From a virus, in IMG/VR virus record IMGVR_UViG_3300047476_000222, positions 1-34,473 of that record: a DNA stretch of 34,473 nt. The stretch is one strand, 5' to 3'. The stretch's first letter is position 1. The number at the start of each line of letters is the position of its first letter. Positions 1 through 34,473 of the stretch are shown here, piece after piece. The notes beneath the pieces were generated by a model. The model saw nothing but the letters and a program-made list of their open reading frames with translations. It did no database searches and was not told where the DNA came from. The position numbers and the translations under genes were made by a program.

Positions 1-325
1 ATACAATTATGGTGCTTATGGAGGCGGTGGCGGTGGCGGTGGAAGGGCAGGTTTAGCAAATTCATCGGGTGGTGCAGGTGGTACGGCTACTGGTGGAAAT
101 GGGGTCGCTGGCGGTTCAGGAACTTCAGGTGGAGAGGGGGCAGGTGGAGCAGGTGCAAGTACAGCAGGCAGAGGCGGAAATGGCGGCGGTTGGGGTTCAT
201 CGGGAGCGAGTGGGGTTACATCAACTTATGCAGGTGGAGCAGGCGGTGGCGGTGGATTAGCCGTAAGCGGTAACTGGTTAATTACTTGGGCTGCAACAGG
301 CAATAGGTATGGTGGATTAGGATGA
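1..325 (+). CDS. Glycine-rich tail adhesin, 3' part (continues from 33950)
   Basis: This is the C-terminal part of a tail protein whose 5' part lies at 33950-34473. The right end of the window leaves two bases (GG) of a codon. Adding base 1 (A) gives GGA (Gly), and the frame then runs open from base 2 to a TGA at 323-325. The joined protein would be 282 residues. This part is dominated by Gly-Gly and Gly-Ala stretches with scattered Ser, Thr and Asn, and ends in a short non-repetitive tail (SGNWLITWAATGNRYGGLG). Such glycine-rich modules are known in phage receptor-binding tips, where polyglycine helices pack side by side, so host recognition is the likely role. The family role is inferred. 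The stop overlaps the next start as ATGA. Confidence 0.8.
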   Translation, partial: YNYGAYGGGGGGGGRAGLANSSGGAGGTATGGNGVAGGSGTSGGEGAGGAGASTAGRGGNGGGWGSSGASGVTSTYAGGAGGGGGLAVSGNWLITWAATGNRYGGLG

Positions 326-585
326 TAAAAATAAAGCACGGTGTTTTAAATTGTCTAACAGGGCAATATGATTTTCTACAAAACAAATCTGATGTAGGTG
401 CTAAGATTATTGAAAATGCTTTAGCATTATATTTTGCTCAAACAAACGGGCACCATTACTATTGTGCAAATGTTAATGAACAAGGGCATGAAATAGAAAA
501 TGGTGAAGAAAGTTTTGGGACACAATTGCCTCAAGAACTTTTAGATACTTACATTGCTAAAGCCAATGAAAACTTATCAAATTAA
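322..585 (+). CDS. Small hypothetical protein after the tail adhesin
   Basis: An 87-residue protein of unknown function. The ATG at 322 overlaps the stop of the glycine-rich tail gene (ATGA), so it is probably translated by coupling. It is acidic towards the C-terminus, has a His/Tyr/Cys-containing stretch in the middle (GHHYYCANVNEQGHE) and shows no signal peptide or membrane segment. It overlaps the following cupin-like gene by 20 bp. Position suggests a role with the tail fibre or adhesin (chaperone or accessory), but nothing in the sequence proves this. Confidence 0.6.
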   Translation: MIKIKHGVLNCLTGQYDFLQNKSDVGAKIIENALALYFAQTNGHHYYCANVNEQGHEIENGEESFGTQLPQELLDTYIAKANENLSN

Positions 586-1108
586 ACAATTAGATATTCC
601 TGATACTTGGGATAATGTTGGAGCATTTTGCGATTGGTATATGGAAAACAATATGCCAATTAATATTCCAAAAAATCCTGAAGTGTTTTTATCAGATGAT
701 GCGACTGCGATATGTTTATTTAGGCATGGGCAATTTCAAGTTGAATTATATTTAATACATCCTGAACCTAAAGTCCCATTACATGAGCACCCGAATGTGG
801 AAGTCATTAAATTAAGATTAATAAAAGACAGCGCAATAGCCTCAAAGATTTTAATTAATGGTCAATCACATGGTGCAGGGTTTAGGCTTGAAGGTGAAGA
901 AATTGGATTCCCTTTGTTTGCAATTCAACATTGGAAAGAAGGTACTCCGACAACAGTTGCGGCTCAATGGAAAGGCAAGACAGTTGGACCAATGCAGGAA
1001 AACTTAATTAAACGATTTCATCCTGATGCTCTGGTAATTGATGGGTATGCTGATATAACTAAGACAATGAATTACCTAGAGGAAATAAAAAATGCCAAGA
1101 GTGCTTGA
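566..1108 (+). CDS. Cupin-like protein
   Basis: About 180 residues starting at ATG 566; an upstream TTG at 554 in the same frame is possible but less likely. The segment PEPKVPLHEHPNVEVIK contains HxHx3E, the metal-binding signature of cupin motif 1. A later GFPLFAIQHW resembles motif 2 (Gly-Pro followed by His). Cupins are small beta-barrels that bind metals or sugars and include sugar epimerases and dioxygenases. The substrate here is unknown. The gene sits between the adhesin and a methyltransferase plus glycosyltransferase, so a role in sugar chemistry or in decorating the tail is a reasonable inference. The cupin call itself rests on short motifs. Confidence 0.5.
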   Translation: MKTYQIKQLDIPDTWDNVGAFCDWYMENNMPINIPKNPEVFLSDDATAICLFRHGQFQVELYLIHPEPKVPLHEHPNVEVIKLRLIKDSAIASKILINGQSHGAGFRLEGEEIGFPLFAIQHWKEGTPTTVAAQWKGKTVGPMQENLIKRFHPDALVIDGYADITKTMNYLEEIKNAKSA

Positions 1109-1751
1109 AACTGAGTTAATGACTGATGATACCTCTGTTAATTTATATAACAGCGCATCAAAAAACAGTCCTCTTGCAAATATTTTTATAGAAGAATTAA
1201 ACAAACTTTCCTATAACCCTGCAAATATTTTGGATATTGGTTGCGGACCATGTAACTATTACAATGAATTAAGTAATTTATTTCCTAACGCCAATATTCA
1301 TGGCGTAGATGGTTCTGCAAAAATGATTGCCGTTGCATTGGGAAATGTCCCTGCACAAATTAATATTTCATTATCAACAATAGCAATTCCATCTGATAAA
1401 CTTTTATATAACAAATATGATTTAATTATTTCATCATTAGCGTTGCATCAATTTGCAGAGCCATCTAATTTTTGGCAAGCAATTAAAAAGCATGGAAAAC
1501 AAGGTGGAAAGTTTTTTGTTTTCGATTTATTAAGAATTGAAGATGAGAATGATATTAATGAAGTTGTTAATGCAATAAGTCCAATTAATGATGAAACATT
1601 TAAAAATGATTTTAGTTCATCTCTAAAAGCGTCTTTTACTCAGCTTGAAATTATTAATCAATTTAATTCTGAAGAAATTAGCGGTATGATTTTCACATTA
1701 GAACTATATCCAAAATTCAGAGTTATTTTTATCCATGGTGTCTTAAATTGA
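1092..1751 (+). CDS. SAM-dependent methyltransferase (class I, small-molecule type)
   Basis: A 219-residue class I methyltransferase. Motif I is clear (ILDIGCGPCNY, residues 46-56), followed by the acidic strand-2 end (GVDGSAKMI) that binds the SAM ribose. A post-I strand (LIISSLALHQF) sits where motif IV would be, and it lacks the DPPY/NPPY of adenine or cytosine DNA methyltransferases. This points to a small-molecule or protein substrate rather than DNA. The ATG at 1092 has a good ribosome site (GAGGAAAT) and overlaps the cupin-like gene by 17 bp; the stop overlaps the TTG start of the next gene. The tight cluster with a glycosyltransferase suggests methylation of a sugar or of a glycosylated tail protein; this is inference. 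Confidence 0.82.
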   Translation: MPRVLETELMTDDTSVNLYNSASKNSPLANIFIEELNKLSYNPANILDIGCGPCNYYNELSNLFPNANIHGVDGSAKMIAVALGNVPAQINISLSTIAIPSDKLLYNKYDLIISSLALHQFAEPSNFWQAIKKHGKQGGKFFVFDLLRIEDENDINEVVNAISPINDETFKNDFSSSLKASFTQLEIINQFNSEEISGMIFTLELYPKFRVIFIHGVLN

Positions 1752-2830
1752 AAATCGCGGTCTATGCAATTGCGTTAAATGAAAATAAATTTGTTGAACG
1801 CTTTTGCAACTCAGCTAAAGATGCTGACCTAATTCTTATTGCCGATACGGGCTCTAATGATGGCACACAAGTAACCGCTAGACAGCATGGCGCAACTGTC
1901 ATTCAAATAAATATTAAACCTTGGCGATTTGATAAAGCTAGAGATGCTTCGCTTGCTTTATTGCCTGCCGATATTGATGTTTGTATTTGTTTGGACTTGG
2001 ATGAAGTTCTTGAAGATGGATGGCGTGAAGAAATAGAGCGTGTTTGGACTAATGGTGCAACTCGTATGCGTTATATGTTTGACTGGTCCAATGGCATCAA
2101 GTTTTATTCTGACAAAATACATTCAAGACATGGATATTTTTGGAAGCATCCTTGCCATGAAACACTTACAAAAGAATATAGGACACAAGAAAAATGGGTT
2201 CAGACCGATAAATTATTAGTGAGCCATTATCCCGATGAAACTAAGAGCAGGGGTCAATATATGCCTTTGCTTGAATTGGCAAAACATGAAGACACTCATT
2301 GTGAGCGCAATGCTTTTTATTTTGCTCGAGAATTAGTTTTTACTCGTCAATGGGATAGAGCTATTACAGCTTTAAAAGAATATCTCGATATGCCAAAAGC
2401 ATCATGGGATTATGAAAGAAGCTATGCAATGCGTTTGCTTGGTCAGTCTTATGAAGCTATTGGCGATAATTTCAATGCGTATGTATGGCTAATGCGTGCC
2501 TGCGCTGAAGCACCTAATACTCGTGAAGGTTGGCTAGACCTTGCGAATTATTCTTATCGTTATGGCAATTGGTCAGAGTGCTACTCAGCAATTAAAAAAT
2601 GCCTAAGTATTACAGAGCGACAATTTGTATATACATCTGACCCGAAGGCTTGGAGTGAATTGCCTTATGACCTTGGAGCTTTTGCCGCATATAAATTAGG
2701 ACTATTAGATGATGCAAGGCTTTACTCAAAAATCGCTTTTGAGCATAATCCTAGTGACGAGCGTTTAGCTAACAACTTTAAAATTTTTGAAGCGACTGGA
2801 AATTATGATGGAATGGCAAATTCTAATTAA
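1748..2830 (+). CDS. Family 2-like glycosyltransferase with C-terminal helical repeats
   Basis: A 360-residue protein starting at TTG 1748, overlapping the methyltransferase stop as TTGA, so translational coupling probably allows the weak start codon. The N-terminal half is a GT-A domain: an opening strand and loop (YAIALNENKFVERF), the nucleotide-binding ADTGSNDGT (residues 32-40), FDKARDASL (61-69), and a metal-binding DLD (83-85) followed by DEVLEDGW. From about residue 190 the protein becomes helical-repeat-like (TPR style: AITALKEYL, LLGQSYEAIGDNFNAYVWLMRA). GT2 plus TPR architecture is known among protein-modifying transferases. The target could be the collagen-like fibre or adhesin encoded just upstream, or cell-surface glycan. 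Confidence 0.8.
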   Translation: MKIAVYAIALNENKFVERFCNSAKDADLILIADTGSNDGTQVTARQHGATVIQINIKPWRFDKARDASLALLPADIDVCICLDLDEVLEDGWREEIERVWTNGATRMRYMFDWSNGIKFYSDKIHSRHGYFWKHPCHETLTKEYRTQEKWVQTDKLLVSHYPDETKSRGQYMPLLELAKHEDTHCERNAFYFARELVFTRQWDRAITALKEYLDMPKASWDYERSYAMRLLGQSYEAIGDNFNAYVWLMRACAEAPNTREGWLDLANYSYRYGNWSECYSAIKKCLSITERQFVYTSDPKAWSELPYDLGAFAAYKLGLLDDARLYSKIAFEHNPSDERLANNFKIFEATGNYDGMANSN

Positions 2831-3050
2831 TGTGATTGCAATTTTGACAAGCGTAATCGGAGCGTTCATTGGTTGGTGGGTTAAATCAGTCCAAGATACG
2901 CAAAAAGAAATTTCAAAAGAATTGAAAGCCGTTCAGATTAGTTTACCTGAGCAATACATGAAAAAAGAAGATGTTAATGCTCGACTGGATAAGATTGATG
3001 CAGTATTAGAGCGCATATTTGATAAGCTCGAAACAAAGGCAGATAAATGA
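2808..3050 (+). CDS. Small membrane-anchored coiled-coil protein
   Basis: About 80 residues from ATG 2808; an adjacent ATG at 2805 is also possible, but GGAA at 2798-2801 is better spaced for 2808. The gene begins inside the end of the glycosyltransferase gene in another frame. The N-terminus forms one membrane segment (ILINVIAILTSVIGAFIGWW), followed by a highly charged helix with heptad-like spacing (KEISKELKAVQ, LDKIDAVLERIFDKLE). This topology is seen in small lysis-cassette proteins and membrane tethers. It opens the lysis block and overlaps the next gene by ATGA. No family was recognised. Confidence 0.6.
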   Translation: MEWQILINVIAILTSVIGAFIGWWVKSVQDTQKEISKELKAVQISLPEQYMKKEDVNARLDKIDAVLERIFDKLETKADK

Positions 3051-3481
3051 AATCGCTTGCCTATTTTTTAATCGGACTTGGACTTGGTGGCATGATTGCC
3101 TGCGCAATGGCAGAGCCAATAGTAACCGATTCAACAAGCAAAACAACAGTTAAATCTCCACCTGCAAGTGCAATATCTCCCAATATTACAGTCATCAATA
3201 ATGACATCTGCACAACTGGCGTATCAGGTTCAGTGCAAACTCAAATAATTGGCATTTCAACTGGCTTCACAGTTACAGATAAAAATTGCGAATTATTAAA
3301 GTTATCAAAAAATCTATATGACATGGGCATGAAGACAGCGGCAGTTGCTAATCTATGTCGTGATGGTCGTGTTTTTGAATCAATGTGGAACTCAGGAACA
3401 TATTGCCCGTATGATGGCAAGGTTGGATTAGAAGCAAAAGAATTGTGGATTGCTAACCCTGACAAAATTCCTAAGCCATAA
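3047..3481 (+). CDS. Secreted hypothetical protein with signal peptide
   Basis: A 144-residue protein with a classical signal peptide: Lys near the N-terminus, a Leu/Ile/Gly core (LAYFLIGLGLGGMIACAMA) and an AMA-E cleavage site near residue 22. The mature part is Ser/Thr/Pro-rich at first and then contains four Cys residues (ICTT, NCEL, LCRDG, YCPYDG) that could form disulfides in the periplasm. It lies in the lysis block, between a coiled-coil membrane protein and a NIDO-like secreted protein. It may act in the envelope at lysis or in superinfection control. No enzymatic motif is visible. Confidence 0.65.
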   Translation: MKSLAYFLIGLGLGGMIACAMAEPIVTDSTSKTTVKSPPASAISPNITVINNDICTTGVSGSVQTQIIGISTGFTVTDKNCELLKLSKNLYDMGMKTAAVANLCRDGRVFESMWNSGTYCPYDGKVGLEAKELWIANPDKIPKP

Positions 3482-3483
3482 AA

Positions 3484-4758
3484 ATGCTCAAGGCAATATT
3501 TGCAATATGCCTTTCATTCTTTTTGCTCACATCTAAAGCGGAAGTCATACAACATCAAATATCTGACGATGGCTATGTGCGAGTGCCATTGCAATTTCCA
3601 TTTCCGTTCTATGGTCAAGTATTCACTGAGAGCTATATGTTCTCGAATGGTGTTGTTGGCTTTTTAAATCCACAATGGAATAGTTGGTGCTGTTCGGGTT
3701 TTGATTTAACTAGAACGCAAGGCAGTCCGTTCAATTTTGCAATCATGCCTTTGCAAACTGACTTGCTAAATTACTCAGGAAGATTTTTAACTGAAGGTAC
3801 TGCTCAATATCAAAGATATAAATGGGAAAATATTTCTGAATTTGGCGCACCTCAAAATCTAAACACATTCGGAGTTGAAATCAGACCTAGTGGATATATT
3901 GGTATGCACTATGAGAAGGTCAATATTAATTCATGGCGACCAGTCACAATAGGAATGACAGGCGATACATCACTTGGCGAATATACGCAGTTCTATCATG
4001 GTCAAGGATTTATTGATAATGTGCCTAAGAGCTATATTGTCGAAATGACTGGGAATGTTTGCGTGATTAATCCATTGGCTAATCCTGCTTGCCCTAATTA
4101 TGCTCAGGCATATTTCACTCAGCAATGCTCAATCAATGCCTTATATGACCCTGCGTGTCCTAACTATGCTGAGGCTTATCACGACTATCAATGCACGCTT
4201 AGCCCTTTGTATGCAAGCGATTGCGATGGCTATGCTCAGGCTTATTTCACGCAACAATGCTCATTAAATCCTTTGTATGATAGAAATTGCGTAGGCTATG
4301 CAGAGGCTTATGCTTTGGCAAACATAGTCACGCCAACACAATCAACGACAGCTATTAGCGTTCAAGTTAGCAATAGCGGAACAGTATCAATTGAAACTCC
4401 ACTTGTTGCAGATAAAACAGTAAACGAAGTAATTACTAAAAAACCTGAAGTATTACAAACAACAAAACAAGAACCTGCAAAAGAATTGCCTAAGCCAACT
4501 GAGAAAAAGACTGAGGTTGTTGCTCAAAAAATAGAAAAAAAGGAGATGCCTAAAAATGAAATGGCTAAAAATGCGCCAACTATTACACAAGCAGTCGCTA
4601 TTAAGACACAAGATGCGCCAGTAATACTAGATACAGCCTATGCAAAACTCTTGTCTAAAAATATAGCAATCAAAGATAATGCAAGAGTTAATCGTTTGTT
4701 GAACTACAAACAAGATATATTACATAAGGAATTAGTCGATGAGCAGTGGCGAAGATAA
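3484..4758 (+). CDS. Secreted NIDO-like protein with tandem Cys-rich repeats
   Basis: A 424-residue protein. Residues 1-19 form a signal peptide (IFAICLSFFLLTSKA, cut before EV). Residues about 20-195 resemble a nidogen-like beta domain: FPFPFYGQVF followed by SNGVVGF, then aromatic beta strands ending YIVEMTG. Four tandem Cys-rich units of about 22 residues follow (CxxNPLxxPxCPNYAQAY type, ending TQQC). The rest is a Lys/Glu/Pro-rich low-complexity tail to the C-terminus. It has no catalytic motif. NIDO-like modules occur in adhesion proteins, so an extracellular or periplasmic binding protein is likely. It lies within the lysis block and its stop overlaps the next gene by 20 bp. Confidence 0.65.
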   Translation: MLKAIFAICLSFFLLTSKAEVIQHQISDDGYVRVPLQFPFPFYGQVFTESYMFSNGVVGFLNPQWNSWCCSGFDLTRTQGSPFNFAIMPLQTDLLNYSGRFLTEGTAQYQRYKWENISEFGAPQNLNTFGVEIRPSGYIGMHYEKVNINSWRPVTIGMTGDTSLGEYTQFYHGQGFIDNVPKSYIVEMTGNVCVINPLANPACPNYAQAYFTQQCSINALYDPACPNYAEAYHDYQCTLSPLYASDCDGYAQAYFTQQCSLNPLYDRNCVGYAEAYALANIVTPTQSTTAISVQVSNSGTVSIETPLVADKTVNEVITKKPEVLQTTKQEPAKELPKPTEKKTEVVAQKIEKKEMPKNEMAKNAPTITQAVAIKTQDAPVILDTAYAKLLSKNIAIKDNARVNRLLNYKQDILHKELVDEQWRR

Positions 4759-5188
4759 AAAACCTGACGAGCCAAAACAATTTGAGTTCAGCGTTGGCGG
4801 TTATAAAGTCAAATATTCAAATAAATTATTGGCAATTATTATCACAGTTGCTCCTATTCTTGGCGGTTCATTATGGGGTGCGTTTACTTGGTATGCTGAA
4901 GATGTGGCATTTAAAAAGAAGGTCAATAATTATGTTGCGCCTGATTTAGCTCCATTGGAAACTCGTTTGGCATTGGTTGAGGAAACATCAACTAAGACCA
5001 ACGACTACACTCGTGATATTAAAAATGACCTTAAAGCAGATATTCGTAAACTTGAAAAAGTCGTGGACCAAGTTGAGCGTGATACTAAGCAGGCACGCCG
5101 AGAGCAAGAGCAAGAGCTTAAACAATTTAAGGCAGATACAAATATCAGTATTCAAAAAGCATTATCAAACCCACTCGCAGGAAACTAA
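4739..5188 (+). CDS. Membrane-anchored coiled-coil protein
   Basis: A 149-residue protein. A charged N-terminus (about 28 residues) precedes one membrane segment (LLAIIITVAPILGGSLWGAF). A long charged coiled coil follows (LAPLETRLALVEE, IRKLEKVVDQVERDTKQARR). The topology, with a single membrane helix and a long helical periplasmic or cytoplasmic arm, is like that of inner-membrane spanins or tether proteins, but no spanin signature is visible. It begins inside the end of the NIDO-like gene and is followed immediately by a two-helix holin-like gene. Function unknown; a lysis role is inferred from position. Confidence 0.55.
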   Translation: MSSGEDKKPDEPKQFEFSVGGYKVKYSNKLLAIIITVAPILGGSLWGAFTWYAEDVAFKKKVNNYVAPDLAPLETRLALVEETSTKTNDYTRDIKNDLKADIRKLEKVVDQVERDTKQARREQEQELKQFKADTNISIQKALSNPLAGN

Positions 5189-5189
5189 T

Positions 5190-5459
5190 ATGGCACGCAT
5201 GACATCTGAAGAAATTGAAATTCGCATTTGGGCATTTATCGTAGTAATCCTATCAACAATGCTTTTTGTTATCGCTCTTGGCGTTTTGTGGGCGGTTGCA
5301 TTTGAAGAACAAAAGATGGAGTTAGCTCCTATTGATGGCATCTTTTTAGAAATTCTGAAAGCAGTTGCATATATGTCAATCGGAACACTTGGCGGCATTG
5401 CAGGTCGTAAAATTGGCAAAGTCGATGATGAAAAGGAAAAAGATGGACAAACTTCTTGA
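5190..5459 (+). CDS. Holin-like two-helix membrane protein
   Basis: An 89-residue protein starting at ATG 5190, just after the preceding stop; a longer reading from 4977 would overlap the upstream gene and is unlikely. It has two hydrophobic helices: a strong one at residues about 13-37 (IWAFIVVILSTMLFVIALGV) and a shorter one at about 51-72 (ILKAVAYMSIGTLGGIAG). A charged C-terminus follows (GKVDDEKEKDG). Size and topology fit a class II-like holin or antiholin. The next gene, which overlaps by 17 bp, belongs to another holin family, so the pair may act together. Confidence 0.6.
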   Translation: MARMTSEEIEIRIWAFIVVILSTMLFVIALGVLWAVAFEEQKMELAPIDGIFLEILKAVAYMSIGTLGGIAGRKIGKVDDEKEKDGQTS

Positions 5460-5940
5460 TTTAGTCAAAGACTATGCACCTAGCGTAGCGACTGCTCTTG
5501 GCGGTCCGCTTGCAGGTGCGGCAGTGTCACAAATTGCAAAACAGTTCGGAGTAGAGCCGACAGTTGATGCGGTGACTACTGCGCTTCAATCTGCAACGCC
5601 TGAACAGTTGGCTAAGTTGCAAGAGATTAAAGTTGAGGAATTAAAAGCTCATAATGCGAATACTGCTGATGCTCGCAAAATGAATACTGAGCTTCAATTA
5701 TCTAGTGCCGCATCATGGATTGCTAAAAACACTGGCTATGTCTTGGACTACATTATTGTTTTAGCAACTATGTATATGACACATAGATTATTTGGTGCAG
5801 GTGTCCCGCCTGAAAATAAAGAACTTGCATATATGGCTTTTGGTTCATTGCTTACTTTATGCGGAACAGTTGTAAATTTCCATCGAGGCTCTAGTAAATC
5901 TAGCCAAGATAAAACAGAACTTATGAAAGGCATGAAATGA
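5443..5940 (+). CDS. Holin, GTA_holin_3TM-like family
   Basis: 165 residues from ATG 5443, preceded by AAGGAAAAAG. The N-terminus (MDKLLDLVKDYAPSVATALG, then GPLAGAAVSQIAKQFG) and the overall pattern match the holin family named after gene transfer agent release. Following an amphipathic Ala-rich first helix are two clear membrane helices at about residues 98-114 (YVLDYIIVLATMYMTH) and 128-145 (AYMAFGSLLTLCGTVV). Residues 50-90 are polar and helical. Holins form the inner-membrane holes that time lysis. The gene overlaps the endopeptidase gene by ATGA, as expected for a holin-endolysin pair. Confidence 0.72.
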   Translation: MDKLLDLVKDYAPSVATALGGPLAGAAVSQIAKQFGVEPTVDAVTTALQSATPEQLAKLQEIKVEELKAHNANTADARKMNTELQLSSAASWIAKNTGYVLDYIIVLATMYMTHRLFGAGVPPENKELAYMAFGSLLTLCGTVVNFHRGSSKSSQDKTELMKGMK

Positions 5941-6389
5941 GTTTAAGTGAACATTTCACATTAGATGAGGCAACATATTCTGAAACAGCTATTCGTCTTG
6001 GAATTAATAATCAGCCGAGTGAGGCGCAGTTAGAAAACATGAGATTAGCGGCAATAGGCATGGAGCAAGTTCGAGCATTGACTGGTCCGTTGCGTATTAA
6101 CTCATGGCTTCGATTGCCTGAAGTCAATGTGGCGGTAGGCGGTAGCAAGATTTCAAGTCATATGGATGGTTGGGCTATTGATTGCAGTTCATCAAAACTT
6201 AGCCCATATGAAATCTGCAAATTGGTTGAAAACTCAAATATTAAGTTTGACCAGATGATTCATGAGTTTGGTCGTTGGATGCACATTAGTTTTGCTCCTG
6301 AAATGCGTATGCAAAAGCTCACAATCTTCAAACCTGAAAACAAATACAAGGCAGGCATCCTGACCGAAGCTGAATATCATTCAGCATAA
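5937..6389 (+). CDS. Endolysin: M15 family D-Ala-D-Ala-type peptidase
   Basis: A 150-residue zinc peptidase of the M15 type that cuts stem peptides or cross-links of peptidoglycan at lysis. The signature SSHMDGWAID gives the zinc ligands His75 and Asp82, and RWMHISF gives the third ligand, His116. The N-terminus (SEHFTLDEATYSETA) is typical of the phage M15 subfamily. There is no signal peptide, so release depends on the holin encoded just upstream, with which it overlaps by ATGA. Length is normal for a single-domain phage M15 endolysin. Confidence 0.88.
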   Translation: MSLSEHFTLDEATYSETAIRLGINNQPSEAQLENMRLAAIGMEQVRALTGPLRINSWLRLPEVNVAVGGSKISSHMDGWAIDCSSSKLSPYEICKLVENSNIKFDQMIHEFGRWMHISFAPEMRMQKLTIFKPENKYKAGILTEAEYHSA

Positions 6390-6471
6390 AAGGACAACAC
6401 TAAGGTTCTGAAATGCCACTTGTCTCCTTGGCTATCAGAGGTAACGGAAGTGAGAACGCCTTAGTTGTTGT
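6388..6471 (-). terminator. Branched hairpin terminator at the end of the minus operon
   Basis: On the minus strand, a long imperfect stem (ACAAC, ACTAAGG and TTCT pairing with AGAA, CCTTAGT and GTTGT) encloses an inner stem CACTT/AAGTG and a variable loop. It is followed by CCTTTT at 6388-6393. It lies between the converging endolysin gene and the last minus-strand gene, and its first arm overlaps that gene's stop codon. It probably stops minus-strand transcription. The interior is larger than a simple terminator needs. Confidence 0.5.
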
Positions 6472-6775
6472 AGCACTCTTTCACTCGCATTAAATAATCA
6501 ACTCCCATTTCTGTTAGCGTGACTACTGGTTGCGCTTTTTTAGCGGTTGGCGGTCTTAAACTGTAAACGCTGACAAGTCCTTTTAAATATGGCACTAAAT
6601 CGCCTCTGATAGTATTGCCTGCTACTCGCTCTTGCAAAATAATATTTTGAATTGTCGCTTGCTTGATAACTTTATGCTCATTGATAAGTTCTAAAATATA
6701 TTCAAGGCGGCAACAGGTAACGAATGGTCTACTAAATACTGTTTTTCTTAATTCATTATGTTTGATGATTGACAC
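6461..6775 (-). CDS. Winged-helix-like small protein
   Basis: A 104-residue basic protein, last gene of the minus-strand cluster. The middle has helix-turn-helix-like character (LEYILELINEHKVIKQATIQNIILQE, split by short turns), with a possible wing and a C-terminal segment (PVVTLTEMGVDYLMRV) reminiscent of winged-helix regulators. It overlaps the upstream gene by 28 bp. It may bind DNA and act as a local regulator, but no family was recognised. Confidence 0.5.
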   Translation of the reverse strand: MSIIKHNELRKTVFSRPFVTCCRLEYILELINEHKVIKQATIQNIILQERVAGNTIRGDLVPYLKGLVSVYSLRPPTAKKAQPVVTLTEMGVDYLMRVKECYNN

Positions 6776-7137
6776 TTAAAAACCCATTTAATTAATTCGT
6801 GATGATTGATTGTTTTATTTTTTACTCGTTGAGTAATTGCTTGATATTTTCTTGCTTTTACTTTTTCACGATATAAACGCTGTCGCTCTGAATCGCATGG
6901 CTTTTCGTAAACTGCATCTTTGAAATTGCCGCATCCATAAATAGGAGTTTTTCTATGAAAGTCCATTTGATATTCATAGATGTGAATTCGCTTTTGTTCT
7001 TTTAACTTTTTCAAGCTCACAATAATACAGGTTTTGCCTTTATTAAAATGCTCCATTAATTGAAGTCGATTCATTGGCGTGCGTTTTAATTGCTTAACAA
7101 TTGCATCTAATAAATCATTGCCAGTTAGTTTGCTCAT
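6748..7137 (-). CDS. HTH-like DNA-binding protein
   Basis: A 129-residue, strongly basic protein. Residues about 5-55 read as a winged helix-turn-helix (LLDAIVKQLKRTPMNRLQLM, then KTCIIVSLKKLKEQKRIHIYEY), in which the second helix and the following hairpin would contact DNA. The C-terminus is Lys/Arg-rich and helical (RQRLYREKVKARKYQ). It overlaps the YbcO-like nuclease gene by ATGA. It could regulate early or late transcription. Function is inferred from the fold only. Confidence 0.5.
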   Translation of the reverse strand: MSKLTGNDLLDAIVKQLKRTPMNRLQLMEHFNKGKTCIIVSLKKLKEQKRIHIYEYQMDFHRKTPIYGCGNFKDAVYEKPCDSERQRLYREKVKARKYQAITQRVKNKTINHHELIKWVFKCQSSNIMN

Positions 7138-7427
7138 AATATTCTGATGTGGTCGTTTTCAAATAGCCATCCAATAAAAGCTCGATGAGCTTCTTCCCAT
7201 TTTTGCTCTCGTTCTTCCCTGCTCCAATTTTTACCTTGGTCAAGTTCAGCGTGGCAGGTAAAACATAAAGCGGCTATTCGATAGTCATGCGCCTTTAATC
7301 CTATGCCCTTGCCATCACGCAATTGATTTGAATGTGCCGCAACAATAGTTCCGTCATTATGTTTTTTGCATATGCCGCAGGTATTGGCGGTGCGAGCAAT
7401 TTCTAAGAGTGTTTTATTGCGATACAT
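7134..7427 (-). CDS. YbcO-like (DUF1364) HNH-type nuclease
   Basis: A 97-residue protein like YbcO/DUF1364, small zinc nucleases found in lambdoid nin regions. Zinc and active-site positions are visible: C17-x2-C20, H32 in VAAHSNQLRDGKG, and C55-x2-C58-H59 in LCFTCHAELDQG. The family is a compact HNH fold that cuts DNA, probably branched or recombination intermediates. Its presence beside NinB and RusA fits a phage recombination cluster. The start at 7427 is the only plausible ATG. Confidence 0.8.
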   Translation of the reverse strand: MYRNKTLLEIARTANTCGICKKHNDGTIVAAHSNQLRDGKGIGLKAHDYRIAALCFTCHAELDQGKNWSREEREQKWEEAHRAFIGWLFENDHIRIL

Positions 7428-7430
7428 TTA

Positions 7431-7553
7431 TTATTTCTCATTAGTTTTATTTAGTTTTATTAATAAATAATGCAGGTATGCAAACGCTTTATTTGAATGC
7501 CAAGAATGACAATCATCACAACAAGTCCATCCAAGTTTTATTTTTTGTTTCAT
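7431..7553 (-). CDS. 40-residue Cys-rich small protein
   Basis: A small ORF of 40 residues whose ATG (7553-7551) overlaps the stop of the preceding 36-residue ORF as ATGA. Its N-terminal half has clustered Cys, Asp and His (TCCDDCHSWH), which could bind a metal. The C-terminal half is hydrophobic and basic (AYLHYLLIKLNKTNEK). It ends four bases before the YbcO-like start. The unbroken chain of overlapping small ORFs supports it being real; function unknown. Confidence 0.5.
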   Translation of the reverse strand: MKQKIKLGWTCCDDCHSWHSNKAFAYLHYLLIKLNKTNEK

Positions 7554-7660
7554 TTCTCACTCGCTTTCTTTATTGCCAAGAAAATACAAATTAAAACCAA
7601 TATGCCTAAATTTAGTTCTGAAACAAACTTTGTTAATAAAAGCAATGTACTTTCAATCAT
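7550..7660 (-). CDS. 36-residue membrane protein
   Basis: A small ORF of 36 residues with one hydrophobic helix (LGILVLICIFLAIKK) and a charged end (KKASEK). Its ATG overlaps the stop of the 139-residue gene upstream (ATGA at 7660-7657), and its stop overlaps the next ATG. The last codons plus next start are a 22-bp exact copy of the preceding gene's end, so this short gene may have arisen by duplication of a junction. Unknown function. Confidence 0.5.
   Translation of the reverse strand: MIESTLLLLTKFVSELNLGILVLICIFLAIKKASEK
7551..7572 (-). repeat. Gene-junction direct repeat, copy 1
   Basis: A 22-bp sequence identical to 7658-7679. On the minus strand it encodes the last residues (KASEK), the stop and the next ATG. 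A third, shorter and less exact version lies at 8074-8091. Confidence 0.75.
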
Positions 7661-8076
7661 TTCTCACTCGCTTTCTTTAGTATTGCTTTAGCAAAGCTAT
7701 GCCAATTTAATAACCCCATACTGTGACCTAAATGTTTTTTAGCAACTTCTCTTATTTCCTCATCACTTAACTCTCTTGGTGCGGTGTAGAGAGGTTGCCA
7801 ATCATCACATTCTTTTATTTTGGAAATACCAATGGCATTTTTAGGGTTGCCATCCCACCATGCAACAGGTTCTTGTGATAAACTAGAATCTAAGTGTGCG
7901 GTTTTATTAAAGCAGTTATCTGGACATGAATTAGCCAAGACTCCAATCTTGGCTTTTTCTTTTTCTAACTCTACTGATAATCTATTGACCTCAAGCATTA
8001 ATGTCGCAATGGTTGGCTCTGCGTTGCAGGTTCTTCCCTGATTGCAATCGCCATGACAAGGTGGGCATTTATTCAT
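7657..8076 (-). CDS. Eaa-like phage protein with Cys-rich N-terminus
   Basis: A 139-residue mosaic protein. The N-terminus is Cys-rich (CPPCHGDCNQGRTC). A coiled segment follows (LMLEVNRLSVELEKEKAKI), then the phage-typical modules SQEPVAWWDG and DWQPLYTAPREL. A helical C-terminus (LSDEEIREVAKKHLG) completes it. The EPVAW/PLYTAP modules recur in Eaa/ead-like accessory proteins of lambdoid and other proteobacterial phages, whose function is unknown. The stop overlaps the next small ORF. Confidence 0.65.
   Translation of the reverse strand: MNKCPPCHGDCNQGRTCNAEPTIATLMLEVNRLSVELEKEKAKIGVLANSCPDNCFNKTAHLDSSLSQEPVAWWDGNPKNAIGISKIKECDDWQPLYTAPRELSDEEIREVAKKHLGHSMGLLNWHSFAKAILKKASEK
7658..7679 (-). 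repeat. Gene-junction direct repeat, copy 2
   Basis: Exact 22-bp copy of 7551-7572 at the junction of the Eaa-like gene and the 36-residue ORF. It encodes the same KASEK ending and the next start codon. Confidence 0.75.
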
Positions 8077-8078
8077 TT

Positions 8079-8249
8079 TTAACTCGCTTTATGCAGTTGA
8101 TAAGATGTTAAAGAAAAAGCTCCACTGCCAATTGACATGATGAAGCTAAATCCTAAATCAGGTCCTCGCTTATCAAAGTCAAATCCAAACAGCCAAAATG
8201 TAAATGCGCATAGCGCAAAGCCAATTAAAAACGCTAATATATCTTTCAT
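8079..8249 (-). CDS. 56-residue membrane protein
   Basis: A small ORF starting at ATG 8249-8247, overlapping the NinB stop by ATGA and ending two bases before the Eaa-like start. It has two hydrophobic segments (ILAFLIGFALCAFTFWLFG and LGFSFIMSIGSGAFSL) separated by a short charged loop (DFDKRGPD), so it is probably a helical hairpin in the inner membrane. Function unknown. Confidence 0.6.
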   Translation of the reverse strand: MKDILAFLIGFALCAFTFWLFGFDFDKRGPDLGFSFIMSIGSGAFSLTSYQLHKAS

Positions 8250-8653
8250 TTTTTCATCTCCGTATCGTTATAAGCATTAATCATTTCATCTGACCAACGA
8301 ACTCCATTTTCATTAGCCCATGCCAGAACGCTAGTCACATAATCTGAAAACTCATGCTTTGTTAAATTGGTTGTCGTTTTTTCAGCCTCTAATAATTCTC
8401 CATTAGGCAATTCAATCCACTCATTCCTTAAAAATAACTCTTTCATATAAGAGTGCCAAACATTAGGGTCATATTTTTTTCTTTCAGGCTTTACCCATTC
8501 ACTAATTTGCCTAAGAGTTGCCCAATAGAATCTATTTTGTGCCGCAGTTCTGTCAGGAGAGCGAATTTCAAGAATCCAATTATTCGGAGTTTGCCTAATT
8601 AATTCCACAATATCTAGACGATTAGTTTCAGTTAGCAAATAATTTCTTTTCAT
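8246..8653 (-). CDS. ninB: NinB-like recombination protein
   Basis: About 135 residues from ATG 8653; a TTG at 8671 would add six residues. The segment EIRSPDRTAAQNRFYWATL is the hallmark of the NinB family, followed by VWHSYMKELFL and a C-terminal helix (FSDYVTSVLAWANENGV). NinB (lambda Orf) binds single-stranded DNA and SSB and helps load annealing proteins during phage recombination. The annealing protein, exonuclease and SSB it would serve are encoded on the opposite strand at 10877-14165. Length is close to lambda Orf. Confidence 0.85.
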   Translation of the reverse strand: MKRNYLLTETNRLDIVELIRQTPNNWILEIRSPDRTAAQNRFYWATLRQISEWVKPERKKYDPNVWHSYMKELFLRNEWIELPNGELLEAEKTTTNLTKHEFSDYVTSVLAWANENGVRWSDEMINAYNDTEMKK

Positions 8654-8655
8654 CT

Positions 8656-9045
8656 CTAGACCTTTTTGCAAACATTCTGTAATAGTTCTTGGATTCTTTT
8701 TCTATTCTTTGCTTTTTGTTCTTCTGTTATAGTATCTGTAATTTGCAAAGTATTAGATGGAACATAACAATTTTTTAATAAATCCATGAATTGAGGAAGA
8801 TTAGGTGGCTCTGAAGGAAGGCAATCCAAAACCTTTTTAAGCACCTCTGGCTTATCGTAATATGAAGCTAGTCTTTCTCCCCACATCTGCATAGCATTAA
8901 CCATTCCTGCATCTCTACCATCAGGCAGAAGCTGTTTTGTGCACCACATATTGATAAACCTATTTCCGTAGTAAGCCTGCATAGTAGCGAATATCTTTTG
9001 AACCCAAGTATCAGGCAATCTTTTTATAGTCATCTGCTCTGTCAT
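8656..9045 (-). CDS. Replication protein P-like helicase loader
   Basis: A 129-residue protein resembling the lambda P family, which brings the host DnaB helicase to the phage initiator. The visible pattern is W-x2-KIFATMQAYYGNRFINMW, an Arg-Leu-Ala helix (MWGERLASYY) and EPPNLPQFMDLLKNC, similar to the P-family Pro/Leu motif. It is shorter than lambda P. It begins inside the last 35 bp of the DUF1376 initiator gene, the usual O-then-P order. The P assignment is from pattern only. Confidence 0.6.
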   Translation of the reverse strand: MTEQMTIKRLPDTWVQKIFATMQAYYGNRFINMWCTKQLLPDGRDAGMVNAMQMWGERLASYYDKPEVLKKVLDCLPSEPPNLPQFMDLLKNCYVPSNTLQITDTITEEQKAKNRKRIQELLQNVCKKV

Positions 9046-9727
9046 TTAAAATCCTTTCATCTCCAAAAATAGCTCTAGCTCCACCCATTCTATTATCTAG
9101 TGAATTTGTAATAGATGTAGGTTTATCTTTCACCCAATCTGCTTCAAAGTTTGCCCACTGCTTTTCTAAACAGTAGGTGATAACCTTTTGTAAATTCCAA
9201 CCTAGCTTTTGGCCTTCGGCTCTTACTCTATTTTCTATTCTCTCTGTCCATTCTTTTTTATGCTTCTTTCGAACTTTTAAATATTCTTTAAAGTCATTCT
9301 CATCAACATCTAATGGAATATATATATTCTTTTTTTGGTTATTGGTTATTGGTTCTTGGTTAGCATTAGGGTCGCATTGGGTTGGCATAGGCATAGTTAT
9401 AGGTAAGCTATCAGATTTTTTATTTTTCCAACGCTTTTCTGCACCTAGCTTTCCACCTTTTGATTTGTTTAAATATCCCTCGAGCTCTTTGTCGCATCTT
9501 GATTGTTTTAGGTATCCGTCTGCAATCTCAAAATATGTTTTTATAATTAGCGTTACAGTTTGAGAATCAGAACCTATTTGGAAAGCTATTTGCTCTGGGT
9601 CGTTCTTAACAACTCCATCTTTATCGTAATACATCCAAATCAATCTTAGGTAAGCCATGGCTTGGCTATCGGTTAGCCTTGATGTAGCTTTTATAAAATC
9701 ACCTATATGGTGTTGGTAGTAGTGCAT
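9011..9727 (-). CDS. DUF1376 replication initiator-like protein
   Basis: A 238-residue protein. The N-terminus is the DUF1376 domain (YYQHHIGDFIKATSRLTD, then AYLRLIWMYYDKDGVV), a winged-helix region typical of phage replication proteins. A Lys-rich linker follows, with KSKGGKLGAEKRWKNKKSD (a common motif after this domain). The C-terminal half has a Trp-rich end (CLEKQWANFEADWVKD). By analogy with lambda O it would bind an origin, probably within or near its own gene. GGAG sits four bases before the ATG. It lies directly after a terminator-ended structured RNA, so its transcription may be attenuated. Confidence 0.72.
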   Translation of the reverse strand: MHYYQHHIGDFIKATSRLTDSQAMAYLRLIWMYYDKDGVVKNDPEQIAFQIGSDSQTVTLIIKTYFEIADGYLKQSRCDKELEGYLNKSKGGKLGAEKRWKNKKSDSLPITMPMPTQCDPNANQEPITNNQKKNIYIPLDVDENDFKEYLKVRKKHKKEWTERIENRVRAEGQKLGWNLQKVITYCLEKQWANFEADWVKDKPTSITNSLDNRMGGARAIFGDERILNDRADDYKKIA

Positions 9728-9738
9728 AAAACTCCAAT

Positions 9739-9847
9739 AAAAAAAGCCCTAGACAACACTCTCACCTGTTAAGGTGTTGGTGGACTAGTCGGCACTAGCA
9801 GAGTGTTGTCTAAGGCTTGCCGATTGTAATATCTCCACCAAGAGATA
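9739..9847 (-). ncRNA. Candidate structured RNA with 3-way junction, pseudoknot and terminator
   Basis: On the minus strand: a 5' hairpin TATCTC-TTGGTG-GAGATA (9847-9830), a short linker, then a long outer stem at 9817-9800 pairing with 9762-9745 (17 pairs, one mismatch). That stem encloses hairpin CTAGT-GCCG-ACTAG and hairpin CACC-TTAACA-GGTG. Seven T residues follow (9745-9739). The junction linker TCCACCAA is an exact 8-nt complement of TTGGTGGA in the 5' hairpin loop, so a pseudoknot can form. A promoter-like sequence lies just upstream at 9852-9881. It could be a ~105-nt small RNA, an attenuator or a ligand-sensing leader for the downstream initiator gene. Confidence 0.65.
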
Positions 9848-9851
9848 ATTG

Positions 9852-9881
9852 ATTATATACACACTTTATCGTGGTGGTAAA
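9852..9881 (-). promoter_or_regulatory. Sigma70-like promoter for the structured RNA
   Basis: On the minus strand, TTTACC (9881-9876), an 18-bp spacer and a perfect TATAAT (9857-9852); the alternative TTACCA has a 17-bp spacer. It lies in the end of rusA. A start about seven bases downstream (about 9845) would give an RNA of about 105 nt ending in the T run at 9739. The first base or two of the 5' hairpin might be lost. Confidence 0.5.
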
Positions 9882-10222
9882 GTTTCAATCATTACGACTG
9901 CTCTACCGCCTTTGCATATCTCTCCACGCTGAACCATTAATACATCTATTTGCTCATCATCATCAAAGACACCTGCCTGACAAATAGCATCTATTAGGCT
10001 TTTTAAATTATTGTCTAAATCCCTAGTGCGCTTATCAGGTGGGCAAAGCGTAATCGTCATTTCTATTCTTGATTTTCCTAGCTTAGGCGTGCAAGTTTCA
10101 ATTACTTGCTCTGATACATGAGCTTTAAATTGGTTGGCCTTAGGTGTTAGATAACGCCTATGCCCATGAAAGCCCCAGTATGTATTGACTGATGGAGGAT
10201 AGTTTAGATTAAGAATTATCAT
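9866..10222 (-). CDS. rusA: RusA Holliday junction resolvase
   Basis: A 118-residue resolvase that cuts four-way DNA junctions made during phage recombination and replication, clearing branches before packaging. The N-terminal NYPPSVNTYWGFHGHRRYL and the catalytic stretch RTRDLDNNLKSLIDAI carry Asp68, Asp70 and Lys74, with a further Asp cluster (FDDDEQID, residues 87-89). These match the metal-binding residues of RusA. Length is normal. It is the first gene read from the minus-strand promoter at 10255-10283. Confidence 0.92.
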   Translation of the reverse strand: MIILNLNYPPSVNTYWGFHGHRRYLTPKANQFKAHVSEQVIETCTPKLGKSRIEMTITLCPPDKRTRDLDNNLKSLIDAICQAGVFDDDEQIDVLMVQRGEICKGGRAVVMIETLPPR

Positions 10223-10254
10223 AATTTTTCTATAAAAAATGTATTAGTTGTATG

Positions 10255-10283
10255 ATTATGCTGTTAAGTATATGTTTTGTAAA
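10255..10283 (-). promoter_or_regulatory. Leftward early promoter
   Basis: On the minus strand, TTTACA (10283-10278), exactly 17 bp, then CATAAT (10260-10255). It points into rusA and the replication cluster, with a leader of about 25 bases. It lies back to back with the rightward promoter at 10319-10347. Confidence 0.6.
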
Positions 10284-10324
10284 GCTAAAAAATATTTAAA
10301 AAAAGTTATAAAAAAGTGTTTACA
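10284..10324 (+). repeat. Duplicated promoter module, copy 1
   Basis: A 41-bp AT-rich stretch that includes the -35 box and an A-tract region like an UP element. It matches 14480-14520 at 37 of 41 positions. The two copies diverge after the -35 box. Confidence 0.8.
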
Positions 10325-10347
10325 TTACTGTAATACTTCTTTATAGT
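10319..10347 (+). promoter_or_regulatory. Rightward early promoter 1
   Basis: TTTACA (10319-10324), 17 bp, TATAGT (10342-10347). A-tracts lie upstream. A perfect inverted repeat TTACA-TTAC-TGTAA (10320-10333) overlaps the -35 box and could be an operator. The leader ends in ACACGAAAGG before the ATG at 10378. Confidence 0.68.
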
Positions 10348-10377
10348 GTTATTTATACACACACGAAAGGAAACAAA

Positions 10378-10467
10378 ATGAAAGACACAATATTAGCAGG
10401 ATTATTCGGATTAGCAGGAGGAAGTCTTTTAGCAGTTGTTTATATCTTACGCACAGGGGGATTTTAA
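10378..10467 (+). CDS. 29-residue membrane protein, first rightward early gene
   Basis: A 29-residue ORF with an excellent ribosome site (ACACGAAAGG followed by AAACAAA then ATG), so it is very probably translated despite its size. One hydrophobic helix (ILAGLFGLAGGSLLAVVYIL) fills most of the protein. It is the first gene after the strongest rightward promoter, so it should be among the earliest and most abundant products. A similar Gly-Leu helix opens the 50-residue protein at 12146. Possible roles include superinfection exclusion or host membrane modulation; unknown. Confidence 0.65.
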   Translation: MKDTILAGLFGLAGGSLLAVVYILRTGGF

Positions 10468-10468
10468 T

Positions 10469-10768
10469 ATGAAGCTAGATTATTTAGAAAAATTAGCAGA
10501 TGCTCACGAATCACAGTTTGACGATTACGAAGATTTGCACGAACAGGTATGTGATGCAATTCTTAACAATACAAAACTTAGTTATGGCGCATTAAATAAC
10601 TATCATACAAGTCCATTTGATAGCAACGACCTTGGAGATAAGGTTTATGAGAAATCAGGATTGTTATTGCGCTCATATATCAAAGGAGATGATGAGGAAA
10701 TGCTAGCTATTATGAAGCACCTATGCAAACAAGAAATAGATTCAATCATTGATTTAATTGGAGATTAA
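10469..10768 (+). CDS. Acidic early protein, unknown function
   Basis: A 99-residue acidic protein starting at ATG 10469, just after the stop of the 29-residue gene and preceded by an AGGGGG-type ribosome site. The N-terminal half is rich in Asp, Glu and His (YLEKLADAHESQFDDYEDLH) and the rest is helical (YGALNNYHTS, EEMLAIMKHLCKQEID). It has no membrane segment. Early position and strong acidity would fit a host-takeover or DNA-mimic-type inhibitor, but this is only a possibility. Confidence 0.6.
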   Translation: MKLDYLEKLADAHESQFDDYEDLHEQVCDAILNNTKLSYGALNNYHTSPFDSNDLGDKVYEKSGLLLRSYIKGDDEEMLAIMKHLCKQEIDSIIDLIGD

Positions 10769-10790
10769 AGTGGTTAAATTTTATAGATTT

Positions 10791-10820
10791 TTTAAAATGT
10801 ATAAGAATTGGGGTTATAAT
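10791..10820 (+). promoter_or_regulatory. Possible promoter for the annealing-protein operon
   Basis: A perfect TATAAT at 10815-10820, followed by ACTTCT as in promoter 1, with a weak -35 (TTTAAA, 18-bp spacer). A leader of about 50 bases ends in ACACGAAAGG before the ATG at 10877. Confidence 0.45.
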
Positions 10821-10876
10821 ACTTCTCTATCAATCCGATTGGCTTGGTATAAATTAACAACACGAAAGGAATACAA

Positions 10877-11515
10877 ATGAGCAAATATTTAGATTTAAGA
10901 AAATTAGATGTAAGCAGTCACATAGAAAAGAAGAATGGACTGTCATACTTATCTTGGTCTTGGGCGTGGGATATTTTTAAACAGAATTATCCGCAAGCAA
11001 CTTATGAAATTATTAAAAATCCAAATAACGGATTGCCTTATTTTGAAAGCCACGCAGGTGCAATGGTTTACACAAAGGTGACAGCAGATGATATTACTCA
11101 CGAGATGTGGTTGCCAGTTATGGATGGAGCTAATAAGGCCATGAAGCACGAGGCATATACTTATAAAACTAGAAACGGTGATAAGTTATGTGAAGCATTT
11201 TCAATGACAGATGTTAATAAAGCAATTATGAGATGCCTTGTTAAGAATCTAGCAATGTTCGGTTTAGCGATATACATATATAGCGGTGAGGATTTGCCAT
11301 CAGATGCAATAGATGTAATTGATACATACCCTTATCGTAATCAAATTTTAGAGGCCACTTCATTAGATGACTTACAAATCAAGTGGAAGATGGCATATAA
11401 AGCATTTGCTAATAATCCTGCAAAACAATTAGAGCTAGAAAAAGAAAAAGACAAGCGCAAGACAGAACTATTAGCAATCAAACCTAATGCACCGGAAGAG
11501 CAGGAGCAAGCATGA
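10877..11515 (+). CDS. Single-strand annealing protein (DUF1071/Sak-type)
   Basis: A 212-residue protein matching the DUF1071 pattern: YLDLRKLDVSSHIEKKNGLS, then YLSWSWAWDIFKQNYPQA, MVYTKVT, and a conserved core FSMTDVNKAIMRCLVKNLAM followed by GLAIYIYSGEDLP. This family is grouped with phage Rad52-like annealing proteins, which pair complementary single strands made by an exonuclease. The matching exonuclease (13007) and SSB (13752) are in the same operon. The C-terminus is a charged helix. It starts at an ATG with the ACACGAAAGG ribosome site and ends overlapping a small acidic ORF. Confidence 0.75.
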   Translation: MSKYLDLRKLDVSSHIEKKNGLSYLSWSWAWDIFKQNYPQATYEIIKNPNNGLPYFESHAGAMVYTKVTADDITHEMWLPVMDGANKAMKHEAYTYKTRNGDKLCEAFSMTDVNKAIMRCLVKNLAMFGLAIYIYSGEDLPSDAIDVIDTYPYRNQILEATSLDDLQIKWKMAYKAFANNPAKQLELEKEKDKRKTELLAIKPNAPEEQEQA

Positions 11516-11652
11516 AGAAAATAATTAAATGGGACTTAGTAGCGACTTGGGATGACGGAGAAGAACAGTCAGTCGCTACTGATTTACCACAAGGAACTAT
11601 TATGGAAATTGAACAATTTTTAGATTATTTAGAGGAAGAAGAAAATGATTAA
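11512..11652 (+). CDS. 46-residue acidic small protein
   Basis: A 46-residue ORF whose ATG overlaps the annealing-protein stop (ATGA). It begins basic (MKKIIKWDL), has an acidic centre (ATWDDGEEQSVATDL) and ends in a run of Glu (YLEEEEND). Overlaps on both sides with its neighbours, and its place in the recombination operon, support it being expressed. Function unknown; it may partner the annealing protein. Confidence 0.5.
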   Translation: MKKIIKWDLVATWDDGEEQSVATDLPQGTIMEIEQFLDYLEEEEND

Positions 11653-11947
11653 CGGATATACGATTAACAATATTCGTGAGATATATGGAGTTAATGAATA
11701 TCAATGCTTCATTATTGGAGTGCTAGCAACTTTTGATGAAGAAATGACTGTCACTAGAGTGCTAGATTTGGCAAAGCATAAAAGAATAGCGTGTTTAGCA
11801 ACAGTTCATAGAGCTATTATGAAAAGCATTGAATCAGGCTTAATTAAAAGCATCCCAACTAAAACAGATAAGCGCACAAAGGTTTTAACCCTTACTGCGA
11901 AAGCAAATAATTATTTAAGTGACCTTAACAAAGGAGTAAAAAAATGA
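11645..11947 (+). CDS. Winged-helix (MarR-like) DNA-binding protein
   Basis: A 100-residue basic protein. Residues about 20-85 have a winged-helix pattern: an entry helix (CFIIGVLATFDEE), a recognition pair (VTRVLDLAKHKRIA, CLATVHRAIMKSIESGLI) and a wing (SIPTKTDKRTKVLTLT). It resembles single-domain MarR-type phage regulators. It may control early or middle genes. It overlaps the preceding ORF by 8 bp and the next by ATGA. Confidence 0.6.
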   Translation: MINGYTINNIREIYGVNEYQCFIIGVLATFDEEMTVTRVLDLAKHKRIACLATVHRAIMKSIESGLIKSIPTKTDKRTKVLTLTAKANNYLSDLNKGVKK

Positions 11948-12153
11948 AAACTCAAATTAATTTAATTTTATTGCACTTACAAAAGAAAAAGAAAATCACA
12001 TCTTGGGAAGCTATTGAGCTTTATGGAGCGACTAGACTTGCCGCAGTTATTCATCAACTAAAGGATTATGGCTATGATATTCATACACAAATGGTTCAAA
12101 ACGAAAGCAAGCGATGGGCAGTCTATCACTACAAAGGGCTCAAATATGCTTAA
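11944..12153 (+). CDS. Helix-turn-helix domain protein (HTH_39-like)
   Basis: A 69-residue protein matching a small phage HTH family. A leading helix (LILLHLQKKKKITSWEAIEL) is followed by YGATRLAAVIHQLKDYGYDI, in which the TRLAAVIHQL helix would read DNA, and a short wing (KRWAVYHY). Such proteins often modulate phage early transcription. It overlaps the preceding gene by ATGA and the next by 8 bp. Confidence 0.68.
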   Translation: MKTQINLILLHLQKKKKITSWEAIELYGATRLAAVIHQLKDYGYDIHTQMVQNESKRWAVYHYKGLKYA

Positions 12154-12298
12154 CAAAGCAATTTTAATGGGATTGTTTGGATTAGTTGGATTAGTAGTAG
12201 GTGAGCAGAGTGCAATTTATAACATTAAAAATGATTGCAGTTATTTAGAAAAATTCAGAATAGGAAAAGAGGTTTACTCATGCAAGAGAACAATTTAG
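12146..12298 (+). CDS. 50-residue membrane protein
   Basis: A 50-residue ORF starting at ATG 12146 inside the end of the HTH gene. It has one Gly/Leu/Val helix (ILMGLFGLVGLVVG), like the helix of the 29-residue early protein, then a polar tail with two Cys (DCSYLEKF, YSCKRTI). Probably an inner-membrane protein with a short soluble tail. Function unknown. Confidence 0.5.
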   Translation: MLNKAILMGLFGLVGLVVGEQSAIYNIKNDCSYLEKFRIGKEVYSCKRTI

Positions 12299-12468
12299 AA
12301 GATTACGCAGAACATTATCAAAATGCTAAAGCAGCATTAAATGAATCATACGCACTAAGCATTGCAACTGGAAAAGGAGAGCAAGCATTAAAAATGGCAA
12401 CTCTAGCAAGCAATGAATGTGCTAAGTTTTTAAAAGCATTGAGATTGCATCTAGAGGAAACCAAATAG
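12280..12468 (+). CDS. Small helical hypothetical protein
   Basis: A 62-residue protein starting at ATG 12280, preceded by a good AGAGG ribosome site; a longer in-frame reading from 12235 lacks support. It is helical and Ala-rich (YAEHYQNAKAALNESYALS, LKMATLASNECAKFLKALRL). It overlaps the preceding ORF by 19 bp. No family recognised. Confidence 0.5.
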   Translation: MQENNLEDYAEHYQNAKAALNESYALSIATGKGEQALKMATLASNECAKFLKALRLHLEETK

Positions 12469-12470
12469 TC

Positions 12471-12476
12471 TATAAT
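12471..12476 (+). promoter_or_regulatory. Possible -10 box before the 72-residue gene
   Basis: TATAAT followed by ACTT, as at 10815, and then ACACGAAAGG at 12484-12493. No acceptable -35 box was seen (the best, TTGCAT, has a 20-bp spacer), so it would need an activator or be fortuitous. Confidence 0.3.
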
Positions 12477-12499
12477 ACTTATCACACGAAAGGAAAAAT

Positions 12500-12718
12500 A
12501 TGACAGAACTTAGACAAAAAGCACTTGCATTTGCAGTAGCGCATTACCTTGTTTTCTATCCTGAAAATATGAGCTTTGATGACATTATTTACTATGTCAG
12601 AGAAAACGAATGGAGTGATGAGTTGCAACCTTGGGAATATTTTGATGATTGCGCAGGAGATTGGATTGCAGACCAAATAGAAATTATGGCTAGCTTATTA
12701 GAAGTGACATTCGGATGA
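12500..12718 (+). CDS. Acidic early hypothetical protein
   Basis: A 72-residue acidic protein starting after the ACACGAAAGG ribosome site. It is rich in Asp, Glu and Trp (FDDIIYYVRENEWSDELQPW, EYFDDCAGDWIADQ), with no signal peptide or membrane helix. It overlaps the next tiny membrane ORF by ATGA. Possibly a host-directed early protein; unknown. Confidence 0.6.
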   Translation: MTELRQKALAFAVAHYLVFYPENMSFDDIIYYVRENEWSDELQPWEYFDDCAGDWIADQIEIMASLLEVTFG

Positions 12719-12801
12719 TGATTACTGGCTTAGACATTATGGCAGTTGGCCTACTAATTTTATTGGTAGCCTATGCAATTTATAAAAAGGATGGAAGATG
12801 A
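12715..12801 (+). CDS. 28-residue membrane protein
   Basis: A 28-residue ORF joined to its neighbours by ATGA at both ends (12715-12718 and 12798-12801). It is a single hydrophobic helix (IMAVGLLILLVAYAIY) with a basic end (KKDGR). The double coupling supports it being translated. Function unknown. Confidence 0.5.
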   Translation: MMITGLDIMAVGLLILLVAYAIYKKDGR

Positions 12802-13010
12802 AAGCATTTCCACATAACGAGATAGTTGAATTTATAGATGGTGAAATTACTCCTAAAATCACGCCACCATTTGCAGGGATGGATTTACGAGATTATTTTG
12901 CCGCAAAAGCTATGCAATCTTTTATAAATACATTTGAAAGAACTCCTGAACAAGTTGCAAATTTATCTTATAAATACGCTGATGTAATGATGAAAGTTAG
13001 AAATAAATGA
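12798..13010 (+). CDS. Small conserved-type phage protein (GMxLRDYFAA motif)
   Basis: A 70-residue protein with the segment FAGMDLRDYFAAKAMQSF, a motif recurring in small hypothetical proteins of many proteobacterial phages, often near recombination genes. The rest is helical (EQVANLSYKYADVMMKVRN). It is joined by ATGA to the preceding ORF and overlaps the exonuclease start by 4 bp. Function unknown. Confidence 0.65.
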   Translation: MKAFPHNEIVEFIDGEITPKITPPFAGMDLRDYFAAKAMQSFINTFERTPEQVANLSYKYADVMMKVRNK

Positions 13011-13624
13011 TTACACAAGACGCAATTAATTTAGAGCAAGGGTCTACTGAATGGAGGCTTGCAAAACTTGGTCATGTATCTGCTAGTGGAATTTCTGCTC
13101 TTATGGCAAAAGGAGCAGGGAAAACAAGACAATCGTATTTAGAAAAAATTGTTGCAGAGCGTTTAACGCAAGATGTTGGCGAAGGATTTACAAGTGCAAG
13201 TATGGAGCACGGAACTAATACAGAGCCATATGCAAGAATGGAATACGAGGTTTCATGTGAAACATTTGTCACGAAGACAGGATTTCATAAACACCCAACA
13301 ATTAAATGGCTTGGAGTATCGCCTGATGGTCTAGTTGCAGAAGATGGCCTTGTTGAAATTAAATGCCCTAATACGACTACACACCTGTCATACATTAAAG
13401 AAAATAAATGCCCTAATGAGTATTACAAGCAAATTCAATGTCAGCTATGGGTTACAGATAGGAAATGGTGCGACTTTGTATCTTATGACCCTAGAATTAA
13501 AAAAGACAGCTTAAAACTTTTTGTCACTAGAGTGCAAAGAGATGAGGAATTGATTGCTGAAATGCAATCTGAAGTGACTAGATTCTTAGCGGATGTAGAA
13601 AAATATATAAAGGAATTGCCATGA
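13007..13624 (+). CDS. YqaJ-family recombination exonuclease
   Basis: A 205-residue nuclease of the YqaJ/lambda exonuclease type, which resects double-stranded DNA ends to give single strands for the annealing protein. Motifs: GSTEWRLAKLGHVSAS near the N-terminus, MEHGTNTEPYAR, and the catalytic core VSPDGLV...LVEIKCPN with Asp107, Glu117 and Lys119. QIQCQLWVT and a DFVSYDPR end follow. It forms a recombination set with the annealing protein (10877) and SSB (13752). Overlaps on both sides are ATGA. Confidence 0.88.
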   Translation: MITQDAINLEQGSTEWRLAKLGHVSASGISALMAKGAGKTRQSYLEKIVAERLTQDVGEGFTSASMEHGTNTEPYARMEYEVSCETFVTKTGFHKHPTIKWLGVSPDGLVAEDGLVEIKCPNTTTHLSYIKENKCPNEYYKQIQCQLWVTDRKWCDFVSYDPRIKKDSLKLFVTRVQRDEELIAEMQSEVTRFLADVEKYIKELP

Positions 13625-13752
13625 CTATTGAGGTATTTTTAGAAATGGTGTCTATGCCTGTTTTAATACTATTATGGGCTAGTGTTGTAGTAAAACTGTT
13701 GCCACTATGGCTAATAATTGCAGGTCTTTTAGGAATAGGAGTAAGAAAATAA
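13621..13752 (+). CDS. 43-residue membrane protein
   Basis: A 43-residue ORF joined to the exonuclease stop by ATGA and to the SSB start by TAATG. It is almost entirely hydrophobic: VSMPVLILLWASVVVKLL and LWLIIAGLLGIGV, so one long or two short membrane helices. Its position between two recombination genes is unusual for a membrane protein. Function unknown. Confidence 0.5.
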   Translation: MTIEVFLEMVSMPVLILLWASVVVKLLPLWLIIAGLLGIGVRK

Positions 13753-14165
13753 TGGGTTCATTAAATAAAGTTCAATTAATAGGTCGCTTAGGTAAAGACC
13801 CTGAAATTCGTAGATTGCCTAGTGGTGATGCTGTTGCAAACTTCTCAATAGCTACTAGCGAGAAATACAAAGACAAAACCAGTGGCGAGCTTAAAGAAGT
13901 GACTGAATGGCATAACATTGCAGGATTTGGAAAACTAGCCGAAATCATGGAAAAGTATCTTACTAAAGGTAAAGAAGTCTATATTGAAGGGTCACTAAAA
14001 ACCCAAAAATGGACAGATGCCAATGGAGTAGAAAAATACAAGACAGTTATCCGTGCAGAGCAAATGTTAATGTTAGGTGGTAAATCAGAATCAAGCCCTA
14101 GTGCACCTAAAACACAAACACCACCTCCAAACTTATCAGATATTGATGACGATATTCCGTTTTAA
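13752..14165 (+). CDS. ssb: Single-stranded DNA-binding protein
   Basis: A 137-residue SSB from ATG 13752 (GGAG upstream). The OB-fold is clear: SLNKVQLIGRLGKDPEIRRL, VANFSIATSEKYKD, EWHNIAGFGKLAEIMEKYL, GKEVYIEGSLKTQKW. A Pro-rich linker and the acidic tip DIDDDIPF follow, the tail that binds partner proteins such as NinB, nucleases and helicases. It coats single strands during replication and recombination. The length suits a compact phage SSB. Confidence 0.95.
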   Translation: MGSLNKVQLIGRLGKDPEIRRLPSGDAVANFSIATSEKYKDKTSGELKEVTEWHNIAGFGKLAEIMEKYLTKGKEVYIEGSLKTQKWTDANGVEKYKTVIRAEQMLMLGGKSESSPSAPKTQTPPPNLSDIDDDIPF

Positions 14166-14191
14166 TTTTTTAACCACGAAGGAGAAGTAAA

Positions 14192-14320
14192 ATGAAAAAA
14201 GCACTTTTTGCAGTATTATTAACAGCATCATTTGCAGTATCAGCCGCTTGCCCACCATATGCACCTTATGGTTGCACGCCAATGCCTAATGGCAAGATGT
14301 TGTGCGGTTGCGGTAGATAA
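14192..14320 (+). CDS. 42-residue secreted Cys-rich protein
   Basis: A 42-residue ORF with a strong ribosome site (ACGAAGGAGAAG). Residues 1-19 are a signal peptide (KKALFAVLLTASFAVSAA). The mature peptide is about 23 residues, with four Cys and several Pro, Tyr and Gly (CPPYAPYGCTP, MLCGCGR). The Cys directly after the cleavage site could make it a lipoprotein, although the -3 residue is Ser rather than Leu. It could modify the periplasm or block superinfection; this is inference. A branched terminator follows immediately. Confidence 0.6.
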   Translation: MKKALFAVLLTASFAVSAACPPYAPYGCTPMPNGKMLCGCGR

Positions 14321-14327
14321 CCCTCTT

Positions 14328-14412
14328 TGGGTGGGATTCGGGGATGGCATACCCAAAAATCTGCTACTTCAGCGCAAAGCTGACTTTCGTGTGGTTTCCC
14401 ACCCACCTTTTT
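14328..14412 (+). terminator. Branched terminator-like structure
   Basis: A perfect stem TGGGTGGGA (14328-14336) with TCCCACCCA (14397-14405), followed by TTTTT at 14408-14412. Inside are a GGG/CCC pairing (14341-14354) and hairpin TCAGC-GCAAA-GCTGA (14369-14383). It closes the operon that ends with the small secreted protein. It resembles the minus-strand element at 9739-9847 in plan but not in sequence. Confidence 0.55.
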
Positions 14413-14429
14413 ATATAAAAAATATAATA

Positions 14430-14449
14430 ACCCTAAGCATTTGTAGGGT
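14430..14449 (+). promoter_or_regulatory. Short inverted repeat, terminator or operator
   Basis: Perfect ACCCTA-N8-TAGGGT followed by ATTTAG. It is too short and GC-poor for a strong terminator. It sits between the branched terminator and early promoter 2 and may be an operator or backup stop. Confidence 0.35.
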
Positions 14450-14479
14450 ATTTAGACTGATAAATACTTGATTGTATTA

Positions 14480-14520
14480 GGTTAAAAATATTTAAAAATA
14501 CTTATAAAAAAGTGTTTACA
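14480..14520 (+). repeat. Duplicated promoter module, copy 2
   Basis: Matches 10284-10324 at 37 of 41 positions, covering the A-tract upstream region and the TTTACA box. Confidence 0.8.
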
Positions 14521-14542
14521 AAGTGCTTAATCACTATATGAT
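14515..14542 (+). promoter_or_regulatory. Rightward early promoter 2
   Basis: TTTACA (14515-14520), 16 bp, TATGAT (14537-14542), with the same upstream A-tracts as promoter 1 and the same leader type (TACGAAAGG at 14563-14571). It lacks the TTACA/TGTAA palindrome of promoter 1. It would drive 14581 onwards. Confidence 0.62.
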
Positions 14543-14580
14543 GTTACTTATACAAACACACATACGAAAGGTAGTAAAAA

Positions 14581-14877
14581 ATGAAAATCACTCCAAACTC
14601 TTTTATTAAGCAAGAAACATATAACGCATCAGAAGAAGTTTTCGAAGTAGTAGCAGACCGCAAAGGTATCCGTTACGAAGTTCGCAGACCTACATCAGGT
14701 TCAACTGTTGCAGAATTACCATGTGGCTTAACTCCAGACTGCAAGCAACTAGCAAACTTATTAGCTAATGCTCCTGATATGCTTAGAGCTATCGAGTTTG
14801 TATTAGAAAACTGCGTATTAGATGAGCAAGCAGTAGAGGTATTAGAGGCAGTAGCAGTTAAAGCACGCAACTACTAA
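14581..14877 (+). CDS. Conserved-type phage protein, unknown function
   Basis: A 98-residue acidic protein, first gene of the second early unit, preceded by TACGAAAGG. The N-terminal half is beta-like (FEVVADRKGIRYEVRRP); the second half has the common phage pattern LANLLANAPDMLRAIEFVLE, seen in small hypothetical proteins of proteobacterial phages. No catalytic motif. Codon choice looks more ordered than in the neighbours, consistent with high expression. Confidence 0.6.
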   Translation: MKITPNSFIKQETYNASEEVFEVVADRKGIRYEVRRPTSGSTVAELPCGLTPDCKQLANLLANAPDMLRAIEFVLENCVLDEQAVEVLEAVAVKARNY

Positions 14878-14898
14878 TCACACGAAAGGTAAAACATC

Positions 14899-15291
14899 AT
14901 GGCTTGGATGAATCAAGAAAAGAAAGCAAAAATTGCCGCAACATTAAAGCAGGTTTTAAAGGGCTACAATTTAAAATATTCGCTAAAGGTTGCACATCAC
15001 AGTAAGATTATTATGACAATTCGTGAAGGCGATATTGATTTTATTGGAAACTGGCAAGAAACAAATAGCCAAATTGCTGATAGAGATTATTTGCAGATTA
15101 ACAATTATTGGATTAAAAACCATTTTAGCGGAAATGTAGCAGAAGTATTATGCAAAATTGATGAGGCTATGCGCTCTGCTGATTGGTATGACAAGTCAGA
15201 TGCTATGGTTGATTATTTTGAAACTGCTTACTATTACTCTATTAATGTTGGCGAATGGTGCAAACCTTATAAATTGAGCAAATTGTCATAG
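14899..15291 (+). CDS. Conserved-type phage protein starting MAWMNQEKKAK
   Basis: A 130-residue protein with ribosome site ACACGAAAGG. The start MAWMNQEKKAKIAATLKQVL and KIIMTIREGDIDFIGNW form a pattern I associate with hypothetical phage and plasmid proteins near replication genes, without a known function. The C-terminal half is rich in aromatic and acidic residues (DWYDKSDAMVDYFETAYYY). Predicted alpha/beta, soluble. It is followed by a good promoter at 15283-15311, which begins inside its last codons. Confidence 0.6.
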   Translation: MAWMNQEKKAKIAATLKQVLKGYNLKYSLKVAHHSKIIMTIREGDIDFIGNWQETNSQIADRDYLQINNYWIKNHFSGNVAEVLCKIDEAMRSADWYDKSDAMVDYFETAYYYSINVGEWCKPYKLSKLS

Positions 15292-15311
15292 ATGTAAATC
15301 TAATGTATTAT
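15283..15311 (+). promoter_or_regulatory. Promoter before the regulator and packaging block
   Basis: TTGTCA (15283-15288), exactly 17 bp, TATTAT (15306-15311). It would give a very short leader to the ATG at 15341 and could drive the ParB, glycosyltransferase and terminase block. A perfect inverted repeat overlaps the -10 box. Confidence 0.6.
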
Positions 15312-15339
15312 GCTCTTGTAACTACTCACAGGAGCATAA
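15308..15339 (+). promoter_or_regulatory. Inverted repeat enclosing the ribosome site
   Basis: Perfect 8-bp arms TTATGCTC (15308-15315) and GAGCATAA (15332-15339) around a 16-base loop; AGGAG straddles the loop and the right arm. It overlaps the -10 box and ends before the ATG at 15341, so it may be an operator for the encoded HTH protein or an RNA hairpin affecting translation. Confidence 0.5.
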
Positions 15340-15340
15340 A

Positions 15341-15622
15341 ATGGAACAAAATACTTCAAGCAATGCCGCATCAAAAGTGCGAGCATTGTTTAAGCGTGAA
15401 CAAAAACCGCTAACGCTTGCAGACATTAATAAATATCACCCTGAACTAAAGGCAACGCAAATCAGTATGGCTTTATCATACTTGCGAGCTAATCGTTATT
15501 TGACAAGGGAAACAGTCGCTAATAAAAACCCTAAAGGGCGCAAGCAAGTTTTTGTATATACATATCACGAAACTAAATTGCCAAAACCTCAACCAGTTGT
15601 AGAGGTAGCGAATGAAAATTGA
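15341..15622 (+). CDS. Winged-helix regulator-like protein
   Basis: A 93-residue basic protein. Residues about 8-70 look like a winged helix: KVRALFKREQKPLTLADINK, then ATQISMALSYLRANRYLTRE as the recognition helix region, and a Lys/Arg wing (NKNPKGRKQVFVYTY). A short Pro-rich tail ends it. It is the first gene after the promoter at 15283-15311 and may regulate that promoter through the palindrome there. It overlaps the ParB-like gene by 11 bp. Confidence 0.62.
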   Translation: MEQNTSSNAASKVRALFKREQKPLTLADINKYHPELKATQISMALSYLRANRYLTRETVANKNPKGRKQVFVYTYHETKLPKPQPVVEVANEN

Positions 15623-16226
15623 GCAAATTGATGTTGAAAAACTAATTCCATATGCTTTAAATGCAAGAGTTCACTCTGAAGAACAGGTAACACAAATTGC
15701 AAGCTCTATTAAAGAGTTTGGATTTAATAATCCAGTCCTAATAGATGCAGACAATGGGCTAATTGCAGGTCATGGCAGGGTCATGGCGGCTAAAAAACTT
15801 GAAATAGATAAAGTCCCTTGTATTAGATTAACAAACCTGTCAGAAGCTCAAAAAAAGGCTTACATTCTTGCTGACAATAAAATTGCTCTAAATTCCACAT
15901 GGGATGAAGAATTGCTAAAGGTAGAGTTTGAGCAATTGCGTGAATTAGATTTTGATTTGGATTTGACTGGATTTAATGGCGGTGAAATTGCAAATATTGA
16001 GCTAGATAAAGAGAATGGCGAAACTGACCCTAATGCTGAATGGGAAGGTATGCCTGAATTTAACCAACCAGATAAAACATCATTCCGTCATGTAATAGTT
16101 CATTTTGAAAATAATGATGATGCGGCAGAATTTTTTAGCATCATAGGTCAAGGCCATACGGATAAAACAAAGTCAATTTGGTATCCTGAACAACAAGACA
16201 TGGATACAGAATCAAAGCGTTATTAA
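15612..16226 (+). CDS. ParB-like nuclease-domain protein
   Basis: A 204-residue protein. Residues 1-75 are a ParB/sulfiredoxin-like domain: IDVEKLIPYALNARVH, IASSIKEFGFNNPVLID and the nucleotide-binding GLIAGHGRVMAAKKL (GHGR at 53-56). A helical AYILADNKIALNS follows, then a distinct C-terminal part (FRHVIVHFENNDDAAEFFS). Related phage proteins lie beside terminase and are often fused to DNA methyltransferases; no methyltransferase domain is seen here. It may nick or mark DNA at modification or packaging sites. Next gene is a TAGT-like glycosyltransferase. Confidence 0.85.
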   Translation: MKIEQIDVEKLIPYALNARVHSEEQVTQIASSIKEFGFNNPVLIDADNGLIAGHGRVMAAKKLEIDKVPCIRLTNLSEAQKKAYILADNKIALNSTWDEELLKVEFEQLRELDFDLDLTGFNGGEIANIELDKENGETDPNAEWEGMPEFNQPDKTSFRHVIVHFENNDDAAEFFSIIGQGHTDKTKSIWYPEQQDMDTESKRY

Positions 16227-16228
16227 AA

Positions 16229-17152
16229 ATGAGCTTAAATCCGCAGTTTCCATTGTATATCCCTAGTAAGGGAAGGCATGAATACATGATTACAAGCAAA
16301 GTTTTGACTGAGCTTGGAGTTAAGCATTTTATTGTCGTAGAGCCACAACAGGTAGATGACTATCAACGAGCAGTAAAAAATATGAATCTATTGGCAACGA
16401 TTCTACCTTTGGATATGTCATATAAAGATAAGTATGAGCTATGTGATGACTTTGGATTGACTAAAAGCACAGGGCCAGGTCCGGCTCGTAATTTCGCATG
16501 GGACCATTCTATTAAAAATGGTTTTGCTTGGCATTGGGTTATGGATGACAACATCACTTCATTTAGACGCTTAAATAAAAACGAAAAAGTCAAAGTCAGT
16601 AACGGGTCAATATTTAAAGCGATGGAAGATTTTGTATTGAGATATAAAAATATTGCAATGGCAGGACCAAACTATTATATGTTTGCGCCTGCTAGAGTAA
16701 AACAACCTCCTTTTATTATGAATACAAGGATTTACTCATGCAATCTAATCCGTAATGACTTAGCGTTTAGATGGCGTGGAAGATATAACGAAGATACTAT
16801 TATATCGTTAGATATGCTTAAAGCAGGATGGTGCACAGTTCAATTTAACGCTTTTCTACAACAGAAAATGCCAACTCAAACTATTGGCGGTGGTAATACT
16901 CAAGAGTTTTATCACGCAGAAGGAACAGTTCAAGCAGGTCAAAAGTATGCCGACACAGGAACATTAGCAAAGTCTCAAATGCAAGTTAAAGTCCATCCTG
17001 ATGTATCTAAATTGGTTTGGAAATTTAATCGCTATCATCACCATGTAGACTACACACCATTTAAAAAACAAAAGCTCATCCGCAAGGAAGACATAGAAAT
17101 TCCTAAAAAGCCAAACGAATATGGGATGAATCTAAAAAAGATTAAAAAATGA
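16229..17152 (+). CDS. TAGT-like glycosyltransferase, candidate DNA-base glucosylation enzyme
   Basis: A 307-residue GT-A protein. Motifs: PLYIPSKGR (8-16), IVVEPQQVDDY, the GPGPARNFAW loop (82-91), the metal-binding HWVMDDNI (DDN at 106-108), and RWRGRYNEDTIISLDMLKAG (181-200) with WCTVQFNAFLQQK. A later GGGNTQEFYHAEGT and HHHVDYTPF complete a pattern I associate with TAGT, the TET/JBP-associated glycosyltransferases of phages predicted to put sugars on hydroxymethyl-pyrimidines in DNA. ParB-like and terminase neighbours fit that setting. No TET/JBP dioxygenase or nucleotide hydroxymethylase is visible, so the substrate is unresolved. Confidence 0.72.
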   Translation: MSLNPQFPLYIPSKGRHEYMITSKVLTELGVKHFIVVEPQQVDDYQRAVKNMNLLATILPLDMSYKDKYELCDDFGLTKSTGPGPARNFAWDHSIKNGFAWHWVMDDNITSFRRLNKNEKVKVSNGSIFKAMEDFVLRYKNIAMAGPNYYMFAPARVKQPPFIMNTRIYSCNLIRNDLAFRWRGRYNEDTIISLDMLKAGWCTVQFNAFLQQKMPTQTIGGGNTQEFYHAEGTVQAGQKYADTGTLAKSQMQVKVHPDVSKLVWKFNRYHHHVDYTPFKKQKLIRKEDIEIPKKPNEYGMNLKKIKK

Positions 17153-17373
17153 GCAACTGCAAATCATGTAATACTATTGCTGTATATGATATGAGTTGTA
17201 AATTTTGTAGAAATCAAATATTGATGGACGAACCATGCAAATATCTTAGAAAACAATTGGCAGATAGAATTAAAAAATATGGAGATTTAGGCACATGGCA
17301 AATAGAACCACATTGTAAGTGCTCTAATAAATGTAAAAGAATTGAAAATATGAGATTGGCAAAAGCAAATTGA
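17149..17373 (+). CDS. Cys-rich, zinc-ribbon-like small protein
   Basis: A 74-residue protein with CKSCNTIAVYDMSCKFC near the N-terminus (two CxxC pairs) and a second Cys cluster (PHCKCSNKCKR) near the C-terminus, joined by a basic helix (YLRKQLADRIKKYG). It probably binds one or two zinc ions and may contact nucleic acid. It overlaps the glycosyltransferase by ATGA and the next Cys-rich ORF by TTGA. Function unknown. Confidence 0.6.
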   Translation: MSNCKSCNTIAVYDMSCKFCRNQILMDEPCKYLRKQLADRIKKYGDLGTWQIEPHCKCSNKCKRIENMRLAKAN

Positions 17374-17528
17374 TTCACACAAACAAACATCAGTCAAAGC
17401 AAGGCATGAAATTCTGCGTATCATGTATGAGATGGATGCCTGACTTTGGAGGAAAGAATATAACAAGTGAGGACAAACTAACATTCCGATGGAAATGCGG
17501 TAAGTGCTTGGAAGATAAACATGGCTAA
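17370..17528 (+). CDS. 52-residue zinc-ribbon-like protein (TTG start)
   Basis: A small ORF with two CxxC pairs (FCVSCMRW and KCGKCLED) spaced about 25 residues apart, the pattern of a zinc ribbon. The likely start is TTG 17370, overlapping the preceding stop as TTGA, as used at 1748; an internal ATG at 17406 would give 40 residues but its AAGG is too close. It ends 8 bp inside the small terminase gene. A packaging or endonuclease cofactor role is possible but only by position. Confidence 0.5.
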   Translation: MIHTNKHQSKQGMKFCVSCMRWMPDFGGKNITSEDKLTFRWKCGKCLEDKHG

Positions 17529-17994
17529 ATCACTAATAAGCGACAAAGAATGGGAAAAGCTCCGCATGGAGTATGTTTCCTCAAATATAACTATTAGAGA
17601 GCTTGCTGAAAAGTATGGCCACTCTGAAGATGCAATAGAAAAAAGAGCAGGCAGAGAATCATGGACGGATGCAAGACGGAAGCTGTCGGCAGAAGTATTA
17701 GCAAAAGCTGATGCAGAGTTAGCAGAAAAGCGTGCTAAAGAGCTAATAGAGTTTAATGAGCAGGATTTAAAAATAGCAAAAGCTATTAGAGCCCAAATAG
17801 CAAAACATATTAATGATGCAATGGCTACTGGTATTCCATTAAGCTCATCTGAACTTAGAAGATTAGCAAGTTCGGCAGAATCTGCACAAAAAATTGGACG
17901 ATTAGCTCTAGGGGTTAGCACTTCTAATAATGAGCATACTGGGGTAAACGGACAACCTTTAGTCCCTGTGCTAGATGTTCACTTCGTAGACTAA
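17521..17994 (+). CDS. terS: Terminase small subunit
   Basis: A 157-residue protein. The N-terminal HTH (WEKLRMEYVSSNITIRELAE, KYGHSEDAIEKRAGRESW) would bind the packaging start site. A helical centre (LSAEVLAKADAELAEKRAKE) provides oligomerisation, and the C-terminus would contact the large subunit. The next gene, overlapping by one base at TAATG, is the large subunit, which makes the call firm. No cos or pac site could be recognised. Confidence 0.82.
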   Translation: MAKSLISDKEWEKLRMEYVSSNITIRELAEKYGHSEDAIEKRAGRESWTDARRKLSAEVLAKADAELAEKRAKELIEFNEQDLKIAKAIRAQIAKHINDAMATGIPLSSSELRRLASSAESAQKIGRLALGVSTSNNEHTGVNGQPLVPVLDVHFVD

Positions 17995-19181
17995 TGGCAA
18001 GAGTAGAGTTCCCAAGAAAATATCAGGCTTTGTTTAGACCTAGCCGATATAAGACTTATTATGGTGGCCGTGGCTCTGCTAAGTCATGGAACTTTGCTAG
18101 AGCATTGCTAACAATTGCTCACAATAGAACTATTAGGGTGCTATGTGCTCGTGAACTACAAACTTCAATTAAAGATTCCGTTCACAGACTATTATGTGAC
18201 CAGATTGAAAGAATGGGGTTATCTGCACATTTCACGACAGTTAATAATGAAGTGCGTGGGATTAATGGGAGCTTATTCCTATTTGAGGGTCTAAGGCATA
18301 ACGCCAACAAGATTAAATCCTTAGAAGGCATTGATTACGCTTGGATTGAGGAAGCTGAGAAGGTAAGTGCTGACAGTTGGGAGATATTGGTTCCGACCAT
18401 TCGTAAAGAGAACTCCGAAATATGGATTTCATTTAACCCTGCTGATGCGCATGACCCAACTTATCAAAAGTTCGTATTAAATCCACCTGACGATTCAATC
18501 GTGCAAAGGGTTTCATGGCGTGATAATCCTTGGTTTCCTGAAACGCTTAGAAAAGAAAAAGACTATTTAGCAAGAGTAGACCCTGATGCTTATGCCCATG
18601 TATGGGAAGGCGAAACAATTAAGCATAGCGATTCACAGGTCTTGTCTAATAAATGGATTATTGATACATTTGATGAGGCAGACCTTGGCTTTCCTTATTT
18701 GGGTGCTGACTGGGGTTTTGCGACTGACCCAACTGTATTAGTGCAGTTCTTTATTAAGGAACGAACTATGTATATCAGGCGTGAGGCTTATGGCTTAGGC
18801 GTTGAAACTGTCGATTTGCCTAACCTATTTGAAAGCATACCTGATTCAAGCAAATATACTATTAGGGCAGATAACGCAAGACCTGAGATTATTTCGCATT
18901 TAAGGCGGCATGGTTATCCAAGATGTGAGGCGGCTAAGAAGTGGGCAGGCAGTGTTGAGGATGGAATTAGTTGGCTTCGTGGTCTAGAAAAGATTATCAT
19001 TCATCCTGAGTGCAAGCATACGATTGATGAAGCTCGACTTTGGCAATATAAGACTGATAGATTGACTGGAGATGTATTACCAGTTCTAATAGATGCTCAT
19101 AACCATTGTTGGGATGCGATTCGTTATGGCGCACAGCCTTTGATTAAACCTGCAAAAAATATGATTATGGAATGGGCATAA
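17994..19181 (+). CDS. terL: Terminase large subunit (PBSX-like)
   Basis: A 395-residue packaging motor. The ATPase half has Walker A GGRGSAKS (24-31) and Walker B IDYAWIEEAE (113-122). The nuclease half has LGADWGFATDP (Asp239), RADNARP (Asp293) and a C-terminal LIDAHNHCWDAIRYG with a third Asp. It cuts concatemers and drives DNA into the prohead through the portal. Length and motif order match the PBSX/terminase_3 group, members of which mostly package by headful; whether this phage does is not shown. Confidence 0.95.
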   Translation: MARVEFPRKYQALFRPSRYKTYYGGRGSAKSWNFARALLTIAHNRTIRVLCARELQTSIKDSVHRLLCDQIERMGLSAHFTTVNNEVRGINGSLFLFEGLRHNANKIKSLEGIDYAWIEEAEKVSADSWEILVPTIRKENSEIWISFNPADAHDPTYQKFVLNPPDDSIVQRVSWRDNPWFPETLRKEKDYLARVDPDAYAHVWEGETIKHSDSQVLSNKWIIDTFDEADLGFPYLGADWGFATDPTVLVQFFIKERTMYIRREAYGLGVETVDLPNLFESIPDSSKYTIRADNARPEIISHLRRHGYPRCEAAKKWAGSVEDGISWLRGLEKIIIHPECKHTIDEARLWQYKTDRLTGDVLPVLIDAHNHCWDAIRYGAQPLIKPAKNMIMEWA

Positions 19182-20446
19182 TGGGAATACTAGATAAATT
19201 TTTAAATAGACAAACAGAGCAAAAATCTTATTCTGCTCCTCAATTATTAGTAGCCCAATATGGCTCTGCTCCTAGATTTAATAACTGGAACACAGACCTT
19301 GCAATCAAAGAGGGTTATAAGAATTCAACATGGGTATTTGCTTGCGTAAAACTTAGAGCAAGCTCTGTCGCTTCAGTGCCTTGGAAAGCAGAGCGCAAAG
19401 TTGCTGATGGTTGGCAACATGAGCCAAGTTCAGACCTGCAAAAACTATTAGACCGCCCAAATCCTGATATGGATAGAGCGTTGTTCTTTAAATATGTTGT
19501 TCAGCATTTAGACCTTTCAGGCAATAGTTTTATTTCAAAAGTGCGTGCAGGCGCAGGCAATCTCCCTCGTGAACTTTGGGTATTAATGCCTAATCAAATT
19601 CGTGTTGAGCCTGATACTATTAGGCTCGTTAAAGAATATATCTATACAGGCTATGGGCAAAAAAAGATTCCGCCTGAAGATATGATTCAGTTTTTATATC
19701 CTGACCCATCTAATTTATATTTTGGCGTTGCACCTTTGATGAGCGTAGCGCAAGCGGTTGATATTGATAACGAAGCAGAACGCTTCCAAAAAGTATCACT
19801 TCAGAATCGTGGTTTATCTGATATTCATTTTGAAGTGCCGCCTGATGCAACTGCCGAGCAAGTAGCGCAGATGCGTGAAATTTATAATAATGCTCAATCA
19901 GGTTCAGCCAATGCTCGCAGAGCTTTATTTTCTAGCGCAAAAGCAACTCCATTAAATACAAGTGCCGCAGAACTAGACTTTATTAATTCACGCAAGTTTG
20001 TTCGTGATGAAATCTGTTCAGCTTATGGCGTTCCGCCTCCAATGGTAGGCAACTATGAGAGCGCAACACTAGCTAACATTGAAACAGCCCGTCAAATCTT
20101 TTGGCGTGACACAATTATCCCATTGTTAGATGAGATTGAAACTAAACTTAATCTTTCATTGGCTGTTGATTTTGGTCCTGAGTGGCGCATTAAATACGAC
20201 ACATCCAATGTTGATGCACTGCAAGAAAACTATACAGGCAAGGTTGATGATGCTGTCAAACTTTGGTCAATGGGCGTATCTTTTAACGAAATCAATGCTA
20301 AATTAGAATTAGGTTTTGAGGATGTAGATGGTGGCGATGTTGGTTATTTGCCTAGCGGCTTACTGCCTACTGACTATGACCCAACACTAGCAGAGCCAAA
20401 AGGTTTATCTCCTGAAGAATTATCCAAGCTGTCATACGGAAAATAA
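19181..20446 (+). CDS. Portal protein (HK97-type)
   Basis: About 421 residues from ATG 19181 (overlapping the terminase stop as TAATG); ATG 19172 in the same frame adds three residues. The sequence matches the phage_portal family: STWVFACVKLRASSVASVPW near the N-terminus, LQKLLDRPNPDM, FKYVVQHLDLSGNSFI, and a core ending in FVRDEICSAYGVPPPMVG. It forms the dodecameric ring for DNA entry and exit and the seed for head assembly. Normal length. Confidence 0.92.
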   Translation: MGILDKFLNRQTEQKSYSAPQLLVAQYGSAPRFNNWNTDLAIKEGYKNSTWVFACVKLRASSVASVPWKAERKVADGWQHEPSSDLQKLLDRPNPDMDRALFFKYVVQHLDLSGNSFISKVRAGAGNLPRELWVLMPNQIRVEPDTIRLVKEYIYTGYGQKKIPPEDMIQFLYPDPSNLYFGVAPLMSVAQAVDIDNEAERFQKVSLQNRGLSDIHFEVPPDATAEQVAQMREIYNNAQSGSANARRALFSSAKATPLNTSAAELDFINSRKFVRDEICSAYGVPPPMVGNYESATLANIETARQIFWRDTIIPLLDEIETKLNLSLAVDFGPEWRIKYDTSNVDALQENYTGKVDDAVKLWSMGVSFNEINAKLELGFEDVDGGDVGYLPSGLLPTDYDPTLAEPKGLSPEELSKLSYGK

Positions 20447-21211
20447 ATGGCTAGAGGTTTGACCACAATGAACCGCAGGCGTGAACTTGCGGCTCAAAAT
20501 GCTTTGCTTGAAAGAATATCGGCAGGCTTTGAAAGGTCAATGGCACGAATTATTAAGGCAACTATGCGAAAAGCAGTTGCTCGTTATGTGCGTGACAATG
20601 CAAGCGTTGGGGTTGATGCCGTAGTATTACAGGCAATGCCGCAAATACAAAAGTTCTTAGCTGACCAATATCGTTTCATCTTGGTTCAATATGGTGAAAG
20701 AATACTGTCAGGATTGAAAAGTTATTCTCCTAATGTGCGCAAAGATTCAAACGATATATTTATGCGCAAAGTTCAGGAATATGTTGGCACATGGTCATTA
20801 AATACATCTGAGCTAATTACTGCAACGACTATGAAACAACTTCGCACATTAATTAAGCAAGGCGAAGTTGAAGGTCTTGGAGTGCGTGAAATTGCTAAAA
20901 ACATTGAAGAAAAGATACCTAGCATCGGAAATGTCAGGGCAAATACTATCGCAAGGACTGAAACTCACTCAGCCGCAGGATACGCCAGTGAAAGTGCCGC
21001 AGAGGCGACAGGCTTACAGCTAAAAAAAGAATGGGTGGCTTTTATTGATGGCAGGGAGCGTGAGGCTCATGCTGAAGCTGATGGGCAGGTTGTCAATAAA
21101 GATGACACATTCACAGTTGATGGCGAGGAATTGCAGTATGCAGGCGACCCGTCAGGTAGTGCAGGGAATATAATTAATTGCAGGTGCGTTATCCTTTATT
21201 TTGAGGAATAA
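20447..21211 (+). CDS. Minor head / head morphogenesis protein (SPP1 gp7 or Mu gpF-like)
   Basis: A 254-residue protein. The C-terminal half has the family signature: VRANTIARTETHSAAGYAS, KKEWVAFIDGREREAHAEAD, and the Cys pair end with AGNIINCRCVILYF. The N-terminus is basic and helical. Such proteins sit inside or on the head near the portal and may enter the cell with the DNA. Gene order portal, minor head, protease, capsid is classical. Confidence 0.88.
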   Translation: MARGLTTMNRRRELAAQNALLERISAGFERSMARIIKATMRKAVARYVRDNASVGVDAVVLQAMPQIQKFLADQYRFILVQYGERILSGLKSYSPNVRKDSNDIFMRKVQEYVGTWSLNTSELITATTMKQLRTLIKQGEVEGLGVREIAKNIEEKIPSIGNVRANTIARTETHSAAGYASESAAEATGLQLKKEWVAFIDGREREAHAEADGQVVNKDDTFTVDGEELQYAGDPSGSAGNIINCRCVILYFEE

Positions 21212-21269
21212 TTGCATTTATTTATTTAATTAGGCAAAATTGAAATAATAGAACGCCAACGAGGTATAT

Positions 21270-21968
21270 ATGAGCAAAGCAATGGAAATCAAAGCAATCG
21301 CATTTGATGATTCGCAAATCAATATGGATGAGCGCACCTTTAAAGGTTATGCCTCAACTTTTGGCAATGTGGATGAGGTTGGCGACATTATCGAAGCAGG
21401 TGCGTTTACTAAGTCTATTCAAGAGCGTGGACCTGAAGGCACAAAGCAAATCAAAGTATTATGGCAACACAATGAACCGCTAGGGATGCCGACTGTAATG
21501 GTTGAAGATACAAAGGGTTTATATGTAGAAGGCAAGATTAGCAAGACTGCTCTAGGTGATGAAGCTCTAGAATTAATGCGTGATGGCGTTGTTGATAGAA
21601 TGTCTATCGGCTTCTCAATTCCAATGGGCAAGGCTCAATGGGATGATGCAATGCAAGTTCGCCGCATTAAAGAAGTAAAACTATTTGAATTTAGTCCAGT
21701 CACATTCCCCGCTAATGAAATGGCGGTTGTGACTGGAGTTAAGAATCTTAAACTTATTCGCCAATTAGCTAATGGCGGTGAGTTGAGTAAGGAAGAATTG
21801 AAAGCACTTGCTGATATTCTCCCTGAATTACAAGCACTCGTTGATGCAGGAGCCGAGATGAATATTGAATTAAATCTCACTCCTGAAGATAAAGAGCCGC
21901 TGATTGATGAGGACTTAATGAAGTCCATTGCCGATTTCGGCACTTTTGCTAAACACAGACTATTTTAA
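21270..21968 (+). CDS. Prohead protease (HK97-type, S78 family)
   Basis: A 232-residue serine protease that cleaves the capsid protein's scaffold-like N-terminus during maturation. FKGYASTFGNVDEVGDIIEA opens the fold; the catalytic His67 lies in VLWQHNEP and the catalytic Ser112 in DRMSIGFSIP. The C-terminal 70 residues are acidic and helical and may act as an internal scaffold. The gene is preceded by a 58-bp AT-rich gap and followed by the capsid gene. Confidence 0.92.
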   Translation: MSKAMEIKAIAFDDSQINMDERTFKGYASTFGNVDEVGDIIEAGAFTKSIQERGPEGTKQIKVLWQHNEPLGMPTVMVEDTKGLYVEGKISKTALGDEALELMRDGVVDRMSIGFSIPMGKAQWDDAMQVRRIKEVKLFEFSPVTFPANEMAVVTGVKNLKLIRQLANGGELSKEELKALADILPELQALVDAGAEMNIELNLTPEDKEPLIDEDLMKSIADFGTFAKHRLF

Positions 21969-21982
21969 AAAAGGAAAAAGTC

Positions 21983-23146
21983 ATGGATATTAAAGAACTA
22001 AAAGGTCATTTTGACACTGCCGCTACTGAGATGAAATCATTGGTTGAACGCCAATCTGAAGAAATCAAAAAGCATGGCGAAACAACTGCCGCAACTGCCG
22101 CAGAAATCAAAACAGTAGGTTCACGCATTGATGCTATTCAAGCTGACCTAGAGGCTTTCCAAAAGAAGGCTAATCATGTTGGTTTTGGCGCACAAGCTGA
22201 AGTTAAAAAATCATTGGGTCAGCAATTTACTGATTCTGACGAATTCAAATATGCTCAAGAGCGTGGTTTGAAGTCAGTTAATCCAGTAACGCTTGGCGGT
22301 ATGTTCCGTAAAGATTTGACATCTGCAAACGGTCCAACTCCACAAGCAATGCGATTGCCTGAGTATTTCGCTCCAACTGGTGACCGCACTGCACACATCC
22401 GCAATTTCTTGAATGTATCTTCAACACAATCTAACGCTATTGAGTATTTTGTTGAAACATTCACAAACAATGCGGCTCCTCAAACTGCTGAATTAGCGGC
22501 TAAAGCTGAATCAGAGTTGGCTTATAACTTGGTTTCAACTCCAGTTCAAACTATCGCTCACTATGTTGTTGCTTCACGCCAAATCCTTAGCGATGCGGCT
22601 ATGTTGCAAAATCAAATCGACAATCGTTTGACATATGGTTTGGCTCTTAAAGAAGACCAACAGTTCCTATACGGTACTGGCACAAGCGGTGAAATCGAAG
22701 GTTTGATGGTTAATGCTTCAGTTCAAGATGCGGGCGCTCCTGCCGTTGGTGACAACCTAGTTGACCACATCCGTAAAGCAATCGCACTTGCCGCTTCTAG
22801 CGAGTATCTTGCAAACGGTATCGTTTTGAACCCTGCTGATTTTGCAACTTTAGAGTTGTTAAAAGGTTCAGATGGTCACTATTTATGGGCAAATGTAGCA
22901 ACTGGCGCAGAGCCACGCTTATGGAGAGTTCCAGTTTACGAATCAACAGCAATGGCGGCAGGTGACTTCTTGTTAGGCAACTGGTCATTAGGCGCAACAT
23001 TGTTTGACCGTGAGCAAGCAACTGTTCGTATCGCTGAACAGCACGCAGATTTATTCATCAAGAACGGTGTAGTAGTTCTAGGTGAGGAGCGTGTAGCGTT
23101 GGCAGTTTATCGCCCACAAGCATTCGTTAAAGGCACATTCGCCTAA
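21983..23146 (+). CDS. Major capsid protein (HK97 fold)
   Basis: A 387-residue HK97-type capsid protein. Residues 1 to about 70 form a charged coiled coil (LKGHFDTAATEMKSLVERQ, IKTVGSRIDAIQADLEAFQ), the delta domain that would be removed by the protease. The mature shell region includes NAIEYFVETFTNNAAP, VQTIAHYVVASRQIL, ALKEDQQFLYGTGTSGEIEG and FLLGNWSLGATLFDREQ. A strong site (AAAAAAGGAAAAAG) precedes the ATG. A GC-rich hairpin follows the stop. Confidence 0.95.
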   Translation: MDIKELKGHFDTAATEMKSLVERQSEEIKKHGETTAATAAEIKTVGSRIDAIQADLEAFQKKANHVGFGAQAEVKKSLGQQFTDSDEFKYAQERGLKSVNPVTLGGMFRKDLTSANGPTPQAMRLPEYFAPTGDRTAHIRNFLNVSSTQSNAIEYFVETFTNNAAPQTAELAAKAESELAYNLVSTPVQTIAHYVVASRQILSDAAMLQNQIDNRLTYGLALKEDQQFLYGTGTSGEIEGLMVNASVQDAGAPAVGDNLVDHIRKAIALAASSEYLANGIVLNPADFATLELLKGSDGHYLWANVATGAEPRLWRVPVYESTAMAAGDFLLGNWSLGATLFDREQATVRIAEQHADLFIKNGVVVLGEERVALAVYRPQAFVKGTFA

Positions 23147-23153
23147 GCGAGTT

Positions 23154-23175
23154 GAGGGGGGAGAAATCTCCCCTC
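23154..23175 (+). terminator. GC-rich hairpin after the capsid gene
   Basis: GAGGGG and AG (23154-23163) pair with CTCCCCTC (23168-23175), with two bulged G and an AAAT loop. There is no U-run, so it may be a weak terminator or mRNA stabiliser that keeps capsid mRNA higher than downstream messages. Confidence 0.5.
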
Positions 23176-23185
23176 ATATATTCAA

Positions 23186-23401
23186 ATGCTAATTACTCTC
23201 ACAAAAACCTGCGTTCTAGGTAAACAAGGACAATTAATTAATGTTTCAGTCTATAAAGGCACTGAATTGATTAAGCATAAGTTGGCATCTGAATATATAC
23301 CCGAGTTGGAACGAAAGGTTATTAAACCTGAAACAAAGGTTATATCTCCTGAAACAAAAAGACGAGGCAGACCGCCCAAGGTAAAAAATGAATCCGATTA
23401 A
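23186..23401 (+). CDS. Small basic protein with AT-hook-like end
   Basis: A 71-residue basic protein between capsid and connector genes. A beta-like N-terminus (MLITLTKTCVLGKQGQ) is followed by the repeat VIKPETK and VISPETK and the segment KRRGRPPKVK, which matches the AT-hook core (RGRP). AT-hooks bind the minor groove of AT-rich DNA. Similar short proteins with Lys/Arg-Pro tails are found after phage capsid genes and may touch packaged DNA or the head-tail joint. No clear ribosome site; it overlaps the next gene by 14 bp. Confidence 0.55.
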   Translation: MLITLTKTCVLGKQGQLINVSVYKGTELIKHKLASEYIPELERKVIKPETKVISPETKRRGRPPKVKNESD

Positions 23402-24008
23402 TGGTTATGCACTAAAGTCAGGCGAGGCGTTATGCCCTGCAACTGAACAAGACTTAAAAGATTATCTTCGAATTGAAGATGAATCTTGTGGCAGTCTTGA
23501 ATTTTATTTAGATGCGGCTAATAAAGCGGTCATAGCATTTTTAGGTCAGGCATTAATCACTAATGAATACACATTGGTTTTTGACGGCTATCCTTTTGAT
23601 GGAACTGCAACTTATGGCTTAAGCCAAGACACAATATTTTATAAGGATTGGATTGAGCTTCCATATGCCAATTTAATTTCAATCACTAGCGTTGCAGTTA
23701 TTGATGCTGATGACAATAGCGAAACAACTATTACATCCGCAGATTACTTATTAGACACATTTAGCACTCCTGCAAGAATTAGATTTACAAATAAGCCAGT
23801 AATGGGAACTCGTGACCGCTTGAAGATTGTATATAAAGCAGGCTATGGCACTGACACTGAGAATGTGCCTAAAGGCATCCGCCTTGGCATTGTGCAGGTA
23901 GCAGGCTATTTGTATGACCATCGTGGCGAGTGTTCTCCTGAAGAAGCAATTACAAAGTCAGGAGCAGGCATGGCTCTCAATCCTTACAGGGTTTTCACTA
24001 AGCTATGA
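23388..24008 (+). CDS. Head-tail connector (phiE125 gp8-like)
   Basis: A 206-residue protein resembling connectors of the gp6/phiE125 gp8 group: EQDLKDYLRIEDESCGSLEF near the N-terminus (first helices), WIELPYANLISITSVAVI, and a C-terminal helix KGIRLGIVQVAGYLYDHRGE. It would form the first ring below the portal. Its neighbours (capsid before, adaptor genes after) support the call. It overlaps the next gene by ATGA. Confidence 0.8.
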   Translation: MNPINGYALKSGEALCPATEQDLKDYLRIEDESCGSLEFYLDAANKAVIAFLGQALITNEYTLVFDGYPFDGTATYGLSQDTIFYKDWIELPYANLISITSVAVIDADDNSETTITSADYLLDTFSTPARIRFTNKPVMGTRDRLKIVYKAGYGTDTENVPKGIRLGIVQVAGYLYDHRGECSPEEAITKSGAGMALNPYRVFTKL

Positions 24009-24346
24009 TGAAATGTTGCGACATTACACCTGCAAAGCTATCAAATAAAGTAATGCTCCAAAAATTAGAGCTTACTGATGATGGCTCAGGTGGTCAGGTT
24101 AGAACATGGAAAGATGTTCATTCAGTATGGGCATATATTGTTCAAACAAGTGGTTCTGAGCGTTATCAGAATGACAGATTGACCGCTATTGCTAACTTTA
24201 GAGCAACTATTAGATTTCGCAATGATGTTAGCGAAGTGAATCGCATTGTTTTTAAAGATAAAGCGTATCAGATTCGCAATGTGAATAATGTTGAGTTTAA
24301 AAATAAGTTTTTAGAGCTTATTCTTGAAGCAGGCGTAGCGACTTAA
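24005..24346 (+). CDS. Head closure / head-tail adaptor
   Basis: A 113-residue protein of the head-tail joining type (SPP1 gp16-like): LSNKVMLQKLELTDDGSGGQ, VRTWKDVHSVWAYI, SERYQNDRLTAIANFRATIR, then a beta end (YQIRNVNNVEFKNKFLELIL). It would close the head after packaging and dock the tail. A second ATG at 24008 is possible. Two Cys and Met lie in the first residues. Confidence 0.78.
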   Translation: MMKCCDITPAKLSNKVMLQKLELTDDGSGGQVRTWKDVHSVWAYIVQTSGSERYQNDRLTAIANFRATIRFRNDVSEVNRIVFKDKAYQIRNVNNVEFKNKFLELILEAGVAT

Positions 24347-24347
24347 T

Positions 24348-24791
24348 ATGAAAACCTCTGTCAAAATTGATGGAGTGAAAAGCGTTACTGAAGCACTTGC
24401 CCGTCTTGATGCTCAGGCGACACAGGATGTGCAGGATGTTATTAATGCAACTGCACAAAATATTCGCTCAACGGCTATTCGAAGCATTAAAAACTCTCCT
24501 GCGAATGGTCGTGTTTATAAAAATCACACAGCATCGGCAGAGGGCAATCCGCCAAGGACTGATACTGGTAGGCTTGCAAGTAGCATTGCGGTTGTTATGC
24601 CTGAAAATTCCAAGGCTCTTGAAGCTGAAATAGGCGCATATGTAAATTATGCGGCACACCTTGAATATGGAACTAGGAATATGGGGGCTAGACCATTTAT
24701 GTTTCCTGCTTTAGAGCAAAACATGAAAGGCTATTTTAGCAAGATGAAACAGGCGTTACAAAGAGCATTTACAAGGATTAGAGCAAAATGA
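24348..24791 (+). CDS. HK97 gp10-like tail component
   Basis: A 147-residue protein of the HK97 gp10 family: VTEALARLDAQATQDVQDVI, AQNIRSTAIRSIKNSP, RTDTGRLASSIAVVM and YAAHLEYGTRNMGARPFMFP, the last being the family hallmark (YGT followed by RPF). It sits at the head-tail interface or is needed for tail completion. The start follows the preceding stop with one base between them. Confidence 0.88.
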   Translation: MKTSVKIDGVKSVTEALARLDAQATQDVQDVINATAQNIRSTAIRSIKNSPANGRVYKNHTASAEGNPPRTDTGRLASSIAVVMPENSKALEAEIGAYVNYAAHLEYGTRNMGARPFMFPALEQNMKGYFSKMKQALQRAFTRIRAK

Positions 24792-25231
24792 GCATTGAAT
24801 ATAAAATCCAAAAAGCAATCTATGACAAGCTCATAGCTGATGTAACTTTGAAGGCGGCACTTGCTCCAAGCGTGCAAGATGCTACTAAAGGCGCAATCTA
24901 TGATAATGTGCCTCAGCAAGTTGATAGCGGAGATGATAGCGTTTTCCCTTATGTAACCATTGGCGATGACACAATGATTGACTGGGATACAGATACTAGC
25001 CAAGGAAAAGAGGCAACATTAACAATCCATGTATGGTCTAGGTATCGTGGTCGCAAGGAAACAAAAGAGATTCAGGGCATTATTTATGATGCTTTGCACC
25101 TTTCAAATTTAATTATTACTGGGTATCATTCAGTATTAATGCTGAGTGAATATTCGGAAACTTTGCTAGACCCTGATGGGCTAACAAGACACGGGGTTCA
25201 GCGTTTTAGATTAATTGTAGAAAAACTGTAA
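24788..25231 (+). CDS. DUF3168 tail completion / terminator-like protein
   Basis: A 147-residue protein with the DUF3168 pattern: YKIQKAIYDKLIADVTLKAA, FPYVTIGDDTMIDWDTD, ATLTIHVWSRYRGRKETKEI and GVQRFRLIVEK. The family includes SPP1 gp17-like tail-to-head joining proteins that cap the tail tube. It overlaps the gp10-like gene by ATGA and is followed by the tail tube gene. Confidence 0.85.
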   Translation: MSIEYKIQKAIYDKLIADVTLKAALAPSVQDATKGAIYDNVPQQVDSGDDSVFPYVTIGDDTMIDWDTDTSQGKEATLTIHVWSRYRGRKETKEIQGIIYDALHLSNLIITGYHSVLMLSEYSETLLDPDGLTRHGVQRFRLIVEKL

Positions 25232-25240
25232 AGGAGTTTT
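25222..25240 (+). promoter_or_regulatory. Hairpin with ribosome site in the loop (tail tube)
   Basis: AAAACT (25222-25227) and AGTTTT (25235-25240) form a perfect 6-bp stem around a 7-base loop GTAAAGG. The loop holds most of the Shine-Dalgarno sequence for the ATG at 25244. Confidence 0.45.
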
Positions 25241-25243
25241 ATT

Positions 25244-25630
25244 ATGGCGGCATCTAGTGGTCGTGAGTTATTAATTAAAAAGGGATTGACTGTTCTTGCA
25301 GGCGTTCGCACAAAGACAGTGACAATCAATGGTGAAGCTATTGATGTGACTAGCGATGATGATTCAGGTTTTAGAACTTTATTAGCTGACCCATCAATTC
25401 GTATGATTGATTTGTCAGTTGAAGGCATTACTAAAGATGCAGTTTTGAGAACAATCGTTGCAAGCGGTGGCTCACAAATGCTAACTGACATCACTATTGA
25501 ATATCCTGATGGTGCTGTTATTGCAGGCGATTTTTACTTGGTAAGCGTTGAAGAATCAGGTGAATATCAAGATGCGGTTACTTTCACAGCTTCATTACAG
25601 TCAAGCGGCGCATTCACTTATACTCCTTAA
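25244..25630 (+). CDS. Major tail (tube) protein, TP901-1-like
   Basis: A 128-residue tail tube subunit: MAASSGRELLIKKG, ARTKTVTING-like beta strand (TKTVTINGEAIDVTS), DDSGFRTLLADPSIRMIDLS, and the end AGDFYLVSVEESGEYQDAVT with FTASLQSSGAF. The family forms hexameric rings stacked into the tail tube. The SD lies within a small hairpin loop. The downstream order of chaperone and tape measure is standard. Confidence 0.9.
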   Translation: MAASSGRELLIKKGLTVLAGVRTKTVTINGEAIDVTSDDDSGFRTLLADPSIRMIDLSVEGITKDAVLRTIVASGGSQMLTDITIEYPDGAVIAGDFYLVSVEESGEYQDAVTFTASLQSSGAFTYTP

Positions 25631-25662
25631 TACTTAAAACCAACTCACAAGGACAAGTATTA
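25628..25662 (+). promoter_or_regulatory. Hairpin from the tail tube stop to the chaperone start
   Basis: TAATACTT (25628-25635) pairs perfectly with AAGTATTA (25655-25662) around a 19-base loop that contains the AAGG ribosome site. The left arm holds the tail tube stop and the right arm the A of the chaperone ATG. It may tune the tail tube to chaperone ratio. Confidence 0.5.
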
Positions 25663-26003
25663 TGAGTATTTTTGATGAAGTCATTTTGACTTGGCAAGGC
25701 GTTGATTACAAGATTGACCCTGACCGAATAATGGGCGCAATTGCTCGCATTGAGGAAATTATTACACTCAAAGAATTGGGTGAATATGCTCAAAAAGGTG
25801 ATGCGCCTTTGGCGAAATTAGCGATGGCATATGCTTCTATTTTAAAATATGCAGGAGCTAAGGTAACTGATGCAGAAATTTATCAGGCAATGTTTGATAG
25901 GAATGATTCGACTAACATTATCGGATGCATTAATATTTTATTAGCAATGATGATTCCACCGCAAAAGGAACAGCCGACAAAAAAGGTGGTCGCCCAAGAG
26001 TAA
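25662..26003 (+). CDS. Tail assembly chaperone, short form (GTA gp10-like)
   Basis: A 113-residue protein like the GTA gp10/tail chaperone family: FDEVILTWQGVDYKIDPDRI, AIARIEEIITLKELGEYAQK and LAKLAMAYASILKYAGAKVT. It corresponds to lambda gpG, coating the tape measure before the tube forms. Near its end the ribosome reads AAA AAG, part of a heptamer AAAAAAG where a fraction would slip by -1 into a second frame. Ends normally at TAA 26001-26003. Confidence 0.82.
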   Translation: MSIFDEVILTWQGVDYKIDPDRIMGAIARIEEIITLKELGEYAQKGDAPLAKLAMAYASILKYAGAKVTDAEIYQAMFDRNDSTNIIGCINILLAMMIPPQKEQPTKKVVAQE

Positions 26004-26182
26004 TTGATGGGCGCAATGAATTTGTAAAAGAAGTCTATAAAATAGCTGTCGGAATTTGGGGTTTAGCTCCGTCAGAGTTTTGGCGGATGCACCCGATTGA
26101 ATTTTGGTGGATGTGGGATGCAAAAGTTCCGCCTGAAATGATGGAAGATAAATGGGCTAATCTATATGAGAAATTATCATGA
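25662..26182 (+). CDS. Tail assembly chaperone, -1 frameshift fusion (G-GT type)
   Basis: Predicted 173-residue product made when ribosomes slip by -1 on AAAAAAG (25979-25985). The -1 frame is open from 25934 to a TGA at 26180-26182, has no good start of its own, and encodes a recognisable chaperone module (VGIWGLAPSEFWRMHPIEFW, then MMEDKWANLYEKLS), like the T domain of lambda gpGT or the rcc01693/TAC_6 proteins. The T domain would recruit tail tube subunits to the tape measure. The stop overlaps the tape measure ATG. Slippage is not proven from sequence alone. Confidence 0.82.
25964..26013 (+). promoter_or_regulatory. Programmed -1 frameshift signal
   Basis: Three parts in order: an SD-like AAAGGAA (25964-25970), eight bases, the slippery heptamer A AAA AAG (25979-25985, in register with the zero frame), five bases, and a hairpin CGCCC (25991-25995) with GGGCG (26009-26013). 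The zero-frame stop TAA lies in the hairpin loop. It is the same plan as the bacterial dnaX signal. Confidence 0.8.
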
Positions 26183-27972
26183 GTGAAATTGGGCAAATAA
26201 CGGTCAAGATTGGTGCTGATACTTATGAGCTTCAAAAAGGATTAGCCGATGCAAAATCAAAAGTAAATGATTTTGATAGAAGCACAAACGGATTATCAGA
26301 CAGCTTAAAAAGCATTGGATTGATTGCGGTAGGCACTGCGACAGCTATTGCCGCTTTCACTAAAAGTCAAATTGATGCAATGGATAACCTGAATAAGTTA
26401 TCTCAAAAAATAGGTATCACAACATCTGATTTATCAAAGTTGGCATATGCCGCAAAATTATCTGATGTTGATATTGGCTCATTACAGCAATCTTTTGTAA
26501 TACTATCTCGTGGACTTAGCGAAGCAAGTCAAGGTTCAGGCAATGCGTTGCAAGCATTTAACGCCCTTGGAATAGCATTTAAAAATAATGATGGCACATT
26601 AAAAACTTCTCAAGAAGTAATGATGGCAGTTGCGGATAGATTCGTGACTATGGAAGATGGCGCACAAAAAACTGCTTTAGCCGTTGCAGTATTTGGTCGT
26701 GCAGGCGCAAACATGATTCCATTGTTGAACCAAGGTTCAGCGGCAATTCGTGAACAAGGTGATGAGCTTGAGCGTTTAGGCGGAGTAGTCACTCCACAAG
26801 CGGCTAAGGCGGCTGAAGAATTTAATGACAATTTGACAAGACTTAATACCGCTTTGGGTGGGGTGGGCAAGGCAATTGCAATGGAGGTCATGCCATATTT
26901 GACAAGACTAAGCGAGGAATTTTTAATTGCAATCAAGAACGGCATTACATTTGGCGATATGATTTCAATGGGGTTGCGATTTGGTAATTACCAAGACCAA
27001 TTGAAAAAAGTCCGTGAAGAAATTGAAATGCTTAATAAGGAGTGGGGATTATTTAATGCTCCAAAAGAGGAACGATTAGAAGCATTAAAACGCCAAGAAA
27101 AAACACTTCAGGATGTCATTGCTCGAACTGATGAGCTAAAAGCAAAAGAAAATATGATGGGTCCTCCAGTTGATGCCATGCCTAAAGTAGCGGCTCCGAC
27201 TATGGTAGACCCTAAAAAGGAAGAAGAAGAACGCAAAAAGTTAGAAGATTTAAGAGCTAGAGAAGCTGAAAGATTGGCAGTATTAGCAGAATCTTTTATG
27301 ACTGAATCGCAACTTGAACAGCTAAAATTTGAGCAACAAAAAACTCAATTAGATACAGCGTTATCAAATCGCATGATTAGCGAAGAACAATATCGTATGT
27401 GGCTCGAGCAATTAGAAAATGAGCATGGCACACGAATGGGTGATATTCGTAAGAAAAATATGACACAGTTAGAAAAATTTAATGCTATGTCATGGCAAAA
27501 TCAAGCTCAAACAGTTGCAAGCCAATTGATGAATATGACTTCATCCGTTGCTAATAGTTCTAAGGAAATGTTTGCTATTAATAAAGCGGCATCACTTGTG
27601 AACGCTGTTATATCAACATATGAGGGCATTAATAAAACATTAGCGGCATATCCCGCTCCGTTTTCTTTTGCTATGGCAGGATTGCAAGCGGCGGCAGGTT
27701 TTGCCAATGTGAGAGCAATTGCATCATCTCAATTTAATGGCGCATCAACAACTGCTCCAAGTATTGCATCCACAACTCCTGCGGGTGCTGTTCCAACTGC
27801 TCCAGTTGCAGGCGGTGGCGGTGGCGCAAGTGCAGGCGGTGGCAACGGTGGTTCAAGTCAAGTTGTCAATATTGCGTTGCAGGGTAATACTTTCAATCGT
27901 GACCAAGTTCGTGATTTAATAACACAGATTAATGAAGTCATTTCAGATGGCTCTACTTTGAGGCTTTCATGA
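26179..27972 (+). CDS. Tape measure protein
   Basis: A 597-residue protein with the tape measure plan. N-terminal IGQITVKIGADTYELQKGL and FTKSQIDAMDNLNKLSQKIG are typical. Hydrophobic and Ala/Gly segments follow, then a long charged coiled coil (EEEERKKLEDLRAREAERL). A second hydrophobic stretch (PFSFAMAGLQAAAGFANVRA) precedes a Gly-rich C-terminus (AGGGGGASAGGGNGG). At about 0.15 nm per residue it predicts a tail of about 90 nm, within the normal siphovirus range. It starts inside the frameshift product's stop. Confidence 0.93.
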   Translation: MSEIGQITVKIGADTYELQKGLADAKSKVNDFDRSTNGLSDSLKSIGLIAVGTATAIAAFTKSQIDAMDNLNKLSQKIGITTSDLSKLAYAAKLSDVDIGSLQQSFVILSRGLSEASQGSGNALQAFNALGIAFKNNDGTLKTSQEVMMAVADRFVTMEDGAQKTALAVAVFGRAGANMIPLLNQGSAAIREQGDELERLGGVVTPQAAKAAEEFNDNLTRLNTALGGVGKAIAMEVMPYLTRLSEEFLIAIKNGITFGDMISMGLRFGNYQDQLKKVREEIEMLNKEWGLFNAPKEERLEALKRQEKTLQDVIARTDELKAKENMMGPPVDAMPKVAAPTMVDPKKEEEERKKLEDLRAREAERLAVLAESFMTESQLEQLKFEQQKTQLDTALSNRMISEEQYRMWLEQLENEHGTRMGDIRKKNMTQLEKFNAMSWQNQAQTVASQLMNMTSSVANSSKEMFAINKAASLVNAVISTYEGINKTLAAYPAPFSFAMAGLQAAAGFANVRAIASSQFNGASTTAPSIASTTPAGAVPTAPVAGGGGGASAGGGNGGSSQVVNIALQGNTFNRDQVRDLITQINEVISDGSTLRLS

Positions 27973-28760
27973 TTAAGGTTCAAACAGGATTCAATCCTAC
28001 AATTCCACTTAGCCATTCAAGAATTGGTCATCAAACTTTTACAAGAACTGGCACGGCAAGCGCATCAACAAGCGCAACTGACTTTCCTGCGGATGCACCG
28101 CTTAATGAATTGACATATGAATTTTGGCGACCTACTGCGCTTCCTGCAAATTGGACTTTAGATGCAGGCGCAAGTGTTGGCGTGAACTATATTGGCATTG
28201 CGGCTCATACTTTAGGCTCAATGGGTTGCACGGTTGCTATTCAAAGCTCGCCTGATAATTCAACATGGACCACAATTGACAGCGTTACGCCAACTGATGA
28301 CAGTCCTATTATGTTTTTATTTGCAAGCGTTACAGCTAGATATTTCCGTTTATCTATTACAAACGGTTCAATTCCTAGCGTTGGCGTTGTGTTTGTTGGA
28401 ACAGTCCTAGAAATGCTCAGACCTTGCTATGCAGGGCTAACTCCGATTAGTTTAAGCAGAGATAGTGTTATTAGACCTAATCGCTCTGAGGGCGGGCAAT
28501 GGCTTGGTAGAAGCGTTATTCGTAGTGGCTCATCTATGAGTGCCTCATACAATAATTTAGATAATAATTGGGTGAGAACTACATTTAAAGATTTTATTGA
28601 TGATGCTGTTTTATATCCGTTCTTTTTTGCATGGCGACCTGATAATTATCCTGAAGATGTTGGCTATGTATGGGTATCGACAGATATTAAACCGAGCAAT
28701 ACTGGGGTGCGTGATTTAATGCAAGTTAGTTTATCTATGTCAGGATTATCAATTGAATGA
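27969..28760 (+). CDS. Tail protein with discoidin-like carbohydrate-binding region
   Basis: A 263-residue tail protein. Residues about 30-150 look like a discoidin (F5/8 type C) module: LDAGASVGVNYIGIAAHTLG, then CTVAIQSSPDNSTWTTIDS and FASVTARYFRLSI, patterns common in sugar-binding jelly rolls. The C-terminal part (FFFAWRPDNYPEDVGYVWVS) is distal-tail-like. Its place directly after the tape measure fits a distal tail protein with an inserted binding module. It overlaps the next gene, whose start is TTG. Confidence 0.68.
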   Translation: MIKVQTGFNPTIPLSHSRIGHQTFTRTGTASASTSATDFPADAPLNELTYEFWRPTALPANWTLDAGASVGVNYIGIAAHTLGSMGCTVAIQSSPDNSTWTTIDSVTPTDDSPIMFLFASVTARYFRLSITNGSIPSVGVVFVGTVLEMLRPCYAGLTPISLSRDSVIRPNRSEGGQWLGRSVIRSGSSMSASYNNLDNNWVRTTFKDFIDDAVLYPFFFAWRPDNYPEDVGYVWVSTDIKPSNTGVRDLMQVSLSMSGLSIE

Positions 28761-30513
28761 GTTTACAGTCGGCAGAACGCCAACCACATTAGTTCAAATT
28801 GACCAAGATTTTTGCAATTTGACTTATGGTGTTGCGCCTTGCACAGCTTCAACTCCTGCTAATAAATGCTTTAATACTTATGCGACTTGCCAAGTGCAGG
28901 GAGTTTTTAGTCGTGGAGTGAAAACTATTACATTCGGGAAACCTGAATCAGACTTGCCAAGAAATATGAATATCTTGCCAATGCTGACTTCGGTAACAAC
29001 TGCTCCGACTAAAATCAATCCAACAAACGGCAATAAAAATATTAGCCCATTGGGTCAAAGAGCAGTGGCGACAATCTCCTTTTTAGATGCGCCGTATTCA
29101 GATATGCTTACTGACCCATATCGCACAGGACGGTCATATATTCCTATTCAGAATGGCACATTTTGGTCAAAGTGGTTAGTTCGTAATCCATATTATCAAA
29201 ACAGACCTATTCGTATCTATGAGGGATATTTAGGTCAGGATATTGCTGATATGCAGGTCCGCCATTATCTAATTGATACGATTACTGGTCCTGATTCAAA
29301 TGGCAAGGTGAGTATTGTTGCTAAAGACCCATTGAAATTAGCTGATAGACAAAAATCTCAAGCTCCAGTTTTAACGACTGGCGAATTGTTTTACGCATTA
29401 AATACGACAGACACAACTATTACAATGCAAAAAGCAGTATTAGCTGATTATCCGACAAGCGGAACTGTTCGTATTGATGATGAATTGATGACTTACACAT
29501 CAAGAAGCTCAGTAGTCATTACTGGAATTGATTGTGTTCAGCTTTCAGGAGTAACCCGTGCAACTGATGGGTCAATAGTTGATACACATGATGTAGATTC
29601 AAATGTTCAAGTTTGTTTGCGATATGTTGATACTCCAGTTTGGGAAGTTGTTTACGACTTGCTTACAACTTATGCAAAAATACCAAGTTCATATATTCCA
29701 TATGCTGATTGGGTTGCTGAAGGCTCTGTTTGGCTTCCTCAATTCAATGTTACTACACTAATTAGCGAGCCGACTGGTGTTGATGACCTATTATATGAAT
29801 TAATGGAACAAGTTTTGTTCTATGTATGGTGGGATGAGCGTGACCAAGAAATAAAACTTAGAGCTATTAGACCTATTATCGGAACAGCCCCCGTTTTTAC
29901 AGATGAATCTAATATTATAGAAAACTCAACGAGCTTTTCTACTGACCCAAAAAACAGAGTTAGTCAAGTTTGGATTTATTACAATCCAAAAAATAGAGCC
30001 GAAGCCGTTGATAATGGTCCTAACTATCAACAAATTGAACTTAGAGCCGACTTAGATGCTGAAAGCGATAATCAATATGGCGAAAGTCGTATTCGTAAGG
30101 TTTACGCTCGTTGGATTCAAAATAATGCTCAGGCTATCAACTTGGCGGCGCGATTATTAGGGGCAAGTTATCAGAACCCTAAATATATGAAGATTCGAGT
30201 TGATGCTAAGGATAGAGGAATTTGGACTGCGGATATTGTGGACATATATAACCGCAATATCGTAAACTTTAATGGTCAGCAAGAATTAGAGCGTTATCAA
30301 ATTTTATCAGTGCAAGAGGTTGTTTCAGGCGAAACAATTGAATATGAGATGCAGAGATTTATGTTCAGAGGAACACGCTTTGGATTTTATATGGCGGCTG
30401 ATGCGCCTTTGTATATTAATGCAACTGAAGAAGAAAAATCTGCTCCAAGTGGTTGGTTTGCAGATGATTTAGGCTTAATGCCTGATGGAAGCGAAGGATG
30501 GGAGTATCAATAA
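28753..30513 (+). CDS. Tail tip / hub protein with four N-terminal Cys
   Basis: A 586-residue protein starting at TTG 28753; no in-frame ATG is near, and the N-terminal FTVGRTPTTLVQIDQDF supports this start. Four Cys lie close together (FCNLTYGVAPCTA, then KCFNTYATCQ), a constant feature of this tail protein type, perhaps for a metal cluster or disulfides. Further regions: FWSKWLVRNPYYQNRPIRIY, SIVAKDPLKLADRQKSQAP and VDDLLYELMEQVLFYVWWDE. It is likely to form the tail-tip hub below the tape measure, comparable to lambda gpL or gpJ in position. Confidence 0.72.
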   Translation: MNEFTVGRTPTTLVQIDQDFCNLTYGVAPCTASTPANKCFNTYATCQVQGVFSRGVKTITFGKPESDLPRNMNILPMLTSVTTAPTKINPTNGNKNISPLGQRAVATISFLDAPYSDMLTDPYRTGRSYIPIQNGTFWSKWLVRNPYYQNRPIRIYEGYLGQDIADMQVRHYLIDTITGPDSNGKVSIVAKDPLKLADRQKSQAPVLTTGELFYALNTTDTTITMQKAVLADYPTSGTVRIDDELMTYTSRSSVVITGIDCVQLSGVTRATDGSIVDTHDVDSNVQVCLRYVDTPVWEVVYDLLTTYAKIPSSYIPYADWVAEGSVWLPQFNVTTLISEPTGVDDLLYELMEQVLFYVWWDERDQEIKLRAIRPIIGTAPVFTDESNIIENSTSFSTDPKNRVSQVWIYYNPKNRAEAVDNGPNYQQIELRADLDAESDNQYGESRIRKVYARWIQNNAQAINLAARLLGASYQNPKYMKIRVDAKDRGIWTADIVDIYNRNIVNFNGQQELERYQILSVQEVVSGETIEYEMQRFMFRGTRFGFYMAADAPLYINATEEEKSAPSGWFADDLGLMPDGSEGWEYQ

Positions 30514-31071
30514 ATGACATGGACTAATATACCGAATGCCAACTTAGCGGCAGGCGCACCAATACGAAGCGTTGATTTGATTGCACTTCGAGATAATATT
30601 ACCGCTCAAGCGAATGGAGATGCTGGAGCACCTAAGACACAAAATGCGGCTATTGCAAGTGGAATCGTCAATTCATTAAATGGACAACAAGGCAATATAG
30701 TAAATACCGATTTAAATTCTATTGGTTCAGTAGTACGAGCCGCTTATTATTCAAGCAGTGGCGTTTATGCAGGTCAAACAGTTTCAGGAAGTGTTCTATA
30801 TGTTCCGAACGCTTATGTTGCGGCACAATCAGGACCTGGAGGTTTTACAAGTCAATATACTAGTGACCAAAATTACACAATGTATCAAATGAGTGCAGTT
30901 ACTAGAAGAAATGCTGGTCCAACAGGAGCTAATCCGCCGCAAGGTTCAGCAACTCTATCAGGAACTTGGAGATGTATGAGTTATGGAGGTCCATTATCAG
31001 TTAGTTATGATGCTGACAATAATATAACTTTCACTCAAATGACTTATAACCTTTTTGTTAGAGTTTCATAA
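30514..31071 (+). CDS. Tail tip-associated protein
   Basis: A 185-residue protein. The N-terminus (TWTNIPNANLAAGAPIRSVD, then LIALRDNITAQANGDAGAP) is seen in phage tail or fibre-attachment proteins; the rest is beta-rich and Gly/Ser/Thr-rich with many aromatic residues (QYTSDQNYTMYQMSAVTRR). It has no enzymatic motif. It lies between the hub and small fibre-assembly-type proteins. Probably a tail fibre or tip component. Confidence 0.6.
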   Translation: MTWTNIPNANLAAGAPIRSVDLIALRDNITAQANGDAGAPKTQNAAIASGIVNSLNGQQGNIVNTDLNSIGSVVRAAYYSSSGVYAGQTVSGSVLYVPNAYVAAQSGPGGFTSQYTSDQNYTMYQMSAVTRRNAGPTGANPPQGSATLSGTWRCMSYGGPLSVSYDADNNITFTQMTYNLFVRVS

Positions 31072-31080
31072 GGATTAAAA

Positions 31081-31347
31081 ATGTTTACTATTGAAACTGT
31101 AAAAAATATTCAATGGGCTGATGAAGCTCATACTATGTTCAATTGTTTAGTTAAATATGCTGAATTTAATGAAGAACATCCAGTTGGAGTTAGTCCCGAT
31201 GATAAATATGCTCATATTCAAGAATTATGGGCTAATGGTAATGCGGGCATTTATGGTGAAATTGCTGAATATGTTGCTCCTCAAGTTGAAGTAAGACAAT
31301 TTTCAGCAAACGCAAATAATGAAACACAATCAAAAGGAGCAATCTAA
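31081..31347 (+). CDS. Small tail fibre-associated protein
   Basis: An 88-residue acidic protein (IETVKNIQWADEAHTMFNCL, VGVSPDDKYAHIQELWANGN, AGIYGEIAEYVAP). Similar short proteins with WADxxHTMF and an IYGxIAxY end are found between tail tip and fibre genes in proteobacterial phages and are often called fibre assembly proteins. No function is shown. An AAGGA site lies ahead of the ATG. Confidence 0.55.
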   Translation: MFTIETVKNIQWADEAHTMFNCLVKYAEFNEEHPVGVSPDDKYAHIQELWANGNAGIYGEIAEYVAPQVEVRQFSANANNETQSKGAI

Positions 31348-31692
31348 ATGCTTGCAGGACTATTAGATATTGAAGTTGAACAGGGTGCGACTTTTGAATT
31401 AACATTTATCTATCAAGATGAAGCGGGTAATCCTTTTGATTTAACTGGCATGACTGCTCGTATGCAGTTGCGCAGGACATATAATAGCCCAACGGCTTTA
31501 ATTGAATTGACTACTGCGAATAATAGAATTGTATTCGACCCATTCGCAGGAAAAATAACATTGCGAATTTCTGCAACAGATACTCAGCCTTTGAGTGGTT
31601 CAGGTGTTTATGACCTTGAATTAATTGACGGCTCTACTGTAAATCGTATTTTAGAAGGCTCATTTAAGGTATGCGCTGAGGCAACAAAATGA
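31348..31692 (+). CDS. BppU-like baseplate/fibre-mount protein
   Basis: A 114-residue beta protein like the BppU N-terminal or phage baseplate upper-protein family: [66 protein letters not shown]. Such domains join fibres to the tail tip. It follows the preceding stop without a gap and overlaps the collagen-like fibre gene by ATGA. Confidence 0.75.
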
Positions 31693-33950
31693 ATCGCATA
31701 ACTGTAATCAATGCAACTAATCAAATTCAAGTAATTCAAGACCCTGATAGTCAAGTCATTGTATTGCAAGAGCAAGCTCGTACTATTGTTTTGCGCGGCG
31801 AAGGCATCCAAGGTCCGAGAGGCTATGGATTACCGCAAGGCGGAGCAATTAATGATTTAATTGTTAAAAAAAGCGGCACTGATTACGATACTGAATGGCG
31901 TGATGAAATAACTGTCGATAAAATTACGCTTGACCAAACTGCGGCTGAAATTGTTGGTGTTTCACAGATGGCGTGGAACGATACTGATGGCACGATGGAT
32001 TTGGGATTAAAGGGTGGAAATGTCACACTCCAAGTAGGTCAAGAATTAGTGCAGATGTGTAATAACAGAACTGGCTCATCTATTTTAAATGGTAGCGCAG
32101 TAGTTATTAAGGGCTCTCAAGGTAATCGCCTAACAATTTCAAAGGCGATGGCTAATGCTGAATCAACATCTAGTAAAACTTTTGGCGTTTTAACTGAAGA
32201 TATTTTAGATAATCAGTCAGGGTTTGTAACAACTGAAGGATTAGTTCGTGGCATTGATACAAGCGCATTGTTAGAAGGAGCTATTGTATGGCTATCTCCA
32301 ACAGTTGCAGGCGGATTAACAACTACAAAGCCGAGCGCACCTGACCATCTAGTAATGATTGGCGTATGTGTTAGACAACATCATTCAGTCGGTATGCTCT
32401 ATGTCAAAGTCACGAATGGATTTGAATTAGATGAATTGCATAATGTTAAATTAACTAATCCGCAAAATGGGGATGCTCTTGTTTATAACTATGCGACACA
32501 ACTTTGGGAAAATAAGCAAGCAGTCGGTCCAACTGGTCCAACTGGACCACAAGGATTGCAAGGATTACAAGGCGTTCAAGGTGAGCAAGGTATTCAAGGC
32601 GTTACTGGTATACAAGGTCCAACTGGTCCGATAGGTGAAACAGGACCAACAGGTCCAACAGGAGCGGCATCTACTGAAGTAGGTCCAACAGGTCCAACAG
32701 GCGCACAAGGTCCGACAGGTCCAACAGGACCAATGGGCGCAGATTCAACAGTCGTAGGTCCAACTGGTCCGACTGGTCCTCAAGGTGAACAAGGTATTCA
32801 AGGAGTTCAGGGAATACAAGGTGAATTAGGTCCAACTGGTCCTCAAGGTATTCAAGGCGAGCAGGGTATCCAAGGGGTAACTGGACCAACAGGCGCACAA
32901 GGATTAATTGGTCCAACTGGTCCAACGGGTGAGCAGGGTATACAAGGTATTCAAGGAACGGTAGGTCCGACAGGTCCAACGGGTGCAACTGGTCCACAAG
33001 GCACAAGCATAAATCTAAAAGGTGAAGTAGCGACTACTGGCGACTTGCCTATGGTTGGCAATCTTCCGAATGATGCTTATGTTGTTTTATCTGATGGTAA
33101 TTTATGGGTATGGGATGGACTTGCTTGGTTTGATGCGGGTCAAATTGTTGGTCCTATGGGTCCGACTGGTCCTCAAGGTGAACAAGGTGTTCAGGGGAAT
33201 ATTGGTGCAACTGGTCCAACTGGAGAGGTTGGTCCAACTGGTCCGACTGGTTCACAAGGAATACAAGGCGAAGTAGGTCCAACTGGTCCGCAGGGTATCC
33301 AAGGAGTTCAAGGCGATATTGGTCCAACTGGTCCTCAAGGTATTCAAGGCATCCAAGGTTCTCAAGGTATTCAGGGCGAAGTAGGTCCGACTGGACCAAC
33401 AGGTGCTCAAGGTTTGCAAGGAATACAAGGCATACAAGGTATTCAAGGTGAAGTTGGTCCTACTGGTCCGACTGGAGCAACTGGACCTCAAGGTGCTGAT
33501 TCAACTGTCATCGGTCCTACTGGTCCAACTGGTCCACAAGGCACTCAGGGTGTACAAGGTATTCAGGGTGAGATTGGTCCTACTGGTCCGCAAGGCATAC
33601 AAGGTGAAACTGGTTTAACTGGTCAGACTGGTGGGGTTGGTCCTACTGGTCCAACTGGTCCACAAGGCGCACAAGGTATTCAAGGTGAAACTGGATTAAC
33701 AGGACCAACAGGTCCAACGGGTTCACAAGGCACAACTGGGGCGCAAGGTCCAACTGGTCCAACTGGTAACACTGGACAACAAGGACCAACTGGACCAACT
33801 GGACCGAGTGGAACTACTCTTGTGAACTGGACTATTACAGAATCAGGCGGAGTTTTATTTTTTGCTTATTCAGGCGTTAATAAATTCAAAGTTGATTCAA
33901 GCGGAAATATCACAACTATTGGCAATGTGACAGCATACGGAACAATGTAA
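31689..33950 (+). CDS. Collagen-like tail fibre
   Basis: A 753-residue fibre. Residues 1-279 are an attachment and beta-structured head. Residues 280-438 are Gly-X-Y repeats (mainly GPT, GPQ, GIQ), and residues 439-487 form an interruption with a small folded domain ([20 protein letters not shown], then [13 protein letters not shown]). Residues 488-708 are a second collagen block and 709-753 a beta-like end ([18 protein letters not shown]). Collagen blocks make trimeric rods. Bacterial collagen-like proteins often carry sugars on Thr in GPT, which is very frequent here. A methyltransferase and glycosyltransferase lie two to four genes downstream. Confidence 0.9.
32526..33812 (+). repeat. Collagen-coding tandem repeat tract
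   Basis: Imperfect 9-bp-periodic DNA repeats encoding Gly-X-Y, split by a non-repeat segment at about 33006-33149 that encodes the interruption domain. Local runs such as GGTCCAACTGGTCCGACT recur many times. Such tracts are prone to unequal recombination, so length may vary between isolates, and assembly here should be checked. Confidence 0.85.
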
Positions 33951-34473
33951 TGACATTACCTGCATCAGGCACTCTATCAATTCAGCAAATCAACGCTGAA
34001 TTTGGTAGGGGCAATAATTTAAATGCTTATCGTGGCACGCAGTGGTATACAGATGCGGGCGGTTCAGGAACTTTCCCAACAGGCGCAATTTCTATATCTG
34101 ATTTTTATGGAAAGCGATTAACCTCTCCAACATTCTCATTCACGATTTCATCGCATCAAGATAGAGCAAACCTTAGAACACTCGCATTAAATGCGGGATG
34201 GAATGGTTCATCTGCGGTTATTGCTACTCTTGCAAGCGGTGTTTGGATTTATTCAGCATCAACAGGGCAAGCCGCATTAACTATTGATGGCTCATTCCCT
34301 AATGGCGTGACTTTTATTAATAATGGTTATGTTGTTGGTATGGGCGGTAATGGTGGCAATGGCGGGGCGGGGTATTCTGCGGGTATAGCGGGTTCAGTTG
34401 GTGGAACAGGTATTGCAGTCAGCACATCAGTAACAATTCAAAATAATTCAAATATTGGCGGTGGCGGTGGTGG
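33950..34473 (+). CDS. Glycine-rich tail adhesin, 5' part (continues at 1)
   Basis: The first 174 codons and two bases of a gene that continues at base 1 of the window. The start overlaps the collagen-fibre stop (TAATG). The N-terminus carries a tail-protein pattern I recognise from many phages: LPASGTLSIQQINAEFGRG, then LNAYRGTQWY and GAISISDFYGK, which probably mounts it on the tail. A beta region follows (FTISSHQDRANLRTLALN). A glycine-rich C-terminal module begins near residue 125 (GMGGNGGNGGAG) and continues across the junction. Likely the receptor-binding tip protein. Confidence 0.8.
   Translation, partial: MTLPASGTLSIQQINAEFGRGNNLNAYRGTQWYTDAGGSGTFPTGAISISDFYGKRLTSPTFSFTISSHQDRANLRTLALNAGWNGSSAVIATLASGVWIYSASTGQAALTIDGSFPNGVTFINNGYVVGMGGNGGNGGAGYSAGIAGSVGGTGIAVSTSVTIQNNSNIGGGGG

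Follow-up and report, generated by a model that had tools for sequence, protein, structure and literature searches.

The minus strand of the window (the whole 34,473-nt stretch of virus record IMGVR_UViG_3300047476_000222 analyzed here) carries at positions 9847 to 9739 a small RNA that, as judged from its sequence, is one member of a larger, unnamed RNA family. The RNA is predicted to be about 107 nt long, with a putative promoter and terminator of its own (Table 1). Comparison across viral contigs establishes the family, all of its helices, two long-range pairings, and a fixed place before a replication operon. We read the RNA as the 5′ leader of the replication-initiator operon, where it may act as a bistable transcription attenuator, and we put the probability of this reading at roughly 0.45. 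A preliminary description of this stretch had suggested that the RNA is regulatory or attenuates the initiator gene, and this proposal is supported, given that the pairing covaries and that the downstream gene is of the primosomal or replication-initiation type. The family is a strongly supported addition to phage biology, and as a compact system open to experiment it may exemplify a terminator whose control comes from long-range pairing instead of from a ligand.

Table 1. Features of the RNA locus in the window, and loci of a second RNA class in related records
Feature	Position	Strand	Basis or remark
Downstream gene, DUF1376/primosomal, replication-initiation O-like protein	9011..9727	−	ATG 11 nt past the U-run
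Stem P 3′ arm plus U7, predicted intrinsic terminator	9739..9762	−	Fold; U-run after the stem in listed members
Whole RNA	9739..9847	−	Covariance model score 100.6 bits, E 1.8e-24; model built with the window sequence included
Hairpin C, stacked on stem P	9763..9776	−	Fold and covariation
Pairing 1, 3′ strand (TCCACCAA), the junction linker	9777..9784	−	Covariation
Hairpin B	9785..9798	−	Loop 9794-9789 (TGCCGA) is the pairing 2 3′ strand; fold and covariation
Stem P, 5′ arm, 18 nt	9800..9817	−	Fold; pairing kept despite unrelated stem sequence in divergent members
Pairing 2, 5′ strand (TCGGCA)	9818..9823	−	Adjoins stem P; covaries with loop B
Hairpin A	9830..9847	−	Fold and covariation
Pairing 1, 5′ strand (TTGGTGGA)	9834..9841	−	Covaries with 9784-9777
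Loop of hairpin A, 6 nt	9841-9836	−	Core of the pairing 1 5′ strand
Sigma-70-type promoter (TTTACC/TTACCA, 17-18 nt, TATAAT)	9852..9881	−	Motif match; conserved −10 position
Upstream gene, RusA-like Holliday-junction endonuclease (rusA)	9866..10222	−	
Class 2 loci	L140:1373-1482, L154:1369-1478, L155:1368-1477	+	
Class 2 loci	L172:1373-1482, L214:1380-1489, L248, L256, L257, L275	+	

Fold of the RNA

The hairpin, the stem-closed three-way junction, and the U7 run (9745-9739) noted in the preliminary description are all present, and the 8-nt complement between loop and linker that it pointed out, TTGGTGGA with TCCACCAA, is an exact match. Stem P, which closes the junction, consists of 18 pairs (9817-9800 with 9762-9745), one of them G-U. 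A second long-range pairing, TCGGCA with TGCCGA, had been overlooked. The folding energy of the predicted RNA is −49.1 kcal/mol versus −27.8 ± 3.5 kcal/mol for shuffled sequences (z = −6.1). The opposite strand of the locus also scores well (z = −4.3) because stem P is a near-palindrome, and the minus strand was assigned on account of the U-run and the gene order. Throughout the window, the RNA is touched by no inverted repeat of 16 nt or longer other than its own stem.

Members of the family

A pattern of the stem with a free interior identified one independent phage (L084), and a relaxed pattern identified 46 viral contigs. A covariance model made from the window and 23 sequences of this pattern-found set matched 45 of the 46 contigs, the exception being L116. 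Since the search pattern fixed nine pairs of P, stem conservation within this set is biased; to escape the bias, a model (R1) was run on loci gathered through protein homology. This revealed members with unrelated stems (e.g., L059, L134, L145, and L158), showing that the seemingly extreme conservation of the stem P sequence was an artifact of the search pattern. A model built from 30 members (R2) returned further members upstream of Lin1244-type and DUF1376-type initiators, with up to 59% G+C. The family is found on about 92 viral contigs, a count that leaves out loci on one and the same contig, and comprises more than 50 distinct sequences; the contigs of rusA records were covered within the fetched stretches only. 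The common layout runs from promoter, hairpin A, linker, stem P, hairpin B, linker, and hairpin C to the 3′ arm of P, the U-run, and the start codon. At one locus (L146:287-381, plus strand), 12 nt of the stem P 5′ arm are missing while hairpins A, B, and C and both long-range pairings are kept; this is either a natural terminator-less variant or an assembly error.

The preliminary description had recognized no known family, in agreement with an Rfam covariance-model search of the window and six divergent members, in which no family exceeded its gathering threshold; the best three weak hits (401 bases) reached 19 to 21 bits versus cutoffs of 63 to 80. DNA similarity searches of GenBank phages and plasmids gave chance-level matches only. 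Two pattern scans of GTDB genome contigs gave zero hits and then three that do not fit the fold, and R2, run under stricter filters and with no positive control, found no match in a shallow sample of 398 bacterial genomes of one phylum. Seven named phages with related initiators gave no convincing match, the single 24-bit hit among them spanning only 62 nt and being read as a plain hairpin. No description of the family was found in the literature, where coverage was incomplete and an earlier description may exist.

Covariation and the long-range pairings

In an alignment of 24 members, pairing holds in 97.5% of the cells, and both sides vary in 14 pairs. In 30 divergent members the paired fraction is 96.2%, with changes on both sides in 34 of 41 pairs, and covariation is present in all six helices. 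The covariation score of these 30 members is 0.545, versus 0.167 for shuffles and at most 0.067 for slid versions; the shuffle comparison is inflated by relatedness, which the slid controls preserve.

The alignment was fitted to the nested structure and not to the two long-range pairings. Pairing 1 joins loop A to the linker between B and C and is 96.7% paired over the 30 divergent members, three of its six pairs varying on both sides. It reads TTGGTGG/CCACCAA in the window and TTGACGG/CCGTCAA, TTGGAGG/CCTCCAA, TTGCAGG/CCTGCAA, or TGGGGAG/CTCCCCA in other members. Pairing 2, between the linker directly before P and loop B, shows compensatory changes of the same kind (CTAGTA/TACTAG, CGGATA/TATCCG, TGGGTA/TACCCA, and CACAGTG/TACTGTG). 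Moreover, in the 17 out-of-sample members, which were found with a model blind to the long-range pairings, pairing 1 occurs in all 17, and pairing 2 has at least 6 bp in 16 and 4 bp in the remaining one. The loop-linker complement from which the preliminary description had predicted a pseudoknot is hence both covarying and conserved.

Genomic context and promoter

The start codon lies 10 to 19 nt past the U-run in 66 of 68 loci. In the two exceptions (L113 and L128) the automatic pick was an ATG at the U-run, and a second, downstream ATG fits. This short gap leaves no room for another promoter. The arrangement, a predicted terminator between a putative promoter and the first start codon, is that of a terminator-attenuator leader. 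The genes after the RNA belong to DUF1376, Lin1244_N, MAERRM (which resembles DnaD-like helicase loaders and replisome organizers), and others without a Pfam match. The gene that follows is of the replication-initiator type or is set just ahead of one: the initiator comes after an ABC-GNAT protein in L113 and L128, after an unassigned gene in L162, and after a 62-aa frame in L152. Such insertions separate the RNA from the initiator and do not occur upstream of the RNA, which is kept at the head of the replication operon even where the initiator gene belongs to a different family. The inserted gene of L113 (5104-6255), also present in L128, encodes an ABC-ATPase fused to a GNAT acetyltransferase domain and precedes a Lin1244-type initiator.

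Tyrosine integrase was absent from 17 long member records including the window, some of which may be fragments, and was detected in 14 of 14 control genomes. With no integrase detected, the member phages are probably lytic.

The TATAAT/TTTACC promoter of the preliminary description is present at 9881-9852, as TTTACC-18-TATAAT or TTACCA-17, and overlaps the 3′ end of rusA. Promoter-like sites in this AT-rich region number 24, versus 28 expected by chance from shuffles; the match in the window is by itself not above chance, and comparative support was therefore needed. The predicted −10 element ends 4 to 9 nt ahead of the RNA in 40 of 48 distinct upstream sequences, and this fixed position across the family, rather than the motif match, is the real evidence for a promoter. 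Given this spacing, the predicted transcript start falls on hairpin A, at about 9845 in the window.

The promoter motif GTGTGTATATAAT is retained in the closest rusA relative (85% identity; L004:3355-3480), where another, terminator-less sequence with a possible GTGGC/GCCAC pairing follows it. Elsewhere in the window, two 73%-identical AT-rich blocks ending in AAAAAAGTGTTTACA (10243-10324 and 14439-14520) are possibly a duplicated early promoter region. A recurring ACACGAAAGGA-like motif directly before start codons (10361, 10860, 12476, and 14872) is probably the ribosome-binding context of the phage. A TET-associated glycosyltransferase (Pfam TAGT; 16229-17152) next to a ParB-like protein suggests hypermodified DNA, and a 753-aa protein (31689-33950) has collagen-like Gly-X-Y repeats over about 1.3 kb (32.5-33.8 kb).

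A bistable leader as the favored reading

In the proposed mechanism, host RNA polymerase would start at hairpin A. As long as the 3′ arm of P has not been made, two pairings would form, loop A binding the junction linker and loop B the linker ahead of P, to give an early conformer. Emergence of the 3′ arm would let stem P zip up to the U-run and end transcription, leaving the ~107-nt RNA, whereas persistence of pairing 2 past the U-run would let the polymerase read through into the initiator gene. The balance of the two folds would set the dose of initiator, with kinetics, a protein, or another RNA as candidate sources of bias. The order of folding and the steric exclusion described below are model predictions; termination, read-through, and any signal acting on them are inferred.

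When predicted transcripts were cut before the 3′ arm of P in simplified folding calculations, pairing 1 had a probability above 0.5 in 28 of 30 members and pairing 2 in 23 of 30, with mean pair probabilities of 0.84 and 0.64, respectively (0.94 and 0.98 in the window). This early fold is nested, pairing 1 enclosing pairing 2, and its energy is moderately better than that of shuffles (mean z = −2.2; window, −3.9). P takes over when the upper half of the 3′ arm is included, and the full-length fold contains P in 30 of 30 members and neither long-range pairing. Since the terminator always wins at equilibrium, read-through would have to be kinetic or assisted.

Pairing 2 adjoins the bottom of P, and hairpin B is at its top. 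In coarse sampling with rigid A-form helices, pairing 2 together with all 18 pairs of P leaves a gap of at least 22 Å for one phosphate link, and no gap if only the upper 9 to 10 bp of P form. Stem P has a mismatch at position 9/10, between its halves, in 27 of 29 members and in 16 of 17 out-of-sample members; the window and L084 have A-U there. This geometry and the mid-stem mismatch suggest that, in cis, pairing 2 cannot coexist with the lower half of P, next to the U-run. It is because of the early fold before the 3′ arm and of this steric conflict that a bistable leader is favored.

Ribosome-dependent attenuation through a leader peptide was rejected: the members have no conserved short ATG frame with a ribosome-binding site, most of them having an ATG in hairpin C without a Shine-Dalgarno sequence.

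A second RNA class in the same place

Several relatives of these initiators are preceded instead by a second, undescribed class of RNA, formed by two long hairpins, of which the second is a predicted terminator. Their loops are complementary over 6 to 7 nt and covary (GGTCAAG/CTTGACC, GGACTAG/CTAGTCC, GGACAAG/CTTGTCC, GAGCAG/CTGCTC, and GTGCAAG/CTTGCAC). None of the records checked holds both classes, and four representative class 2 loci had no match in Rfam. In both classes a loop pairing reaches the apex of the terminator stem; this shared principle argues for a common function and is compatible with action in cis as well as in trans. A second class at the same site suggests a control point under strong selection in uncultured, apparently lytic phages.

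Alternative explanations

An intrinsic terminator is contained in the RNA, as it would be if this were an ordinary terminator surrounded by chance folds. That explanation has practically no chance of being correct, contradicted as it is by covariation in every helix and by two long-range pairings conserved out of sample. A ligand-binding riboswitch controlling the initiator would fit a pseudoknot-capable three-way junction joined to a terminator; however, almost all junction residues are paired, leaving nothing like the conserved unpaired core of a binding pocket, most of the conserved residues belong to pairs, and Rfam gave no match, and we consider it quite improbable. It is unlikely, too, that a constitutive strong terminator is overridden by a phage antitermination factor that would load on the promoter or the RNA, with the fold as loading site, on the model of lambda pR′-tR′ with Q or of the HK022 put RNA. 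Such a factor would suit the promoter directly at the RNA, the terminator ahead of the operon, and the compact conserved fold, but no gene for one was identified, short of a systematic search, and stem sequences that change completely between members are not those of a sequence-specific loading site.

The main rival to a bistable leader is an RNA acting in trans. Hairpins A and B, whose stems covary as well, have 6-nt loops that coincide exactly with the paired segments, and such a placement is explained by simultaneous pseudoknots or by intermolecular kissing no less well than by alternative folds. The loops of the terminated ~107-nt RNA could thus pair with another copy, either in a dimer or in the nascent leader of another genome, and by analogy might give a copy-dependent control of the initiator like that of P4 CI RNA or IsrK. 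We regard this as possible, on a tentative footing: pairing 2 does not fit in cis with the full stem P, the second RNA class presents complementary loops on two long stems in the same place, and the short form of IsrK and P4 CI RNA, as described in PMC4825925, are precedents. Against it, intramolecular pairing should beat intermolecular pairing for pairing 1, and the lack of integrase in the 17 long records makes lysogenic immunity of the P4 kind unlikely. It is more doubtful still that both RNA classes pair loop to loop between molecules and that the RNA counts phage genome copies. More templates would then yield more RNA and more pairing with nascent leaders, altering termination before the initiator; if true, lytic phages would time replication with RNA alone, two unrelated folds serving one purpose.

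Comparison with known systems

At lambda pR′-tR′, a short terminated RNA is made from a strong promoter, and read-through into the operon is conditional on Q. Lambda depends on a protein at the promoter, whereas in the window family the conserved feature is the RNA fold. C4 antisense RNA is likewise a small structured phage RNA; it had no covariance-model match to the window RNA, which, unlike C4, is sense to the operon that it precedes. The kinship with C4-type antisense RNAs raised in the preliminary description found no support, no Rfam family having reached threshold, and for lack of a match the RNA is assigned neither to C4 nor to pRNA nor to a known riboswitch. A type III toxin-antitoxin RNA was also rejected, there being no tandem repeats in 5900-11000 and the downstream gene being DUF1376, not an endoribonuclease.

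GOLLD and ROOL, in the description consulted (PMC12286853), are structured bacterial RNAs whose copies associate, as action in trans would require here; they are far larger and are not terminator leaders, and the window RNA had no Rfam match. P4 CI RNA was compared through its description in PMC4825925. According to that account, its pairing with seqA and seqC stops transcription of the replication genes of P4, and the alpha operon leader resembles the window RNA in being untranslated, placed before replication genes, endowed with self-complementary segments, and subject to premature termination. P4 CI RNA arises by processing of a primary transcript and works in lysogeny (PMC4825925), unlike the window family, which is compact (~107 nt), has its own predicted terminator beside the start codon, and comes from phages in which no integrase was detected. 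IsrK of prophage Gifsy-1 is, in the same source, a small RNA that heads a phage operon and has a promoter and a terminator of its own; read-through gives the mRNA, and the short form of IsrK acts in trans on its own read-through transcript (PMC4825925). IsrK differs in controlling translation of an antirepressor, not a replication initiator, and its description there includes no double long-range pairing (PMC4825925). By analogy, the nearest working models for the window RNA would be the P4 leader with CI RNA, IsrK of Gifsy-1, and lambda pR′-tR′.
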